A stretch of DNA of 64,000 nucleotides, taken from the NCBI RefSeq assembly GCF_029076445.1, contig NZ_JARESG010000006.1:1-64000 (forward strand), given 5' to 3'. This DNA comes from Pseudarthrobacter naphthalenicus (GTDB lineage Bacteria > Actinomycetota > Actinomycetes > Actinomycetales > Micrococcaceae). The notes below the pieces were generated by a model. That model was not told the DNA's origin and did no database searches. It saw only the letters and a program-made list of their open reading frames with translations. Positions 1-64,000 of this stretch are shown here, piece by piece. The first letter of the stretch is position 1. Every line of letters begins with the position of its first letter. Both the position numbers and the translations under genes were made by a program.

Positions 1-68
1 TGCACGTAATACTGATGCACCAACTCCCGAATCTCATCGCGGCTAATACCTCGCGGGCCAACAGTCAT
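1..68 (-). CDS. Unidentified protein, N-terminal fragment (runs off the left edge)
   Basis: Only the first 22 codons are inside the window. The peptide begins MTVGPRGISRDEIRELVHQY, is charged, and looks helical. The ATG at 68 has a GGGAG ribosome-binding site five bases upstream. An in-frame ATG at 80 is less likely because its upstream AAGAGGA touches the start codon. Codon use is less GC-rich than in neighbouring genes, which may indicate acquired DNA. The fragment abuts a repeat element on its 5' side. I do not recognise a family; a small DNA-binding or transposase-associated protein is possible but not shown by 22 residues. Confidence 0.45.
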   Translation of the reverse strand, partial: MTVGPRGISRDEIRELVHQYYV

Positions 69-131
69 AGCTGCTCCCATTCCTCTTCAATCACTGACTG
101 ACTCACAACCAGCCTGACGCAGAGGGGAAAT

Positions 132-210
132 CCGGAAACGCTCTCTCACTTTCTTCAAAAGAGTGAGCGAGCGTCACGCAAAAACCCACATTAAGTGCGA
201 GAGCGTCCGG
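132..210. repeat. 32-bp-family repeat, hairpin copy downstream of the lacI gene
   Basis: An inverted repeat joins CCGGAAACGCTCTCTCACTT on the left to AAGTGCGAGAGCGTCCGG on the right, around an inner TTCTTCAAAAGAGTGAG segment and a CCCACATTAAGTG core. The same core recurs near 8481, 9599, 24388 and 57955. Read from the 3' end of the lacI gene, the element runs in the CTCTC...CACTTAATGTGGG direction. A transcription-end or REP-like role is inferred. I see no gene between 69 and 236. Confidence 0.8.
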
Positions 211-236
211 GGGAGGGGGTGGGGCAGGGCGGTGGG

Positions 237-1277
237 TCAGGCCGGGGAGGTGGAGTTGCGGACCACCAGGGAGCTTTCCAAGGTCAGCTGCGGCTGCTTC
301 AGCTCGTGGCCTTCCATCAGGCGGCGCAGCTGTTCACCGGCCTTCAGGCCCAGCGGGGTGGCGGGCAGGTGCACGCTGGTCAGGCTGGGGTTGCTGGTGG
401 CGGAGTACGGCAGGTCATCGAATCCCGCGATGGCCAGCTGGTCCGGGATGCGGAGACCGGCCACGCGTGCCTCCTGCAGGACGCCGTAGGCGTGCGTGTC
501 GGTACCGCAGACGACGGCGGTGACCCCCTCGCGCTGCCACTGCGGCCACGCCGCGGCGAAGGCAGCCGCTGCCGCGCCGACGTCGATAGTGGTGCTGATG
601 ATGTGGCTGGGATCCGCCGTAATCCCGCGGTTCTCAGCCTCGGCGAGGAAGGCTTCGCGGCGAAGGGCGAACGTCGCCGTCCCGGTGACGCTGTCCACAT
701 AGGCAACTTTCCGGTGCCCCGCAGTTGCCAGGTGCGCCGCCAGTTCCCGGGCTCCGTGGGCTACATCCAGGTTCACCGACGGCGCATAGGACTCCATTCC
801 GGGAGCATCCAGCAGCACCAGCGGCCCGCCAACAGCAAGATCATCCAGGAACCCGGCGTTCGGAGCATCAACCAGCAACCCTGCCGGCCGCAGTGCCATC
901 AGCTTCCGAACGTCGTCCGCGTGCGGGAATTCACCGGCCTCGGTAACGGACAGCAGTAATTGGTAGTCAGTGCCAAGGGATTCGCGCACACCGGCGATTA
1001 CCTTGGCGAAGAACGGGTTGGAGATGTCAGGGGCCACCAGGATCACGATCGAGCTGACGCCTTTGGCCAATGAACTGCCCACGCTGTCCACCACGTAGCC
1101 GAGTTCGGAAATCGCCTCCCGTACCCGGCGAATGTTCTCCCCGGAAACGCGGCCGGCTGTCTTGCCGTTGGCCACCAGGGACACGGTCGCCGTCGAAACG
1201 CCGGCGCGGGCAGCGACCATGGCTGCGGTGATACGCCGCGAACGCAGGGGGTGCTGCTGCTGTTCCGCGGAGTCCAT
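237..1277 (-). CDS. LacI-family transcriptional regulator, likely of the nucleoside operon
   Basis: A 346-residue protein with an N-terminal LacI helix-turn-helix (about residues 14-37, VAARAGVSTATVSLVANGK), a hinge ending SSLAKGVSS, and a periplasmic-binding-type effector domain with the usual ISNPFFAK motif. This length is normal for the family. I chose the ATG at 1277 because the HTH then begins near residue 14; an upstream in-frame ATG at 1328 would add an unconserved tail. The nucleoside hydrolase operon starts at 1738 on the other strand, and two tandem CG-centred palindromes at 1616-1655 look like LacI-type operators. Control of that operon, with a nucleoside or ribose as effector, is inferred from position. 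Confidence 0.88.
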   Translation of the reverse strand: MDSAEQQQHPLRSRRITAAMVAARAGVSTATVSLVANGKTAGRVSGENIRRVREAISELGYVVDSVGSSLAKGVSSIVILVAPDISNPFFAKVIAGVRESLGTDYQLLLSVTEAGEFPHADDVRKLMALRPAGLLVDAPNAGFLDDLAVGGPLVLLDAPGMESYAPSVNLDVAHGARELAAHLATAGHRKVAYVDSVTGTATFALRREAFLAEAENRGITADPSHIISTTIDVGAAAAAFAAAWPQWQREGVTAVVCGTDTHAYGVLQEARVAGLRIPDQLAIAGFDDLPYSATSNPSLTSVHLPATPLGLKAGEQLRRLMEGHELKQPQLTLESSLVVRNSTSPA

Positions 1278-1370
1278 TCTTCGATCGTAGTGGGCCGGGG
1301 CGCAGTCAACGCACGCACGCGGCCCCACCGCCCGCGCCGGCTCCCGAGACCAGTGGCATAAGATTCCGGT

Positions 1371-1523
1371 ATGGGAATCATAATCACACTACTTATCATC
1401 TGGCTTGTGCTCTCGATCCTCGGCTTCGTGGTGAAGGGACTGCTCTGGCTGGCCATCATCGGCCTGGTGCTTTTCGTCGCCACCGCGGTCTGGGGCTGGC
1501 TGAAGCGGAAAACCAACGCCTGA
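1371..1523 (+). CDS. Small two-helix membrane protein of unknown function
   Basis: A 50-residue ORF starting MGIIITLLIIWLVLSILGFV and ending WLKRKTNA. It is almost wholly hydrophobic, with two predicted membrane segments (about residues 2-20 and 24-42) separated by VKG and closed by a positively charged tail. It is followed at once by a strong hairpin terminator, which supports a genuine transcript. The ribosome-binding site is weak. Short hydrophobic proteins of this kind are common in Micrococcaceae but have no assigned role. It lies between lacI and the nucleoside operon and shares no obvious function with either. Confidence 0.6.
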   Translation: MGIIITLLIIWLVLSILGFVVKGLLWLAIIGLVLFVATAVWGWLKRKTNA

Positions 1524-1543
1524 CCCCAGGTCAGACGCATTCG

Positions 1544-1583
1544 GCGGCGGCCGCTTCTCCAGCAGAACCGGCCGCCGCTTTTT
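1544..1583 (+). terminator. Intrinsic terminator after the small membrane protein
   Basis: A perfect 10-bp stem (GCGGCGGCCG paired with CGGCCGCCGC), a 15-nt loop, and then TTTTT. It separates the small membrane protein gene from the operator and promoter of the nucleoside operon. Confidence 0.85.
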
Positions 1584-1615
1584 GTGTGCTCCGCTTGCCC
1601 GGGCCGCTCTTGGGA

Positions 1616-1677
1616 TCAAGCGCTTGACGTGCCTAAACGTTAAGCGTTTGACGTGGTGCCTGCGGGGGTGTCATGAT
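1616..1677 (+). promoter_or_regulatory. Promoter and tandem LacI-type operators of the nucleoside operon
   Basis: TCAAGCGCTTGACGTG (1616-1631) and TTAAGCGTTTGACGTG (1640-1655) match at 14 of 16 positions and are 24 bp apart. The first contains a perfect 12-bp palindrome with the central CG typical of LacI-family operators. The second carries TTGACG (1648-1653), usable as a -35 box, with CATGAT (1672-1677) 18 bp downstream as a -10. Binding by the adjacent LacI protein would block this promoter; that is inference. Confidence 0.6.
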
Positions 1678-1737
1678 CGCTCTGATAAGCGCGCGCCCGC
1701 TGCTCTTGCAGGCCCCCAATGACGTGGAGAATTTAAC

Positions 1738-2742
1738 GTGGAACCCGAACTGACGAAACCCGCCCCCAGGAAGATCATCCTCGACTGCGACCCCGGCCAT
1801 GATGACGCCGTCGCACTGCTTCTTGCACACGGCAACCCGAACATCGAACTGCTGGCCGTCACCACCGTAGTGGGCAACCAGACCCTCGAAAAGGTCACCA
1901 AAAACGCCCTGTCCGTCGGAACCATCGCGGGCATCACCGGTGTTCCCTTCGCCGCCGGCTGCGCCCGCCCCCTGGTCCGCACCATCGAAAACGCGCCGGA
2001 CATCCACGGCGAGTCGGGCATGGACGGCCCCGCCCAGCCCGAGTCGGCCATCGCACTGGACCCGCGCCACGCCGTCGACCTCATCATCGACACCGTGATG
2101 GCCCACGAACCCGGCACCATCACCCTGGTCCCCACCGGCGGCCTCACCAACATCGCCCTGGCTGCCCGCAAGGAACCGCGCATCGTGGAACGCGTGAAGG
2201 AAGTGGTCCTGATGGGCGGCGGCTACCACGTGGGCAACTGGAGCGCCGTGGCCGAATTCAACATCATCATCGATCCCGAAGCCGCGCACATCGTCTTCAA
2301 CGAGAAGTGGCCCGTGGTGATGGTGGGCCTGGACCTCACGCATCAGGCCCTGGCCACCCCCGAGGTGGTGGAAAACATCGCCGCCGTGGGCACCGGACCG
2401 GCCAAATTCGTGCTGGAACTGATGGAGTTCTTCACCAAGACCTACAAGGACGCCCAGGGCTTCGACTACCCGCCGGTCCACGATCCCTGTGCCGTGGCCT
2501 ACGTGATCGATCCCAGCATCGTCAGCACCCGCAAAGTTCCCGTGGACATCGAACTGCAGGGCAAACTTACCCTCGGCATGACCGTGGCCGATTTCCGCGC
2601 CCCCGCACCCGCGGACTGCCACACCTCCGTGGCCGTTGACCTGGACCACAAGAGGTTCTGGGACCTGGTCACCGACGCGCTTGTGCGCATCGGCGAACCA
2701 GCCCTCGAACCCGCCCTCGAAGCAGCGGCAGGGACCAAGTAA
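1738..2742 (+). CDS. Inosine-uridine preferring nucleoside hydrolase
   Basis: A 334-residue member of the IUNH family, which cleaves ribonucleosides to a free base and ribose. The calcium-binding signature DCDPGHDD is at residues 16-23, and the C-terminal HDPCAVAYV segment (near residue 247) carries the catalytic-site histidine typical of the family. Translation starts at GTG 1738, with GGAGA seven bases upstream. It is the first gene of a three-gene operon: a transporter follows with no gap and then ribokinase, which would phosphorylate the released ribose. Base specificity cannot be told from sequence alone. It probably acts in the cytosol, as there is no signal peptide. Confidence 0.93.
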   Translation: MEPELTKPAPRKIILDCDPGHDDAVALLLAHGNPNIELLAVTTVVGNQTLEKVTKNALSVGTIAGITGVPFAAGCARPLVRTIENAPDIHGESGMDGPAQPESAIALDPRHAVDLIIDTVMAHEPGTITLVPTGGLTNIALAARKEPRIVERVKEVVLMGGGYHVGNWSAVAEFNIIIDPEAAHIVFNEKWPVVMVGLDLTHQALATPEVVENIAAVGTGPAKFVLELMEFFTKTYKDAQGFDYPPVHDPCAVAYVIDPSIVSTRKVPVDIELQGKLTLGMTVADFRAPAPADCHTSVAVDLDHKRFWDLVTDALVRIGEPALEPALEAAAGTK

Positions 2743-4164
2743 ATGAGCGCCACACTCACAACCACCAAGGGCGCCAACGTAACCGCACTCATGGTGGCCC
2801 TGCTCGCCGCGTGTGTCGCCTTCCAGCTCAACGCCTCCATGCTCAGCCCCGCGCTGGTCACCATGGGCGAGGAACTCAACACTGACCAGGCCACCATCGG
2901 GCTGTCCCAGACCTGGTTCTTCACCGCCGCCGCCCTCTTCTCCCTCTTCCTGCCGCGCCTGAGCGACATCATCGGGCGCAAGAGGATCCTCGTGGGCATG
3001 ATGGTCCTTATGGCCGTCGGCTCGGTCATCGCCGCGCTGGCCCCGGACGTCACCTGGCTCTTTGTGGGCCGCATCATCCAGGGCGTCAGCGGCCCCACCG
3101 TGCCGCTCTGCCTGATCATGCTCCGCTCCGCCGTCAGCAGCCCCAAGAAATACGGCACCCTGATGGGCCTGATCACCGCAGTCAACGGCGGCGTGGCCGG
3201 CGTGGACTCCTTTGTGGGCGGCTACTTTGCCGAGCACTACGGCTTCCGCAGCATCTTCTGGCTCATGGTGGTCCTGGCCGTCGTCGCCACGGCCTTGATC
3301 GCGTTCCTTGCCACCGAAAGCAAACCCGCGGCCGGCACCACCATGGACTGGCTTGGCGTGTTCTTCATCGTGGTGGCCGTGGGCGCCCTGCTCACTGCCC
3401 TCAACGAAGGCGCCAAACTGGTCTCCGCCTTCGAACCCGGCACGCTGCTGCTCTCCGTTGGCCTGGTGGTGGTGGCCGGCGCCGCGTTCTACCTGTTCTG
3501 GCGGACCGAAAAGCGCGCCAAGCAGCCCATGGTGGAAATCGTCCACCTGCGCCAGCGCTCCACCTGGGCGCCGCTGCTGACCACCACCCTGACCATGACC
3601 GGCATCTTCGCCGTCATCAACGGGATCGTCCCCGCCTATGTCCAGGCAGCAGCGCCCGGCTTTGGCATCGGCCCCACCGAAATGTCGCTCCTTATCCTCA
3701 CCCCGTACGCCCTGCTCGGCTGGCTGATCGGCCCCGTCAGCGGCCGCCTCGCTCCCGTCCTCGGCTACACCAAGGTCCTGCGGATCGGCATGCTCGGCAG
3801 CATCGTGGCCCTGGCCGTCATCGCGTTCCTCGGCCTGAGCAGCCTGCCCCTGATGATCGCCGGCACGGTCTTGCTGGGCATCATGTACGCCGGTACGGTC
3901 AACATCATGCTGAACGGCCTCGGAGTTGTCCTCTCACCCGCCGGAAACCCGGGTTTCCTCCCCGGCATGAACGCGGGTGCCTTCAACCTCGGCGCCGGCC
4001 TGAGCTTCCTGGTGCTGCCCGCAGTGCTGGTGGCGACGTCGGCACTTGGCGATGCGAAGGCGTCCTACCTCAGCGTGGTGGTCACCGGGCTGGTCATCAC
4101 CATTGCCGCCTTCGGCGCCTCGCTGCTGATTCCCAAGCCGGTTGAGGCTGAGGTGACCGAATGA
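2743..4164 (+). CDS. MFS transporter, probable nucleoside importer
   Basis: A 473-residue major facilitator protein with 12 to 14 predicted membrane helices. The loop motif RLSDIIGRKR after the second helix is the MFS signature, and overall similarity is to drug:H+ antiporter-like MFS proteins. Its ATG immediately follows the stop of the nucleoside hydrolase, and its end overlaps the ribokinase start by 4 nt, so the three are co-translated. That context suggests uptake of nucleosides or ribose. The family is broad and the substrate is not visible in the sequence. Confidence 0.85.
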   Translation: MSATLTTTKGANVTALMVALLAACVAFQLNASMLSPALVTMGEELNTDQATIGLSQTWFFTAAALFSLFLPRLSDIIGRKRILVGMMVLMAVGSVIAALAPDVTWLFVGRIIQGVSGPTVPLCLIMLRSAVSSPKKYGTLMGLITAVNGGVAGVDSFVGGYFAEHYGFRSIFWLMVVLAVVATALIAFLATESKPAAGTTMDWLGVFFIVVAVGALLTALNEGAKLVSAFEPGTLLLSVGLVVVAGAAFYLFWRTEKRAKQPMVEIVHLRQRSTWAPLLTTTLTMTGIFAVINGIVPAYVQAAAPGFGIGPTEMSLLILTPYALLGWLIGPVSGRLAPVLGYTKVLRIGMLGSIVALAVIAFLGLSSLPLMIAGTVLLGIMYAGTVNIMLNGLGVVLSPAGNPGFLPGMNAGAFNLGAGLSFLVLPAVLVATSALGDAKASYLSVVVTGLVITIAAFGASLLIPKPVEAEVTE

Positions 4165-5135
4165 GCCCCGCACCCGAAGGGACGAACGGCGGGATCGTCG
4201 TCGTCGGCTCCCTGAACGCGGACCTCACCATCTACTGCGAGCGGCTGCCGCTGCCCGGCGAGACCGTGCACGGCAACGGTTTCGCGGTGAACCCCGGCGG
4301 CAAGAGCGCCAACCAGGCAGTCGCTGCCAGCCGGCTGGGTGCCCGGGTCCGCCTCGTGGGTGCCGTGGGCGACGATTCCAACGGCCGGATGCTGCTCTCC
4401 TCGGCCTCCGGCGCGGGAGTGGACGTGCGGCACGTCCGGACCGCCGCCGCTGAGACCGGCGTTGCCGTCATCGCGGTGGATGCCGCCGGCGAAAACAACA
4501 TCATCATCTCGGCCGGGGCCAACGGCACCTTGGCGCCCGCGGACGTCGCCGCGGCCGCGGATGCCATCAGGGGCGCCGCCGTGGTCTGCCTCTGCCTGGA
4601 AGTGGGCATGGAGACGGTGCTGGCTGCCGCGCAGGCAGGGCACGACGCCGGCGCAACAGTGGTGCTGAACCTCTCGCCTTATGCGGAGATTCCGCAGCAG
4701 CTGGCCGACCTCACCGACGTCCTGCTGGTCAACGCCCATGAGGCCTCGCAGTTCCTGGGCTCGGCCGAGATTCCCGGCAGCGACGGCGACGCGGGCGACT
4801 GGGAAGCGGTCCGGCTGCGCTTTGCCGGGCGGGGGCTCCAGCAGGTCCTGGTCACGCTCGGGGCCAATGGCTCCGTGGTGCTCGATTCCCTGGCCGGCAC
4901 GGGGGAGCAGCTTGTCCAGATCGCGCCGATCAGGGTCAATGCCGTGGACACCACCGGCGCGGGCGACGCCTTCACGGGTGCCGTGGCCGCGCGCCTGGCG
5001 GCGGGCGCGTCCCTGGCTGACGCCGCCGCGTTCGCCTCCATCGCCGCCGCGTTGGCCACCACCAAGAAGGGCACCCAGGCCGCCTACCCTGACGAGGACG
5101 ACGTCAAACGGGTGCTCACCGCGGGCGCCGTCTGA
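4161..5135 (+). CDS. rbsK: Ribokinase (PfkB family)
   Basis: A 324-residue PfkB-family sugar kinase, expected to convert D-ribose to ribose 5-phosphate. It has the N-terminal family signature GGKSANQAVAASRLG (about residues 43-57) and the C-terminal DTTGAGDAF motif (about 262-270) with the catalytic aspartate. It overlaps the upstream transporter by ATGA. As the last gene of the hydrolase-transporter-kinase operon it would channel the ribose moiety of nucleosides into the pentose phosphate pathway. A bidirectional terminator follows. Confidence 0.9.
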   Translation: MSPAPEGTNGGIVVVGSLNADLTIYCERLPLPGETVHGNGFAVNPGGKSANQAVAASRLGARVRLVGAVGDDSNGRMLLSSASGAGVDVRHVRTAAAETGVAVIAVDAAGENNIIISAGANGTLAPADVAAAADAIRGAAVVCLCLEVGMETVLAAAQAGHDAGATVVLNLSPYAEIPQQLADLTDVLLVNAHEASQFLGSAEIPGSDGDAGDWEAVRLRFAGRGLQQVLVTLGANGSVVLDSLAGTGEQLVQIAPIRVNAVDTTGAGDAFTGAVAARLAAGASLADAAAFASIAAALATTKKGTQAAYPDEDDVKRVLTAGAV

Positions 5136-5162
5136 GGCCGCCCACCCCGGCACCAGCCACGC

Positions 5163-5217
5163 ACCAAAGAAGCGCCCGACGGCGGCAGTCTCCTGCCGCC
5201 GTCGGGCGCTTCTTGGT
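5163..5217. terminator. Bidirectional terminator between rbsK and the NCS1 permease gene
   Basis: A near-perfect 25-bp stem (arms 5163-5188 and 5193-5217, one bulged A, 4-nt loop) containing GCGCCCGACGGCGGCAG and its complement. It lies between two convergent genes and can end transcripts from both sides. Confidence 0.85.
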
Positions 5218-5262
5218 GTTGGTGGTCCTGTTAGTTGGCTGCGTGCTTAGTGAGCAGGGGTC

Positions 5263-6792
5263 TTAGTGAGCCGCGGGCGCCGTGGGCTGCGTGGCGAACC
5301 GCAGGTCCGCGGTGGCTTGGGCAACCGTGGCGGCCGGCAAAGCCGAGTCCAGGTGTGCGCGGTGGAACCTCGGGCCAAGGACGGCGTAGCTGACGGCGCT
5401 GGCCAGGCCGCCTGCGAGCCAGGAGAGGTCCCAGCCGCCCAGGGCCACTGCGATGGGGCCCTGCATGGCGGGAACGAGCCCGTACATGAACAGCCACGTT
5501 GCGAAGATGCCCACCAGGAGGGACACAATGCCGGCCCAGTTCACGACCGGGAGCCGCTTGGTGCCCACTGCGTCGAAGAGCCGTTCCGGGTTGCCCGGGT
5601 AGCGCTTGTCGAGCCAGAAGTAGTGCACCAGCATGACTCCGCCCCAGGCGGCCACCCAGGCCACGAGCCCGATCAGCCAGGCATCGAGGACGGCGGCGAA
5701 GTCTTCCTGGAAGATGAAGAACACCACGGCGGCGAGGGAGAAGACGCCGACGAACAGGTTGAGCTTGCGGCGGCTGATGGTGATATCCAGCGCCTGGGTT
5801 GCGACCGAGAAGGTGTAGATGTTCAGGATGTTCGTGGCGATGGGTCCGTGCAGCACCATCAGCAGTACGGGCAGCGCCATGACGCCGAAGTTTTGGACGA
5901 TGAGCTTGCCGGGGTCGATCTCGCCGCTGTTGGTGGCGAGGCTGGCACCGAGGACGCCGAGCCATACGACGGGGATGAACTGGCCCAGGACGGATGCCAG
6001 GTAGACCTTCTTCTTGGGCACTTCGGTGCTGACAAACCGGGAGTAGTCGGCGGCGTAGGTGAACCAGGTGATGCCCCAGCCGATCCCGATGGCGGTCATC
6101 ACGGCGCTCATGGCCGCGATGCGCTCTGAACCCTGCAGGATCTGACCGGCCGGGCCGGCGTAGCCCCAGTCGATCTTCATGCCGAACCAGGCAACGGCGG
6201 ACATCACGGCCAGGATGATGATGGTGGGCGGGACGGTCCACTTTTCGAACGCTGCGATGGCCTTGTAGCCGAACCAGGCGATGGCCACCTGTGCGGCCAT
6301 GATGGCGGTGGCCACACCGATCTTCCATACGTAGTTGTGGGCCGTGGGATCAACCCAGCCGAGGGTGCCGAACAGGGCCATGACCAGGTCCAGGATGATC
6401 CAGGTGTTGACCGCGCACCAGCCGATCACCAGGAGGGCCTGGATGGCTGCCGGGAGGTAGTTGCCGCGGCGGCCGAAGGCGGCGCGGGCCAGGACCATGC
6501 CGGTGGCGCCGGTCTTCTGGCCGAGCAGGACGAAGCAGCCGAACAGCAGCATGCCGATCAGGTTCCCCAAAACCAGAACGGTGACGGTGTCGGCGAAGCC
6601 GAGGCCGAGGTGGATGCCGAGGGCGCCAAGCACCCAGTTGATCGGAGCAAGGTTGGCGCCGGCCCAGATCCAGAACTGACCGGAAACTTTGTGCGTGCGC
6701 TGGGACTCGGGAATGGGCTGGAGCCAGGCTTCGCAGTCCTCAGCCGGCATCATTGCCGACTCAGACTGCTTCGTTGAGAGGTTGTCTTGCAT
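5263..6792 (-). CDS. NCS1-family cytosine/purine permease
   Basis: A 509-residue integral membrane protein of the nucleobase:cation symporter-1 family, with about 12 hydrophobic segments and the conserved N-terminal region WIWAGANLAPINW. The ATG at 6792 is preceded by GGAGG. It is divergent from a PucR-type regulator with inverted repeats between the two. Together with the neighbouring nucleoside operon this suggests uptake of a nucleobase, allantoin or a related compound. CodB, PucI and hydantoin transporters share this fold, so I do not assign a symbol. Confidence 0.87.
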   Translation of the reverse strand: MQDNLSTKQSESAMMPAEDCEAWLQPIPESQRTHKVSGQFWIWAGANLAPINWVLGALGIHLGLGFADTVTVLVLGNLIGMLLFGCFVLLGQKTGATGMVLARAAFGRRGNYLPAAIQALLVIGWCAVNTWIILDLVMALFGTLGWVDPTAHNYVWKIGVATAIMAAQVAIAWFGYKAIAAFEKWTVPPTIIILAVMSAVAWFGMKIDWGYAGPAGQILQGSERIAAMSAVMTAIGIGWGITWFTYAADYSRFVSTEVPKKKVYLASVLGQFIPVVWLGVLGASLATNSGEIDPGKLIVQNFGVMALPVLLMVLHGPIATNILNIYTFSVATQALDITISRRKLNLFVGVFSLAAVVFFIFQEDFAAVLDAWLIGLVAWVAAWGGVMLVHYFWLDKRYPGNPERLFDAVGTKRLPVVNWAGIVSLLVGIFATWLFMYGLVPAMQGPIAVALGGWDLSWLAGGLASAVSYAVLGPRFHRAHLDSALPAATVAQATADLRFATQPTAPAAH

Positions 6793-6831
6793 GGGGGAGC
6801 CTCCATGAGTAAAAGGGATGATCCCAGATTA

Positions 6832-6865
6832 TGTGGCTCAGGCCACAAGCACCACATACAATGTG
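6832..6865. promoter_or_regulatory. Divergent promoter region with two inverted repeats
   Basis: TGTGGC-TCAG-GCCACA (6832-6847) and CACAT-ACA-ATGTG (6853-6865) are perfect inverted repeats in the 107-bp gap between the permease and pucR genes. TACAAT at 6857-6862 is a good -10 box for the plus-strand regulator and sits inside the second repeat, so a protein bound there would overlap the polymerase site. Autoregulation by the PucR protein is inferred. Confidence 0.55.
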
Positions 6866-6899
6866 TCATAAAGATCAGCCATCCATGCGACGGAGTGTC

Positions 6900-8441
6900 A
6901 TGCCCATACGACTTGAGGATGTTTTGAAACATTCCACCCTAACCCCTGCGGACCCTGTCATCCGCGCCGCAGCGGGCGTTGCGGCCCAGACGCAGCTGCG
7001 CTGGATCCACTCGAGTGAGGTTTTGGACATCGCCCCGTTACTTGGCGGCGGGGAACTGCTGCTCACCGGCGGCCAGGCCCTGGTGACAGCAACCGACAAA
7101 CGGCGGATCGGCTACATCTGGGAGCTGGCCGAACGCGGCGTGGCCGCGCTGGCCATCGAGACGGGCACCGCTTTGCCGTCCATTCCGTCGTCCATGGTGG
7201 GGGCAGCCGAATCGGCCGGGCTTCCCCTGATTGAGCTCCGCAAAGTGGTGCCGTTCGTCGGCGTGATGGAGGCCATAAACTCCCTGCTGGTGAGCGAATC
7301 AGCTGCCCACCTGCAGCTGGCCGACCAGGCAAGCCATGCCATGGCGGTGGAGCTGGCCCACGGCGGCAGCCTTGACCGGATCCTGGCCGTCCTCGCGGAC
7401 GCCACCGGCGCGGAAGTGGTCCTGACATCCAACGCCGGCGCCCCGCTGGCAAGCGCCCTGCCCGCCGGTTTCGCAGCGGCCGCCGATCCTGGAGCGGCTG
7501 TTGACGCCGAGGAGGACCGTGCCCGCACCACCCATATTGACGTTTCCGTGCGCGGCATACCTTCCGCGCGCCTGAGCCTGCTTACCCAAGCGGGAGGAGA
7601 TGTGAACCTCGCAAGGATTGCCGGGAACCGTTCGGTGGACATCCTGGCCCTGGCCCTGCTGCAGCGCATGCCGCCCGGCCTGAAGGAAATGGCGGGCGCC
7701 GCGCTGATCCGGGCCGTCGATTCCGGTACCAACAACTGGCGGCTCCAGCAGCTTGCGCCGGCCGCCGGGATCCCCCCGGCCGCGCAGCTGGTGGCCATCG
7801 TGATCCGGTCCCCGGGTTCGCGGCAGCTCCGCACGGCCGTGGAACAACTGCTGGACCGGGCCGGGCGGCATAGTGCGAGCTATGCGGACAATGAGCAGCT
7901 GTTGGCCCTCGCCGTACTGCGGACCGGCAGGACCCAGGAGGACCGGAACGAGATCCTGGCCGGCCTTCGGACGCTCGAACTGCCGGAGGGGAGCATCAGC
8001 GCGGTGGGTCCGGTGGCGTCCGGGATCTCAGCCGCGCCGTGGTCGCTGACAGAGGCGAGACTGACCCTGGATGTGGGGGTGGGTGACGCGCTGCACCCGG
8101 CCGCCCGGCGCGGTATTGGTCCGGTGCTCGACGCCGAGGCCTTCGCGCTGGAACGGCTCGCCTCCCATTCGCTGGACGAGCTGCAGCGGACGGATTTTGT
8201 CCGCCAGCAGCTCGGGGCCCTCCTGGAGCACGACGAGCAGCGGCATTCGACCTTGGTGGAGACCCTGCGCGTGTGGCTGGACTCAGGCTGCAACACGGCG
8301 CAGGCGGCACGGGAGCTGCACCTGGAACGGCAGTCGATGCACCAGCGGCTGCAGCGGATTTTCTCACTCTGCGGCGGCGACCCACGCAGCACCGGCCGGC
8401 TCGCAGCACTGCACCTGGCCACCCGCCTCGCCGGGCTGTAG
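6900..8441 (+). CDS. PucR-family transcriptional regulator
   Basis: A 513-residue regulator with the N-terminal PucR domain (about residues 8-125), a middle region, and the C-terminal PucR-type helix-turn-helix (about 450-505; LDSGCNTAQAARELHLERQSMHQRLQRI). I chose the ATG at 6900, with GGAG four bases upstream; the in-frame ATG at 6831 would place the start upstream of the likely -10 box. Relatives control purine catabolism and nucleobase permeases. Divergence from the NCS1 permease fits that role. A block of 32-bp repeats follows its stop codon. Confidence 0.88.
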   Translation: MPIRLEDVLKHSTLTPADPVIRAAAGVAAQTQLRWIHSSEVLDIAPLLGGGELLLTGGQALVTATDKRRIGYIWELAERGVAALAIETGTALPSIPSSMVGAAESAGLPLIELRKVVPFVGVMEAINSLLVSESAAHLQLADQASHAMAVELAHGGSLDRILAVLADATGAEVVLTSNAGAPLASALPAGFAAAADPGAAVDAEEDRARTTHIDVSVRGIPSARLSLLTQAGGDVNLARIAGNRSVDILALALLQRMPPGLKEMAGAALIRAVDSGTNNWRLQQLAPAAGIPPAAQLVAIVIRSPGSRQLRTAVEQLLDRAGRHSASYADNEQLLALAVLRTGRTQEDRNEILAGLRTLELPEGSISAVGPVASGISAAPWSLTEARLTLDVGVGDALHPAARRGIGPVLDAEAFALERLASHSLDELQRTDFVRQQLGALLEHDEQRHSTLVETLRVWLDSGCNTAQAARELHLERQSMHQRLQRIFSLCGGDPRSTGRLAALHLATRLAGL

Positions 8442-8480
8442 CTCCGGGCCCACCCCGCCCCCGCCCGGCCCACCCCCAGG

Positions 8481-8558
8481 ACCCTCTCGCACTTAATGTG
8501 GGTTTTTGGCCAACCCTCTCGCACTTAATGTGGGTTAGCGGTGGACCCTCTCGCACCT
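8481..8558 (+). repeat. 32-bp-period repeat, two full units and a partial third
   Basis: Units starting ACCCTCTCGCACTTAATGTG begin at 8481 and 8513, and a truncated one begins at 8545, each exactly 32 bp apart. About 24 bp of each unit is conserved and the remaining bases vary. It follows the pucR stop in the same orientation seen after the other genes that end in this element. Confidence 0.85.
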
Positions 8559-8627
8559 GCCCGGGTTCCTGGGCACACCTGTGGATAACTTCTGCAGCCT
8601 CATGCCGTTACGGGGCACAATGCCAGC

Positions 8628-9584
8628 ATGCGAAAGCAAGATTTCCTGCCCCGGCCGCTGGCGGCGGCTCCGTTCACTTTCGACTCGGCCGTGAGTGCGG
8701 GGGTCTCCCTGAACCGGCTCCGACGGAAGGACATGGTCAACGTGGGCCGCGGGCTTTACCGGCCCGCGGACTGGGACTTTGAACTGGAGGGTGCGGCCAG
8801 GGCGTTGTCGGCAGCGTCGCCGGGAGCCTGGATCTCGCATGTCACCGCGGCCCGTCTACGGTGCCAATTGCTGCCTCCCTGGCTTACCGACTCCACAGAG
8901 CTGCACCTGAGCAAGCCGCGTTCACTGCCGGCGGTCCGCCGGAAGGGCGTGCTGGGCCATACGGTGCTGACCTTGGAAGACGAGCTCGAAATAGTGGACG
9001 GCATCCGCCTGAGCACGCGGTCCCGGACATGGCTCGACTTGGCCCGTACCCTGCCGCTCCATGACCTGGTGAGCATGGGCGATGAACTGATCCGCATCCC
9101 GCGGGTGGATTTCGAGGGAAGGACGCAGCCCTACGACACGCTGGCCAGGCTTCGCATCCTGGTGGGCCGCCACCCGAACCTCCAAGGCATCGTCCGGGCT
9201 CGCGAGGCCCTTGAGCTGATGCGGGTTGGGGCCGATTCCGGCCCGGAGACGCTGCTTCGCCTGGCGATGACCGACGCGGGGCTGCCCGAGCCCGAACTCC
9301 AGGTGCGTCTGCGCGCGGGAGACGAGCGATCGCCGTCGGCCGATCTTGGCTACCGTCACCGCCGGATCGCTATCCAGTACGACGGCGGTCATCACCTTGG
9401 TGACGCGCAGATCTTCAGTGACAGGAGGCGGGATAAGGCCTTTGAATCCGCCGGCTGGACGGTCATGGTCTTCGATAAGAGCGATCTTGCCGACGATTTC
9501 CGGCGAGCACTCGTGAAGATCAAAAAGGGGCTACGCAACGGCTGGCTCGACCATCCTCAGGCGGCTGGTTTCGCCGGCGGGTGA
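8628..9584 (+). CDS. DUF559-type endonuclease-like protein
   Basis: A 318-residue protein. The N-terminal part (LNRLRRKDMVNVGRGLYRPADW, about residues 28-50) resembles the winged-helix region of AbiEi-like proteins. The C-terminal part (about 235-310) has the IQYDGGHH and VMVFDKSDL segments of the DUF559/Vsr-like nuclease fold. No partner gene is present. It stands alone between two repeat blocks (8481 and 9599), which isolates it from both neighbours. Such genes occur in many copies in Arthrobacter genomes, with no proven role. A DNA-cleaving activity is inferred from fold only. Confidence 0.72.
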   Translation: MRKQDFLPRPLAAAPFTFDSAVSAGVSLNRLRRKDMVNVGRGLYRPADWDFELEGAARALSAASPGAWISHVTAARLRCQLLPPWLTDSTELHLSKPRSLPAVRRKGVLGHTVLTLEDELEIVDGIRLSTRSRTWLDLARTLPLHDLVSMGDELIRIPRVDFEGRTQPYDTLARLRILVGRHPNLQGIVRAREALELMRVGADSGPETLLRLAMTDAGLPEPELQVRLRAGDERSPSADLGYRHRRIAIQYDGGHHLGDAQIFSDRRRDKAFESAGWTVMVFDKSDLADDFRRALVKIKKGLRNGWLDHPQAAGFAGG

Positions 9585-9598
9585 GCGGTTAACGCCGT

Positions 9599-9690
9599 GA
9601 CGCTCCCTCACCACGGTGAGAGAGCGTCACGCCAAAACCCACATTAAGTGAGAGAGGATCGCCCGAAAACCCACATTAAGTGAGAGAGCG
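9599..9690 (-). repeat. 32-bp-family repeat with a terminal hairpin, 3' of purU
   Basis: A short hairpin, GACGCTCCCTCACC paired with GGTGAGAGAGCGTC (9599-9628), is followed by two units containing AAAACCCACATTAAGTGAGA at 9634 and 9666, exactly 32 bp apart. Read from the end of purU, the orientation is the same as in the other copies. It lies between convergent genes. Confidence 0.85.
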
Positions 9691-9723
9691 TCCGGGAGGG
9701 GCAGGGCGGGGGGCGGACGGGGG

Positions 9724-10620
9724 CTAGCGCAGCACCACCGTCCGGTTGCCCTGCAGGATGACCCGGCCCTCGCAGTGCCAGCGGACCGCGTTGGACAGGG
9801 CCTTGCATTCGGTGTCCCGCCCGGCCGCCACCAGGTCTTCGGGGCCGTAGGTGTGGTCCACATCCACGGTCTGCTGGGAAATGATCGGGCCCTCGTCGAG
9901 CTCGGCGTTGACGTAGTGCGCGGTGGCGCCCACGGTCTTGACTCCGCGCGCATACGCCTGGTGGTACGGCTTGGCGCCCTTGAAGCTGGGCAGGAACGAG
10001 TGGTGGATGTTGATGGCCCGCCCGTCCAGCCGCCGGGTGAGGTCGTCGCTGAGGACCTGCATGTAGCGGGCCAGGATCACCAGCTCCACATCGTACTCAT
10101 CCACGAGTTCCAGCAGCCGGGCCTCCGCCAAAGGCTTGGTGGCAGCGGTGACCGGAACGTGGAAGAACGGGATGCCGTGCCATTCCACCAGCGCCTGGTG
10201 ATCGGTGTGGTTGGACACCACGGCTGCGATGTCCACCGGCAGTTCACCGGTCCTGGCACGGAACAGCAGGTCGTTGAGGCAGTGCCCGAACTTGGACACC
10301 ATGATCAGCACACGGCGCTTGGCGCCCTGCGGCTCCAGGCGCCAGCGCATCCCGAACCGCTCGGCCACCGGACCGAAACCGGCCCGCAGCGTGTCCGCGG
10401 TGGAGGCATCGCCGTCGGACACAAAATGCACGCGCATAAAGAAGTGCCGCGCGTCGCGCTCGCCGAACTGCTTGCTGTCCAGGATGTCGCAGCCGTGCTC
10501 CAGCAGGAACCCGGACACGGCGTGGACGATCCCGGGGGTCTCCGCGCAGTCGAGGGTGAGGACGTGCTCCACCGTGGTCGCCTCCAAGGGAACGGAGGAT
10601 TCAGTCTGTACGGCAGTCAT
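9724..10620 (-). CDS. purU: Formyltetrahydrofolate deformylase
   Basis: A 298-residue enzyme that hydrolyses 10-formyl-THF to formate and THF. It has an N-terminal ACT domain (about residues 17-95, LDCAETPGIVHAVSGFL) and a C-terminal formyltransferase-fold catalytic domain with the INIHHSFLPSFKGAKPYH motif. It is the last gene of the glyA-sox-sdaA-purU operon, 3 bp after sdaA. Sarcosine demethylation yields a one-carbon unit on THF, and PurU can drain it and recycle the cofactor. This position is known for sarcosine oxidase operons of Corynebacterium and Arthrobacter. Confidence 0.95.
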   Translation of the reverse strand: MTAVQTESSVPLEATTVEHVLTLDCAETPGIVHAVSGFLLEHGCDILDSKQFGERDARHFFMRVHFVSDGDASTADTLRAGFGPVAERFGMRWRLEPQGAKRRVLIMVSKFGHCLNDLLFRARTGELPVDIAAVVSNHTDHQALVEWHGIPFFHVPVTAATKPLAEARLLELVDEYDVELVILARYMQVLSDDLTRRLDGRAINIHHSFLPSFKGAKPYHQAYARGVKTVGATAHYVNAELDEGPIISQQTVDVDHTYGPEDLVAAGRDTECKALSNAVRWHCEGRVILQGNRTVVLR

Positions 10621-10623
10621 GGC

Positions 10624-11997
10624 TCAGCACTCGATCACGTTGACGGCGAGACCTCCGCGGGAGGTCTCCTTGTACTTGGTTTTCATGTCCGCTCCTGTCT
10701 CGCGCATGGTTTTGATGGCTTTGTCGAGGGATACTTTGTGGCTGCCGTCCCCGTGCAGGGACAGCCGCGCGGCGTTGATGGCCTTCACGCTGGCGATGGC
10801 GTTCCGTTCGATGCAGGGGATCTGCACCAGCCCGCCCACGGGGTCGCAGGTCAGGCCGAGGTTGTGTTCGATCCCCACTTCGGCGGCGTTTTCCACCTGT
10901 TCGGGGGTACCGCCGAGCACTTCGCAGAGCCCGGCCGCGGCCATTGAACAGGCCGAACCCACCTCGCCCTGGCACCCCACCTCCGCGCCGGAGATGGAGG
11001 CGTTGATCTTGAACAGGATCCCGACGGCGGCCGCGGCCAGCAGGAAGCGGACCACACCGTCGTCGTCGGCTCCGGGCACAAACTTGACGTAGTAGTGCAG
11101 GACGGCGGGGACAATGCCCGCCGCGCCGTTGGTGGGCGCCGTGACGATGCGCCCGCCGGCGGCGTTTTCCTCGTTGACGGCGAGGGCGAACAGGTTCACC
11201 CACTCCATGGCCCGCAACGGATCGGTGACGCCGGTGTCCGCGGTCAGGGTCTGGAATAACGACGGCGCGCGGCGCTTCACGTTAAGCCCGCCGGGAAGGA
11301 TCCCTTCCGCGGCGCAGCCGTTGTCCACGCATTCGCGCATCACAGCCCAGAGTGCCAGCAGTTTCTCCCGGAGTTCCGCTTCGCTGCGCCAGACCAGCTC
11401 GTTGGCCAGCATGACGTCCGAGATGGACATGCCTTCGCGCTTGCAGATCGCCAGGAGTTCGTCTGCGGTGGTGAACGGGTAGGGGAGGACGGTGGAGTCG
11501 GCCACTACCCGGTCGCCGGCGTCCGCGTCGCCGTCCACCACAAATCCGCCACCGATCGAGTAAAAGCTCCGTTCGTTGAGGACGGCGCCGGTGTGGTCCA
11601 GGGCCCGGAAGGTCATGCCGTTGGGGTGGGCGGGCAGCGACTTGCGGCGGTGCAGCACCACGTCCTCGTCCCAGTTGAAGTCAACACGGTGATCACCGCC
11701 CACCATGAGTTCGGCGTTGAGTGCGGCAGCGGCCACCTGGTCATCGGCCGTGAAGGTGTCCACGGTTTCAGGGTCCAGGCCCTGCAGGCCCAGCACCACC
11801 GCTTTGTCGGAGCCGTGGCCCCGGCCGGTGGCGCCGAGCGAACCGAACAGTTCGGCCTGGACCCGGGTGGTGGAGCTCAGGAGCCCGCCGCCCTTGAGCC
11901 CGTCGGCGAACTGCTTCGCTGCCCGCATCGGGCCCACCGTGTGTGACGAGGAGGGCCCGATGCCAACAGAAAACAGGTCCAGGACGCTGAGCGCCAT
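10624..11997 (-). CDS. sdaA: L-serine dehydratase (single-chain, iron-sulfur type)
   Basis: A 457-residue enzyme expected to deaminate L-serine to pyruvate and ammonia. The N-terminal half carries the [18 protein letters not shown] motif, and the C-terminal half carries the cysteines likely to hold the 4Fe-4S cluster ([26 protein letters not shown]). Length matches single-polypeptide bacterial SdaA. Its ATG follows the soxG stop directly. In this operon it would finish the route sarcosine to glycine to serine to pyruvate. Confidence 0.94.
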
Positions 11998-12633
11998 TTA
12001 CGGAACCTCGGGGGAGGCGTACTCCCGCATCGCATCCAGCAGCCAGCGGCCCAGGAAATCCGCGAAGGAGGCGCGGGGGAAGAGCCGGAAGCTGTCCTCC
12101 CCGGTCTTCTCCAGGACCACCGGGATGTTGCCCACCTCGGTGTTCAGGGCCGTTCCCGGGGCGAAGCTGCGCGGGTGCAGGTCCAGGGCGCAGCCCTTTT
12201 CCAGGACGGCCCGGGCGCGGGGCCCGGACAGTTCGAACGTGGTGCGGTTGGCGGACAGGTCCACCACCTGGCCGGGGGCGTCGCCCAGGGCTTCCGTGAG
12301 GGAGCCGATGAGGTTGCCGCCCAGGGAGTCGTGGGCCTGTTCCGGTGCAATCACCAGGAACTCGGAGGGGCCCAGCCAGAGGACGCTGAGGCCGTCGGCG
12401 CCACCTACCTCGCCGCAGCGGGCAGGCAGTCCGCCGATGACGGCGCCGATCCGCGCGCCTTCCTCCGAGCGGGGATTTACCCGGACACCGGCCATGGTCT
12501 GGAAGGGGCCTTCCGCCAGGACAACCTTGCCCTGGACGGACCCGGCCTCCAGGGCCTGTGCCAGGTGGGAGGCGGGGCTGCGGCGGATGTCGCGGAGTCC
12601 ATTGATGCCTTCGAGTGCTGCTGAATTAGCCAT
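11998..12633 (-). CDS. soxG: Sarcosine oxidase gamma subunit
   Basis: A 211-residue small subunit of heterotetrameric sarcosine oxidase, with the typical [16 protein letters not shown] start and the [15 protein letters not shown] and [18 protein letters not shown] segments shared with GcvT-like folds. I chose the ATG at 12633, which overlaps the end of soxA by 8 nt; a longer reading from 12714 would lie inside soxA. Its role is structural and folate-related within the membrane-free cytosolic complex. Confidence 0.9.
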
Positions 12634-15571
12634 CTTTGCGGGTCCCTTCGGAGTCAAAAAGTACGGTTTCTGCGACCACAACGTCCACCAGCTGGTCGCC
12701 TGCTGCAGCCACAAGGGTTTCGCCGATCCGGTTGCGGCCGTTCTTGATCAATGCCAGGGCAAAGGTCCGGCCCAGGGCGGCGCTGTGGTAGCTGGAGGTG
12801 ACGAAGCCTTCCATCGGGACCGGTCCGGAGGCGGGGTCCGTGGAGCGGCCCTTTTCCACCAGCTGGCTGCCTTCCGGGAGCTTGAAGCCCTTGTCCACCG
12901 GCAGGACGCTGACCAGGTGCTTACGGTCCTCGCGCTGCCCGTCGGCGCGGTTGTAGGAGCGCTTGCCGATGAAGTCCTTGGCCTTGGAGACGATCCATTC
13001 CATCCCGGCGTCCTGCGGGGTGACGGTGCCGTCGGTGTCCTGGCCGACGATCGGGTAGCCCTTCTCGGCACGGAGCACGTGCATGGTTTCGGTGCCGTAG
13101 GGGGTGATGTTGAACTCGGCCCCGGCAGCTGCCACAGCCTCCCAGGTGTTCAGCCCGTACCAGGACGGCACGTTGATTTCGTAGGCCAGTTCACCGGAGA
13201 AGGAGATCCGGCAGACCCGGGCCTGCACGCCGGAGGCGAGGGTGGTTTCGCGGAAGGTCATGAACGGGAAGGCTTCCGCTTCCAGCCCGCCGTTTGCCGC
13301 GAGTTCCGGGGCCACCTTGGCCAGGACGGCGCGGGATTTGGGCCCGACGACGGCAATGGTGGACCACTGTTCGGTCACCGAGGTGCAGTGCACGTCCAGT
13401 TCGGGCCATTCGGTCTGCAGCCATTCCTCCAGCCAGTCCAGCACCTTGGCGGCGCCGCCGGTGGTGGTGGTCATGAAGTAGCGGTCATCGTCCAGGCGCA
13501 GGGTCACGCCGTCGTCGAAGATCATGCCGTCCGGGCCGCACATCACGCCGTAGCGTGCCGAGCCGGGGGCGAGCTTCTTGAACGCGTTGGTGTAGACGCG
13601 GTTCAGGAACTCGCCCGCGTCCTTGCCGCGGATTTCGATCTTGCCCAGGGTGGTGGCGTCCATGAAGCCCACAGAGTCGCGGACGGCGGCGCATTCGCGA
13701 AGTACCGCGGTGTCCATGTCCTCGCCGGCCTGCGGGTAGTACCAGGGCCGCTTCCACTGCCCGACGTCCTCGAACAGGGCGCCCTTGGCTTCGTGCCACG
13801 GGTGGATGGAGGTTTTGCGGGCGGGATCGAACAGTTCACCGCGCTGGCGGCCGGCCAGTGCCGCGAAAGCCACCGGGGTGAAGGGTGCGCGGTAGGTGGT
13901 GGTGCCGATGTCGCCGATGCCCCGGGACGCTTCACCGGCCGTGCGCAGCGCTGCGGCGATGACGCCGATCGCGTTGACGCCGGAGGTCTTGCCCTGGTCG
14001 TTGGCGGTGCTGATGGAGGTGTAGCGCTTGATGTGTTCCACCGAGCGCATGCCGGCCCCGGTGGAGCGCAGCACGTCAGCCACCGACTGGTCGCGCTGGA
14101 AGTCCACAAAGTGGTGGTGCCAGTCATCGGGCGTGCCCTGCTCACCGGGTACCAGCCACAGCTGGCGGGTGGGGGCGGAGGCCTTCGGCTCGCCGAGCGG
14201 GGAGGGCTCGACGGCGGACGCGAAGCCCGCGGCGATGGCTGCGGTTGCGCCGGCGGAGATGCCCTCGGCCACGCAGTCTTCGGTGGCGAACGAGCCGCGG
14301 CCGGAGCCGATGCTCTGCTGGTTCGGGACCACGGTGCTCGGCACAAAGGCGGCCAGTTCGTCGTCCCAGCGCAGCTTGCCCTGGCGCTGTGAGTGCAGGT
14401 GCACCAGCGGGCTCCAGCCGCCGGACACGGCCAGGAGGTCGCAGGCGATCTGCTCGACGCCCGAGGTGAGTTCGCCGTCGTCGTTAATGCTGCGCACGGT
14501 GACCCCGTCCAGGCGGCCGTCCGCCGCGGAGGAGGAGGTGTTGGCGACCGCACTGCCGATCAGCACGCGGGTGCCGGCTTCGACGGCGGCGGCTGCCACC
14601 GGGGTCAGGGCGGGGCGGGCGTCCACCACTGCGGCGAGCTTGACGCCGGCGGCGCGGAGGTCCGCGGCGAGGGCGTAGGCGCTGTCATTGGTGGTGCTGA
14701 TGACCACGCGCTGTCCGGCTGCTGCGGCGTACCGGTTGAGGTAGCTGCGGGCGGCCGAGGCGAGCATGATGCCCGGGCGGTCGTTGTTCTCGAACACCAG
14801 CGGACGCTCGTGGGCGCCGGGGGCGAGGATCACCTGGCTGGCACGGATGTGCCAAATACGCTGCCGGGACACCCCGGGTGCGGCCGGTGAGGAGAGATGG
14901 TCGGTCCGGTTCTGGACGGCGATCACGTAGTTGGCGTCGTAGGCGCCAAACGCGGTGGTGCGGTTCAGGACGGTGGATTCCGCGCCGGAGATGAGTTCGG
15001 CCTCGACGTCGGCCACCCATTCCAGGGCCGGCTTGCCTTCGATGGTTTCGGCGAGTTCAGGCGCCGTGGAGCCGGACAGCAGCGAGCCGCCCAGTTCCGG
15101 CTGGTCATCGAGGAGCATCACGCGGGCGCCGGTGCGCACAGCTTCACGGGCTGCTGCGAGGCCGGCGGGGCCGCCGCCCACCACCAGGACGTCGGTGTGG
15201 ACGTACTTCTTGTCGTATTCAGCCTTGTCGTCGGCCGGGTCCAGCTTGCCCAGGCCGCTGAGCCACTGGGCCTTCAGGCCGTCCACCAGGGTCACGGTGG
15301 TGGCGGGAAGCATGGATTCAGCCACGTGCCCGGGGAACAGGGGTTCAACCCTGACCAGGGCGTTGGATTCCTCCACGCCGGCGGACATGATGCCGCGGGC
15401 GCGGTCCTCGTAAAGGGAGCCGCCGGCGGTGACGCGGCCGTTGGCGATCAGTGCGGACGCGAGGGTGTCGCCGGGGTGGCCGGTGAACTCTTCGCCGTCC
15501 ATGGTGAAGCGCCAGGAGATGGTGCGGTCGATGCGTCCGCCGGCAGCGAGACGGGCGTTCTGGGAAGTCAC
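12626..15571 (-). CDS. soxA: Sarcosine oxidase alpha subunit
   Basis: A 981-residue large subunit. The N-terminal region ([20 protein letters not shown]) is the ferredoxin-like domain of this family. A dinucleotide-binding motif [18 protein letters not shown] begins near residue 130 and holds the NAD+ site. The C-terminal third is a GcvT-like folate-binding domain that takes the methylene group on tetrahydrofolate. GTG 15571 overlaps the soxD stop (GTGA). With SoxB, SoxD and SoxG it oxidises sarcosine to glycine, hydrogen peroxide and 5,10-methylene-THF. Full length, no interruptions. Confidence 0.96.
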
Positions 15572-15975
15572 TTGGTTGCTCCTTCCGGGGCGGTGGTGCG
15601 GGAAAGGCTGGGAGTGGAGGAGGTGCTGGGTGCCGCGGTTCCGGTGGTGGTGCTGTCAGCGGCGGTGCTGGCAGTTCCCGTGTCCGCGGTTGGAGTGCCC
15701 GCTTTGTCCGGCCGGGGCGTGCCCATGGGGTAGATGGCCTGGATGTCGTAGGTGACGGTGTCGCGGAGCATGTTGAACCACTGGCGGCAGCCGGTGCTGT
15801 GCAGCCAGCGCTCGGCGAAGGTGCCCTTGGTGTTGTCGCGGTAAAACAGGTACTCGGCCCATTCGCGGTCGGTCAGTTCGTTCGGGTTCTCCGGGTAGGG
15901 CACGTGGGCCTGGCCGCCGTAATGGAACTCGGTCTCGTCGCGGGAGCCGCAGTTGGGGCAGGAGATGAGCAGCAT
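15568..15975 (-). CDS. soxD: Sarcosine oxidase delta subunit with a Thr/Ser/Ala-rich tail
   Basis: A 135-residue zinc-binding small subunit. Ligand positions Cys6, Cys9, His59 and Cys63 are all present (SCPNCGS and [10 protein letters not shown]), as known for the family. The usual length is about 100 residues. Here roughly 45 extra residues at the C-terminus are Thr/Ser/Ala-rich and low in complexity (for example [20 protein letters not shown]), ending at the soxA overlap. The tail is in frame and GC-rich, and it looks like a local expansion rather than a frameshift. Its effect on the complex is unknown. Confidence 0.92.
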
Positions 15976-16005
15976 GTGCGTCTTCTTTCTAAAGTGCAGG
16001 GATCG

Positions 16006-17226
16006 CTAGTGGGCCACGGCGGCAGCGCCGTGTTCGTCGATCAGGGCGCCGGTTTCGAAGCGTTCCAGCGAGAAGGGCTGGTTCAGCTTGTGCGGGGTTC
16101 CGGTGGCGATGGTGTGTGCGAAGGCGAAGCCGGCACCCGGGGTGGCCTTGAAGCCGCCGGTGCCCCAGCCGCAGTTCACGAACATGTTCTCCACCGGGGT
16201 GGTGCCCAGGATGGGGGAGGCGTCCAGCGTGGTGTCCACAATGCCGCCCCAGGTGCGCAGGACGTGTGCCCTGGCGAAGATCGGGAAAAGTTCGACGGCG
16301 GCGGCCATCTGGTGCTCGATCACGTGGAAGGATCCCCGCTGGCCGTAGCCGTTGTAGGAGTCCACGCCGGCGCCCATCACCAGTTCACCCTTGTGGGCCT
16401 GGGAGACGTAGACGTGCACGTGGTTGGACATGACCACCGTGGGGTGGACCGGTTCGTGCAGTTCCGAAACCAGGGCCTGGAGCGGGTGGGACTGGATGGG
16501 GAGGCGGAAGCCGGCCATCTCGGCCAGGACCGAGCTGTGCCCGGCGGCCGCGAGGCCAACCTTTTCGGTGTTGATGTTGCCGCGGTTGGTCTTGACGCCG
16601 GTAACGCGGTTGCCGTCTTTGATGAAGCCGGTGACTTCACAGTTCTGGATGATGTCCACGCCCATTTCGTCGCACTTGCGGGCGAAGGCCCAGGCCACGT
16701 GGTCGTGCTTGGCGATGCCGGCGCGGGGCTGGTAGGTGGCGCCCATGACGGGGTAGCGGATGTTGTCGCTGATGTTCAGGATGGGGCAGAGTTCCTTGAC
16801 CTGCTTGGGGTCCAGCCATTCCGCGTCCACGCCGTTGAGCTTGTTCGCTCCCACGCGGCGCATGCTTTCGCGGACGTCCCCGAGGGTGTGGGCGAGGTTC
16901 ATCACGCCGCGCTGGCTGAAGAGGAAGTCGTATTCGAGTTCCTCGGGCAGGATCTCCCAGAGCTTGAGGGCGTGCTCGTAAATGGCCGCGCTCTCGTCCC
17001 AGAGGTAGTTGGAACGGATGATGGTGGTGTTCCGGGCCATGTTGCCGCCGGCCAGCCAGCCTTTTTCCAGGACGGCGATGTTGGTCATGCCGTGGTTCTT
17101 CGCCAGGAAGTAGGCCGTTGCCAGGCCGTGCCCGCCGCCGCCGACAATGACGGCGTCGTAGGAGGACTTGGGTTCCGGGTTGCGCCAAAGGAAATCCGGG
17201 TGCTCGGGAAGCTGGTGCGTGCTCAC
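16006..17226 (-). CDS. soxB: Sarcosine oxidase beta subunit
   Basis: A 406-residue flavoprotein of the DAO family carrying the site of sarcosine oxidation. The FAD-binding motif [17 protein letters not shown] starts at residue 25. His174 (in AGIAKHDH) matches the histidine that binds FMN covalently in characterised beta subunits. The GTG start at 17226 overlaps the glyA stop by 4 nt. It lies 30 bp before soxD. Confidence 0.95.
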
Positions 17227-18578
17227 TGGGCTGCTCCAATCAGGTCTGCTTCGAAGGCGGCGACGTCGGTGTCGGCGCCGAGGTGGGGGTAAAGGGGAAA
17301 CTTGTCTGCCAGGGCGGTCACCCGGGCGCGGAGTTCGACGGCGGTGCTGTCGCTCAGGGGCGTTGTCCCGGCGGCGCCGGTGCCCGCAGCGGCGATCAGC
17401 GCCGTCGCGATGATGTCTGCTACTTCCGTGAACTCCCCGGCGCCGAAACCGCGGGTGGCCAGGGCCGGGGTGCCGATGCGGAGCCCGGAGGACACCATGG
17501 GCGGGCGGGGGTCGAAGGGGACGGCGTTGCGGTTGACGGTGATGCCGATGCGGTGCAGGGCGTCTTCGGCCTGCTGGCCGTCCAGCTCGGAATTGCGGAG
17601 GTCAACCAGGACCAGGTGCACGTCGGTGCCGCCGTTGACCACGGAGATTCCGGCCGCGGCAACGTCGTCGCGGAGGAGGCGTTCGGCCAGGAGCTTGGAG
17701 CCCTGCAGGACGCGTTCCTGGCGTTCCTTGAACTCCGGGGCTGCTGCGAGCTTGAAGGCCACCGCCTTGGCGGCGATGACGTGCTCCAGCGGACCGCCCT
17801 GCTGGCCGGGGAAAACTGCAGAGTTGATCTTCTTGGCGTACTGCTCCTTGGCGAGGATGACGCCGCCGCGGGGGCCGCCGAGGGTCTTGTGGGTGGTGGT
17901 GGTGACGACGTCGGCGTACGGCACGGGGTTCGGGTGCAGACCGGCGGCCACCAGGCCGGCGAAGTGCGCCATGTCCACCATCAGGTAGGCGCCCACCAGA
18001 TCGGCGATCCGGCGGAACTCGGCGAAGTCCAGCTGCCGGGAGTACGCGGACCAGCCGGCCACGATGAGCTTCGGGCGGTGTTCCAGGGCCAGTGCTTCAA
18101 CGTCGGCCATGTCAATGGTGTGGGTGTCTTCGCGGACCTCGTACGGGACCACGTTATAGAGCTTGCCGGAGAAGTTAATCTTCATGCCGTGCGTAAGGTG
18201 GCCGCCGTGGGCCAGGCTGAGGCCCATGATGGTGTCGCCCGGGTTGAGCAGCGCAAACATGGCTGCCGCGTTGGCCTGAGCTCCCGAGTGCGGCTGCACG
18301 TTGGCGAACTCGGCGCCGAACAGTGCCTTGACCCGGTCGATGGCGAGCTGCTCGATGACGTCCACGTGCTCGCAGCCGCCGTAATAGCGCTTGCCGGGGT
18401 AGCCCTCGGCGTACTTGTTGGTCAGGACCGAGCCCTGCGCCTCCATGACGGCGGACGGGGCGAAATTCTCCGAGGCGATCATTTCCAGGGTCGTCTGCTG
18501 GCGGACCAGCTCATTATTGATGGCCTGCTGGACCTCGGGATCGACTGCGGAAAGTCGCTCGTTCAACTGCTGAACCAC
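17223..18578 (-). CDS. glyA: Serine hydroxymethyltransferase
   Basis: A 451-residue PLP enzyme that interconverts glycine plus 5,10-methylene-THF and serine plus THF. The PLP-lysine motif [14 protein letters not shown] is present, as is the N-terminal [10 protein letters not shown] signature. GTG 18578 has AAGGAG five bases upstream. It is the first gene of the sarcosine operon and joins the two products of sarcosine oxidase into serine. Because it sits in a catabolic operon, it is probably a second, inducible copy beside a housekeeping glyA elsewhere (inference). Confidence 0.95.
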
Positions 18579-18610
18579 GGATGCTCCTTTGAAATACCAC
18601 TGTTGTTGTG

Positions 18611-18643
18611 ACTGATATATCAGTGTGAGGTCAATGGTATGAT
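18611..18643. promoter_or_regulatory. Palindromic operator in the glyA/gntR divergent promoter region
   Basis: ACTGATATATCAGT (18611-18624) is a perfect 14-bp palindrome of the kind bound by FCD-type GntR regulators. TATGAT (18638-18643) is a likely -10 for the gntR gene on the plus strand. The minus strand carries TTGACC just upstream of the palindrome on the glyA side. The adjacent GntR protein is the obvious candidate binder. Confidence 0.6.
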
Positions 18644-18733
18644 TAGGATCACAGCAGAGTCAATAGCTGGACCGAAAACGGCGTGAAGCTGACACTTCGG
18701 GTTCGGCGGGTATCAGAGAAACGGAGCGGCACC

Positions 18734-19405
18734 GTGAATGAAGTTGTTGCCCTGCCCCAGGCAGCGGATGAGGTACTGTCCCAGGCTGAGGCCGCGTATC
18801 GGCAGCTGCGCGACAAGCTGATCATGCTTGAAATCCGCCCGGGGGAGCCCATCAATGACGGGCAGCTGGCTGCCGAGCTCGGCTTCGGGCGAACCCCTGT
18901 GCGGGAGGCCATCAAGCGGCTTGAGGTGGATCACCTGGTTGTTTCCTACCCGCGCCGCGGGACCTTTGCCACGAGTGTGGACTTCACGGAGCTGGCCGAT
19001 GTCTCCGAGGTCCGCGAGCTGCTCGAGCCGCTGGCTGCCCGCAGTGCTGCCATCCGCGCCAATGCCGCCATGCGACGCGAGCTGCTGAGCGTTGCCGACA
19101 CCATTGCGGGGCTCGAGCCGAACCCGGCGGAGTCGCGCGATCTGATGCGGTATGACCTCACCGTGCACCGGCTGATCTACAAAGCCGCCGCGAATCCGCA
19201 CCTGGAAGACACCCTGATCCGTTACGACAACCTTGCAACGCGCATCTGGTGCCTGGTGCTGGACAAACTGCCCTCAGTCAGCGGTCACATCACCGAGCAT
19301 GTGGACCTGCTCAGGGCCGTGGCCGACGGCGACGCGGACAAGGCAGGCGAGCTTGCCCTCCACCACGTGACGAACTTCGAGGAAACCATCCGCAAGGTCC
19401 TGTAG
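18734..19405 (+). CDS. GntR-family regulator (FCD type), likely of the sarcosine operon
   Basis: A 223-residue regulator with an N-terminal winged helix-turn-helix (about residues 20-80; LAAELGFGRTPVREAIKRLEVD) and an FCD effector domain with metal-ligand-type residues (DLTVHRLIYKAAANPHL). I chose GTG 18734 because GGAG lies seven bases upstream; an in-frame GTG at 18683 has no ribosome-binding site. It is divergent from glyA-soxBDAG-sdaA-purU, with a perfect palindrome between them. The effector may be sarcosine or a related metabolite; that is inference. A strong terminator follows. Confidence 0.87.
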   Translation: MNEVVALPQAADEVLSQAEAAYRQLRDKLIMLEIRPGEPINDGQLAAELGFGRTPVREAIKRLEVDHLVVSYPRRGTFATSVDFTELADVSEVRELLEPLAARSAAIRANAAMRRELLSVADTIAGLEPNPAESRDLMRYDLTVHRLIYKAAANPHLEDTLIRYDNLATRIWCLVLDKLPSVSGHITEHVDLLRAVADGDADKAGELALHHVTNFEETIRKVL

Positions 19406-19410
19406 CCCGG

Positions 19411-19450
19411 GTGGCCCCCGGCTGCCCCCGGCTGCCCCCGGCTGCCCCGG
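19411..19450. repeat. 10-bp GC-rich tandem repeat
   Basis: Four near-identical 10-bp units (GCTGCCCCCG and variants) stand head to tail just after the gntR stop. This is the only notable repeat in the 390-bp gap 19406-19795, which otherwise holds a terminator (19497-19541), a featureless stretch, and the promoter of the next operon. Confidence 0.7.
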
Positions 19451-19496
19451 GTTGTGCCCCGCGGGCCGGATGCCTTAGCGCGCTCCTGCTGCTCCC

Positions 19497-19541
19497 ATGG
19501 CGGCCCCCACGCACGGCGTGGGGGCCGCCATTGTCGTTTTT
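19497..19541 (+). terminator. Intrinsic terminator after the gntR gene
   Basis: A perfect 16-bp stem (ATGGCGGCCCCCACGC with its complement), a 3-nt loop, then TTGTCGTTTTT. It insulates the creatinine transport operon from the regulator. Confidence 0.88.
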
Positions 19542-19715
19542 CGCTGCTTGGGCCGCTGTGCTTGAACCGGGGGCGCCGGACTCGGGGCCGAGCCCCGGCC
19601 GGAACGCGTAAGCGGCAACGCAAATTCGCCACACGCAACGAACAGACGTTCCGGTTGCCAGCTCTTCGTTCTGCGGCCCAGTAAAAGTCACAAGGAAAAT
19701 GTTTGCGAAAAGGCG

Positions 19716-19773
19716 TTGACTGTGTGCCCGATCACGTCATACTCTGTTGCAACAGCGTTGCGCTGAATGCAAC
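19716..19773 (+). promoter_or_regulatory. Promoter and inverted repeats of the creatinine operon
   Basis: TTGACT (19716-19721) and CATACT (19738-19743) are 16 bp apart and fit -35 and -10 boxes. TGTTGCAACA (19745-19754) is a perfect palindrome just after the -10. GTTGC-N7-GCAAC (19757-19773) repeats the same half-sites. Binding by the IclR regulator encoded at the end of this operon is inferred. Confidence 0.55.
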
Positions 19774-19795
19774 CCCCAACCATTTTGGTGGATCC

Positions 19796-21199
19796 ATGAG
19801 TAACGAAACTTCCTCCCCGGCCCGTGGCCGCGGTGTTAACCCGGAGCCCGGCGAATCCCGCGCCACCTCCACAACTGGCCGCAGCACCCTCAGCGGCCAG
19901 GACTATGACCCCGCTGACAGCGCCGTCAGCAAGGAAACCCGCCGCAGGGTCATCGCGGCCAGCTTCATCGGCAACTTCGTTGAATGGTTTGACTACGCCG
20001 TTTACGGCTACCTAGCCGTCACAATCGCCACCGTCTTTTTCCCCGAATCCAACCCCCAAACCGGACTCCTACTCACCTTCGCCCTGTTCGCCATCTCGTT
20101 CCTGGTCCGCCCGCTCGGCGGGTTCGTCTGGGGCCACATCGGTGACAAGGTGGGCCGGCGGACAGCACTTTCGCTGTCCATCCTGATCATGTCCGGAGCG
20201 ACGTTCTGCATCGCACTCATCCCGGGCTACGACACGATCGGCATCTGGGCCCCTGTCCTGCTGCTGATCATCCGGGTAGTCCAGGGCTTCTCAGCCTCCG
20301 GTGAGTACGCAGGAGCCTCGGCCTTCCTCGTCGAGTACGCTCCGGCCAACAAGCGCGGCCTGTACGCTGCGGTTGTCCCGGCCAGCACCGCGGCCGGCCT
20401 GCTCCTGGGTTCCCTGCTGGCCGGACTGCTGACGGTCCTGCTCACAACCGATGCCATGCACAGCTGGGGCTGGCGCCTGCCCTTCCTGCTGGCCGCACCG
20501 ATGGGACTGATCGGCCGCTACATCCGCACCAAGCTCGAGGACACCCCGGTGTTCCGCGAGCTCGCCAAGGAAGACCAGGCGGTCAAGGCACCCGTGTCCA
20601 GCCTCTTCCGGAACCACTGGCGGCAACTGCTGCAGGCCGTCGGAGCCGTGCTGCTCAACGCCGTCGGGTTCTACGTGATCCTCAGCTACATGCCCACCTA
20701 TTTGTCCTCGGAGCTTGGCCTCGGCGCAACCGAGTCCTTCCTCGCCACCACCATCGCGCTGCTGACCTACATCGGGTTCATCTTCCTGACCGGGATGCTC
20801 TCGGACCGCTACGGACGCAAGAAGGTGCTGATCAGCGCATCCATCACCTTTATTGTGCTGACCGTGCCGGCCTTCGCGCTGCTGGGAACCGGCAACTTCC
20901 TGGTCATCGTCCTGGTCCAGGTCCTGCTGGGCGCCATGCTTACGCTCAATGACGGAACGCTTCCCAGCTTCCTGGCCGAGATGTTCCCCACCCGGGTCCG
21001 CTACAGCGGCTTCGCGGTCAGCTTCAACCTCTCCAACGCCCTCTTCGGCGGCACGGCTCCCTTCATGGCCACCCTCCTGATCGCCGCTACCGCCAACGAA
21101 CTGGCCCCGGCCTGGTACCTGGTTGGCGCGGCACTCATCTCGCTGATCGCCGTCGCGCTTTCCCGGGAAACCGGCAACGAACCGCTGCGCCACGAATAA
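19796..21199 (+). CDS. MHS-type MFS transporter, probable creatinine/creatine importer
   Basis: A 467-residue metabolite:H+ symporter (ProP/ShiA type) with 12 predicted membrane segments. It has the GNFVEWFDYAVYGYLA signature at the first helix and GHIGDKVGRRTAL in the loop after helix 2. I chose the ATG at 19796, which gives a hydrophilic N-terminus of about 55 residues. It is the first gene of an operon with creatinase and creatininase, so creatinine, creatine or sarcosine is the likely substrate. Family members also carry betaine-like and carboxylate compounds, so direct testing is needed to settle this. Confidence 0.85.
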   Translation: MSNETSSPARGRGVNPEPGESRATSTTGRSTLSGQDYDPADSAVSKETRRRVIAASFIGNFVEWFDYAVYGYLAVTIATVFFPESNPQTGLLLTFALFAISFLVRPLGGFVWGHIGDKVGRRTALSLSILIMSGATFCIALIPGYDTIGIWAPVLLLIIRVVQGFSASGEYAGASAFLVEYAPANKRGLYAAVVPASTAAGLLLGSLLAGLLTVLLTTDAMHSWGWRLPFLLAAPMGLIGRYIRTKLEDTPVFRELAKEDQAVKAPVSSLFRNHWRQLLQAVGAVLLNAVGFYVILSYMPTYLSSELGLGATESFLATTIALLTYIGFIFLTGMLSDRYGRKKVLISASITFIVLTVPAFALLGTGNFLVIVLVQVLLGAMLTLNDGTLPSFLAEMFPTRVRYSGFAVSFNLSNALFGGTAPFMATLLIAATANELAPAWYLVGAALISLIAVALSRETGNEPLRHE

Positions 21200-21251
21200 A
21201 CAGACTTTCTTCTTCCCTCTTTACGTAACTGCACCACAGAAAGGCACCACC

Positions 21252-22505
21252 ATGACCATCACCACCGAAAACGCCTCGTCCATCGCCGAACTGGAGCGCA
21301 CCAAGGTCCTGAAGAACGGCAAAAAGGTCAGCCTCACGTTCTCAGACACGGAGTTTGAGCGCCGTCTCGCGGGACTGCGCCGCATCATGGCGGAGAAGGA
21401 GCTCGACGCCGTCGTCCTCACCAGCTACCACTCCATCAAGTACTACTCCGACTTCCTGTTCACCACCTTCGGCCGCTCCTACGCCATGGTGGTCACCAAG
21501 GATGACAACGTCACCGTCACCGCCAATATCGACGCCGGGATGCCCTGGCGCCGCAGCTACGGCGACAACATCATTTACACGGACTGGCGCCGGGACAACT
21601 ACATCTTCGCCATCCAGGAAGTCCTGCGCACCCGCGGCATCAACCCGCGCCGCCTCGGCGTCGAGGATGACTCGCTGCCGCTGGACAACCGCAACAAGAT
21701 CCAGGCCGCCTTCTCCGGCGCCACCCTGGTGGACGTGGCCCAGGCGGCCATGCGCCAGCGCATGATCAAGTCCGCCGAGGAAATCGAGGTCATCAAGCAC
21801 GGCGCCCGCATCGGCGACCTCGGCGGCGAAGCGATCCGCAACGCCATCACGGCCGGCATCACCGAATACGAGGTGGCCCTGATCGGCACCGAAGCGATGG
21901 TGCACGAGATCGCCCGCACCTTCCCCGACTCCGAAATCCGCGACACCTGGGTCTGGTTCCAGTCCGGCATCAACACCGACGGCGCCCACAACTGGGCAAC
22001 CACCCGCAAGATCCAGGAACACGACATCCTGTCCCTGAACTGCTTCCCCATGACCTCGGGCTATTACACGGCACTGGAACGCACCCTGTTCTACGGCGAA
22101 CCGGATGCCCGCTCGCTGGAACTGTGGAACATCAACGTCGAGGTCCACAAGCGCGGCCTGGAACTGATCAAGCCCGGCGCAGTCTGCAAGGACATCGCCG
22201 CCGAGCTCAACGAGATCTACGTCGGCTACGGCCTCCTGGCCAACCGCACGTTCGGCTACGGCCACTCCTTCGGCGTCCTGAGCCACTACTACGGCCGGGA
22301 GGCCGGGCTGGAACTCCGCGAGGACATTGACACGGTGCTGGAACCGGGCATGGTGGTTTCCATGGAACCGATGATCACCGTCCTGGACGGCCAGCCGGGC
22401 GCCGGCGGCTACCGCGAGCACGACATCCTCGTGGTGGGCGAAGATGGTGCGGAGAACATCACCAAGTTCCCGTTCGGCCCCGAATACAACATCATCGGAG
22501 CCTGA
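21252..22505 (+). CDS. Creatinase (creatine amidinohydrolase)
   Basis: A 417-residue pita-bread-fold enzyme of the M24 group that hydrolyses creatine to sarcosine and urea. Similarity to Pseudomonas creatinase is visible over the whole length, including SYHSIKYYSDFLF, FQSGINTDGAHN and FGYGHSFGVLSHYYGREAGLELREDID (quoted here only in part: FGYGHSF, HYYGREAG). His246 in TDGAHN corresponds to the catalytic histidine of the Pseudomonas enzyme. It makes the substrate for the sarcosine oxidase encoded about 3 kb to the left. A perfect hairpin follows the stop. No urease genes are visible here to handle the urea. Confidence 0.94.
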   Translation: MTITTENASSIAELERTKVLKNGKKVSLTFSDTEFERRLAGLRRIMAEKELDAVVLTSYHSIKYYSDFLFTTFGRSYAMVVTKDDNVTVTANIDAGMPWRRSYGDNIIYTDWRRDNYIFAIQEVLRTRGINPRRLGVEDDSLPLDNRNKIQAAFSGATLVDVAQAAMRQRMIKSAEEIEVIKHGARIGDLGGEAIRNAITAGITEYEVALIGTEAMVHEIARTFPDSEIRDTWVWFQSGINTDGAHNWATTRKIQEHDILSLNCFPMTSGYYTALERTLFYGEPDARSLELWNINVEVHKRGLELIKPGAVCKDIAAELNEIYVGYGLLANRTFGYGHSFGVLSHYYGREAGLELREDIDTVLEPGMVVSMEPMITVLDGQPGAGGYREHDILVVGEDGAENITKFPFGPEYNIIGA

Positions 22506-22515
22506 CAACCTGAGA

Positions 22516-22560
22516 GCCGGGAAAGCGGCGCCGTGGTTGACACGGCGCCGCTTTCCCGGC
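22516..22560 (+). terminator. Perfect 20-bp hairpin between creatinase and creatininase
   Basis: The arms at 22516-22535 and 22541-22560 are perfectly complementary over 20 bp (core GAAAGCGGCGCCGTG), with a 5-nt loop GTTGA and no T-tract. It may act as a partial terminator or an mRNA-stability element between two genes of one operon. A stem this long without Ts within an operon is unusual. Confidence 0.7.
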
Positions 22561-22572
22561 ACCACCACCCCC

Positions 22573-22636
22573 ACCCTGTACCACCCCCACCCTGTACCAC
22601 CCCCACCCTGTACCACCCCCACCCTGTACCACCCCC
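22573..22636. repeat. 16-bp tandem repeat, four exact copies
   Basis: The unit ACCCTGTACCACCCCC begins at 22573, 22589, 22605 and 22621, with partial units on both sides. It lies between the hairpin and the creatininase ribosome-binding site (AAGGAG near 22638). Copy number may vary between strains. Confidence 0.95.
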
Positions 22637-22654
22637 ACAAGGAGCACCACGAGC

Positions 22655-23479
22655 ATGGACAAGTCAGTATTTCTGGAAGACCTGGACGCCTTCGCCTACC
22701 GCGAAGTCCTGTCCTCCGGGGAAGCGATCGTCCTGATACCTGTCGGTTCCCTGGAACAGCACGGCCCGCACCTGCCGCTGGGAACTGACACCCTGCTGTC
22801 ATCGCGCTTCGCGGATGGTGTTGCACGGCGCCTGGGGGCCCTGGTTGCCCAGCCCATCGCCTATGGCTACAAGTCGCAGCAGAAATCCGGGGGCGGCAAC
22901 CATCTCTCGGGGACCACCAGCCTGGACGGCGCAACCCTGATCGGGGTGGCGCGCAACCTGGTCAAGTCCTTCCTTAACCAGGGCGTCCGGCACGTGGTCT
23001 TCGTCAACGGCCACTTCGAGAACTACCAGTTCCTCTACGAAGGAATTGACCTGGCCCTGGAAGACCTGGGGATCAAGCCCGGCGCGAAGCAGAGCGTGCT
23101 GCTGCTCTCCTACTGGGACTTCGTCAGCCAGGACACCCTGACGGAGGTCTACCCGGACGGATTCCCGGGCTGGGACATCGAGCACGGCGGCGTACTGGAA
23201 ACCTCCCTGATGCTTCACCTTGAGCCGGCCCGGGTGGGCATGGACCGCCTTGTAGATGGTCCAGCCGCCGTCCTGCCACGCTTCGACAGGCTCCCGGTGG
23301 TTCCTGAGCGCACGCCGGCCACCGGCTGTCTCTCCTCGGCCGCCGGTTCCAGTGCGGCCAAGGGCGAACTGCTGTACCGGCAGGTGGTCGAAGACCTGGC
23401 CGTTGACCTTGCCCGCGAGCTGAACCGCGAAGGCGTTATGCCTGCAGCGCCGCCGCTATCCGCTCACTATGCGCAATGA
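22655..23479 (+). CDS. crnA: Creatininase (creatinine amidohydrolase)
   Basis: A 274-residue metal enzyme that interconverts creatinine and creatine. The ligands known from the Pseudomonas putida enzyme are present at the same residue numbers: Glu34, His36 and Asp45 (SLEQHGPHLPLGTD), and His120 and Glu122 (NGHFEN). YGYKSQQKSGGGNH and GWDIEHGGVLETSLM are also shared, which separates it from generic creatininase-family proteins such as MftE. It has a good AAGGAG site. Its stop overlaps the ATG of the IclR gene (ATGA). Confidence 0.93.
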   Translation: MDKSVFLEDLDAFAYREVLSSGEAIVLIPVGSLEQHGPHLPLGTDTLLSSRFADGVARRLGALVAQPIAYGYKSQQKSGGGNHLSGTTSLDGATLIGVARNLVKSFLNQGVRHVVFVNGHFENYQFLYEGIDLALEDLGIKPGAKQSVLLLSYWDFVSQDTLTEVYPDGFPGWDIEHGGVLETSLMLHLEPARVGMDRLVDGPAAVLPRFDRLPVVPERTPATGCLSSAAGSSAAKGELLYRQVVEDLAVDLARELNREGVMPAAPPLSAHYAQ

Positions 23480-24348
23480 TAGTGAGCACCATGAGCAAAG
23501 CAGATTCCCTCGACACCAACGGCAACGGCACCAACCCGGCCGAGGCCAACGGCAAGGCAGACACCAAGGGCGCCTCAGTCATTGTTAACGCCATCGCCGT
23601 GCTTCGCTCCTTCACCGCGGACGAGCCGTTGCTGGGTGTCACGGAAATTGCGAACAGGGTAGGCCTGCACAAGAGCACGGTGTCCCGGATCCTGGCGACT
23701 TTTGAACAGGAAAACCTTGTGGAGCGGGACGAGGACACGCGCCGCTTCCGGCTCGGGTTGGGGCTGATCGCCGTCGCCGGACCGCTGCTGGCTGAACTGG
23801 AGGAGCGCCGCGTCGCCTATCCGGTCCTCCGCGAACTCACCGAACTGACGGGCGAAACGAGTGCCCTGATGATGTGGGAGGGCAATCAGTCCATCTGCGT
23901 GGAGCAGATCGCGAGCCGGCACCAGATCAAACACACCACCCCGCTGGGGGCCCGTTACAACGATGCCTTGAGCGCCTCGGTCCAGGTGTTCCTCGCCACC
24001 GAACCGGAGGAGCGCGTGCGTTCACTCATCCGAAGCGGCGCCATCACTTACGCGGGGGTGGATGAGACCAGCCTCGACGGTTACCTGGTCCGCCTGAAAG
24101 AAGACTCCCGGCGTGGCTGGGCCGTCAACTACGGGGAGAGTTCACTGGATGAAGTGGGCGTGGCCGCGCCCGTCTACGATCACCGCGGCGACGTTGTTGC
24201 AGCAGTCCTCATCCCCGCCCCGCGGTTCCGCGTCTCCCAGGAGCGGCTCCAAAACCTCGGCCAATCATGCATGGCGGCAGCCAACAAGGTCACCGCGCGG
24301 CTGGGCGGCAAAGCGCCCGGGGCCGGCAGCGCAACCAGCGCCGGCTGA
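23476..24348 (+). CDS. IclR-family regulator of the creatinine operon
   Basis: A 290-residue IclR regulator with the N-terminal winged HTH (about residues 45-75; VTEIANRVGLHKSTVSRILATFE) and the C-terminal effector domain. The ATG overlaps the crnA stop, so translation is probably coupled; an internal ATG at 23491 is an alternative with a weak site. It has an unusual 35-residue Asn/Gly/Ala-rich leader before the HTH. As the last gene of the operon it likely controls the promoter near 19716, where paired GTTGC/GCAAC half-sites occur. Confidence 0.86.
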   Translation: MIVSTMSKADSLDTNGNGTNPAEANGKADTKGASVIVNAIAVLRSFTADEPLLGVTEIANRVGLHKSTVSRILATFEQENLVERDEDTRRFRLGLGLIAVAGPLLAELEERRVAYPVLRELTELTGETSALMMWEGNQSICVEQIASRHQIKHTTPLGARYNDALSASVQVFLATEPEERVRSLIRSGAITYAGVDETSLDGYLVRLKEDSRRGWAVNYGESSLDEVGVAAPVYDHRGDVVAAVLIPAPRFRVSQERLQNLGQSCMAAANKVTARLGGKAPGAGSATSAG

Positions 24349-24387
24349 CCCGCCGGAAACCACCCCGCCCCCACCCCGCCCCCAGGA

Positions 24388-24522
24388 ACGCTCTCTCACT
24401 TAATGCAGGAAAAACCGGATCGCTCTCTCACTTTCTTCAAGAAACTGAGAGAGCGATCCGGTTTAAGCCGCATTAAGTGAGAGAGCGTCGGGTAAAAACC
24501 CACATTAAGTGAGAGAGCGTCA
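24388..24522. repeat. Largest copy of the 32-bp repeat family, nested hairpin
   Basis: Two plus-oriented units begin at 24388 and 24420 and two minus-oriented units have their CATTAAGT cores at 24471 and 24503, each pair exactly 32 bp apart. The inner part CCGGATCGCTCTCTCACTTT pairs with the following AACTGAGAGAGCGATCCGG, and the outer arms ACGCTCTCTCACTTAATGC and GCATTAAGTGAGAGAGCG also pair, giving a stem of about 50 bp. It lies between two convergent genes. The stop codon of the minus-strand gene at 24520 is formed by its edge. Confidence 0.9.
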
Positions 24523-24807
24523 GGCCTGTTCGGAGCTGGGGGGATCGTCGGCGTCGATTTCGTCCGAGTAGGGTGCGCGGGGGCCTTCGTTGCCGGCGGT
24601 AAGTTCGTTCGCGGCCATGGCCAGCAGGTCCCGCTGGAGCTGTGGGAGGGAGAGCAGTCCCTGCATGTAGGCTTCCACCTCGTACTCGCCCACGGTCCCG
24701 CCGATGCCGAAGTAGTACAGCCACAGGTCGCCGGTGGTAACTTGTGCTGCAGTGAGCGCTGCCTGGAGCCGGCGGCGCTGCTCGGGTTCGCTGCTATCGA
24801 AGCCCAT
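24520..24807 (-). CDS. Small ANTAR-associated protein of unknown function
   Basis: A 95-residue soluble protein with the core DLWLYYFGIGGTVGEYEVEA (about residues 26-45) followed by a Leu-rich helix (MQGLLSLPQLQRDLLAMAAN) and an acidic tail. I do not recognise a named family. A paralogue with the same core (ELWTYYCGIGGTADEVVLDA) is encoded at 26470-26708, also next to a GAF-ANTAR gene. The start overlaps the upstream GAF-ANTAR gene, so the two are co-translated. It is probably a helical partner or modulator of the ANTAR protein (inference). I chose ATG 24807 over the adjoining GTG. Confidence 0.75.
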   Translation of the reverse strand: MGFDSSEPEQRRRLQAALTAAQVTTGDLWLYYFGIGGTVGEYEVEAYMQGLLSLPQLQRDLLAMAANELTAGNEGPRAPYSDEIDADDPPSSEQA

Positions 24808-25534
24808 CACTGGTGCCTCTAGGCCGGTCAGTGCTGACAGCCAAAAGGGCGGCGCTGACTTCGCTGAGCGTGGTGCGCGAGGTGCGCGCCTGCTTCATCA
24901 GCTGTTGCAGGGCCTCGTCCTCGCTGAGGGTATGGCGCTCCATGAGGACTCCGCAGGCCCGGTTGATCAGGTCCCTGCTGTAGAGGGCTGCCTGGAGGCT
25001 TTCACTGATGCGTGCGGGGGTTTCGGTAGTCTGGATGTGCGCGAGCAATGTTGCCGCGGGCGCGGCAAACAGCTCCATGAGGGTGGTGGTGGCCTCATCG
25101 AAGGCGTTGGGGGTTGCGGCGTAGATTTTCATGGCGCCGAGGGCCTCGCCGTCGGTAAGGAGTGGCGTGCTGACCACTGAGCGGATGGGAAGGCCAGCCA
25201 CGGCTGAGCACCAGCCCGGCCACCGGCCATCCTTGGCCACGTCGCGGATCAGGACGCTTTGCTCGGTGGCCCAGGCGGTGAGGCAGGGGCCCTGGACCAG
25301 TTCGTATTGAAGGGTATCAGCGCGTTGAACCACGGCATCCGTGGACCCTGAACTGACAGGCCGGGCATTGGGGTCAAGAATGGAAACTCCGGCTCCCAGC
25401 GTCCCCGGAATGGAGTCCCGGACAGCCCGCGAGAGCAGCTGCACGGCGCGGTCCACCTTCTCTTCCGTGAGGAGGAGCCCCATAATCCTGCCGAGGACGG
25501 TGGAAAGTTCATCCAGGGGATATTTCTTGATCAT
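24794..25534 (-). CDS. GAF-ANTAR domain protein (third of three)
   Basis: A 246-residue protein with a GAF sensor domain (about residues 20-160; ELVQGPCLTAWATEQSVLIRD) and a C-terminal ANTAR RNA-binding domain (about 178-235; LQAALYSRDLINRACGVLME). ANTAR domains bind paired hairpins in nascent RNA and prevent termination. ATG 25534 is preceded by GGAGG; an upstream ATG at 25570 has no such site. It overlaps the small protein gene that follows. There is no receiver domain or kinase beside it, so the input is likely a small molecule or gas sensed by GAF (inference). Confidence 0.87.
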   Translation of the reverse strand: MIKKYPLDELSTVLGRIMGLLLTEEKVDRAVQLLSRAVRDSIPGTLGAGVSILDPNARPVSSGSTDAVVQRADTLQYELVQGPCLTAWATEQSVLIRDVAKDGRWPGWCSAVAGLPIRSVVSTPLLTDGEALGAMKIYAATPNAFDEATTTLMELFAAPAATLLAHIQTTETPARISESLQAALYSRDLINRACGVLMERHTLSEDEALQQLMKQARTSRTTLSEVSAALLAVSTDRPRGTSDGLR

Positions 25535-25675
25535 ACTTTCTGCCTCCGGCCATTCAGCGTGACCGGCCATCGGAGGGCCGGATAACCCTGTTTCGGGCCG
25601 CTCAGCGCTTTCAGGTAAAGCCTAACGCGTCCGCCGGGCCGAGAGCCCCGCGCGGCACGATTCGCGTACAGCGGG

Positions 25676-26452
25676 CTATTCGTCATACGGGGTAGGGAAT
25701 TCCTGTTCGCCGGAAACCGACGAGACGATGCTGGCGGCCACCTCCCTCAGCTTGATGTTCCGGTGGCTGGACGTCTTCACCAGGATGTCGAATGCCTCAT
25801 CCCGCCGGCACCTGTTCTGGGCAATGATGACGCCGATCGCCGTGTCGATAACGGTGCGGGATTTCAGGGCCGCGGAGAGGTCATCACGAGCAGTACGCAA
25901 CTGCGCCATGTTCAGTGCAATATCGAGGGCTTTCGCGGCTGTGCCGGTGAGGCTCTCGGCCTGGTCAATCCCGTCATGCGAGAAGCCGTCCGGGACGGGC
26001 GCGTACAGGTTCACCACGGCCTGCGCGGGTGCCTGGAGATGCATGGGTACGGCGAGGATGGATCTGATCTCCACGGCGCGTGCGGCACCGTTGTATTTGG
26101 GCCAGCGTGGTTCCGAGTCCAGATCCGGGACGTAGATCACGGTCCCGTTCCGGAGGGCCGTGAGGCAGGGCCCGTCGCCGAAGCTGTTCTGCAGTTCATC
26201 CAGGGCCCGGGCCCGCGAATCGCTGCTTGCCACCGTGGTGGGCCGTTTGTTCCGGATTACGGTGATCCCGCACGAGATGTGGTTCCCGCTCTGTGACAGC
26301 CGCGAGACCATGATGGCGGCCATATCCGTGAGGAAGTCACGGACGTCGGAACTTTGCAGGATGACGTCCTGGAGCTGGAGGACAAAATCTTCCACGCTCT
26401 CTTCCCGGCCGCCGTCGTAATGGAACTTCCGCGTATCGATTCCCTCGGACAT
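25676..26452 (-). CDS. GAF-ANTAR domain protein (second of three)
   Basis: A 258-residue protein with GAF (about residues 45-185; LQNSFGDGPCLTALRNGTVIYVPDLD) and ANTAR (about 200-255; LSAALKSRTVIDTAIGVIIAQ) domains. I chose ATG 26452, with a GGAAGGGAG site. The start lies 17 nt after the restored-frame stop of the upstream small gene. The 141-bp gap to the third GAF-ANTAR gene contains a CCGGCC...GGCCGG hairpin (near 25561-25580) but no clear promoter. All three ANTAR genes run in the same direction. Confidence 0.87.
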   Translation of the reverse strand: MSEGIDTRKFHYDGGREESVEDFVLQLQDVILQSSDVRDFLTDMAAIMVSRLSQSGNHISCGITVIRNKRPTTVASSDSRARALDELQNSFGDGPCLTALRNGTVIYVPDLDSEPRWPKYNGAARAVEIRSILAVPMHLQAPAQAVVNLYAPVPDGFSHDGIDQAESLTGTAAKALDIALNMAQLRTARDDLSAALKSRTVIDTAIGVIIAQNRCRRDEAFDILVKTSSHRNIKLREVAASIVSSVSGEQEFPTPYDE

Positions 26453-26469
26453 GGGCACTCCCTTCCTCT

Positions 26470-26708
26470 TCAGTCCGCCGTGATCTCTTTGATGGCGGTA
26501 TGGAGCAGATCCACCTGCAGGGGAGAAGCTCCACCATTTCATTCAGATAGGCGTCCAGCACCACTTCATCTGCAGTGCCGCCGATTCCGCAATAGTAGGT
26601 CCACAGCTCGGGGACCGTCAGGTTTGCACGCTGGAACTGAGCCGCCGCAAACTTGCGCGGGTCCGGTTCGAAGGCAGACTGCTCGGAAGAAGCCCTGTCA
26701 CTGATCAT
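26470..26708 (-). pseudogene. Small ANTAR-associated protein, frame broken at a CCCC run
   Basis: A paralogue of the 95-residue protein at 24520. The first 63 codons from ATG 26708 give ELWTYYCGIGGTADEVVLDA and LNEMVELLP. The homologous continuation LQVDLLHTAIKEITAD is in the -1 frame and stops at 26470, just before the next gene's ribosome-binding site. The break falls in four Cs on the coding strand (26520-26523). Without a shift the frame reads on to 26337 and overlaps the next gene as unrelated sequence. Possible explanations are a true indel, a base-call error, or -1 slippage on CCC-C. Its start overlaps the upstream GAF-ANTAR stop by 11 nt. Confidence 0.75.
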
Positions 26709-27432
26709 CGGTCTCTCCGGTAATCACCGGAATCCCGGATGCGTTGCGCAGGATGTCCTGGGCGATGTCATGCATCCGCCGGTTGGTGCTGCGGGAGGCC
26801 AACTGCAAAAGCTCAAGCGCAGCCTCATGGCTACAGCGGTTGTGCACCATGATGAGTGAAACGGCTGAGTCCACGATCGCCCGGGAGCGGAGCGCGGACC
26901 TGAGGTGTTCCGGATAGGGCTCAGGAGAATGCACCCGCATGGCCAGGCGGAGGATCCTGGAAAGGGACTTGGCGTGATCTTCCACTGCCGCGACCGTCTC
27001 CGCCGAGAATGCGTGGGCTTTGGTTGAATAGCAGTTCAACGCCGCCCGGGAGCCGTTGTCGGCGGGAATGGGGACAGCCAGAATCGTCTGGATTCCCTCG
27101 CTCGAAATGGCTTTTGCGTACCACTCCCAGCTCTCGTCCGCCTCAAGATCGGGGATGTGGACCGTGCGCTGGTGCCGCAGGGCGGTCAGGCACGGACCGT
27201 CGTCGTAAGCGTACTGGCGCTCATCGAGGCTGCGCGCTTCAGCGGAGCTGCTGGCCACCGTTGCCGGGCCGCTCTGGCGTTCCACCGTAATGGCGCACAG
27301 CATGGGCGCATCCCCGCCGAGCAGGGACGCGGAAATGGCGGCAAGTTCCAGAAGGAATTCGGTGAAGCCGGGGCTCTCCAGCAGCAGGTCCTGCAATTGT
27401 TCGGCGGTGGGGAGGGCGTTGTTCTCGGCCAT
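26698..27432 (-). CDS. GAF-ANTAR domain protein (first of three)
   Basis: A 244-residue protein from ATG 27432 (GAGG upstream); an in-frame ATG at 27558 would add 42 residues with no similarity to the paralogues. It has GAF (YAYDDGPCLTALRHQRTVHIPDLE) and ANTAR (LRSALRSRAIVDSAVSLIMV) domains. The ANTAR helix has Ser where the other two copies have Gly (AVSLIM against AIGVII and ACGVLM), a change at a normally conserved spot. It heads a run of five minus-strand genes down to 24520. Confidence 0.85.
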   Translation of the reverse strand: MAENNALPTAEQLQDLLLESPGFTEFLLELAAISASLLGGDAPMLCAITVERQSGPATVASSSAEARSLDERQYAYDDGPCLTALRHQRTVHIPDLEADESWEWYAKAISSEGIQTILAVPIPADNGSRAALNCYSTKAHAFSAETVAAVEDHAKSLSRILRLAMRVHSPEPYPEHLRSALRSRAIVDSAVSLIMVHNRCSHEAALELLQLASRSTNRRMHDIAQDILRNASGIPVITGETDDQ

Positions 27433-27630
27433 GCGGCCTCGATTCCATGCATCGCCGGAGGTCACTGACCCGGCTGGCGGCTGGGCGCTCTCTGCGCGCA
27501 CGGCCCGAATAGTCAACCCCGGACCGTTGTGCCACCCGAAATCTTCTACTATCGACATTACGCTCTTTGCAGGGCGCCGCGGGCTGGCCGGGTCAACTAT
27601 TAGTAGGGCACAACAGAAGTGGGGGATGGG

Positions 27631-28428
27631 GTGAAGCGGCACAAATACCAGTACGGTGGCGACCCCAGCCAGTGGGGTGAGCTCTTCCTGCCGGACGTGC
27701 CCGACGGCGGTGCGCACCAGGGGATAGTGGTGGTTATTCATGGGGGCTACTGGCGCCCGCAGTACGGCGCCGAACTAGGGGAACCGATCGCAACGGACCT
27801 GGCCGCCCACGGCATGACCGCCTGGAACCTCGAATACCGGCGTGCCGGAAACGGGGGAGGCTGGCCCCATACCTTCCTGGACGTGCTGGCGGGACTCGAC
27901 AAGCTGCGCGATGTTGCGGCCGGGCATGGCCTGAGCCTGGACCGCGTGGTGGCGTTGGGGCATTCGGCCGGCGGCCACCTTGCCGTCTGGGCGGCCGGCC
28001 GGGACAAACTCGCCGAGTGCGGCTTGCCGGAGGTGCACGGGCAGATGCCGTCGCCGCAGGGCGCGGTGCACCTTACGGGTGTGGTCAGCCAGTCCGGCCT
28101 CCTCAACCTCGCCGAGGCGGAGCGGCTGAACCTCAGTAATGGTGCGGTGAGCAACCTGCTGGGGGGACCGTCGTCGGACCATCCGCTCCGCCTCCGGTAC
28201 GCGGACCCCATGACCACCCTCCCGCTGGCGGTGCCGGTAATCGCGGTTCACGGGGCCGCCGACGATACCGTTCCCTTGAGCCAGTCCGAGTCCTACGTCG
28301 AGGCGGGCACGTCAGCACACATGCCGGTCCGGTTGGTGACGGTTCCCGGCGACCATTACGACCTCATCGACCCGAAAACCGCCGCATACCGCACGTGCCG
28401 CGAGCTGGTTCGGTCGCTCCTGGGTTAG
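27631..28428 (+). CDS. Alpha/beta hydrolase, kynurenine-formamidase-like
   Basis: A 265-residue esterase-type hydrolase. The oxyanion motif HGGYW (about residues 38-42) is typical of the arylformamidase/carboxylesterase group. The nucleophile elbow GHSAGG and the late Asp (GAADDTVP) and His (GDHYDL) complete a catalytic triad. I chose GTG 27631 (GGGGGA upstream) over GTG 27619, which lacks a site. It is divergent from the ANTAR genes. No tryptophan-pathway genes are nearby, so the natural substrate is open. Confidence 0.8.
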   Translation: MKRHKYQYGGDPSQWGELFLPDVPDGGAHQGIVVVIHGGYWRPQYGAELGEPIATDLAAHGMTAWNLEYRRAGNGGGWPHTFLDVLAGLDKLRDVAAGHGLSLDRVVALGHSAGGHLAVWAAGRDKLAECGLPEVHGQMPSPQGAVHLTGVVSQSGLLNLAEAERLNLSNGAVSNLLGGPSSDHPLRLRYADPMTTLPLAVPVIAVHGAADDTVPLSQSESYVEAGTSAHMPVRLVTVPGDHYDLIDPKTAAYRTCRELVRSLLG

Positions 28429-28546
28429 ATTCGGGGCCTGGGGTACGGATTCCGGAAATTAGGTACGACACTCTAGACATTGGACATCCCATCTCCTGTA
28501 CCCTAGGAGTAAGACAAGTCGCCTGCCGGCGCAAGGAGGAGATCAC

Positions 28547-29278
28547 GTGGCTACCGCATCCCAGGAAGTTTCACCCGCCCGTTTCAGTGCGCAGCTCCGG
28601 TCGCATGCCCTGCAGACGCGGATCATGGACCTCATCCTGGAGCGTGGCCTGGACGTGGGGGACGCCCTGCCCACCGAAAGTGAACTCTCGGCCGAGCTCG
28701 GGGTGGGCCGCAACACCGTCCGCGAATCCCTGAAGGTACTGCAGGCGCTCGGTGTCATAGAGATCCGGCACGGCTTCGGGATGTTCGTCGCCCCCAACAA
28801 CTTCAGCGCCCTGGTCTCCGGCCTGACCTTCCGCGGCCGGCTGTCGCTGCGCCACAAGGGCGAAGAAGCCATGGAACTGATCGACGTGCGGCAGGCCCTC
28901 GAATCCGGGCTGATCGGCTCCGCCATCGACCTCCTCACGGACCAGCACCTCGCGGATCTGCGCACCACGATGGAAGCGATGGAAGCGGCCGCCAAGAACG
29001 GCGAGCACCTGTACGTGCACGACGCCGAGTTCCACCGCCGCCTTTACGCGCCCCTTAACAATGAGCTGCTGATCAACCTGATGGACGTGTTCTGGCAGGT
29101 GTACCGCAAGATCCACCTGGCTCTCGGTACCGGCCCGGTCAACCTCGAAGAGCAGACCCGGGTCCACTGGGACATCTACCAGGCCGTGGCCGACAAGGAC
29201 AAAGCGCTGGCCTCCGAACGCCTGCAGCGCCACTTTGACGGCATCCGCCTGAAACTCAAGGAAGTCGCGGCCAGCTAG
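28547..29278 (+). CDS. GntR-family regulator (FCD type) next to nagB
   Basis: A 243-residue FadR-subfamily regulator with an N-terminal winged HTH (about residues 20-80; LSAELGVGRNTVRESLKVLQ) and an FCD domain (about 95-230). The GTG start has a near-ideal AAGGAGG site. It is followed 86 bp downstream by nagB on the same strand. GntR/FCD proteins called NanR control sialic acid genes in Corynebacterium glutamicum, and this window has a sialic acid locus at 48-60 kb, so control of amino-sugar genes is a reasonable inference. Confidence 0.85.
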   Translation: MATASQEVSPARFSAQLRSHALQTRIMDLILERGLDVGDALPTESELSAELGVGRNTVRESLKVLQALGVIEIRHGFGMFVAPNNFSALVSGLTFRGRLSLRHKGEEAMELIDVRQALESGLIGSAIDLLTDQHLADLRTTMEAMEAAAKNGEHLYVHDAEFHRRLYAPLNNELLINLMDVFWQVYRKIHLALGTGPVNLEEQTRVHWDIYQAVADKDKALASERLQRHFDGIRLKLKEVAAS

Positions 29279-29364
29279 CGCGGCCGCATCCACACGCCCT
29301 GCCCGGCGCCCGCACCCGCGGGCGGACTTAGCCCTGCCCGCTTTTCGTAGAGAGTGCCTTTGAC

Positions 29365-30132
29365 GTGGAAATCTTCGTAGTACCCACCGCCGCCGCCACC
29401 GGTTCCGTTGCCGCCGGGATCCTCGCCGCGGTCATCCGCAGCAAACCCGGCGCCGTCCTGGGCCTGGCCACCGGCGGCTCGCCGCTGCCTATCTACAAGG
29501 CGCTCGCGGGCCATTCAGTGGACATGTCAGGGGTCAGCGGCTTCGCCCTGGACGAATACGTGGGCCTGCCCATCGGCCACCCGGAAAGCTACGCGGAAGT
29601 TATCCGGCGTGAGGTGACTGAACGGCTGCACCTGGACCCCGCCAGGGTGGCCGTGCCGGACGGCAGCGCTGCGGACCCCGGCCGGGCGGCTGCCGACTAT
29701 GAAGCCGCCATTGCCGCCGCCGGCGGGATCGACGTGCAGATTTTGGGCATCGGCCACAACGGGCACCTGGCCTTCAACGAGCCGGGCTCCGCCCTGGACT
29801 CCCGGACCCGCGTGGAGGTCCTCACCGAGCGCACCCGGGCGGCCAACGCCCGCTACTTCAGCACTCCCGCGGAAGTCCCGCTCCGCTGCATCACCCAGGG
29901 CCTGGGCACCATTATGGAGGCCCGGCACCTTTTGCTGGTGGTCAATGGTGCGGACAAGGCAGCCATCCTGGCCGCCGCGCTGAACGGTCCCGTCTCCGCC
30001 GGCTGCCCGGCGTCAGTCCTGCAGCGGCACCCGCACGTGACGGTGGTGGCCGACGAGGCAGCCGCCTCACAGCTGGCGCCGGGCAGCGGCCAGGTGGCCG
30101 TGCGGGTGGCGGAAGCGGCCGCCGGCGTCTAA
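29365..30132 (+). CDS. nagB: Glucosamine-6-phosphate deaminase
   Basis: A 255-residue enzyme that converts glucosamine 6-phosphate to fructose 6-phosphate and ammonia. LATGGSPLPIYKAL binds phosphate, FALDEYVGL carries the catalytic Asp region, and GIGHNGHLAFNEPGS is the family signature with the active-site His. The GTG start fits the common length. It supplies the last step after NagA, whose gene is 18 kb away in the sialic acid operon. Confidence 0.93.
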   Translation: MEIFVVPTAAATGSVAAGILAAVIRSKPGAVLGLATGGSPLPIYKALAGHSVDMSGVSGFALDEYVGLPIGHPESYAEVIRREVTERLHLDPARVAVPDGSAADPGRAAADYEAAIAAAGGIDVQILGIGHNGHLAFNEPGSALDSRTRVEVLTERTRAANARYFSTPAEVPLRCITQGLGTIMEARHLLLVVNGADKAAILAAALNGPVSAGCPASVLQRHPHVTVVADEAAASQLAPGSGQVAVRVAEAAAGV

Positions 30133-30153
30133 GAGCCCGTCCCAATACCCGTC

Positions 30154-31659
30154 CTAATGCCCGGCGTAGGGATCGGCGATGCCGATGTATTGGGTGGTGG
30201 TGTATTCGGCGATGCCTTCGGAACCGCCTTCCCGGCCCAGGCCTGACTGCTTGACGCCGCCGAAGGGCGCGGCAGCGTTGGAGATGACGCCGGCGTTGAA
30301 GCCGACCATGCCGAATTCGATCTGTTCGGCCACCCGCAGGAGGCGGTTGAAGTCCCGGCTGTAGAGGTAGGACGCGAGGCCGTATTCGCTGGCGTTGGCG
30401 AGCCGGATGGCGTCCGCTTCGGTGGTGAAGGTGGTGATGGGGGCGACGGGGCCGAAGATTTCCTGACGGAGGATCGCGGCGTCGTTGGGCACGTTGGCCA
30501 GGACGGTGGGCGGGTAGAAGTAGCCGGGCCCGTCCACGGGGGAGCCGCCGGTGAGGGCGGTGGCGCCGGCGTCGACGGCGGCGGTCACCAGCGCGTGCAC
30601 GTCGTCGCGGGCGCCGGCGTCGATCAGCGGTCCCACCTGGGTTGCGGGGTCGGTGCCGCGGCCGGTGGTCAGGGCGCCCATGGCGGCGGCGAACTTGGCG
30701 GTGAATTCCTGGGCCACGGATTCCTGGACGAGGAACCGGTTGGCGGCGGTGCAGGCTTCGCCCATGTTCCGCATCTTGGCCGCCATGGCCCCTTCGACGG
30801 CGGCGTCCAGGTCGGCGTCCTCGAAGACGATGAAGGGGGCGTTGCCGCCGAGTTCCATGGAGGTCCGGAGGACGTTCTGCGCGGCGTCGGCCATGAGGCG
30901 TTTGCCCACCGGGGTGGAGCCGGTGAAGGAGACCTTCCGCAACCGGGAGTCTGCCAGCAACGGCCCCGAGATCCCGGACGCTGACGAGGAGGCGACGACG
31001 TTCAGGACGCCGGCGGGCAGGCCGGCGTCGAGCATGGTCTGGGCGAAGTACTGGGCGGTGAGCGGGGTGAGTTTGGCGGGTTTGAGGACCATGGTGCAGC
31101 CGGCGGCGATGGCGGGGGCCACTTTGCGGGTGGCCATGGCCAGCGGGAAGTTCCACGGCGTGATGAGCAGGCACGGGCCGACGGGTTTGTGCTGGACGAG
31201 GATCTTGTTTTTGCCCTCGGGAGTGGTGAGGTAGCGGCCGTAGTCCCGGACGGTTTCTTCGGCGAACCAGCGCAGGAACTCGGCACCGTAGGTCACCTCG
31301 CCGCGGGCTTCGGCCAGGGGTTTGCCCATTTCCAGGGTCATCAGCAGCGCGAAATCCCCGGCGCGTTCGGTCGCCAGGTCAAAGGCCCGCCGCAGGATCT
31401 CCGCCCGTTCCCGCGGCGCCGTCCGCGCCCAGGACGCCTGGACGGCATCCGCGGCGTCGAGCGCGGCGACCGCGTCCTGGCTGGTTGCCGAGGCGAGGGT
31501 GGCAAGCACCTCCCCGGTGGCGGGATCATGCACATCGAACGTGCCGCCGTCGGACGCGTCCACCCACTGCCCGCCGATCAGCAGGCCGGTAGGGACGGAA
31601 GCCAGGAGCGAGGCCGTACGCTCCGGCGAAACGGCAGGGGAGAGCGCAGAAAGTGTCAT
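30154..31659 (-). CDS. gabD: Succinate-semialdehyde dehydrogenase (NAD(P)+)
   Basis: A 501-residue aldehyde dehydrogenase with the catalytic Glu in MELGGNAPF and catalytic Cys in GEACTAANR, and with PWNFPLAMATRKVAPA binding the cofactor. It is most like GabD. I chose ATG 31659 with AAGGA seven bases upstream; a longer reading would run into hpaI. It ends the homoprotocatechuate operon, where HpaI yields succinic semialdehyde plus pyruvate, so this enzyme would send succinate to the TCA cycle. Confidence 0.9.
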   Translation of the reverse strand: MTLSALSPAVSPERTASLLASVPTGLLIGGQWVDASDGGTFDVHDPATGEVLATLASATSQDAVAALDAADAVQASWARTAPRERAEILRRAFDLATERAGDFALLMTLEMGKPLAEARGEVTYGAEFLRWFAEETVRDYGRYLTTPEGKNKILVQHKPVGPCLLITPWNFPLAMATRKVAPAIAAGCTMVLKPAKLTPLTAQYFAQTMLDAGLPAGVLNVVASSSASGISGPLLADSRLRKVSFTGSTPVGKRLMADAAQNVLRTSMELGGNAPFIVFEDADLDAAVEGAMAAKMRNMGEACTAANRFLVQESVAQEFTAKFAAAMGALTTGRGTDPATQVGPLIDAGARDDVHALVTAAVDAGATALTGGSPVDGPGYFYPPTVLANVPNDAAILRQEIFGPVAPITTFTTEADAIRLANASEYGLASYLYSRDFNRLLRVAEQIEFGMVGFNAGVISNAAAPFGGVKQSGLGREGGSEGIAEYTTTQYIGIADPYAGH

Positions 31660-31681
31660 CAAAAAGTCCTTCGGAAAATGG

Positions 31682-32500
31682 TCAGTAGCTGGTGGCGGGA
31701 GAGTCGACGTCGGACCGTTGGATGTACCGGGCTGCGAGAGCCTCGGAGCCGCGGGCCAGGAGGGCCACGTCCGCGCCCACCAGAATGAAGTTGGCGCCGC
31801 TGGCAAGGTAGTGATCCGCGGTCGCAGGGCTGAAGGCGTTGACGCCGGCGGGTTTCCCGGCCGCCTTCGCAGCCGCGAGGCAGTGTTCGACGGCGGCACG
31901 CACCTCGGGGTGTTCCTGCTGTCCCAGCAGGCCCATGGACGCGGCGAGGTCGGACGGGCCCACGAAGATGGCGTCCACACCGTCCACCTTCAGGATCTCC
32001 GCGACCGAGTCCACCGCGGCGGTCGACTCGATCTGGACCGTGACGCTGATGGTTTCTCCGGCCCGGGCCAGGTAGTCCGGGACCCGGCTCCAGCGGGCGG
32101 CGCGGGCCAGCGCGGACCCCACGCCCCGGACTCCCTGCGGCGGGTAGCGGGTGGCCGCCACCGCCGCCTCCGCGTCCGCCGCCGAGTTGACCATGGGGAT
32201 CAGCAGGTTCTGCACGCCGAGGTCCAGGTACTGCTTGATCAGCACGGTGTCGTTCACCGGCGGCCGGACCAGGGTGTGGACCGGGTAGCCGTTGACGGCC
32301 TGGAGCTGGGCAAGGATGGATTCAAGCCCGTTGGGGCTGTGTTCGGCGTCCACCAGCAGCCAGTCCAGGCCGGACCCGGCACAGAGTTCGGCGATCAGCG
32401 GGCTGCCGGAACACACCCACATGCCGGCCAGCGGACGGCCCCCCTCGCCCGCCTGTCCGCGGAGGGCGTCCCGGAAAGTGTCTTCTAGTCGAAGCGGCAT
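31682..32500 (-). CDS. hpaI: 4-hydroxy-2-oxoheptane-1,7-dioate aldolase
   Basis: A 272-residue class II aldolase of the HpcH/HpaI family that splits 4-hydroxy-2-oxoheptanedioate into pyruvate and succinic semialdehyde. Recognisable blocks are MWVCSGSPLIAEL, LLVDAEHSPN and IFVGPSDLAASMG with the metal-binding Glu/Asp pair. ATG 32500 overlaps the hpaH stop by 16 nt, indicating coupled translation. Confidence 0.9.
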   Translation of the reverse strand: MPLRLEDTFRDALRGQAGEGGRPLAGMWVCSGSPLIAELCAGSGLDWLLVDAEHSPNGLESILAQLQAVNGYPVHTLVRPPVNDTVLIKQYLDLGVQNLLIPMVNSAADAEAAVAATRYPPQGVRGVGSALARAARWSRVPDYLARAGETISVTVQIESTAAVDSVAEILKVDGVDAIFVGPSDLAASMGLLGQQEHPEVRAAVEHCLAAAKAAGKPAGVNAFSPATADHYLASGANFILVGADVALLARGSEALAARYIQRSDVDSPATSY

Positions 32501-33270
32501 GTGACAACTCCCAGTGGTCCGTAGTCGGCGTGGACGGTATCGCCCTTGTTGACCCACATGGGCCGGGTAAAGGAGCCGGCGAGGATGATGTCCCCGGCCT
32601 TCATGCTGTCACCGTGGGCGGCGATCTTGTTGGCCAGCCAGTGGACGCCGTTGGCCGGGTGGTCCAGGACCCCCGCGGCCACGCCGGTCTCCTCCACGGT
32701 CTGGTTCTTGTACAGGATGGCGGAGACCCAGCGGAGGTCCACGGCGTCGGGCCTGACCGGACGGCCGCCGATCACCATGGCGCCCATCGCGGCGTTGTCC
32801 GAGATGGTGTCCACGATGGTGCGGCCCTCCATTTCGATCCGGGAATCGAGGATCTCCAGGGCCGGCACCACGTAATCGGTGGCGTTGAGTACATCGAAGA
32901 TGGTGCAGCCGGGGCCCTTCAGGGCGTCCTTCAGGACAAACGCCAGTTCCACCTCCACCCGGGGATGCGTGTATTTGTCCCACTCCACCGAACAGCCCGT
33001 GTCCAGCACCATGTCATCAAAGATGGCGCCATAGTCCGGCTCGGTGATGCCGGTGGCGGCCTGCATCGCCCGGGACGTGAGGCCGATCTTCCGGCCCACC
33101 AGCGTCCGTCCTGCTTCCTCATTCCGGCGGCGCCACAACTGCTGCACAGCATAGGAATCCTCCACCGTCATCTCCGGGTAGCGTGCCGTCAGCCGGGAGA
33201 CGGGCGTCCGTGACCGGCCGGCCTCCACCAGCTCGTCCGCGATGGCCTCGATCGTCTTCGCATCCAGCAT
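32485..33270 (-). CDS. hpaH: 2-oxo-hept-4-ene-1,7-dioate hydratase
   Basis: A 261-residue hydratase of the MhpD/HpaH group, related in fold to FAH enzymes. Typical blocks are VGRKIGLTSRAMQ, EVELAFVLKDAL and GSFTRPMWV. It adds water to 2-oxohept-4-enedioate to make the aldolase substrate. It begins 2 bp after hpaD ends and overlaps hpaI. Confidence 0.92.
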   Translation of the reverse strand: MLDAKTIEAIADELVEAGRSRTPVSRLTARYPEMTVEDSYAVQQLWRRRNEEAGRTLVGRKIGLTSRAMQAATGITEPDYGAIFDDMVLDTGCSVEWDKYTHPRVEVELAFVLKDALKGPGCTIFDVLNATDYVVPALEILDSRIEMEGRTIVDTISDNAAMGAMVIGGRPVRPDAVDLRWVSAILYKNQTVEETGVAAGVLDHPANGVHWLANKIAAHGDSMKAGDIILAGSFTRPMWVNKGDTVHADYGPLGVVTCRFD

Positions 33271-33272
33271 GG

Positions 33273-34358
33273 CTAGAGCTGCGCCCCGAGTTTGAAGCCC
33301 GTCCGGTCCCCTTCGGGGGACCCGTCCTTGCGGGTGTAGGAGAAGCCGTCGGCGCCGACCGTGACGGCCATCTCGGACTTTTCCTCACGGACGACGACGG
33401 GCTGCGGGTTGCCGTCCAGGTCCAGGACCAGGGACGCCTCGGTGTACCAGGACGGGACCACCGGGTTACCCCACCAGTCGCGGCGCTGGTTGTCGTGGAC
33501 GTCCCAGGTGATGGTGGGGTTGTCCGGGTCGCCGGTGTAGTAATCCTGCGTGTAGATCTCGATCCGGTGGCCGTCCGGGTCCAGGATGTAGAGGTAGAAG
33601 GCGTTGGACACGCCGTGGCGGCCGGGGCCGCGTTCGATCCGGTCGCTGATGCGCAAGGCGCCCATTTTGTCGCAGATCTGGATGATGTTGTGCTTCTCGT
33701 GCGTGGCGAACGCGACGTGGTGCATGCGCGGGCCGTTGCCACCAGTCAGGGCGGTGTCATGGACGGTTTGCTTGCGGTGCATCCACGCGGCATACGTGAC
33801 GCCGTCGGAATCCTTGATGTCCTCGGAGACGCGGAAGCCGAGGTCTTCAAGGTACTTGCGGCCGCGGGGGACGTCCGGGGTGACCTGGTTGAAGTGGTCC
33901 AGGCGGACCAGTTCACCGGCGGAGTAGAGGTCGTAGCGCTGGGTGAGGCGCTCCACGTGCTCCACGTCGTAGAAGAACTCGTAGGGGAAGCCCAGCGGGT
34001 CCTCCACGCGGACGGAATCGCCGATGCCCTTGGTGAAGCCTTCCTTGCGGCGCTCAACCCGGCAGCCCAGCTCGCGGTAGTACGCCTCGGCGGCGTCCAC
34101 TTCGGCGGGGGACTTCACCCGGTACGCGAACGCGGCAACGGCGGCGATGGGGCCCTTGCGGAGGACCAGGTTGTGGTGGATGAACTCCTCGAGGGAGCGG
34201 AGGTAGATGTTGTTCTCGTCTTCCTCGGTGACGTGCAGGCCCAGCAGGTCCACGTAGAACTCGCGGGACCTGGCGAGGTCGGTGACCACGATTTCCATGT
34301 AGGCGCAGCGGACAATGTCCGGGGCAGGGACGGTGGGGGTGGGGATGAAGTCGGTCAT
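33273..34358 (-). CDS. hpaD: 3,4-dihydroxyphenylacetate 2,3-dioxygenase (extradiol type)
   Basis: A 361-residue ring-cleaving dioxygenase of the vicinal oxygen chelate fold. The metal ligands His155 (LDHFN), His214 (MHHVAF) and Glu267 (HRIEIY) fall at exactly the positions known in Arthrobacter globiformis MndD and Brevibacterium HPCD. MndD uses manganese and HPCD iron; sequence does not settle which metal is used here. I chose ATG 34358. It opens homoprotocatechuate between C2 and C3. A palindromic repeat lies just upstream, between it and hpaE. Confidence 0.95.
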   Translation of the reverse strand: MTDFIPTPTVPAPDIVRCAYMEIVVTDLARSREFYVDLLGLHVTEEDENNIYLRSLEEFIHHNLVLRKGPIAAVAAFAYRVKSPAEVDAAEAYYRELGCRVERRKEGFTKGIGDSVRVEDPLGFPYEFFYDVEHVERLTQRYDLYSAGELVRLDHFNQVTPDVPRGRKYLEDLGFRVSEDIKDSDGVTYAAWMHRKQTVHDTALTGGNGPRMHHVAFATHEKHNIIQICDKMGALRISDRIERGPGRHGVSNAFYLYILDPDGHRIEIYTQDYYTGDPDNPTITWDVHDNQRRDWWGNPVVPSWYTEASLVLDLDGNPQPVVVREEKSEMAVTVGADGFSYTRKDGSPEGDRTGFKLGAQL

Positions 34359-34389
34359 GGGATGCTCTCTTCTTTGAAAGGGTTGCGGG

Positions 34390-34458
34390 GCCCCAACTAG
34401 GTAGCAGTAGATGTCGTTTTGGGGGCTCATAACGACAAATGCTGCTACCCAGTTGGGC
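34390..34458. repeat. Imperfect palindrome between hpaE and hpaD
   Basis: GCCCCAACTAGGTAGCAGTA on the left pairs with CTGCTACCCAGTTGGGC on the right, and the inner GTCGTT/AACGAC also pair, giving an arm of about 28 bp with a few mismatches. It sits inside the hpa operon and would form a large mRNA hairpin. Its sequence is unrelated to the 32-bp family. Confidence 0.85.
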
Positions 34459-34470
34459 TGCAAGTGGTGG

Positions 34471-35985
34471 TTAGGCGCCGAACTTGGGGGTGTGGACGGT
34501 GCCGAGGGTGATGTGCACGGCCTGCTGGTCGGTGTAGAAGTCGATGGAGCGGTAGCCGCCCTCGTGGCCGAGGCCCGAGGCCTTGACGCCGCCGAACGGG
34601 GTGCGGAGGTCCCGGACGTTGTGGCTGTTGAGCCACACCATGCCGGCCTCGACGTTCTGGGAGAAGTTGTGCGCCCGGGTCAGGTTCTGGGTCCAGATGT
34701 AGGCGGCCAGGCCGTACTTGGTGTTGTTCGCCAGGGCGAGGGCTTCGTCGTCGTTCTCGAACGGGGTGATTGCAACCACCGGGCCGAAGATCTCCTCCTG
34801 GAAGATCCGCGCGTCCGGGGCGACGTCGGCGAACACCGTGGGCGCGATGTAGTTGCCCTCGGGCAGGTGGTCGGGGCGGCCGCCGCCGGCGAGGAGCCGG
34901 CCTTCGGACTTGCCGATCTCCACGTAGGAGGCCACCTTTTCGTAGTGCTCCGGGTGGACCAGGGCGCCCACCTGGGTCTTGGGATCGTGCGGATCGCCCA
35001 CCACGATGTTCTTGGCCCGGGCGGCGTACTTTTCGCAGAATTCGTCGTAGATGGCCCGTTCCACCAGGATGCGTGAGCCGGCGGTGCAGCGCTCGCCGTT
35101 CAGGGAGAAGACCCCGAACAGCGCCGAATCGATCGCGGCGTCCAGGTCGGCGTCGGCGAACACCACGCACGGGGACTTGCCGCCGAGTTCCATGGACAGG
35201 CCCTTGAGGTTGGCGGCGGCGTTGCGGAAGATCGTCTGGCCGGTGGTGGTCTCGCCGGTGAAGGAGATCAGCGGCACGTCCGGGTGCTTGACCAGGGCAT
35301 CGCCGGCTTCCTCGCCCAGGCCGTTGACCAGGTTGAACACACCGTCAGGCAGGCCGGCGTCCTTGAAGATGGCGGCCCACAGGGAGGCGGAGAGCGGGGT
35401 GAACTCGGCGGGCTTGAGGACCACGGTGTTGCCGGTGGCCAGGGCCGGGGCGAGCTTCCAGGATTCGAGCATAAACGGGGTGTTCCACGGGGTAATCAGG
35501 CCGGCGACGCCGATCGGCTTGCGGTTCACGTAGTTGATCTGGGAGCCCGGGACCTTCATGGCGTCGTCGAACTGGGCCACGATCAGGTCCGCGAAAAAGC
35601 GGAAGTTCTCGGCTGCGCGGAGGGCCTGGCCCTTGGCCTGGGTAATCGGCAGGCCGGTATCGAAGGTTTCGAGTTCGGCCAGGCGGGCTTCCTGGGCCTC
35701 GACGGCGTCGGCGATCCTGTTCAGGATCCGGGCGCGTTCGCGCGGCTTCATCCTGGGCCACGGGCCGTTCTTGAAGGCGTCACGGGCGGCGGCGACGGCG
35801 AGGTCGATGTCCTCTTTCTGGCCGGCCGCTGCGGTGGCGTAGTTGGTGTTGGACACCGGGTCCAGGACGTCGAAGGTCTTGCCGGACACCGAGTCCACGA
35901 ACTGGCCGTTGATGTAGTGCTGGATATGGGAGGGCAGGTCCTGCGGCACGTAATGCGTGCTGGCTTCTGCGGCAGTGAACGTCAT
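34471..35985 (-). CDS. hpaE: 5-carboxymethyl-2-hydroxymuconate semialdehyde dehydrogenase
   Basis: A 504-residue aldehyde dehydrogenase that oxidises the HpaD ring-cleavage product. It has the catalytic Glu in MELGGKSPC, the catalytic Cys in NGERCTAGSRI, and the PWNTPFMLESWKLAPAL cofactor region typical of HpaE. It is flanked on both sides by palindromic repeats that separate it from gntR and hpaD in the same strand order. Confidence 0.92.
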   Translation of the reverse strand: MTFTAAEASTHYVPQDLPSHIQHYINGQFVDSVSGKTFDVLDPVSNTNYATAAAGQKEDIDLAVAAARDAFKNGPWPRMKPRERARILNRIADAVEAQEARLAELETFDTGLPITQAKGQALRAAENFRFFADLIVAQFDDAMKVPGSQINYVNRKPIGVAGLITPWNTPFMLESWKLAPALATGNTVVLKPAEFTPLSASLWAAIFKDAGLPDGVFNLVNGLGEEAGDALVKHPDVPLISFTGETTTGQTIFRNAAANLKGLSMELGGKSPCVVFADADLDAAIDSALFGVFSLNGERCTAGSRILVERAIYDEFCEKYAARAKNIVVGDPHDPKTQVGALVHPEHYEKVASYVEIGKSEGRLLAGGGRPDHLPEGNYIAPTVFADVAPDARIFQEEIFGPVVAITPFENDDEALALANNTKYGLAAYIWTQNLTRAHNFSQNVEAGMVWLNSHNVRDLRTPFGGVKASGLGHEGGYRSIDFYTDQQAVHITLGTVHTPKFGA

Positions 35986-36008
35986 TGTTGTTTCCTTAGC
36001 TACTAGTC

Positions 36009-36071
36009 CAACGCGGGGTCACTTCTCGCCCAATGGGGGCCGTTTATCGGGCGTTAAGTGACCCCGCGTTG
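36009..36071. repeat. Perfect-ended palindrome between gntR and hpaE
   Basis: The 16-bp arms CAACGCGGGGTCACTT and AAGTGACCCCGCGTTG are perfectly complementary. An inner CTCGCCC/GGGCG pair extends the stem. It begins just before the hpaE start region and ends 3 bp from the gntR stop. A transcription-end or REP-like role is possible. Confidence 0.9.
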
Positions 36072-36073
36072 CT

Positions 36074-36745
36074 TTATTGGAGGGGTTGGGCCTGCGCGAG
36101 GTAGGCATCGAGGGTGGCGCTGCGGTGGAGCCGTGCTGCTTTTTCAATGGCGTCCGCGTCGGCGCCGGATTCGATGAGTCGGAGCAGCGACTCGTGCTCA
36201 TCCACGGAATTGTGGGCCCTGCCCGGGACGAAGCGGAAGGTTGAGGACCGCAGGGAGGCGAGCCGGTTCCAGCCGCTGTGGACGAGGCCCAGGATGTGCG
36301 GGTTGGGGCAGTGCTCGAACAGGACGCTGTGGAAGTCCTGGTTGAGCTGTGTGAAGCGAACCGGATCGAAGTGTTCCAGGCATTCGCGCATCTCCGCGTT
36401 CACCGCACGGGCACGGGCCACATCGGCCGGGCCGATCAGCGGAGCTGACAGCGCGGTGGCGGCGCCTTCGACGATGCTCAGCGTCTGCATGGTGTAGAGG
36501 TACTCGGTGGGGTCGATCCCCGCCACCGTGGCGCCAACGTTCCGCTCGAACTTCACCAGCCCCTCGGCCTCGAGCCGGCGGATGGCCTCGCGGACCGGCA
36601 CCACACTCACGCCCAGGTCTTTGGCGATGACCGCCAGGACCAGCCGGTAACCGGGAGTGTAGGTGCCTCCCACAATGCGTGCCTTGACCGCTTCGTAGGC
36701 CTGCTGGGACTTGCTGCCGGCGGCGGTTAGTGCGGTCTCAGTCAT
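36074..36745 (-). CDS. GntR-family regulator (FCD type) of the hpa genes
   Basis: A 223-residue regulator with winged HTH (about residues 15-75; IAKDLGVSVVPVREAIRRLE) and FCD domain (about 90-215). Its ATG overlaps the end of the FAH-RraA gene by 8 nt, so the two are co-expressed. A perfect 12-bp palindrome (ATCGTATACGAT) lies at the start of that transcript and is the likely operator for autogenous control. It is not related in effector domain detail to the GntR at 18734 beyond the family level. Confidence 0.85.
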   Translation of the reverse strand: MTETALTAAGSKSQQAYEAVKARIVGGTYTPGYRLVLAVIAKDLGVSVVPVREAIRRLEAEGLVKFERNVGATVAGIDPTEYLYTMQTLSIVEGAATALSAPLIGPADVARARAVNAEMRECLEHFDPVRFTQLNQDFHSVLFEHCPNPHILGLVHSGWNRLASLRSSTFRFVPGRAHNSVDEHESLLRLIESGADADAIEKAARLHRSATLDAYLAQAQPLQ

Positions 36746-38228
36746 TGGCTGGCCCTCTTCCCGTTCGTTCCCACTCCGCGTACCGGTTCTGCCACTCGGC
36801 GTTCATGGGGTAGAGGCCGTCAACGCTGTTGCCTTCCTGGACCATCTGGAAGATGAACGCTTCCTCCTTTTCCTGCTGGATGCAGTCCTCCACCAGTTCC
36901 TCGGCGAGGGCCGGCGGGATCACCAGGATGCCGTCGGAATCGGCCACGATGATGTCACCCGGCTGGACCGTGGCGCCGCCGCACGCGATGGTGATGTCCG
37001 TGTCCCACGGAATGTGGCGGCGGCCCAGCACGGCAGGGTGCGGGTTGGCAAAGTACGTGGGCATCTCCAGGCCGGCCACCGCGGTGTAGTCGCGGACGCC
37101 GCCGTCGGTGATGATCGCCGCGGCGCCGCGGACCTGGGCCCGGAGAGCGAGGATGTCGCCCACTGTCCCGGTGCCCTTCTCACCGCGGGCCTCCATCACC
37201 AGGATTTCGCCTTCGTTGACGGAATCGATGGCGCGCTTCTGGGCGTTGAAGCCGCCGCCGTGGGTCTTGAAGAGGTCCTCGCGGTTGGGGACGTACCGGA
37301 GGGTCCGGGCCAGGCCCACCACGCGCCGGTCGGGGCGGGTGGCCTGCAGCCCGTCGATGCTGACGTTGTTGAGGCCGCGTTTGCGCAGCTGGGAGGACAG
37401 GGTGGCGGTGGCCACGCTCTCCAGCTTGGCCTTCAGTTCGGGGGAGAGGGCAGGCACGACGGCGGCCGCTTCGGAGGGTGCCAAACCCGCCGCCTCGCGG
37501 GAACCGTACGCCTCCTCGCGCTGCAGGTCATCAACCATGGGTGCGGCACCAAACTCAGCGAACGGCGTCGTGCCTTCCGCCACGGAGGTGACCAGCCGGC
37601 CGGTGGTGAGGCGCCCGTCCGCGGTGCCGACCTCGACTTCGAGGACGTCGCCGGGCTTAGCCACAGAAGCGCCGGCCGGCGTGCCGGTGAGGATGATGTC
37701 CCCCTCCTCGAGCGTGAGCAGCTGGGACAGGTCCGCCACCAGCCGGGGGAACGGGAAAAGCAGGTCCCCCGTGGTGTCATCCTGGACGAGCTCCCCGTTG
37801 TGCCAGGTGCGGATGCGCAGGGTGGCGGGGTCCACGGCGTCTGCGGGGATGAGGGCGGGGCCTACCGGGGTGAAGCCGTCGCCGCCCTTGGACCGGAGGT
37901 TGGAGCCCTTGTCCGCGTAGCGCAAGTCGTAGACGCCCAGATCGTTGCTGGCGGTCACGGCGGCAACGTGGCTCCAGGCGTCCTCGATGCTGACCCGCCG
38001 TGCGGCCTTGCCGATGACCAGGGCAATCTCGCCCTCGTAGCCGAGCAGTTCGCACCCTGCGGGGCGTTCCACCGCGCTGCCGCTGAGGGACAGCGATGAC
38101 GAGGGCTTGAGGAAGTAGGACGGCTGGGCCGGCGTGCGGCCCCGCTGGGCGGCCCGGCTGGGGTAGTTGATGTGCACTGCGATCACCTTGCGTGCCGCTG
38201 CGAGGATGTCCCCGTTGACCTGCTCCAA
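36738..38228 (-). CDS. FAH-domain hydrolase/decarboxylase fused to an RraA-like domain
   Basis: A 496-residue two-domain protein. Residues about 20-240 are a fumarylacetoacetate-hydrolase fold (ELLGYEGEIALVIGKAARRV, LTGTPAGASVAKPGD), as in HpaG-type decarboxylase/isomerase. Residues about 290-490 are an RraA/HMG-aldolase-like domain (ARGEKGTGTVGDILALRAQ, GAAAIITDGGVRDYT, GDIIVADSDGILVIP). Escherichia coli HpaG instead joins two FAH domains. I chose the TTG start at 38228 because GAGGAG lies six bases upstream and all longer readings lack a site and cross the promoter. It is first in the hpa operon. RraA relatives can decarboxylate 2-oxo acids, so the fusion may cover the decarboxylase step. 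Confidence 0.82.
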   Translation of the reverse strand: MEQVNGDILAAARKVIAVHINYPSRAAQRGRTPAQPSYFLKPSSSLSLSGSAVERPAGCELLGYEGEIALVIGKAARRVSIEDAWSHVAAVTASNDLGVYDLRYADKGSNLRSKGGDGFTPVGPALIPADAVDPATLRIRTWHNGELVQDDTTGDLLFPFPRLVADLSQLLTLEEGDIILTGTPAGASVAKPGDVLEVEVGTADGRLTTGRLVTSVAEGTTPFAEFGAAPMVDDLQREEAYGSREAAGLAPSEAAAVVPALSPELKAKLESVATATLSSQLRKRGLNNVSIDGLQATRPDRRVVGLARTLRYVPNREDLFKTHGGGFNAQKRAIDSVNEGEILVMEARGEKGTGTVGDILALRAQVRGAAAIITDGGVRDYTAVAGLEMPTYFANPHPAVLGRRHIPWDTDITIACGGATVQPGDIIVADSDGILVIPPALAEELVEDCIQQEKEEAFIFQMVQEGNSVDGLYPMNAEWQNRYAEWERTGRGPAND

Positions 38229-38252
38229 AACCGTCTCCTCATCAAGTACGAA

Positions 38253-38294
38253 ATCGTATACGATGACTATTCCCCAACGAGTGAGGCCTGTCAA
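38253..38294 (-). promoter_or_regulatory. Promoter and palindromic operator of the hpa operon
   Basis: On the minus strand a consensus -35 TTGACA (38294-38289) is followed after 17 bp by AATAGT (38271-38266). ATCGTATACGAT (38253-38264), a perfect palindrome, covers the expected transcription start. This is the arrangement of a repressor site, and the GntR protein encoded second in the operon is the likely binder. Confidence 0.75.
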
Positions 38295-38383
38295 CCCCCA
38301 AATGGGAAGTAGTTTGAGGGTGAGTTTCATCCGGCAGAACCGGCCTGAGAGGCCTGGATGCACACTGCCTAAGGGTGTAACGC

Positions 38384-39037
38384 CTAGATGCGCAGTTCCA
38401 CTGCCTCGGCGATTCGCCGCGCAGCCGTGACCACCAGGTCCCCGTGATCTTTTCCCGGCGATTCCGATACCCGGGCGAGGGGCATTGCCAGGCAGACCGC
38501 GGCGACCATTCCTTCCCCGGTGCGCACGGGAGCGCTGACAGAGCCAAGGCCGGGAGTGCGGGAACCAACCGATTCAATCCAGCCGGTCAGGGACAACTCG
38601 GCAAGGGTGTCCTCTTCCGCGGCGAGGAGGCGGCCGCTGGAGCCTTGCGGCAGGAGCAGCCTGGAGCCTGCGGGCAGGGTGGCGCGGAGCTCGTGCCGGC
38701 TGTCGGCGCTGTAGAGGCAGACGCGTTCATCCCCCCGCCGCACCCACAGCTGCGCTGTCTCGCCGGTTTGGTCCCGGAGGTCATTGAGGACAGATATGCC
38801 GGCATTCTCGAGGGCTGACCGGACGAACCGGTCACCCATCCGAAACGCTCCGCTGTCCGTGCGGCGCAGGAAGTCATAGTCCGCGAGCTGCAGTGCAAGC
38901 CGGTGCGCCGTCGACAGCGACAGGCCGGTCCGCCGCGACAGCTCACTGGCTGACAAGGCGGACCGGCCCACGGCATCAAGGATGGCGGCGGCACGTTCGA
39001 GCGTGCGGTTGCTTCCGTTGGTCTCAGGAGAGGGCAT
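38384..39037 (-). CDS. IclR-family regulator
   Basis: A 217-residue IclR-type protein, shorter than the usual 250. The HTH (about residues 26-50; SASELSRRTGLSLSTAHRLAL) is complete, and the effector domain is compact (APVRTGEGMVAAVCLAMP). It lies 22 bp after the TPP enzyme gene in the same direction, so it may close that operon. It also adjoins the hpa promoter region, but the hpa genes already have a GntR regulator. Confidence 0.8.
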   Translation of the reverse strand: MPSPETNGSNRTLERAAAILDAVGRSALSASELSRRTGLSLSTAHRLALQLADYDFLRRTDSGAFRMGDRFVRSALENAGISVLNDLRDQTGETAQLWVRRGDERVCLYSADSRHELRATLPAGSRLLLPQGSSGRLLAAEEDTLAELSLTGWIESVGSRTPGLGSVSAPVRTGEGMVAAVCLAMPLARVSESPGKDHGDLVVTAARRIAEAVELRI

Positions 39038-39059
39038 ATGGCCAGCTTATGGCGTCCGC

Positions 39060-40748
39060 TCAGCCCTTGGCGGCCACGGACTCAGCCATGTATTCGGCCA
39101 CCACTTTTTGGGATATGGCAACGTCCAGGACATAAACGCCTTCCTCGTGAGTGGCGAGCCACTCCTGCAACCGGCCCAGGTCGGCCAGGGTGTGAGCTTT
39201 GGAGCCTTCCGCCCCCAAGGCGCGCCCGACGGCGGCAAAGTCCACTTCGTCAATCAGCATGGCCTGGTCATGGAGCCCCTTGGCAGCGTACTGGTGAAGT
39301 TCGGCCCCGTAGGCGGAGTCGTTGAGGACCACCACGACGCCCCTGCGCGTGGCCCGGAGGAAGGTTTCCAAATCGGCCAGGCCCATCAGGCCGCCGCCGT
39401 CACCGCTGACCAGGACGGTGGTGCGTTCCGGGCGAGCCACCGAGACGCCGGCGGCGGAGCCAAAGCCCATGCCAATGGACTGGAACGCCGTACCCACAAA
39501 GATCATGGCGTGCGGGTCCGGCACCGAAAGGTACATCGGCGCCCAGCCGATGAAATGCCCGCCGTCCATCACCACCGAGCGTTCTGCCGGGAGGATCCGG
39601 TCCAGGGCGGCGACGACGGCCCGGGGATTCAGGCGGCCGTCCGGACCGAACTCTGCCGCGTCTTCGCTGGGGTGCGAGGAGCGGAACTCCGCCTGGGACA
39701 CCTCCGGGACCCGGTCCCGCCAGGTGGGGGCGGCCGCGGGGATGCGTTTCAACAGCCCCTCGATAAAGGGGCGGATGTCGGCCCGGATGTACTCCGCTGC
39801 GCCCAGACCCGGGTCCGGCTCGTTGTCCACCCGGATGATCCTGGTGCTTGGCGGGAACAGGGTTCCGTAGCGTGTCTGGAAGGTGTTCAGGCTGGCTCCC
39901 ACCACCAGCACCACATCGGCCTGGCGGGCAACGTCGAGGCGGTGGCTGCGGGTGAAGCCACCGGCGATGCCCAGGTCCCAGGGGCTGTCAAAGGCGTTTG
40001 CTGCCATGACTGAGGTCATGAACAGTGCGCCGAGCCGGTCCCCCACACCGCGCAGCGGTTCAGTGGCCCGGGCCAACAGGGCACCGCGCCCCGCCAGAAT
40101 CAGCGGCCGTTCCGCGCCGGCGAGCAGGCCCGCGACCCGGTCCAGATCGTCCGGATCGGCAGGCCACGCCGGTTTGGCAGGCAGCGGTTCGAGCGGCTCG
40201 GGAACCGAAGGCGGCGCAGTGGCAAGGTCGTAGGGAATGGCCAGGACCACGGGCTGGACGGTCTGCAGTGCGAGATCGAATGCGCGGTGCGTAATGGCGG
40301 CGGCGTTGCCCGGGCGGGCCACCAGGGTAACCACACCCGCCGCCTTAGCAGCCTTGGCCTGGTCGATGTCGAAAGGACGGAGCCCGGTGGTGGGTGCATC
40401 ACCCGCCACCAAAACCAGCGGGATGCGGGCCATCCGGGCCTCGGCGAGGGTTGTATAGGCGTTGGCGAAGCCGGCGCCGTAGGTGGTGGTGGCGGCGGCA
40501 ACGCCTCCTGTTGCCCGGTGGTAGGCGTCCGCCATGGACACGGTGGCGGCTTCGTGCCGGGCCGAGGTGAACGGAAAACCGCGGCGCGTGAGCCTGCTGA
40601 TGAGGTGGACATTGCCGTTGCCCATCAGCCCGAACAGATGGCCTGCGCGCTCGGCCACCACGTCGGCGACGATCGCCGCCACATTGCCCTCGTCCGGGAG
40701 TTTGGTGGCGTTGCCGGTGGCTGGAACTTCGGTGCTGGTGCTGGTCAT
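39060..40748 (-). CDS. Thiamine-diphosphate-dependent enzyme of unknown substrate
   Basis: A 562-residue member of the acetolactate synthase/benzoylformate decarboxylase superfamily. The N-terminal domain carries the catalytic Glu (SARHEAATVSMADAY), and the C-terminal domain carries the diphosphate-binding GDG...N motif (SGDGGGLMGL through VVLNDSAYGAE). The start may be ATG 40748 (GAGAG upstream) or ATG 40760. It lies in a cluster with a 2-hydroxycarboxylate transporter, HMG-CoA-lyase-like protein and CoA transferase, suggesting decarboxylation or ligation of a 2-oxo acid. I do not recognise a specific enzyme. Confidence 0.8.
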   Translation of the reverse strand: MTSTSTEVPATGNATKLPDEGNVAAIVADVVAERAGHLFGLMGNGNVHLISRLTRRGFPFTSARHEAATVSMADAYHRATGGVAAATTTYGAGFANAYTTLAEARMARIPLVLVAGDAPTTGLRPFDIDQAKAAKAAGVVTLVARPGNAAAITHRAFDLALQTVQPVVLAIPYDLATAPPSVPEPLEPLPAKPAWPADPDDLDRVAGLLAGAERPLILAGRGALLARATEPLRGVGDRLGALFMTSVMAANAFDSPWDLGIAGGFTRSHRLDVARQADVVLVVGASLNTFQTRYGTLFPPSTRIIRVDNEPDPGLGAAEYIRADIRPFIEGLLKRIPAAAPTWRDRVPEVSQAEFRSSHPSEDAAEFGPDGRLNPRAVVAALDRILPAERSVVMDGGHFIGWAPMYLSVPDPHAMIFVGTAFQSIGMGFGSAAGVSVARPERTTVLVSGDGGGLMGLADLETFLRATRRGVVVVLNDSAYGAELHQYAAKGLHDQAMLIDEVDFAAVGRALGAEGSKAHTLADLGRLQEWLATHEEGVYVLDVAISQKVVAEYMAESVAAKG

Positions 40749-40784
40749 GGTTTCTCTCATCCTGCTGAATTCGGGCCCGGCGTC

Positions 40785-41321
40785 TCAGACGGACGGGACG
40801 AGGGGCTCTGCGTGCCGGTGCTTCCGCGTGAGCTCGGTGTAGGTGGCCGCGTTCCGGCGGCAGTGGTCAATTTCCTCGGCTGTGAGCGGGCGGCGCACCT
40901 TTCCGGGGACGCCTGCCACCAGGGATCCCGGCGGAACCTCGGTGCCCTCAAGGACCAGCGCGTTGGCGGCGATCAGGGAACCGGCCCCGATTACGGCTCC
41001 GTTGAGAACTGTGGCATTCATGCCGATCAGCGACCCGTCACCAACGGTGCAGCCGTGCAGGACGGCGCCGTGTCCCACGCTGACGTTGCTGCCGATCCGG
41101 GCCGGGTAGCCGGGGTCGGCGTGAACAACAGCGCCGTCCTGGATGTTGCTGCCCGCACCGATGCTGATGTCCTCCATATCCGCCCGGACAACGGCGCCGT
41201 AAAAGATTCCGGTACCGGCACCAATGGCCGCAGATCCGACGACGACGGCGGTGGGAGCTATCCAGGCGTCTTCGGAGAGTGCGGGGTTGCGGCCGTCGAC
41301 GGCCAGGATGTGTGCAGTCAT
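40785..41321 (-). CDS. Gamma-carbonic anhydrase-like hexapeptide-repeat protein
   Basis: A 178-residue left-handed beta-helix protein with repeated hexapeptides (IGAGSNIQDGAVVHAD, VGHGAVLHGCTVGDGSLIG). Its histidines resemble the zinc ligands of the gamma-CA group (VVHADPGYP, VGHGAVLHG). Relatives include YrdA, PaaY and CaiE, several of which accompany CoA-ester pathways, where PaaY acts as a thioesterase. Its position beside a CaiB-type CoA transferase fits that link. True carbonic anhydrase activity is not implied. Confidence 0.82.
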   Translation of the reverse strand: MTAHILAVDGRNPALSEDAWIAPTAVVVGSAAIGAGTGIFYGAVVRADMEDISIGAGSNIQDGAVVHADPGYPARIGSNVSVGHGAVLHGCTVGDGSLIGMNATVLNGAVIGAGSLIAANALVLEGTEVPPGSLVAGVPGKVRRPLTAEEIDHCRRNAATYTELTRKHRHAEPLVPSV

Positions 41322-41345
41322 GGGTTCCCTTAGATGAGGTGGAAG

Positions 41346-41378
41346 GGCGGTGCCCCGCAGAACGTGCGGGGCACCGCC
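41346..41378 (-). terminator. Hairpin between the 2HCT transporter and gamma-CA genes
   Basis: Perfect 14-bp arms GGCGGTGCCCCGCA and TGCGGGGCACCGCC are separated by a 5-nt loop. There is no clear T-tract, so it may only attenuate read-through into the downstream gamma-CA and TPP genes. Confidence 0.65.
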
Positions 41379-41428
41379 GTCGTGATTCCGTGTTGCTGTG
41401 TGAGAAGACGTTGCTGGCTGACAGGCCG

Positions 41429-42862
41429 CTAGACGAGGAACGGGACGATCAGCGACGTGACGAAGAGGACCAGCGCACCGCCGAGGCGGTTGGTCAGCGC
41501 CGCGAAGGGCATGAGGTGCATGCGGTTCGCGGCGCTCAGGACGGACACGTCACCGCTGCCGCCGGTGTCGGCCATGACCAGGCCCGGCGTGATGGAGGCC
41601 TCAACGAAGTTGAACTTCACCAGCCAGCCCAGGACGCCCGAGGAAAGCGTGGCAATCACCACGGTGCAGACGGTGAGCAGGATGAACAGCGGATTGCTGA
41701 GCGCGGCGAAGACCTGGGTCATGTCGATGTAGGTGATGCTGACGCCGACCAGCAGGGCGGGCACCAGGATGGCGCCGATCAGGTCGCCCCAATCGGCTGT
41801 GGAGTCCTCCACGTCCTGCGGGAGCAGTTTGAAGATTTTCACGGCGGCCGCGGCGAGGATAGTCCAGGCGTAGGGGTGCAGGCCGGGAATGAAGGCGGCC
41901 ACCAGGTTGCCGAAAATGAACAGGCTGCCGGCAATGAGCAGGCCCTTGCCGAGGGCGATGAACGAGGAAGTGTCGCGCTTGGGAGGGAGGGTGAGCTCGT
42001 CGGACCGGCCGCTGATCCGCAGCAACTGGCCATGACCGTTGAAGCCGACGAAGAGTTGCTTTTTACGCTTGCCGAGCCCGTTGTAGATGCCGGCGATGAG
42101 GATGCACACCACGTTGGCCATCACGACGGCGGACATCAGGTCGCCCATAAAGGCTGCGGAATCGCCGCCGGTCGCCGAGGCGTACATCTTGGACATGGGA
42201 AGGGCGCCGACGCCCAGGCCGCCGGCCATGATGGGGGCGGCGATAAAGAGGATCCCCTCGATGAAGCCGAACCCGGTCACCGAGGCGAGCAGCCCCACCA
42301 GGACAAACGTGGCGATGAGGCAGCCGACGACGGGGACCGCGAAGCGCGGGCCTGCCTTCAGCAGCAGGGCCCGGGGCATGCCGAGGATGGAGCCGGCAAT
42401 GATGCCCACCACGAAGAAGTCCAGGAAGCCGTGGCCGTCGACGAAGTTCTTGACCACTGTGACCATGTTTTCGGGCATCACGCCAAGGAACACCAGGGTG
42501 GCCGGGACGAAGGTGCACAGGATGGTGGGGAGGCCGAAGTCGCGGACAACCGGGAACAGGTTGCCGAGCCAGATAAACAGGCCGCCCAGCAGGATGGTGG
42601 TGGCAAAGCCCACCACCATGGTGTCCGGAAGGTGGCCCGTGAGGGCAGCGATGACCACCAGGCCGGCGAGGACGAGATAGAGGGGAGCGGGGACGCTGGC
42701 GATGCGGAAGCCCAGCCGGCCGGGGTAGTGCGTCCCGGGCCGTGGTCCCGCAGTGCGCGTTACCGGATGCTCGATTCCGCCGGCGGGGCCGGGGGAGGTC
42801 TCGTTCATGGCTGGATCCGTTGGTTGGGTTGAGGATTCCGTGGTGCGTGGACTTGTAGACAT
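41429..42862 (-). CDS. 2-hydroxycarboxylate transporter family symporter
   Basis: A 477-residue membrane protein of the 2HCT family (CitS, MaeN, CimH) with about 11 hydrophobic segments and a hydrophilic N-terminal stretch of about 50 residues. MAGGLGVGALPMSKMYA corresponds to the Gly-rich reentrant loop of CitS, and VMADTGGSGDVSVLSAANRM to the second loop. ATG 42862 has GGAG six bases upstream. Substrates in the family are citrate, malate, lactate and citramalate; which is used here cannot be read. It lies 61 bp after the HMGL-like gene in the same direction. Confidence 0.88.
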   Translation of the reverse strand: MSTSPRTTESSTQPTDPAMNETSPGPAGGIEHPVTRTAGPRPGTHYPGRLGFRIASVPAPLYLVLAGLVVIAALTGHLPDTMVVGFATTILLGGLFIWLGNLFPVVRDFGLPTILCTFVPATLVFLGVMPENMVTVVKNFVDGHGFLDFFVVGIIAGSILGMPRALLLKAGPRFAVPVVGCLIATFVLVGLLASVTGFGFIEGILFIAAPIMAGGLGVGALPMSKMYASATGGDSAAFMGDLMSAVVMANVVCILIAGIYNGLGKRKKQLFVGFNGHGQLLRISGRSDELTLPPKRDTSSFIALGKGLLIAGSLFIFGNLVAAFIPGLHPYAWTILAAAAVKIFKLLPQDVEDSTADWGDLIGAILVPALLVGVSITYIDMTQVFAALSNPLFILLTVCTVVIATLSSGVLGWLVKFNFVEASITPGLVMADTGGSGDVSVLSAANRMHLMPFAALTNRLGGALVLFVTSLIVPFLV

Positions 42863-42923
42863 CATCGTCTCCGAAAGTGTGTAGGAATTGTTTGATGTGC
42901 TTCTGTTTTTTGGGGGAGGGCTT

Positions 42924-43799
42924 TTAGCGGGCAGGGTCCAGCAGGCCGGCTGCGGGGGAGTGCGCCATGACGTCCCGGGCCAGCCGGACGGCCTCGGCAA
43001 GGCGGCTCTCGTCGATGCCGGTTTCGTGCCCGGTGTGATGCAGGTGCCGGACGAGCTCTTCGGTGGCGATGTTGCCGTGCGCGCCGGGCGCGAACGGGCA
43101 GCCGCCGAATCCGCCGAGTGCGGCGTCGAAACGGATGATGCCGGTGTCCACGGCGGCGCTGGCGGTTGCCAGGGCCTGGCCGTGGGCGTTGTGCAGGTGA
43201 AGGTAGTACACAAGGTCCGGTTCGGCGCTGCGCACGTGGTGCATGCTTGCCATTACCTGCTCCGTTGGCGTGGTACCCAGGGTGTCAGCGAGCCCGATGT
43301 CCGTGATGCCCATGTCCTTGAAGGCGCGGACTACGCGCAGCAGGTAACCGGGGTCGATGCTCCCTTCGAACGGGCACGTGAAGGCGGTGGAGATGCCGGC
43401 GAAAAACCGCGTCTCCGGGTGCTTCGACACCGTCGAGGCGAGGCTGGCGAGGGCATCCTCGACGGCCTGGCCGGCGTTCGCGTTGCTGTGGGCCTGGCTT
43501 GCGGACGTGACCACCTGAATGTCGGTGGCGCCGGACTCCACGGCCCGTTCAATACCTTTTCCGTTCAGGGCCAGGCTCGTGTACGTGACCCCGGCGCTCG
43601 CCGGGAGTGAGGAAATGACTTCGGCTGCGTCGGCCATCTGCGGCACGCGCTTTGGATTCACGAAGGACGCCGCTTCAATGCGATTAAGCCCCGCCGCGAC
43701 CAGGGCCTCCGCGATTTCAAGTTTGTGTGCTGTTGACACGATGACCGGTTCGTCCTGCAGCCCGTCGCGCAGGAAAACGTCGGTGATTTCCACTTTCAT
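42924..43799 (-). CDS. HMG-CoA lyase-like acyl-CoA lyase
   Basis: A 291-residue TIM-barrel enzyme of the HMGL-like group. LRDGLQDEP carries the catalytic Arg-Asp, LHLHNAHGQAL the metal-binding histidines, and GGFGGCPFAPGAHGNIATEE the active-site Cys signature of HMG-CoA lyases. It would cleave a 3-hydroxyacyl-CoA such as HMG-CoA or citramalyl-CoA. Its ATG follows the CoA transferase stop without a gap, so the transferase probably makes its substrate. Confidence 0.88.
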   Translation of the reverse strand: MKVEITDVFLRDGLQDEPVIVSTAHKLEIAEALVAAGLNRIEAASFVNPKRVPQMADAAEVISSLPASAGVTYTSLALNGKGIERAVESGATDIQVVTSASQAHSNANAGQAVEDALASLASTVSKHPETRFFAGISTAFTCPFEGSIDPGYLLRVVRAFKDMGITDIGLADTLGTTPTEQVMASMHHVRSAEPDLVYYLHLHNAHGQALATASAAVDTGIIRFDAALGGFGGCPFAPGAHGNIATEELVRHLHHTGHETGIDESRLAEAVRLARDVMAHSPAAGLLDPAR

Positions 43800-45035
43800 C
43801 TACCGCACCTCCTGCAGTCCGAGCCCGGCGACCTCGTCCGCGGTCATGCCGGCGAGCTCCTGGAGTACTTCCGCTGTGTGCTGGCCCAGCTCGGGGCCCA
43901 CCCATTTGACGCGGCCTTCGTGACCGGGGATTTTGGGCACAACGCCCGGGAAGCGGATCAGCTCGGGCTCGTTTTCGATGACCACCTCATGGGTCTGGAT
44001 CATGTCCCGTGCCAGGTAGTGTTTGTCCACTGCGATGCTGGGTGCGTCATAGACGGGGCCGGCTGGCACGCCGGCGTCGTCCAGCTTGTCCAGGACCTCG
44101 GTGAGCGGCATGCTTCCCGTCCAGGCGGAAATGGCGCCGTTGAGCTCTTCCTCCCTGGCGCCGCGCGCTTCGGTGGCGAGCAGGGTCTGGTCCTCGGCGA
44201 GGTCTTCGCGGCCGATGGCGCGCATGAGCCGCACGAACACCGAGTTGGAGTTTCCGCCGATGACCACCTCAAGGTCGTCCCCGCAAAGATACGAGCCGGT
44301 GGGCACAACGCCGGGAAGGGCACCGCCGGTGCGCTTGCGGACCATGCCGTACGCGTCGTAGTCCGGGACCAGGGATTCGAGGAGGCTGAAGACGCCTTCG
44401 TAGAGCGCCACATCCACCACTTGCGACGGGCCCGCCGGCAGCCCGCGGGCTTTCTGCAGCATCAGGATCAGTGCGCCGATGACCCCGTAGAGGCCTGCGA
44501 CGGTGTCGCCCATGCTGGCAGCCGCGCGGCCGGCCGGACGGTCCGGTTCACCCGTGATGTAGCGCAGCCCGGCGAAGGACTCCGCGGAGCTGCCAAAGCC
44601 GGCACGGTTTTTGTACGGACCGGTCTGCCCGTAGCCGGAGATGCGCACCATGACCACGTCGGGGTTGAGTTCCTGCAGCACATCCGGGCCCAGGCCCCAC
44701 TTCTCCAGGGTGCCCGGCCGGAAGTTTTCAATCACCACATCGCACTGTGCGGCGATCTTCTTGACCGCTTCACGCCCGGCGTCGGAGCGGAGGTCCAGCG
44801 CCACCGATTTTTTGTTACGGCCGATGGTGCGGAACAGCATGGAGGTGGTGCCGCGGGTTTTGCGCCAGTCCCGCAGCTCGTCGCCTCCTTGCGGCTTTTC
44901 GATCTTGATGACCTCGGCACCGAAGTCGCCGAAGAGGCGCGCGGCGAACGGGGCGGCGATGAAGCTGCCGAGTTCCAGCACCCGGATGCCTTGAAGGGGG
45001 AGGGAATTGCCCTCCAGTTGAAGTTCCTGCGTCAT
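43800..45035 (-). CDS. CaiB/BaiF-type CoA transferase
   Basis: A 411-residue family III CoA transferase. The N-terminal IRVLELGSFIAAPFAARLFGD segment (quoted as LELGSFIAAPFAARL) is typical, and the catalytic Asp is in ASMGDTVAGLYG. I chose ATG 45035 with AGGA upstream. It is the first gene of a run with the HMGL-like lyase, 2HCT transporter, gamma-CA and TPP enzyme, and is divergent from mobA. Likely role: transfer CoA to the imported hydroxy acid for cleavage by the lyase (inference from adjacency). Confidence 0.87.
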   Translation of the reverse strand: MTQELQLEGNSLPLQGIRVLELGSFIAAPFAARLFGDFGAEVIKIEKPQGGDELRDWRKTRGTTSMLFRTIGRNKKSVALDLRSDAGREAVKKIAAQCDVVIENFRPGTLEKWGLGPDVLQELNPDVVMVRISGYGQTGPYKNRAGFGSSAESFAGLRYITGEPDRPAGRAAASMGDTVAGLYGVIGALILMLQKARGLPAGPSQVVDVALYEGVFSLLESLVPDYDAYGMVRKRTGGALPGVVPTGSYLCGDDLEVVIGGNSNSVFVRLMRAIGREDLAEDQTLLATEARGAREEELNGAISAWTGSMPLTEVLDKLDDAGVPAGPVYDAPSIAVDKHYLARDMIQTHEVVIENEPELIRFPGVVPKIPGHEGRVKWVGPELGQHTAEVLQELAGMTADEVAGLGLQEVR

Positions 45036-45243
45036 GAGGTTCCTGCCTGCGTCTCGAGTGCGCAAATTCCCATCTAGTGGGAGATGCTTGTCATTGGGCG
45101 GATAGACAGTAGCACCGCCATGTGACGCGCGCAACAGGGTCGGGCTTGTCTTTTTTGCGACCGGCTGTGCGAGCGGCACTCCCGCGCCTGCCACTTGTAT
45201 GCAGCGTCACACATGCCGTACAGTCGTGGACCAAGCCGCTGCT

Positions 45244-45276
45244 TTCTAATATAGAAATGCAAATTCTCATATAGAA
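45244..45276 (+). promoter_or_regulatory. Tandem inverted-repeat operators upstream of mobA
   Basis: TTCTA-ATA-TAGAA (45244-45256) and TTCTC-ATA-TAGAA (45264-45276) lie exactly 20 bp apart, two helical turns, in the 286-bp divergent gap between the CoA transferase and mobA. They overlap AT-rich hexamers (TAATAT) usable as a -10. An IclR-type regulator, such as the one at 47234 or 38384, is a reasonable candidate. Confidence 0.6.
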
Positions 45277-45321
45277 CACCGCTAGGTGATCAACAATCCC
45301 ACAGTGAAGTGAGGAAAGCCC

Positions 45322-47253
45322 ATGCAGTTCCACCACCACGGTTACGTATCCGGAGATCCGCGGGTCAAGCCCGCAGCAGGGGTCGGCATCGACCGTCCGG
45401 AGGAGCTTCCGGACCACGTTGATGTGTTGATTGTCGGCTCCGGGCCCGCGGGCATGCTCGCCGCCGCGCAGCTGTCCCAGTTTCCGAACGTCACCACCAG
45501 GATGGTGGAGCGCCGCCCGGGACGGCTGGCCATCGGCCAGGCCGATGGCATCCAGGCCCGCAGTGTGGAGACGTTCCAGGCCTTTGGCTTCGCGGAGCGG
45601 ATCATCGCCGAGGCCTACCGCATCACCGAGATGGCATTCTGGAAGCCCGACGCCACGGACCCCTCGCGGATCGTCCGGGCAGCGCGCACGCCGGATGACC
45701 CTGCCGGGATCAGCGAATTTCCGCACCTCATCGTCAACCAGGCCCGCGTGCTGGACTACTTCGCCGAGTTCATGGCCAATTCCCCCGCCCGCATGAAGCC
45801 GGATTATGGTTTTGAGTTCGTGGATCTTGAGGTCTCCGATGAGGGGGAATACCCGGTCACCGTCACACTGCTGCACACCTCCGGCCCGAACGAAGGCAAA
45901 GAGCGCACCGTCCGGGCAAAGTACGTGGTCGGCGCCGACGGCGCCCGCAGCAAAGTGCGCCAGGCGATCGGCTGCACCCTCGCCGGGGACGCCGCCAACC
46001 ACGCGTGGGGCGTGATGGATGTCCTCGCCGTCACGGACTTCCCGGACATTCGCACGAAGTGCGCCATCCAGTCCGGCTCGGGCGGCAGCATCCTGCATAT
46101 TCCGCGCGAAGGCGGTCACCTCTTCCGCATGTACGTTGACCTGGGCGAAGTGGACCCGGACAACAACGGTGCGGTGCGCAACACCACCATCGGGGAAATC
46201 ATCGCCAAGGCCAACGAAATCCTGCACCCCTACACCTTGGATGTGCGGAACGTGGCCTGGCACAGCGTGTACGAGGTGGGGCACCGCCTCACGGACCGGT
46301 TCGACGACGTCCTTCCGGAGGACCGCGGCACGCGGACCCCGCGGGTGTTCATCACCGGGGATGCCTGCCACACACACAGCGCAAAGGCCGGCCAGGGCAT
46401 GAACGTGTCCATGCAGGACGGCTTCAACATTGCGTGGAAACTCGGCCACGTGCTCGAGGGCCGCAGCCCGGAGTCCCTGCTCGCCACCTATTCGGAAGAG
46501 CGCCAGGTGGTGGCGAAAAACCTCATCGACTTCGATAAAGAGTGGTCCACCATGATGGCCAAGAAGCCCGAAGAGTTCGCGGACCCCACGGAGCTCGAGA
46601 ATTTCTATGTCAGCACGGCCGAGTTTCCGGCCGGGTTCATGACCGAGTACGCGCCGTCCATGCTGGTTGCACCCGCGGATCACCAGCACCTCGCAACGGG
46701 CTTCCCCGTGGGAAAGCGCTTCAAGTCAGCTCCCGTGGTGCGGGTTGGCGACACCAACCCCGTCCACCTGGGCCACCATGCCACGGCTGACGGCCGCTGG
46801 CGCATCTACGTCTTCGCGGACCAGGCACTTCCGTCAGGAGGGACGCAGCCAGCGTCTGCCACGGACCGGTTTGCCGAATGGATCGCGAACTCGCCGGAAT
46901 CACCCCTGGCCGCGACGCCGTCGGACGCGGATCCCGACGCCTGGTTCGACGTGAAGGTGATCTACCAGCAGGCGCATGCCAGCCTGGACATCGGGGCGGT
47001 GCCGGCCGTGTTCAAACCCCTGGTGGGACCGTTCAAGCTCACTGACTACGAAAAGGTGTACGCCACCGATCCCCAGGCGGATATTTTCGAGCTGCGCGGC
47101 GTGGACCGCGGCGGTGTGGTGGTGGTGGTGCGGCCGGACCAGTACGTGGCAAATGTCCTGCCCCTGACCGCGACGGCTGAGCTCGGGGCGTTCTTCGCTC
47201 CCCTTCTGGCGCCCCGGTTGGAGGCATCGGCGGCTAGCGGAGCTGTTCGCTGA
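45322..47253 (+). CDS. mobA: 3-hydroxybenzoate 4-monooxygenase
   Basis: A 643-residue flavoprotein hydroxylase. It shows end-to-end resemblance to Comamonas testosteroni 3-hydroxybenzoate 4-hydroxylase, from the opening MQFHHHGYVSGDP to the C-terminal thioredoxin-like domain. FAD motifs are DVLIVGSGPAGMLAAAQL, VVGADGARSKVRQAIG and FITGDACHTHSAKAGQGMN. The product would be protocatechuate. No ring-cleavage genes for protocatechuate are in the window. The 3' end overlaps the convergent IclR gene by 20 bp. Confidence 0.88.
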   Translation: MQFHHHGYVSGDPRVKPAAGVGIDRPEELPDHVDVLIVGSGPAGMLAAAQLSQFPNVTTRMVERRPGRLAIGQADGIQARSVETFQAFGFAERIIAEAYRITEMAFWKPDATDPSRIVRAARTPDDPAGISEFPHLIVNQARVLDYFAEFMANSPARMKPDYGFEFVDLEVSDEGEYPVTVTLLHTSGPNEGKERTVRAKYVVGADGARSKVRQAIGCTLAGDAANHAWGVMDVLAVTDFPDIRTKCAIQSGSGGSILHIPREGGHLFRMYVDLGEVDPDNNGAVRNTTIGEIIAKANEILHPYTLDVRNVAWHSVYEVGHRLTDRFDDVLPEDRGTRTPRVFITGDACHTHSAKAGQGMNVSMQDGFNIAWKLGHVLEGRSPESLLATYSEERQVVAKNLIDFDKEWSTMMAKKPEEFADPTELENFYVSTAEFPAGFMTEYAPSMLVAPADHQHLATGFPVGKRFKSAPVVRVGDTNPVHLGHHATADGRWRIYVFADQALPSGGTQPASATDRFAEWIANSPESPLAATPSDADPDAWFDVKVIYQQAHASLDIGAVPAVFKPLVGPFKLTDYEKVYATDPQADIFELRGVDRGGVVVVVRPDQYVANVLPLTATAELGAFFAPLLAPRLEASAASGAVR

Positions 47254-47962
47254 TCCGCCGGGCGGCATCCTTGACCGAGCTGCCCACCTGCTCAGGAGGG
47301 AGCTGGGCGCTGGGATAAACCACGGCGATGGCGGCCGGCTGGAGCCCCTGGGCCGGGCTGAGCGGGACGGCCACGGACGTAACCCCCGGCAGGACTTCGT
47401 GGTGGCTGACGGCAAATCCCGACTCGCGGACGGACGCCACTTCCGGACGCCGGGGCTGATCCGGCGAAACCGCCTCCCACTGAGCGTCGTCCAGGATCGC
47501 CTGGATAGCCAGCCCCGGCGCCCCCAGGTTCAGCGCGTGGCGGGTGCCGGGCCGCTGGACCACCGCGGCACGGCTGTGCCGCGGTTCCACGCTGGTCAGG
47601 GTGGTGCAGTCCCCGCGGTCCAGCACCACCAGGAAAGCGGTGGTGCCCAGTTCATTTGCGAGGGCTGTCAGTTCCGGCAGCGCCGCTGTCTGCAGGTCGC
47701 GGGCCACGCCGCGGGCCAGTGCGGCCAGGCCGGTGCCCAGGACAACGCCGCCGGCGGCGTCACGGGCCACGAGCCCGTGGTCTTCGAGGGTGCGAAGGAT
47801 TCTGTAGGCGATGGAACGGTGGACCCCCATGCGGGCAGCAATCTCCGCGATGCTGAGCGGCGCCGATTCCTCGCTGAGGATTTCGAGCATCCTGATCCCG
47901 CGGGAGAGGGTCTGCGAATGGGCCGGTGCGGCCTTGCCGTCCGGAAGTGCTGCGTCTGCCAT
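47234..47962 (-). CDS. IclR-family regulator, convergent with mobA
   Basis: A 242-residue regulator with an N-terminal HTH (about residues 38-60; SIAEIAARMGVHRSIAYRILR) and an IclR effector domain. I chose ATG 47962; the longer reading from 48034 has no ribosome-binding site. Its last 20 bp overlap the last codons of mobA, which suggests a long-standing linkage and possible antisense interference. It is probably the mobA regulator. Confidence 0.83.
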   Translation of the reverse strand: MADAALPDGKAAPAHSQTLSRGIRMLEILSEESAPLSIAEIAARMGVHRSIAYRILRTLEDHGLVARDAAGGVVLGTGLAALARGVARDLQTAALPELTALANELGTTAFLVVLDRGDCTTLTSVEPRHSRAAVVQRPGTRHALNLGAPGLAIQAILDDAQWEAVSPDQPRRPEVASVRESGFAVSHHEVLPGVTSVAVPLSPAQGLQPAAIAVVYPSAQLPPEQVGSSVKDAARRISEQLR

Positions 47963-48084
47963 GCCGCCGTACCCCTGTCGTTTCTGTCCGGTGATGCCCC
48001 AGGCCTCAAAGCCGGCAGCCCCATAGTAGAACACAGGTTGCGATTATCGAACGCCTGACCGCGGACCGGCCACCGTTCGGCGCG

Positions 48085-49371
48085 TTAGCGGCGAGCCTCT
48101 CCCTTGTCCAGTAACCGCCCCGCGCGCATGACCAGGACGCGTTCAAAGTTGCCGTCCACCACCACGACGTCGGCGCGCAGGCCCGCGCGGAGGCTCCCCA
48201 CACGCTCCTGCTCGCCGATGATGGCCGCCGGAACGGCAGTCGCGGACAGGACCGCAGCGGCAGCTTCCACCCCGGCGCCGATGGTCCGGCGCACCACGTC
48301 CAGCAGCGTTGCCGTCCCGCCGGCGAGAGTGCCGTCGCCGAGCCTGGCCACGGCACCGCTGACCGAAACAGATGCCGGACCGAGCTCGTAGTGCCCGTCG
48401 GGCAGCCCGGTGGCCGCCATGGAATCGGTCACCAGGACCACGTTTTCCGCACCGACCAGGTCGAACACCATCCGCACGGTTTCAGGATCCAGGTGAACGC
48501 CGTCCGCGATGAGTTCCACGGCCACCGAGCCGGCCGCGGCCAGCCGAAGGCACGCGGCCACAGGACCCGGGCTGCGGTGATGCAGCGGCGGCATGCCGTT
48601 GAAGAGGTGCGTGACGGTGGGGCGCGACGCCGGTCCCCGCCCGGCTGCCTGCAGCAGTTCGGCAGCCGCGGTGAGGGAGGCCGCCGTCGTGCGCGCATCC
48701 GCATCGGTGTGCCCCAGCGACGGCGTCACACCGTTTTCGGCGAGCAGCCGCACCATTGCATCTGCGCCGGGGAGCTCGGGTGCGTAGGTCATGGTCCGCA
48801 GGTGGCCGCCGGCGGCCCCGATCAGTTCGCCGAGCAGTGGGAGGTCCGGCTCGCGCAGGAACCGCGGGTCCTGCGCGCCGCAGCGCGCACTGGACAGGAA
48901 CGGGCCCTCTGAGTGGATGCCGGCGATCAGCCCCTCATCGGCCAACTGCCGCAGTGTTTCCATGCCCCGCAGCAGGTTGTCGCGGGAAGCGGTCACCAGG
49001 CTGGCCAGCAGCGTGGTGGTGCCGCTGCGGTGCAGGAACTCGACGGCGGCGCGTGCGGCCTGGCCGCTGCCGCCGGGAAAGTCGCCCCCGGCGCCGCCGT
49101 GGCAGTGCAGGTCAATCAGGCCGGGCAGGATCGTGCTGCCCGCCGGCAGGTCCAGTTCTTCCAGGCCCGGCAGCGAAGATTGGTCCAGGCCGGCACGGGG
49201 GCCCACATAGGCGATGCGCCCCCCGGTCACGGCGACGACGGCGTTGTCCAGGGACCTTCCGTCGGTCAGGACGGTCCCGGACAGGAGGTAGCTCCCGGAC
49301 CCGGCGGGACTCGGCTGGGTGGCTTCCCTCGGTGTCTGGTCCGGCTGTTTTTGTTCCGGCAACGGGTTCAT
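48085..49371 (-). CDS. nagA: N-acetylglucosamine-6-phosphate deacetylase
   Basis: A 428-residue amidohydrolase that removes acetate from GlcNAc-6-P. DLHCHGGAGGDF, HSEGPFLS (metal Glu), LGHTDADARTT and THLFNGMPPLHHRSPG give the metal site, and VTDSMAATGLPDG the catalytic Asp. ATG 49371 overlaps the nanE stop (ATGA). It is the last gene of the sialic acid operon. An N-terminal leader of about 25 residues (PEQKQPDQTPREATQPSPAG) is Pro/Gln-rich and not part of the fold. Confidence 0.92.
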   Translation of the reverse strand: MNPLPEQKQPDQTPREATQPSPAGSGSYLLSGTVLTDGRSLDNAVVAVTGGRIAYVGPRAGLDQSSLPGLEELDLPAGSTILPGLIDLHCHGGAGGDFPGGSGQAARAAVEFLHRSGTTTLLASLVTASRDNLLRGMETLRQLADEGLIAGIHSEGPFLSSARCGAQDPRFLREPDLPLLGELIGAAGGHLRTMTYAPELPGADAMVRLLAENGVTPSLGHTDADARTTAASLTAAAELLQAAGRGPASRPTVTHLFNGMPPLHHRSPGPVAACLRLAAAGSVAVELIADGVHLDPETVRMVFDLVGAENVVLVTDSMAATGLPDGHYELGPASVSVSGAVARLGDGTLAGGTATLLDVVRRTIGAGVEAAAAVLSATAVPAAIIGEQERVGSLRAGLRADVVVVDGNFERVLVMRAGRLLDKGEARR

Positions 49372-50051
49372 TTCAGGGCCTCGGCGAACCAGCCGGTAAT
49401 GGTGGCCGGGTGGGTGATCGCGGTCCCGACCACCACGGCGAACGCACCGGCGTCGAGGCACTGCCGGGCCTGCTCCGGGGTATGCAGACGGCCTTCGGCG
49501 ATGAGGGGAACGCCGAAGCCGGCGGCGGCGATCTGTTCGATCAGCTCCACGTCAGGGCCGTGCGTTTTGGGCCGCTCGCCGGTGTAGCCGGACAGCGTGG
49601 TGCCGATCAGGTCCGCCCCTGCTTCGACGGCGGCAGCGGCGTCGTCGAACGAGCCGCAGTCCGCCATGACCAGCGCATGCGATTCGCGATGGATCCCGGC
49701 CACGGTCTGCGTCAGCGTCAGGCCGTCGGGACGCCGGCGGCGGGTGCCGTCGATCGCCACAACGTGCGCGCCTCCGCCGGCCACCGCCAAAGCGTGGCGG
49801 AGCGTGGGAGTGATGAAGACGCCGTCGTGCCCGTCCTTCCAGAGCCCGATCACCGGAACCTCCACCGCCGCCCGCGTGAACTGCACGTCGGCCAGGCCCT
49901 GGACCCGGACGGCGGCGGCACCGCCGATCACCGCCGAGGCGGCAAACTGGGCTGTGGTGCGGGGATCACGCAGGGGCTCGCCGGGGTACGCCTGGCAGGA
50001 CACAATCAGCTGGCCGCGGAGGGCTTCAAGGGCTTCGGGGGTCAGGATCAC
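49368..50051 (-). CDS. nanE: N-acetylmannosamine-6-phosphate 2-epimerase
   Basis: A 227-residue TIM-barrel enzyme converting ManNAc-6-P to GlcNAc-6-P. LIVSCQAYPGEPLRDP, VIGLWKDGHDGVFITPT, ADCGSFDDA and LIAEGRLHTPEQA are family blocks. The GTG start at 50051 has AAGGA eight bases upstream; longer readings run into nanK. It links NanK to NagA. Confidence 0.92.
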   Translation of the reverse strand: MILTPEALEALRGQLIVSCQAYPGEPLRDPRTTAQFAASAVIGGAAAVRVQGLADVQFTRAAVEVPVIGLWKDGHDGVFITPTLRHALAVAGGGAHVVAIDGTRRRRPDGLTLTQTVAGIHRESHALVMADCGSFDDAAAAVEAGADLIGTTLSGYTGERPKTHGPDVELIEQIAAAGFGVPLIAEGRLHTPEQARQCLDAGAFAVVVGTAITHPATITGWFAEALK

Positions 50052-50127
50052 GGTCAGTTTCCTTTGAAGTGGCGGCGGAACGGGCTGAGCTGGCGGGTGG
50101 GCGGACGGGGTACTGAGGGCGATGGTG

Positions 50128-51075
50128 TCAGGAGGGGGAAGCGAGGACCAGCCGCGCTGCGCCCACCATGGCGGCTGCGTTGCCGAGTTTAGCCGGGAGG
50201 ACAGGGAGCCCGGCCAGCGCGGGCAGGAGCTCAGGGCGGAGGGCACGTTCCATGGGGCGCCACCACGGTGCGCCGGCGTCGGACAGGCCTCCCGAAACCA
50301 CTACCACTTCAGGGTCCAGGATGTTGGCGAGCCCGCCCACGGCCTGCCCGGCCGCGCCGGCCCCGATGCCCACTGCTTTGATGGCGGCCGGGTCGCTGGT
50401 CCCGGCGAGGGCAAAGACGGCCCGGGCGTCGGCGGCCTGCGCTGTGCCGCCCAACCTCAGATACGTCTCGCGGATGGCGGGCCCGGAGGCGATCGCCTCA
50501 ACGTGCCCGGCACCGCCGCAGACGCACGGCACGGCCGTGCCCTCGTGGAATGCATACGGCGAGGCGAAATGCCCCACGTGCCCGCCGGCGTACCGGTGCC
50601 CCAGGACCGGCTGTCCGCCGAGGACAAAACTGCCCCCGACGCCGGTGCCGAAGGCCACCAGGAGCGAACTGGCCGTCCCGGCAGCGGCACCCGCCCAAGC
50701 CTCACCGAGAGCGTGCGCATGGACATCGTTCACGGCGCGCACAGCCTCCGGAGCCAGCCCCAGCCGGTGAGCCAGCCCGGCGGTCAGCTCCGTCCCGGCC
50801 CACCCGAGGATCGCGTCGGTAGCCGAAACCACCACCCCGCGCCCGGCATCAATGACACCGGCAGACCCAACGCCAACCCCACTGACGGCCAGGCCCTCTG
50901 CTTGAGCCCGGCCAATCAGTGAGGAAACCAGCGCCGCAGTCGCATCCAGGATCGCGTCCCCACCGCTACGGTTCAGCGTCGGAACAGTCGCCGAAAACAA
51001 GACCGACCCATCCGACGAGACAACCCCGGCAGCAGTCTTAGTACCACCAAGATCAACACCAACCGCGTACGTCAT
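50128..51075 (-). CDS. nanK: ROK-family kinase, probable N-acetylmannosamine kinase
   Basis: A 315-residue ROK sugar kinase. The phosphate-binding VDLGGTKT is at residues 7-14, and the zinc region reads GHVGHF...VPCVCGGAGHVE. In typical ROK proteins the third cysteine of CxCGxxGC is present; here it is His. I chose ATG 51075 (AGGAAG upstream) over ATG 51129. Position between the lyase gene and nanE supports phosphorylation of ManNAc. A GGTTGC/GCAACC inverted repeat (51144-51179) lies between it and the lyase gene. Confidence 0.87.
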   Translation of the reverse strand: MTYAVGVDLGGTKTAAGVVSSDGSVLFSATVPTLNRSGGDAILDATAALVSSLIGRAQAEGLAVSGVGVGSAGVIDAGRGVVVSATDAILGWAGTELTAGLAHRLGLAPEAVRAVNDVHAHALGEAWAGAAAGTASSLLVAFGTGVGGSFVLGGQPVLGHRYAGGHVGHFASPYAFHEGTAVPCVCGGAGHVEAIASGPAIRETYLRLGGTAQAADARAVFALAGTSDPAAIKAVGIGAGAAGQAVGGLANILDPEVVVVSGGLSDAGAPWWRPMERALRPELLPALAGLPVLPAKLGNAAAMVGAARLVLASPS

Positions 51076-51223
51076 GTTCTTCCTAACCGGGGACTTCGAT
51101 AAGCCAAGTGGGGAGGCAGCGCTGGACATGGTTCTTTTGTGTAGGTTGCGTCAGAGCGCGAGGAACGAGCGCAGCAACCGGCAAAAGGAGCATGCCCAGC
51201 GCACCCAACCCAACCACGACTAA

Positions 51224-52141
51224 CTAAACGAGCCCGTTGCGTTCCAGGATGCCGCGGATCGCAGAAGTTTCGGCGTCGTTCAGGGACAGCATCGGCACGC
51301 TCATGGTGTTGGATTCGATGATGCCCATGACCTGGAGGGCGGTCTTGAACGCGCCGAGGCCCGCTGCGCCGCCGGAGACGCGGCCGTTGGGGGCGTAGAC
51401 GATTTCGAAGACGTCGGCAAGGCGGTCCTGTTCGCGGGCGGCACCGGCCCAGTCCCCGGCGGCGGCGGCGTCGAACAGGCGGCGGTAGCCGGCGGGGTCC
51501 ACGTTGCCGAGGCCCGGCACAACGCCCTGGGCGCCGCCGAGCAGGGCGCCGTCCACTACAACTTCGTGGCCGGTGAAAATGTCGAAGTTGGGGACGTCCT
51601 TGGCTGCCAGGAGCAGCTGGCGGAAGGAGACGTCGTCGCCTGAGGAGTCCTTGACGCCGGCAATGACGCCGTCACGGCCCAGGCGGACCAGCAGGTCGGT
51701 GGGGAGCTTGAAGTGGGTGCGGACGGGGACGTCGTACGCGAAGATCGGCGTTTCGACGGCGGCGTGGATGTCCCGGAAGTGGGTTTCGGTTTCCGCGGCG
51801 TTGCCGATGGCGTAGTACATGGAGGTGACCACGATGGCGTCGGCGCCGAGGTCAATGACCTTCTTGGCCTCTTCGATCACTCGGTTGGTGGTCTGTTCGT
51901 TGGCGCCCACGATCAGCGGCACGGCGCCCGCGTTCGCGTCGGCGATGGTGCTGACCACCAGTTCACGCTCGACGTTGGTCAGGTACGGCACCTCGCCAGA
52001 GGAACCCAGCACAAACAGGCCGGACACCCCGCCGTCGAGCAGGTGCTTGGTGACGTTCTTCAGCGACGCGGTGTCGATGCTGCCGTCAGCGTGGCGTGGG
52101 GTGACGACGGGCGGGATGACGCCCTGGAACTGGGTAGACAC
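51224..52141 (-). CDS. nanA: DapA-family aldolase, probable N-acetylneuraminate lyase
   Basis: A 305-residue class I aldolase. The Schiff-base lysine is in AGVKDSSGDD and the catalytic tyrosine in FAYDVPVRT; FVLGSSGEVPYL is the substrate-carboxylate loop. It would split sialic acid into ManNAc and pyruvate. The family also holds dihydrodipicolinate synthases and sugar-acid aldolases, so identity leans on context: transporter upstream, nanK, nanE and nagA downstream. GTG start. Confidence 0.82.
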   Translation of the reverse strand: MSTQFQGVIPPVVTPRHADGSIDTASLKNVTKHLLDGGVSGLFVLGSSGEVPYLTNVERELVVSTIADANAGAVPLIVGANEQTTNRVIEEAKKVIDLGADAIVVTSMYYAIGNAAETETHFRDIHAAVETPIFAYDVPVRTHFKLPTDLLVRLGRDGVIAGVKDSSGDDVSFRQLLLAAKDVPNFDIFTGHEVVVDGALLGGAQGVVPGLGNVDPAGYRRLFDAAAAGDWAGAAREQDRLADVFEIVYAPNGRVSGGAAGLGAFKTALQVMGIIESNTMSVPMLSLNDAETSAIRGILERNGLV

Positions 52142-52179
52142 AGAATTCTCCGTTGGTTGGAACTGATAAATGGGAAGAG

Positions 52180-52986
52180 TCAGATGTGGAGCAGGCTCGG
52201 CGCGGCGCCCAGCAGCTTCTTGGTGTAGTCGTTGGTGGGGCTGTCAAAGACCTGTGCAGCGCTGCCCTGTTCGACGATCTTGCCGAAGTACATGACGCAG
52301 ATCCGGTCCGAGACGTAGCGGACGGTCTGGATATCGTGCGAGATGAACACCATGCCGAGGTTCAGCTGCGTCTTCAGGTCGGAGAGCAGGTTCAGCACCT
52401 GGGCGCGGACGGAAACGTCCAGGGCCGAGGTGGGCTCGTCCGCCACGATGATGTCCGGATCCAGCGCCAGGGCGCGGGCGATCGCCACACGCTGGCGCTG
52501 GCCGCCGGAAACCTGCGACGGCGTGACCTCAGCCGCGGACTGCGGCAGGCCGACGAGCGCCAGCAGGTCCTTGACCTTGGCCGCGCGGGTGGCCGCGGTG
52601 CCGATGCCATGGATCTGCAGCGGGTCCGTGAGGATGTCCTGGACGGTCATGCGCGGGTTCAGTGCCGTGGCCGGGTCCTGGAAGACCACGGACACGGAGC
52701 GGCCGAATTCCTTGCGCATGTGGGCGTTCCGCTTGATGGCGGGCTTGCCGTGGAACAGGACCTCGCCCGACGTCGGCGTCTGCAGTCCCACCAGCACTGA
52801 GGCCAGGGTGGACTTGCCGCAGCCGGACTCACCCACGATGCCCACTGTTTCGCCGCGGCTGATGGTGAAGTCCACCCCGTCCACCGCTTTGACGATGTTG
52901 GGGCGGAAGAGCTTGCCGCCACGGGCGTGGTGGTAGACCTTGACGTCCTTGAGTTCGATGACCGGCTTGCCGGTGGATTCACTCAC
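52180..52986 (-). CDS. siaI: ABC transporter ATPase of the sialic acid importer
   Basis: A 268-residue OppF-type ATPase with Walker A GESGCGKST, signature VSGGQRQR and Walker B IIVADEPTSALD. The GTG start overlaps the end of the fused permease-ATPase gene (GTGA). It pairs with the ATPase half of that fusion. The four-gene set matches SiaEFGI of Corynebacterium glutamicum and SatABCD of Haemophilus ducreyi in order and domain layout. Confidence 0.88.
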   Translation of the reverse strand: MSESTGKPVIELKDVKVYHHARGGKLFRPNIVKAVDGVDFTISRGETVGIVGESGCGKSTLASVLVGLQTPTSGEVLFHGKPAIKRNAHMRKEFGRSVSVVFQDPATALNPRMTVQDILTDPLQIHGIGTAATRAAKVKDLLALVGLPQSAAEVTPSQVSGGQRQRVAIARALALDPDIIVADEPTSALDVSVRAQVLNLLSDLKTQLNLGMVFISHDIQTVRYVSDRICVMYFGKIVEQGSAAQVFDSPTNDYTKKLLGAAPSLLHI

Positions 52987-55124
52987 TTCGCGTCCTCCTT
53001 CAGGTGGCTTGCCCAGTAGTGGTCGGCATCGCCGCCGCCGGCGGATGACACCGCGGTGAGGACCAGCTGCTGGTTGGGGTCGGCGTCGGCCCGCAGCGAA
53101 CGTGCCGCGAAACGGTCGCCCGGGGCGAAGTCCCGCGGGGACGGGACGGTGCCGGGAATCTGGTGCAGCCGGACGGCGTCGGCCTCGATGGAGAGGACAG
53201 CGCCCAGCAGGCCGCGCGTGTATTCGTGCTTGGGGTTCTGCAGCAGCTCCGAAGCCTGCGCGGATTCCACCACCTGGCCGGCGTACATCACCGTGATGCG
53301 GTGCGCCAGGGAGGCCACCAGGGCGAGGTCGTGGCTGACGAACACCATGGCGAAGCCGAGCTGTTCGCGCAGTTCGTTGAGCAGATCCACCACCTGCTTC
53401 TGGACCGTGACGTCCAGGGCGGTGGTGGGCTCATCAGCCACCACGATCTTGGGCGAGCGGGACAGTGCCATGGCGATCAGGACGCGCTGGCGCTGGCCGC
53501 CGGAGAGCTCGTGCGGGTAGCTGGCGAGCGTCCGGACGGGATCGAGCTTGACCAGTTCCAGCAGCTCTGCGGGGGTCTTGCGGCCGCCGCGCCGGGTCAG
53601 CTGCAGCATCTGGTCCTTGATCTTCATGGACGGGTTCAGGGAGCTCAGGGCGTCCTGGTAGACCATGGCGATCTGCTCGCCGCGCAGGCCCTCGTAGGCC
53701 TTGACGCTGCTGTGCTTGGTGGCAGGGTCCAGCAGTTCCTTGCCGTCGAACTTAATGGACCCGGTAACTACCGCACTCTTCGGCAGCAGGCCCATGACCG
53801 CGAGGGAGGTGATGGACTTGCCGCAGCCGGATTCGCCCACTAGGCCCATCGTTTCGCCTTCGCGGACGGTGAAGGAGACGTTGTCCACGATCGCCGTCTC
53901 GCCGAACCGGCCAGGGAACCGGATGGACAGGTTCCTGACCTCCAGGACGTTGCGGGCATCCGCGGGGACCTGCGGAAGGCGGTCCGTACGGCGGCCCTCA
54001 ATGGCTGCGAGGAGTTCCAGTTCCCTGTCCAGCAGCAGGTGCGGGTTTGCCGCGGCCAGCTTCGGATCGGAGAGGATGCCGGCCTCGGTGTAGTGCTCCT
54101 CGGTGAGGACGTCGCCGTGGGCGGCGCGGACGCCGTCGAGCTCATGCTGCTCCACCACGGACGGCTGGGCCACGGACGTCGCCACCTCAGTGTCAACGAC
54201 GACGGCGGCACCCACCGCCGCGCCGGCAACGGCGGCTGCCGTGCCGTCGTCGTCCCTTACCGCAGGTGCCTTGCGCAGCTTCGGGTTCACCATGGCGTCG
54301 GTGAGGCCCTCGGCGAGGATATTCAGGGACAGCACCGTGAGCAGGATGGTCACACCGGCGAAGGTGGTGGCCCACCAGCCGCCGGACAGGATCAGGTTGC
54401 GGCCGTAGGAGATCACGTTGCCCCAGGAGGGGGCGGGGTCCTGGACGCCGGCGCCGAGGAAGGACAGCGAGGCTTCGAGGATGATGGCGTCGGCCACCAT
54501 GACGGTGGCGAACACCAGCACGGGCGCCGCGGTGTTGCGGACGATGTGCTTGAGCAGGATGTAGAAGCGGCCGGCACCGATCACCCGCTCGGCACGGACG
54601 TAGTCCTCGCCGTACTGGGAGAGCACGTTGGCGCGGACCACGCGGGCCAGCTGCGGGGTATAGATGATGGCGATCGCGATGATGATGGTGGGAACCGAGT
54701 TGCCGAACGCGGCCAGCAGCACTGCGGCCAGGGCGATGCCCGGGAACGCCATCAGGATGTCCATCAGGCGCATGATCAGTTCGTTCACGGCCTTGCTGGA
54801 GGTGGCGGCAAAGGAGCCCAGCAGCGCACCCGCCAGAATGGCCAGGATGACGGCGCCGAGGCCGATCATCAGCGAGGACTGTGAACCGTAAAGCAGGCGG
54901 GAGAAGATGTCGCGGCCCAGCCGGTCGGTGCCGAAGAAGTGCTCGGCGCCGGGCGGGGTGGCCGGGATGAAGGTTTCCAGCGGATCGTGCGGGGCGATGA
55001 CCGGCGCGAAGACGGCTGCGAGGACGATCATGATGAGGAAGAGGAGGGCGATGCGGGAGCCCCAGGGCAGGGCCTTGAAGCGGACGCCCGGGGCACTCAG
55101 CCGTTCAGCGAGCTTGCTGCGCAT
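52983..55124 (-). CDS. siaG: Fused ABC permease-ATPase of the sialic acid importer
   Basis: A 713-residue fusion. Residues about 1-290 are a DppC-type permease (six hydrophobic segments, loop with EASLSFLGAGVQDPAPSWG). Residues about 385-700 are a DppD-type ATPase (GESGCGKS, LSGGQRQR, VVADEPTTALD). A linker of about 90 residues rich in Ala/Val joins them. Fusion of these two subunits is a hallmark of the sialic acid branch of peptide-type ABC importers. It starts 3 bp after the other permease. Confidence 0.93.
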   Translation of the reverse strand: MRSKLAERLSAPGVRFKALPWGSRIALLFLIMIVLAAVFAPVIAPHDPLETFIPATPPGAEHFFGTDRLGRDIFSRLLYGSQSSLMIGLGAVILAILAGALLGSFAATSSKAVNELIMRLMDILMAFPGIALAAVLLAAFGNSVPTIIIAIAIIYTPQLARVVRANVLSQYGEDYVRAERVIGAGRFYILLKHIVRNTAAPVLVFATVMVADAIILEASLSFLGAGVQDPAPSWGNVISYGRNLILSGGWWATTFAGVTILLTVLSLNILAEGLTDAMVNPKLRKAPAVRDDDGTAAAVAGAAVGAAVVVDTEVATSVAQPSVVEQHELDGVRAAHGDVLTEEHYTEAGILSDPKLAAANPHLLLDRELELLAAIEGRRTDRLPQVPADARNVLEVRNLSIRFPGRFGETAIVDNVSFTVREGETMGLVGESGCGKSITSLAVMGLLPKSAVVTGSIKFDGKELLDPATKHSSVKAYEGLRGEQIAMVYQDALSSLNPSMKIKDQMLQLTRRGGRKTPAELLELVKLDPVRTLASYPHELSGGQRQRVLIAMALSRSPKIVVADEPTTALDVTVQKQVVDLLNELREQLGFAMVFVSHDLALVASLAHRITVMYAGQVVESAQASELLQNPKHEYTRGLLGAVLSIEADAVRLHQIPGTVPSPRDFAPGDRFAARSLRADADPNQQLVLTAVSSAGGGDADHYWASHLKEDAK

Positions 55125-55127
55125 GAG

Positions 55128-56084
55128 CTATACCGTCCTGATTCGGGGGTTGATGAGCAAGTACAGGAGGTCCACCACGATGTTCACCAGAACGAAGGTG
55201 ACCGAGATGGTCAGCACCACGCCCTGGACCAGGTTGATGTCCAGGTTGGTGATGCCGTTGAGGATCAGCTGGCCCATGCCGGGCAGGGCGAAGATCATTT
55301 CAATGACGACGGCGCCGCCCAGCAGGTAGCCCACGCGCAGGCCCAGCACGGTCACCGGCGTGACCAGGGCGTTCCGCAGGACGTTCTTGGAGACCACCTC
55401 GCGGTAGGGAACGCCGTTGCCGATGGCGGTGCGGACGTAGTCGCGGTCCAGTTCCTCCACCATCGAGGTGCGGACCACTCGGATCAGCGAGGCCGAAACG
55501 GGGATGCCGAGTGCGAGGGCCGGCAGTGCCATGGAGTTCAGCCAGCCGCCGAAGCCGGATTCGGGCGTTGCGATGCCGCCCGAGGGGAACATCGGGTTGG
55601 CGCCCAGGGCGAACCACTGGATCAGCAGGATGCCCAGCCAGAACGACGGCGTGGCGATCGCGGCGATCGAGAAGACGCGGACCACCTGGTCCTGCCACTT
55701 GTCGCGGTAGAGGGCGCCGAGGATGCCGAAGGCCAGGGACACCACAATGGCGATGAGGACGCCGAGGAAGGTCAGCTGCAGCGTCAGGGGGAACGCGGAG
55801 CCGATCATGGAGGCCACCGACTTGGCCGGCGGGGTGGTGACGCCGAGGTCGAACCGCAGCAGCTTGCCGAGGAAGCCGAAGTACTGGATGACCAGCGGAT
55901 CGTTCAGGCCGTTTTCCTGGCGGTACTGCTCCTTCGCCTCTTCAGAGGCGCCGTCGCCGAGGGCCGAGCTGGCCTGGTCGCCGGGAGCGGCCTGCAGGAC
56001 AAGGAAGACGAGCAGGGTGATGCCCAGGATCATCAATGGCAGTGCTGCGAGTCTGCGGCCAAGCAGACGCAATATCGTGACCAA
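55128..56084 (-). CDS. siaF: ABC permease of the sialic acid importer
   Basis: A 318-residue DppB-type permease with six predicted membrane segments and the loop GNGVPYREVVSKNVLRNAL that contacts the ATPase. The start is TTG 56084, with GGAG six bases upstream. It pairs with the permease half of the fusion protein. Confidence 0.9.
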   Translation of the reverse strand: MVTILRLLGRRLAALPLMILGITLLVFLVLQAAPGDQASSALGDGASEEAKEQYRQENGLNDPLVIQYFGFLGKLLRFDLGVTTPPAKSVASMIGSAFPLTLQLTFLGVLIAIVVSLAFGILGALYRDKWQDQVVRVFSIAAIATPSFWLGILLIQWFALGANPMFPSGGIATPESGFGGWLNSMALPALALGIPVSASLIRVVRTSMVEELDRDYVRTAIGNGVPYREVVSKNVLRNALVTPVTVLGLRVGYLLGGAVVIEMIFALPGMGQLILNGITNLDINLVQGVVLTISVTFVLVNIVVDLLYLLINPRIRTV

Positions 56085-56191
56085 TTTGTTCTCCGGTTTG
56101 TTTGAGTTGCTGCAGATCCAATGGTGCGAGGCCTGCTCTGCGTGTTTCCGGGGGATGGGGGCGCAGAACAGGCCTCGCGACGCAGGGCTGC

Positions 56192-57814
56192 TTAGGCGGT
56201 GCGTCCGACGTCGATGAACGACATTCCGGTGGTGGGCAGCGGCTTGAAGCCGTTGAGCTTCTTATCGTCCCAGGCGGAGGGCAGCTGGCGGTGGAAGATC
56301 GGATACAGCGGAAGTTCCTCGGAGACGAGGTCCACGATTTCGCCGGTGATCTTCTTGGCATCCGCCCCGGCTGCCTGGGAGCCCTTGTTCATGAGTTCCT
56401 GCAGCTTTGCCCGCTCCGGGGCGGTCCAGTAGGCACGCTTTTCCATCCAGGTGGCGCCTGAGTAGAACCAGCTCAGGAGCAGGTCCGCATCGTTGCCGAA
56501 GACTGACGGGTCGCCCGGGGCAGCAACCACGGAGTAGTCGCCGGCACCGACACGGTCGGTGTAGAGGGCGCCGGACTGGATGCTCTTCACGGTGACCTTC
56601 ACGCCCGGAATCTTGTTCCAGGATTCGAGGATCAGCGGAGCAACGTCCTTGACCCAGGCGGTGTCCGTGGTGAGCAGCTCGAACTCGAGGCTGCTGACGC
56701 CGGCTTCCTTGAGCAGGTCCTCGGCCTTCTTGGCGTCATAACCGTAGACGTTCTTGGCCTTGACGTAGTCCGGGTGGCCTTCCTGGAAGTAGGAGCTGGC
56801 CGGCTTGGCGTTGCCGAACAGGGCCTTCTTGATGATGGCGTCCCTGTCCAGGCCGTAATGCAGGGCCTGGCGGACCAGCTTGTTATTGAACGGGGCCTTG
56901 TTGCAGTTGAACATCAGGAACATGAGGCCGAAGGACTGCACGGACTCAACCTTGACCTTGGACTTCAGGCCGTCGATGTCCAGGTAGGGGACGTCCTCGA
57001 TGGCCTGGACACGGCCGGACTGGACGGCGGTGACGCGGGCTGCGGCGTCCGAGAGCAGGAGCCAGGTCATGCCCTTGGCCAGTGCCGGCTTGGGGCCGTT
57101 GTAGTCGGCGAATGCTTCGAAGACGATCTTGTCGTCCTTGACGGCGGAGACCAGCTTGTAGGGGCCGGTGCCCACGGGGGCGGCGTCGAAGGCTTTGAGG
57201 TCCGTGGCCAAGGCCTTGGGGACGACCTTGACCACGGAGATGCGGGGGCCGAAGCCGGGGAACGCGTACTTGAGGGTGAACTCGACCGTCTTGGCGTCGA
57301 CGGGCTTGACGTCGTGGATGAACGGAATGAACTGGGAGAACAGGGACTTGTTGGCCGGGTCCATGACGCGGGTGAAGGAGTAGGCCACGTCTTCGGTGGT
57401 GACGGGGGCGCCGTTGTGGAACTTGGCGCCGTCGCGGAGGGTCACCTGGTAGGTGGTGTCGTTGACCTTCTTGGGGTCGGCTGCGGCGAGGGCGTTGTAG
57501 GGTTCGCGGGTGGCCGGGTGAAGTTCGATGAGGCCTTCGAAGATGTGCAGGTTGGCGGCCATCGGCGTGGCGCCGGAGGAGCTCAGCGGGTCGAAGCCGG
57601 TGGAGAGGGCGTAGGAGATGCCGGCTTCGATGGTGAGGTCTTTGTTGACCGTGCCGGCGCTCGCAGAGCTGCCGGTGGTGGTGGCCGCGGGGCTGCCGCA
57701 CGCGGCCACGGAGGCGGTGAAGGCTGCGGCGGCACCCATGGCGCCGGTCAGCTTGAGGAAGTTCCGGCGGCTGGCATCATTGACCAGCGGCAGGTTCGTT
57801 AGGGTGTTGTTCAT
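56192..57814 (-). CDS. siaE: Substrate-binding protein of the sialic acid importer
   Basis: A 540-residue peptide-type (SBP_bac_5) binding protein. The N-terminus has a twin-arginine motif (SRRNFLK), a hydrophobic stretch, and a lipobox ending VAAC, so it is likely a Tat-exported lipoprotein anchored outside the membrane. The mature part has the usual [19 protein letters not shown] block. It is first in the operon, 108 bp before siaF, as expected for a highly expressed binding protein. Confidence 0.92.
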
Positions 57815-57847
57815 GAGGGCCTCGCCATTCCAGAAGGTTTATCGGAT

Positions 57848-57902
57848 GTAGGACGTCCGAGCTCGTAGGACGACTGTAAGTCGGATCACAGCCTTCCGTC
57901 AA
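57848..57902 (-). promoter_or_regulatory. Promoter of the sialic acid operon with direct repeats
   Basis: On the minus strand TTGACG (57902-57897) and TACAGT (57878-57873) are 18 bp apart. Two GTAGGACG copies on the plus strand (57848-57855 and 57865-57872), spaced 17 bp, sit just downstream of the -10 and may be regulator half-sites. The repressor could be the GntR at 28547 (inference). Confidence 0.55.
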
Positions 57903-57954
57903 GCGCCGCCCGCCCTCGCCTTCGTCCTCGCCTCCGCCCTCGCCTCCCCGGGGG

Positions 57955-58030
57955 GACGCTCTCACTTAATGTGGATTTTTCCCAAACGCTCTCTCACTTA
58001 ACGCGGGTTTTGGGCGGACGCTCTCTCAGT
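57955..58030 (+). repeat. 32-bp-family repeat that overlaps the sialidase stop codon
   Basis: Units begin at 57957 (shortened by 2 bp), 57986 and 58018, the last two exactly 32 bp apart, with cores CTCACTTAATGTGG and CTCTCACTTAACGCGG. The sialidase stop codon (58026-58028) lies in the last unit. Relative to the sialidase gene the orientation is opposite to that of the other copies. Confidence 0.85.
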
Positions 58031-59717
58031 CAGGCGCGCTGACGGCTCCCGTGCGGGTATCAAAAGTGAACGCACGACGGCGGCGCACGGTTGAAGTGCC
58101 CCGCTGGCCTTTCACCTCAAACACCACGTCCGCGCGGCCGCGTGCCACGTCCGCCGCCGTGACGGTGTAGCCGGGAGTGAAGTAGAGGACTTCCTCGCCG
58201 GCGCCGAGGTCCGTGGCCGGGAAGGCCTGTGAACCGGGGCCGGACAGCTGGACGCCGGTTACCGGCAGGTCCCCGTCGTTGCGCGCCCGGCCGGTGAAGG
58301 CGAGGATATCGCCGGCCTTATAGCCAGGGGTGACGGGTCCGTAGTTGAGGTACTGGGCTTCCCGGGTACCGATCACCTGCGCTGAGTCAGCTGTGTAGCC
58401 CTGGCCGATTTCCTTCCAGGTGTGCACACCCCATTCGCCTGCACCGGCGGGCATCACGTGGAACTCTCCGGCATTCTGCCAGACGGGCGGCCGGCCGGGG
58501 GTGATGGAGCGGAGAACCATGTCGAACTCGAAGCCGGCGTCGGCGTCCGGCCTGGCGGTTCCGATGTCAGGAGGCCCTGCTGTCAGCTGAACGGTGAGCT
58601 GTTCCGCTGGAACGGAAACGAACACAATCTCCCGGTACCCCTGCCGCTCATAAAGCACGCCGATGTTGCCGTCGGGAAGCCGGGTGGCCGTGGAGTAGGC
58701 CGAGCTGCCGGGACACAGCATCAGCTTGGCCGGCCAGCTGCGTCCGTTGTCGGGGGAGAGGCTGAGGACGGTATTCCGCCGCAACGCCGTGTCGTGGTTG
58801 TTTGTGGCCAGCAGCCACGCGTCAGTGACACCCGCGCTGAAGGCGGTCACCGAAGGCTGGCCGTCAAAGCGGACCAGCGACCCGTTATCGCCCGGGTCCG
58901 GGAGGTCTTCAACCGGAACCAGCGCGCTCCAGGTGGCGCCGCCGTCGTCGGATGTTGCGGCAAGGCGGCGCGGCGTCCCGCGGCTGTGGAGGAGAAGCCG
59001 CCCGTCCGCGAGGGCGGCCACCTTGTTTTCGTTGGGACTGTCCCCGTGCGTCGCCGCGCCGATCAGCTCACCGAGAGTCCAGGTCTCGCCGTGGTCGTCA
59101 CTGAACGCGGAGGCGGCCATGATCTCGCCGCCGGCCAGGACCACAAACTGCTGCACCAGGCGGCCGAGGAACGGCCCTGCGTGGATCTGGATGCCCTGCC
59201 CCGCTGCGGCAAAGATGCCGGTCATGGCCGGTTCGCCGGCCCGTGCAGGCGGCCGGAGTTTGAGCTGAGAGGTGATCCGGCGGTGCCGCCAGGTCAGTCC
59301 GTCGTCGTCGGAAAAACTCAGATCGCAGTGCTGGACCTGGTCATCCGGCACCATCCCGGCCGCCGCCTCGAAGAAGCCCGCGTGCGTTCCGGCGGCATGG
59401 AACATAAAGATCCGGCCGGTGTCCACGTCCACCAGGAGGCTCGGATCGCCGTAGCCGTTGAGCCCCACGCCGGTGCGCACCACCTGCTGGGATCCCCACG
59501 TGCGTCCGTTGTCCGTGCTGCGCCGCACCAGGAGGTCGATCGGGTTGGGCAGGTCGTCAAGATTGGGCCGCCCGTCGTAGGCCGCCAGCAGGGTGCCCTG
59601 CCGCGAGACGGCAAGGGCGGGAATCCTGTACTGGCGGTAGCCGTCCGTGCCCCGGACTGCGAGGACATGCTCGACGGCGGGCACGGCAGCCATCGTCGGG
59701 CGCAGGTAGGATGTCAT
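58026..59717 (-). CDS. Sialidase (GH33), no visible export signal
   Basis: A 563-residue exo-alpha-sialidase. YRIPAL is the Arg-triad motif near residue 29. Five Asp-box-like repeats follow: STDNGRTW, SDDDGLTW, SDDHGETW, SDDGGATW and SPDNGRSW. The last 150 or so residues form an extra beta-rich region (ITPGRPPVWQNAGEFHVMP, VTPGYKAGDILAFTGRARND) like the Ig-type domain of actinobacterial sialidases. No signal peptide is seen before the YRIP motif, which suggests an intracellular enzyme or non-classical export. It lies beside the sialic acid importer. Confidence 0.92.
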   Translation of the reverse strand: MTSYLRPTMAAVPAVEHVLAVRGTDGYRQYRIPALAVSRQGTLLAAYDGRPNLDDLPNPIDLLVRRSTDNGRTWGSQQVVRTGVGLNGYGDPSLLVDVDTGRIFMFHAAGTHAGFFEAAAGMVPDDQVQHCDLSFSDDDGLTWRHRRITSQLKLRPPARAGEPAMTGIFAAAGQGIQIHAGPFLGRLVQQFVVLAGGEIMAASAFSDDHGETWTLGELIGAATHGDSPNENKVAALADGRLLLHSRGTPRRLAATSDDGGATWSALVPVEDLPDPGDNGSLVRFDGQPSVTAFSAGVTDAWLLATNNHDTALRRNTVLSLSPDNGRSWPAKLMLCPGSSAYSTATRLPDGNIGVLYERQGYREIVFVSVPAEQLTVQLTAGPPDIGTARPDADAGFEFDMVLRSITPGRPPVWQNAGEFHVMPAGAGEWGVHTWKEIGQGYTADSAQVIGTREAQYLNYGPVTPGYKAGDILAFTGRARNDGDLPVTGVQLSGPGSQAFPATDLGAGEEVLYFTPGYTVTAADVARGRADVVFEVKGQRGTSTVRRRRAFTFDTRTGAVSAPD

Positions 59718-59783
59718 ATCTCGATGCTAGGCGAAGGGCAACAAACCCGCGTGTGGAAGCCGCTTCTCTGGCAGAGTATGACC

Positions 59784-60722
59784 ATGCTCACTGTAATTGG
59801 CGAGGGCCTTGTTGATGTTGTCCAGCGCGCCTCCGGAACCGAGGCCCATGTGGGCGGCAGTCCGCTCAACGTCGCAGTGGGGCTGGCCCGGCTGGACCAC
59901 CCGGTGCAGTTCATCGGGCGCTACGGCCGTGACGCCTACGGGGACTCCGTTGCCGCCCACCTGCGGGCGAGTTCCGTGATGCTGCCGCAGGGACCGGACG
60001 ACTTGCCGACCAGCGTGGCCACCGCAGTGATTAACGACGACGGCGCCGCCACCTATACCTTCGACCTCGCCTGGGAACTTCCCGGCCTCGCGGACCGCCT
60101 CGCGTTTATTCTGCAGGGCACCACTTTGCTGCACACGGGCTCCATCGCCACGATGCTGGCGCCGGGCGCCGCTGACGTGCTGGCCGCCGTCGAACACGCA
60201 CACCCCTCTGCCACTATCAGCTTCGATCCCAACTGCAGGCCGAGCATCATCACCGACGTGGACTACGCACGGCAGCAGGCGGAAAAGTTTGCATCCCTGG
60301 CGGATGTTGTGAAGGCTTCCGACGAGGACCTGGCGTGGCTGTATCCGGGCGTCGATGTGCTGGAATCCGCCCGGCGCTGGCTGGCCCTCGGCGGCGAGGA
60401 AGGGCCGGCGATGGTGGTGGTCACCCGCGGTGCGGCCGGTCCGTGGGGGATTACCGCTGCGGGTGAGGTGGAATGCCCCGCACCGGAAGTGGAGGTGGCT
60501 GACACCGTCGGCGCGGGGGACTCCTTTATGGCCGCGCTGCTCTCCGGGATCGTTGACCGCGGCCTGGACGGCGCACAGAACCGCGAAGACCTCCGCGGGC
60601 TTCCGGCCGAGGGCCTTGCTGCACTCCTGGCTCATGCCTCCCGCGCTGCCGCGGTCACCGTCTCCCGGCCCGGCGCGAACCCGCCCACCCGGTCGGAACT
60701 GAACGGCGTCCCGGAGGAGTAG
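59784..60722 (+). CDS. PfkB-family sugar kinase, fructokinase-like
   Basis: A 312-residue kinase with the N-terminal GGSPLNVAVGLARL signature and C-terminal DTVGAGDSFMAAL motif carrying the catalytic Asp. It most resembles bacterial fructokinases. ATG 59784 has AGAG seven bases upstream; ATG 59778 is possible. It is divergent from the sialidase, with only 66 bp between the starts, so a shared regulator is possible, but a direct role in sialic acid use is not required. Confidence 0.83.
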   Translation: MLTVIGEGLVDVVQRASGTEAHVGGSPLNVAVGLARLDHPVQFIGRYGRDAYGDSVAAHLRASSVMLPQGPDDLPTSVATAVINDDGAATYTFDLAWELPGLADRLAFILQGTTLLHTGSIATMLAPGAADVLAAVEHAHPSATISFDPNCRPSIITDVDYARQQAEKFASLADVVKASDEDLAWLYPGVDVLESARRWLALGGEEGPAMVVVTRGAAGPWGITAAGEVECPAPEVEVADTVGAGDSFMAALLSGIVDRGLDGAQNREDLRGLPAEGLAALLAHASRAAAVTVSRPGANPPTRSELNGVPEE

Positions 60723-60742
60723 GCGGGTCAGGGAAAACTGGC

Positions 60743-60937
60743 CTAGGCGTCAGATACGGCGGAGCTCACCGCCGCCGGGCTGTCGTACTCTTTGTCTGCA
60801 ATCTTCTGCAGGGCGTCCAGGACATTGCCGTCTGCGCCCGAGTCTTTGGCATGCGAGACCAGGGTGTCCTTCGTTGCCGGGTAGTCCACGCCGCCAAGGA
60901 ACTTCTGGATCTGGATCGGGTTTGGTGTGTCTGCCAT
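60743..60937 (-). CDS. DUF2795 protein
   Basis: A 64-residue acidic protein with the domain pattern IQIQKFLGGVDYPATKDTLV and LDALQKIADKEYDSP. Small DUF2795 proteins are widespread in actinobacteria with no fixed role; some act near stress genes. It shows helical character and no membrane segment. It lies just downstream of the glycosyltransferase on the same strand. Confidence 0.85.
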   Translation of the reverse strand: MADTPNPIQIQKFLGGVDYPATKDTLVSHAKDSGADGNVLDALQKIADKEYDSPAAVSSAVSDA

Positions 60938-60941
60938 TGCA

Positions 60942-61838
60942 TTACCTTTCGGGGGTTAATTGCGCTGATTTTTCTTCCACCGCGTCACGCAGCACCAAAT
61001 CGAAGGCTTCGACCCGGCGATCCGTGACGGTGCTGGGCGATTCCAGATGGACCGCCCCTGCCGGCAGGATTCCCGCAGCGCCGTGTTTTTCCATTACCCG
61101 CCACTGAGCCACGACGTCTTCGCCGCAATGCTCGGGCGGAAGCTGCGTCCAGAACCGGAATCCGCCGGCGTCCTCCAGGGCCTGGCGGCGATACATCGTG
61201 CAACCGCCCAGCCAGGCCACCTTGTAGGGAATCCACTGGCCCGGCTCCAGCTCGAGGTCGGCGCTGAGGTGGCTGAGGTTGGCAGCGCTGTGCAGGGTCC
61301 AGCGCCGGAATGCTGCATCGCCGGGCCTGATCCGTTCGGGTGTCACTGCCCCCTCCCACGGCGTGAAAACATTTGTTTGTTCGGGACGCCGGTCGTCCAG
61401 GTAGGAGAGTCCCTGGGGTGCCATGCCCACAAAGCCGCAGCGGAGCTGATCCAGCGCACGGCTCATGCGTTGCAGGGCCCCGGGTTCCAGCCAGACGTCG
61501 TCGTCCAGGAAAAGCGCCTTCTCTGCATGAGCCTTTTCCAGGAGGAACTGGCGGTGTTCGGCCAGGCCCCTGCGGGGCAGGTGCCGGTGCAGTTCAATCG
61601 GCGTGCCCTGTGCGGCCAGCACACGCAGCATGGCAGCGACCGTGGCGTGGTTCCAGACCTGAACGCCGTCCGACTGGTCGCTGAGGACCAGGCGGAATAC
61701 CGGGGCCTCCTGCGCGGCAAGGCCCGCCAGCGTGACAGTGAGTTCGGCGGGCCTGTTGCAGGTGGGGATAAGGACATCCACGGCCGGGTCGGCGCTGGGC
61801 TGCCCGGACGCCCAATGCACTGAAGTGTGGCGATTCAA
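60942..61838 (-). CDS. Family 2 glycosyltransferase
   Basis: A 298-residue GT-A-fold protein. DVLIPTCNRPAELTVTL starts the nucleotide-sugar domain, FLDDDVWLEPG contains the DXD metal motif, and HCGEDVVAQWRVM the catalytic ED region. No membrane segments are seen, so it is soluble or peripheral. Neither donor nor acceptor is evident, and no other cell-wall genes are near. Confidence 0.85.
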   Translation of the reverse strand: MNRHTSVHWASGQPSADPAVDVLIPTCNRPAELTVTLAGLAAQEAPVFRLVLSDQSDGVQVWNHATVAAMLRVLAAQGTPIELHRHLPRRGLAEHRQFLLEKAHAEKALFLDDDVWLEPGALQRMSRALDQLRCGFVGMAPQGLSYLDDRRPEQTNVFTPWEGAVTPERIRPGDAAFRRWTLHSAANLSHLSADLELEPGQWIPYKVAWLGGCTMYRRQALEDAGGFRFWTQLPPEHCGEDVVAQWRVMEKHGAAGILPAGAVHLESPSTVTDRRVEAFDLVLRDAVEEKSAQLTPER

Positions 61839-62002
61839 AGCTGCCGCCTTCGGTTAGGGGACACTTTGTACGGGTGTATTGTCTGGCGTACCCCGTAGGG
61901 GTCCGCTCTAAACGCCGCTGCGCCAGCAGGACGCCCGCGGGCTTTAAGTCAGCCGGCCGCCATCGGTTGGCCGAGGCAAATGCACGAGGACAGGAGACTG
62001 AC

Positions 62003-62689
62003 GTGGCCAGGACGACGACGCTGAGCGAGACCACGGTGGAGGCGGTAATGGCCGAGCTGGCTGCACTTGAGGACCCCCGGGCCCGCGAGGTCAACGCGCG
62101 GCACGGCGACGATCACGGAGTGAACCTCAGCAAGCTGCGGGCGGTAGCCAAGCGGCTGAAGGTCCAGCAGGACCTCGCACTCCAACTGTGGGCGACCGGG
62201 GACACCGCGGCGCGGCTGTTGGCCCTGCTGATCTGCCGCCCGAAGGCATTCGATGCGGCCGAACTGGACCTCATGCTGCGCGGGGCCCGCACCCCCAAGG
62301 TGCAGGACTGGCTGGTGAACTATGTGGTGAAGAAGAGCCCGCACGCCGAGGCCCTTCGCCTCCTCTGGTTCGCCGACCCGGATCCGGTGGTGGCGAGTGC
62401 CGGCTGGGCCCTGACAACAGAACGCGTGGCGAAAGAGCCGGAGGGCCTTGACCTCCCGGGGCTCCTGGACGTCATCGAAGCGGAGATGCAGTCCGCGCCG
62501 GAGCGCCTGCAGTGGGCCATGAACCACTGCCTGGCCCAGATCGGCATTGAACACGCCGGGCACCGGGCCCGCGCGCTGGACATCGGGGAGCGGTTGGAAG
62601 TGCTCAAGGACTACCCGACGCCAGCGAACTGCACCTCGCCGTACGCGCCCATCTGGATCGCGGAGATGATCAAGCGGCGGCAGCAGTAG
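62003..62689 (+). CDS. DNA alkylation repair-like HEAT protein (AlkD family)
   Basis: A 228-residue alpha-helical repeat protein with AlkD-like blocks (NLSKLRAVAKRLKVQQDLALQ, LQWAMNHCLAQIGI). GTG 62003 has AGGAG six bases upstream; the longer reading from 61874 lacks a site and overlaps the promoter region of the divergent glycosyltransferase gene. AlkD-type glycosylases remove bulky N3/N7-alkyl bases. Glycosylase activity cannot be confirmed by eye. Confidence 0.75.
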   Translation: MARTTTLSETTVEAVMAELAALEDPRAREVNARHGDDHGVNLSKLRAVAKRLKVQQDLALQLWATGDTAARLLALLICRPKAFDAAELDLMLRGARTPKVQDWLVNYVVKKSPHAEALRLLWFADPDPVVASAGWALTTERVAKEPEGLDLPGLLDVIEAEMQSAPERLQWAMNHCLAQIGIEHAGHRARALDIGERLEVLKDYPTPANCTSPYAPIWIAEMIKRRQQ

Positions 62690-62700
62690 TCCGAGGACAT

Positions 62701-62757
62701 CGAGCGGCGACGTCTCGGCGCTAAGCGAGGCACTTAGCGCCGAGACCTCGCCACTCG
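62701..62757. repeat. Hairpin with 25-bp arms after the AlkD-like gene
   Basis: Left arm 62701-62725 and right arm 62733-62757 pair at 23 of 25 positions (core GTCTCGGCGCTAAG and CTTAGCGCCGAGAC), with a 7-nt loop. It is a fourth palindrome type in the window. There is no T-tract. Confidence 0.85.
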
Positions 62758-62763
62758 ACGGGC

Positions 62764-62807
62764 GTGGGCTCCGAGGAAACGTGGGCTCCGAGGAAACGTG
62801 GGCTCCG
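62764..62807. repeat. 17-bp tandem repeat before the HAD phosphatase gene
   Basis: GTGGGCTCCGAGGAAAC occurs at 62764 and 62781 with a partial third at 62798. It sits between the hairpin and the HAD start at 62839, in the likely promoter or leader region. Confidence 0.85.
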
Positions 62808-62838
62808 CCGCCCAAAACGCCCCACGTAGACTGACTGT

Positions 62839-63657
62839 ATGCGGCTGGTAGCAAGTGATATTGACGGGACCATTCTTGGGCACGACGGAAAAATCAGCGA
62901 CCGCACCGTCCGTGCCTTCCACGCCTGCCGGGAGGCCGGCGTCGAACTGGTCTTTGTCACCGGCCGGCCGCCGCGCTGGCTGCACCCGCTGCAGGATCAG
63001 CTGGGCCACACCGGCACGGTGATCTGCTCCAACGGCGCCGTGGTCTGGGACCTTGAGGCCGACCGGCTGGTCTCCGCCCGGACACTCAGCCTTGACGCCG
63101 TCCGGGAAACCCGCCGGATTATTAAGTCCCTGCGTCCGGCCGCGCTGTTCGCGGCCGAGACCCTCACCGGGTTCCATCTGGAGCCGGGCTTCATCGAGAA
63201 CGGCTCCAGCGAGTTGCTGGCCGAATTCACCCCCGCCCCGCTGGCGGAAACGCTCACCGCGGACGACGCCGTCGTGAAGTTCCTCGCAATCGTCAGGGAG
63301 GGCACTCCGGACGATTTCCTCGCTGAAGTCCGTCCCGCCGTCGCGCACCTCGCGTACGCAACGCACTCAGCTCCCAGCGTGGCCATGCTGGAACTGTGCC
63401 TTCCCGGCGTCAACAAGGCAGTCACCCTGGCCGAGTACGCCAGGTCCCTCTCGATCGACGCCGCGGACGTGGTGGCGTTCGGCGACATGCCCAACGACGT
63501 GGAGATGCTGCGCTGGGCAGGCAGCGGATACGGGATGGCCAGCGGCCACCCGGATGCCATCCGCGCGGCCGGGCAACAGGCACCCCACTTTGACGACGAC
63601 GGCGTGGCCCAGGTTCTGGAGGCCAGGCTCGCGGAGTTGGGTGTACAGCGCGCCTGA
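62839..63657 (+). CDS. HAD-superfamily phosphatase, Cof type
   Basis: A 272-residue hydrolase with motif I DIDGTIL at residues 7-13, motif II VTGRPPRW, and motif IV FGDMPNDVEMLRWAG. The cap domain is of the C2B kind found in Cof/YbiV proteins that dephosphorylate sugar phosphates and flavin precursors. Its specific substrate is not visible. Confidence 0.9.
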   Translation: MRLVASDIDGTILGHDGKISDRTVRAFHACREAGVELVFVTGRPPRWLHPLQDQLGHTGTVICSNGAVVWDLEADRLVSARTLSLDAVRETRRIIKSLRPAALFAAETLTGFHLEPGFIENGSSELLAEFTPAPLAETLTADDAVVKFLAIVREGTPDDFLAEVRPAVAHLAYATHSAPSVAMLELCLPGVNKAVTLAEYARSLSIDAADVVAFGDMPNDVEMLRWAGSGYGMASGHPDAIRAAGQQAPHFDDDGVAQVLEARLAELGVQRA

Positions 63658-63756
63658 CCGCTGCCATGGCCCTTTTCACAGCTACCGCTCACCTCACGTT
63701 AACTTTCGCCGCCTAACGTTGGCGTGGACAAGCATCCACAGCTTGAGGGGAACGTC

Positions 63757-64000
63757 ATGGCAAGGAACGGCAATCAACGCAGGCACGAAGCGGCAATCCG
63801 CCCGGCAGAGCCTGCCGCGCACTGGAAGGCGCTGAAGGAAGGCGACCGTGTGCGCATCCTCATCACTCCCGGATACGAAACCGGCGGGTTCGTCGATGCC
63901 ATCACCTCGGACTGCACCTCTGTGTGGGTGAACCTCGACGGCGGGCTGGGACGCACGATGCTCCACTGCAGCGATGACGTGGAGATCGTGCCGCAGGGCG
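63757..64000 (+). CDS. Small protein with SH3-like segment, truncated by the right edge
   Basis: 81 codons are visible from ATG 63757, with GAGGGG six bases upstream. After a basic N-terminus (MARNGNQRRHEAAIRP) comes a beta-rich stretch, GDRVRILITPGYETGGFVDA and VWVNLDGGLGRTMLH, suggestive of a small barrel fold. I do not recognise the family. The C-terminal end is outside the window. Confidence 0.65.
   Translation, partial: MARNGNQRRHEAAIRPAEPAAHWKALKEGDRVRILITPGYETGGFVDAITSDCTSVWVNLDGGLGRTMLHCSDDVEIVPQG

Follow-up and report, generated by a model that had tools for sequence, protein, structure and literature searches.

What role do the small genes play that lie among three GAF-ANTAR regulator genes of Pseudarthrobacter naphthalenicus? 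The cassette occupies the minus strand of the window (the whole stretch of 64,000 nucleotides that was analysed) in the order ANTAR-C, SP2, ANTAR-B, ANTAR-A, SP1, and comprises the following features:

26698 to 27432, minus strand: ANTAR-C, GAF-ANTAR regulator and first gene of the cassette (Pfam ANTAR 53.6 bits, GAF_2 40.3 bits; dN/dS 0.10 versus G013)
26337 to 26708, minus strand: SP2, small-domain gene, ORF of 123 aa that resembles the family only as far as about residue 61 (about 26525), after which the frame slips relative to the G013 orthologue
25676 to 26452, minus strand: ANTAR-B, GAF-ANTAR regulator immediately after SP2 (Pfam ANTAR 62.5 bits, GAF_2 55.2 bits)
24794 to 25570, minus strand: ANTAR-A, GAF-ANTAR regulator of the partnered subfamily (Pfam ANTAR 59.1 bits, GAF_2 54.6 bits; alternative start ATG near 25534)
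24520 to 24810, minus strand: SP1, intact small-domain gene and partner of ANTAR-A (start ATG 24807 or GTG 24810; structure model pLDDT 88.1)
24592 to 24789, minus strand: conserved helical core of SP1, residues 7-72 (alignment A4, 74 sequences; model helices 7-20, 25-34, 41-48 and 56-69)

As the sequence-only reading of this DNA had claimed, the three regulators stand in series, each scoring above the Pfam cut-offs for ANTAR (PF03861, 27.3 bits) and GAF_2 (28.6 bits), with the GAF domain N-terminal to the ANTAR domain. The common (D/E)LW-YY-GIGGT of the two small ORFs was likewise borne out; in the 74 sequences of A4 the core motif of SP1 reads LW-x-x-YF-x-x-GG ... EAY ... D ... NE. Residue W29 of SP1 is invariant. 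The small domain is undescribed in the open-licence literature, in which we found no account of the small protein or of GAF-ANTAR partner proteins, and in Pfam and NCBIfam, where neither SP1 nor SP2 had a match (for NCBIfam the statement refers to these two proteins). An Rfam scan of the window gave no match at the gathering threshold.

SP1 is an intact gene on which purifying selection acts (dN/dS 0.28 versus G013, 0.10 versus G030 and 0.19 versus G008). SP2 belongs to the same family, but the 123-residue product as printed is family-like only in part: its frame slips by one base after about residue 61 relative to the G013 orthologue, in which the stretch forms one open frame. The counterpart in G030 is broken, as its alignment needs three single-base gaps. 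Over the 44 aligned codons ahead of the slip, dN/dS versus G013 is 0.10, indicating that the decay is recent or that the slip is a sequencing error. The statement that the middle ANTAR gene lacks a copy of its own is doubtful, because SP2 sits between ANTAR-C and ANTAR-B, and at five loci (L035, L037, L038 and a single locus in each of G600 and G017) a gene of the SP2 type stands immediately ahead of a downstream ANTAR gene, with no ANTAR gene directly upstream.

Relatives of the small domain occur across Actinomycetota. In profile searches of two large samples, both including the window's own genome, at least 4 of 296 and at least 12 of 394 genomes matched, these being lower bounds because only some candidates per genome were scored; in the window's own family, 17 of 100 genomes matched at an E of 1e-6 or below. 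Asked whether the small gene directly follows GAF-ANTAR genes, as had been proposed, the genomes answered positively and well above background. It lies directly behind a same-strand ANTAR gene at 73 of the 80 named loci, at 23 of the 30 own-genus loci and in 27 of the 56 copies from 16 genomes. The window's own family supplied 31 new copies, of which 12 directly follow an ANTAR gene and 21 have one within 1.2 kb (the G786 copy coincides in contig and position with L120, already in the named set, hence 31 rather than 32; counting it gives 13/32). A random gene is estimated to be so placed in under 1% of cases. This frequency supports a dedicated partner well, but the association is not exclusive: for 10 of the 31 new own-family copies and 15 of the 56, no ANTAR gene lies within 1.2 kb, and many copies, foremost in genus g217 (16 in G616, 12 in G785), stand without an ANTAR gene beside them or form part of a GAF fusion, so the domain can exist apart from an adjacent ANTAR gene. 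Overall, the initial observation is partly confirmed and its interpretation partly supported.

Overlap of the small gene with the ANTAR stop holds here (14 nt from ATG 24807 or 17 nt from GTG 24810 for SP1, 11 nt for SP2) but is not a general rule. Taking the first possible start codon at most 60 nt before the ANTAR stop, in three locus sets that partly overlap, we found that 57 of 120 partnered loci overlap the stop and 60 start 0-20 nt past it, so that 117 starts fall at -60 to +20 nt. Such tight spacing makes co-translation at a fixed stoichiometry plausible.

The pairing largely concerns one kind of regulator. Among 89 non-redundant partnered ANTARs, 85, including ANTAR-A, form one group (support 80) apart from the genome's other ANTARs; ANTAR-C, the partner of SP2, falls outside it. 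ANTAR-A is the best match of the partnered-ANTAR profile (366 bits, the window itself being a profile row). In the reverse test, the small domain was found behind 5 of 6 ANTARs scoring at least 249 bits versus none of 25 loci at 165-198 bits. The exceptions are G002:C10, a close relative of ANTAR-A (309 bits) with no small gene behind it, and a partnered ANTAR in G353 that scores 153 bits, below the score gap. Pair distances of the ANTARs and of their small partners are correlated (r 0.77, n=85, highest of 2000 permutations 0.13), also for 26 pairs from own-genus genomes and G616 (r 0.91, highest permuted 0.50) and among six G616 pairs (r 0.87, with 14 of 720 permutations equally high), a correlation also expected from the common ancestry of neighbouring genes. 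The residue matched to R340 of NasR shows no variation across the 23 rows of A5, the alignment of partnered GAF-ANTARs, consistent with an RNA-binding competence that may have been kept. The partnered ANTAR protein has, by eye, no recognisable GAF domain at two loci (L021, L091), which makes the GAF-ligand adaptor offered by the sequence-only reading less likely.

In other lineages the small domain forms the N-terminus of SpoIIE-type phosphatases whose genes still lie behind ANTAR genes. Long ORFs stand behind ANTAR genes at 13 loci (Amycolatopsis, Nocardia, Saccharothrix, Georgenia, Cellulomonas and four further genomes), and all six of those scanned from such loci contain a SpoIIE domain (PF07228, up to 154 bits). 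Elsewhere the small domain is the N-terminal part of fusions to STAS (L221) and to GAF (five proteins). Separately, a STAS-like ORF comes next, by eye, after certain GAF-ANTAR genes that lack the small domain (L253, L255).

Being kept beside GAF-ANTARs across the phylum and sometimes joined to enzymes from other stress-signalling systems, the small protein probably serves these regulators as a dedicated partner, controlling or connecting them. We consider it an even call that SP1 and SP2 represent a signalling domain of Actinobacteria, some 70 residues long, that is devoted to one GAF-ANTAR subfamily, sets the availability of that subfamily's RNA-binding surface in trans and may wire it to partner switching. 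SP1 would dock on the ANTAR protein, and this acidic helical protein would mask a basic ANTAR patch in trans, much as NIT is proposed to do in cis in NasR; charge and this analogy are the grounds for the proposed masking and its direction. The same docking domain, carrying a SpoIIE-type phosphatase in other lineages and STAS or GAF elsewhere, may connect the ANTAR regulator to partner-switching signalling, as the fusions suggest.

The predicted fold raises the alternative of a DNA-binding, XRE-type autoregulator of the cassette. SP1 is modelled as a small helical domain (pLDDT 88.1, pTM 0.77) that weakly resembles lambda-repressor/XRE folds: by Foldseek and VIA, lambda-repressor/XRE or POU-specific domains account for nearly all of the 50 matches listed, with Foldseek probability up to 0.96 and VIA Z up to 8.2 among the matches listed, a Z range common for helical models. 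The best Foldseek E among the matches listed is, however, 0.97. A profile of 14 own-genome XRE rows (a fifteenth, from a clipped locus, is empty) aligned with that of the small domain in register but weakly, with E 0.008 and probability 5% locally and E 0.017 and probability 1.3% globally, each in one comparison, which we take as no more than a hint; A4 gave only weak matches against PDB sequences (best E 0.14), and a profile comparison of the small domain with ANTAR gave nothing. Against an autoregulator, the 18 families matched by the 74 members at E up to 10 include no helix-turn-helix family, HTH_3 or other (one member matches the ribbon-helix-helix model RHH_4 at 0.006). The core is acidic in the 74 sequences (mean net charge -5.6; helix 3 -1.85, helix 4 -1.24), in which we found no basic or polar recognition helix, the equivalent helix averaging -1.85 versus +0.4 in the 14 XRE rows. 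We therefore regard this alternative as very unlikely. A passenger ORF devoid of function is more improbable still, to the point of being negligible: the frameshift of SP2 and its broken G030 counterpart would fit, but the dN/dS range of SP1 (0.10-0.28), the value over the 44 SP2 codons and the phylum-wide conservation speak against it.

Two further explanations bear on how the small domain and the regulator are related. The domain could be an adaptor rather than an inhibitor, docking SpoIIE phosphatase, STAS or GAF onto GAF-ANTAR, with stand-alone copies competing with fused ones or bridging to separate partners. The SpoIIE-containing ORFs, the STAS fusion and the STAS-like ORFs behind GAF-ANTAR genes lacking the domain are in keeping with such an adaptor, whereas the domain stands alone in the window's own genome and at most loci; on balance we hold this to be possible but not likely. 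Alternatively, the small protein might be a co-regulated neighbour, made alongside ANTAR and acting elsewhere in the same response without direct contact. The g217 copies (G616, G785), often without an ANTAR neighbour or fused to GAF, would agree with this, as would the paired model, a single chain reading through the one in-frame stop between both genes and built on an alignment of 23 loci, from which no interface can be read given a pTM of 0.51 and no inter-domain error. The pairing with largely one ANTAR subfamily, the tight spacing across the phylum and the correlated divergence argue otherwise, and we judge a mere neighbour to be rather unlikely. The preferred reading remains a dedicated partner that sets RNA-binding availability in trans.

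Actinobacteria can carry many ANTARs (15 matches in this genome, 33 in G616), and a conserved dedicated partner singles out a subfamily, supplies a candidate for binding and points to residues that can be tested. From the phosphatase and STAS fusions it seems that regulation through RNA and partner switching, two fields mostly pursued separately, may be connected.

Known systems share parts of this arrangement. XRE/lambda-repressor domains are weakly similar in predicted helix arrangement but differ in sequence family, in surface charge, which is acidic here, and in their basic recognition helix. RsbU/SpoIIE-type phosphatases also have a C-terminal SpoIIE domain after an N-terminal helical region, whereas the N-terminal domain of the fused proteins has no Pfam match and their genes lie behind GAF-ANTAR genes. 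The receiver-ANTAR regulators PdtaR/Rv1626 and EutV have an ANTAR output in common with the present proteins and work with a kinase partner. Among solved structures, L001, an ANTAR of the window's own genome, has its nearest relative in Rv1626 (1s8n). Activation of these receiver-ANTAR regulators is by phosphorylation (PMC8164766), and the excerpted text of that paper describes no small partner protein.

NasR of Klebsiella (NIT-ANTAR) offers the closest analogy to masking. According to the excerpted text of PMC7496416, residues for RNA binding, R340, R366 and N373 among them, are proposed to be held by NIT; when E191, the partner of R340, or R193 was changed, nitrate no longer controlled RNA binding, which we count as precedent for masking, whereas changing two of the proposed pairing residues, D201 and Q204, had little effect, which counts against it. 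As in NasR and other one-component ANTAR regulators, a signal domain controls ANTAR, and the R340 equivalent is kept in the GAF-ANTARs of A5. Unlike in NasR, where the control element is in-chain, it would here reside in a small protein of its own with a different fold. We tentatively propose, as a possibility short of an even chance, that ANTARs are controlled in one more way than by phosphorylation or by signal domains of the same chain: a separate, acidic, XRE-like docking protein, devoted to one GAF-ANTAR subfamily throughout Actinomycetota, would gate its RNA binding in trans and, in fusions with SpoIIE phosphatase or STAS, join post-transcriptional ANTAR regulation to the partner-switching network.

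The cassette in the window combines three GAF-ANTAR regulator genes in series with two small genes, SP1 and SP2:

ANTAR-C: 26698-27432, minus strand, Pfam GAF and ANTAR matches above cut-off
SP2: 26337-26708, minus strand, small-domain gene, family-like to about residue 61 and in another frame beyond
ANTAR-B: 25676-26452, minus strand, Pfam GAF and ANTAR matches above cut-off
ANTAR-A: 24794-25570, minus strand, Pfam GAF and ANTAR matches above cut-off
SP1: 24520-24810, minus strand, small-domain gene under purifying selection

The Pfam matches confirmed all three regulators named by the sequence-only reading, and the five-gene order recurs in genome G013 (locus L242). Searches of the organism's own genome returned 15 ANTAR matches and two small-domain matches. 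Searched at E up to 1, SP1 and SP2 had no match in either Pfam or NCBIfam, and the small domain drew no Pfam hit. Of the two partner genes proposed earlier, SP1 stands: it is under purifying selection (dN/dS = 0.28 against G013, 0.10 against G030 and 0.19 against G008). SP2 changes frame after about residue 61, whereas the equivalent stretch in G013 is a single open frame; its alignment with G030 requires three single-base gaps. Given this slip, and a dN/dS of 0.10 against G013 over the 44 codons upstream of it, SP2 is either a gene in decay or distorted by a sequencing error. A REP-like palindromic repeat (unit CATTAAGTGAGAGAGCG(T), in inverted pairs at 32-nt spacing) abuts the SP1 stop at 24388-24520. 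Further window copies lie near 189, 8481-8530, 9642-9691 and 57986, giving nine at up to 2 mismatches where 0 are expected; the genome holds 86 with no more than 1 mismatch, 43 on each strand, several close to contig ends.

A search with SP1 matched 26 of 59 genomes at E 0.001 (its own counted), every one of its own genus. A profile of the small domain, run on one genome per species (84,980 species) with two short peptide patterns as a filter, returned 127 relatives. The best 80 of these 127 (the named set) are Actinomycetota by record title in 79 cases, and include Acidimicrobiaceae and other Acidimicrobiia, Frankiales, Nitriliruptorales, Mycobacterium, Rhodococcus, Nocardia, Amycolatopsis, Saccharothrix, Geodermatophilus, Georgenia, Cellulomonas and Propionibacteriaceae, with numerous Arthrobacter-like and Kocuria records. 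One contig labelled Vibrio cholerae 35D (WNZI01000091.1, L130) carries an Arthrobacter-type ANTAR gene and a small gene; because its ANTAR groups with those of Arthrobacter cheniae, bussei and agilis, this copy is probably contamination. The alignment of 74 sequences shows W29 and G37 in every row, and Y32, F33, G36, A46, A65, N67 and E68 in nearly every row.

We then located these copies relative to ANTAR ORFs, identified with a profile built from the 15 own-genome ANTAR domains. A copy was counted as directly behind when a same-strand ANTAR ORF ended no more than 200 nt upstream or 260 nt downstream of the point where the domain match begins. The proposal that the small protein follows ANTAR genes was borne out: 73 of the 80 named loci lie directly behind one (the seven exceptions comprise three with an ANTAR up to 1.2 kb away, one at a contig edge and three with no ANTAR nearby), as do 23 of 30 own-genus loci fetched from the SP1 search (six more within 1.2 kb, one none). 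Sixteen genomes selected for having the domain contain 56 copies at an E cut-off of 0.001: 27 are directly behind an ANTAR gene, 14 others have one within 1.2 kb and 15 have none. These three sets overlap in part, and similar loci were all retained. As a hold-out, 100 genomes sampled from the family yielded 13 further genomes with 32 copies, one of which (G786) duplicates the contig of a named locus (L120); among the 31 new copies, 12 follow an ANTAR gene directly, nine others have one within 1.2 kb and ten have none. For a random gene the frequency is estimated, not counted, at under 1%, from 15 ANTAR matches in 4.56 Mb. The association is strong, not exclusive. In one genus of the family (g217) the domain has multiplied, with 16 copies in G616 (L186-L198) and 12 in G785 (among L288-L307), many without an ANTAR neighbour or joined to GAF. 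By eye, Arthrobacter sp. MSA 4-2 (L132) retains a small gene preceded by the apparent final residues of an ANTAR gene, with no ANTAR match nearby. On plasmid NZ_CP117870.1 (L247, 3935-5547) a small-domain match falls within a gene annotated 'GAF domain-containing protein', and the opposite-strand neighbour is annotated 'GAF and ANTAR domain-containing protein'.

Partnered ANTARs, those with a small-domain gene directly behind, largely form one lineage. A FastTree tree of 89 non-redundant partnered ANTARs and 15 own-genome ANTARs placed 85 of the 89, including ANTAR-A, in one group (support 80; inner branches 91 and 93; all three unstarred), within which phosphatase-type and stand-alone partners are intermixed. 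The label 'small' changes nine times on the tree, at least four of them forced by well supported branches, against a shuffled mean of 23.5. The four outside comprise a pair of SP2-type rows and the long branches L021 and L091, whose ANTAR proteins lack a recognisable GAF by eye; the L021 protein (G020) has apparently lost it while the small gene behind was retained. A second group (support 99) unites nine other own-genome ANTARs, including ANTAR-B, with ANTAR-C and the two SP2-type partners; on this tree, therefore, SP2 belongs to an ANTAR line other than the main partnered group. In the reverse search, six matches of a partnered-ANTAR profile among 246 genomes of the class scored at least 249 bits. 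Behind five of them lies a small domain (G000, itself a profile row, G416, G403, G388 and G002:C11), and behind one there is none (G002:C10). At 165-198 bits, 0 of 25 fetched loci had a same-strand small domain. Since G353, a partnered ANTAR from this sample, reaches just 153 bits, this score gap misses some partnered lineages, the weaker matches having been examined in part.

Partner and regulator also diverge together. Across 85 pairs, small-domain and ANTAR distances correlated with r = 0.77, against at most 0.13 in 2000 permutations; these pairs are the 89 rows less three long-branch or poorly filled rows and L063, of odd letter make-up. For own-genus genomes plus G616 (26 pairs) r was 0.91 (largest permuted 0.50), and for six pairs within G616 it was 0.87, with 14 of 720 permutations equally high. 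As a comparison of sequence distances, this shows stable pairing and not contact, because jointly inherited neighbour genes yield the same.

The SP1 model from 74 sequences (pLDDT 88.1, pTM 0.77) predicts helices at residues 7-20, 25-34, 41-48 and 56-69. It resembles solved structures weakly (best Foldseek E 0.97; highest VIA Z 8.2), and almost every match listed is an XRE, lambda-repressor or POU-specific domain. The small-domain profile scored barely above noise against own-genome XRE proteins, no member hit a helix-turn-helix family in profile searches, and one matched RHH_4, a ribbon-helix-helix model, at 0.006. All 74 sequences have an acidic core (net -10 to -1, mean -5.6), with helix 3 at -1.85 and helix 4 at -1.24 versus +0.4 in 14 own-genome XRE rows. 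Because of this acidity and the lack of a helix-turn-helix family hit, the small protein is unlikely to bind DNA or RNA and likely to have a protein-protein role.

The domain also occurs in natural fusions. The ORF extends about 400 residues beyond the domain in 9 of 80 named loci and 4 of 56 others, 13 of 13 directly behind an ANTAR gene, and all six scanned long ORFs contain a SpoIIE phosphatase domain (96-154 bits). In L221, also behind an ANTAR gene, the small domain is joined to STAS; five scanned copies are joined to GAF, and two further long copies (L186, L195) had no Pfam hit. Partner-switching systems typically include PP2C/SpoIIE phosphatases and STAS proteins. By analogy with NasR we favour masking, in which the small protein could cover an ANTAR patch in trans; the main alternative is a docking role, the small domain bringing a phosphatase or STAS protein. 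On its last long helix D60 (65/74 sequences), N67 (70/74) and E68 (73/74) are conserved. The ANTAR and small gene of L019, modelled as one chain through a single in-frame stop with 23 rows, reached pTM 0.51, a value that favours neither reading. By eye, L253 (G454) and L255 (G464) have a GAF-ANTAR without small domain followed by a STAS-like ORF.

ANTAR regulators are already known. Within the accessible text of the sources, a literature search on ANTAR regulation found no description of the accessory small domain, and the words 'GAF' and 'adjacent' are absent from the main text of an actinobacterial ANTAR RNA study (PMC8164766). The system would represent ANTAR regulation with a dedicated, putatively binding partner protein. 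In NasR the signal domain is proposed to keep the ANTAR domain off RNA; altering E191 (paired with R340) or R193 lets RNA binding escape nitrate control, and altering D201 or Q204, the residues proposed to pair with R366 and N373, has little effect (PMC7496416). By our own alignment reading, with chain numbers 27 above those of the paper (PMC7496416), NasR R340 appears to match an arginine invariant in 23 of 23 aligned partnered ANTARs.
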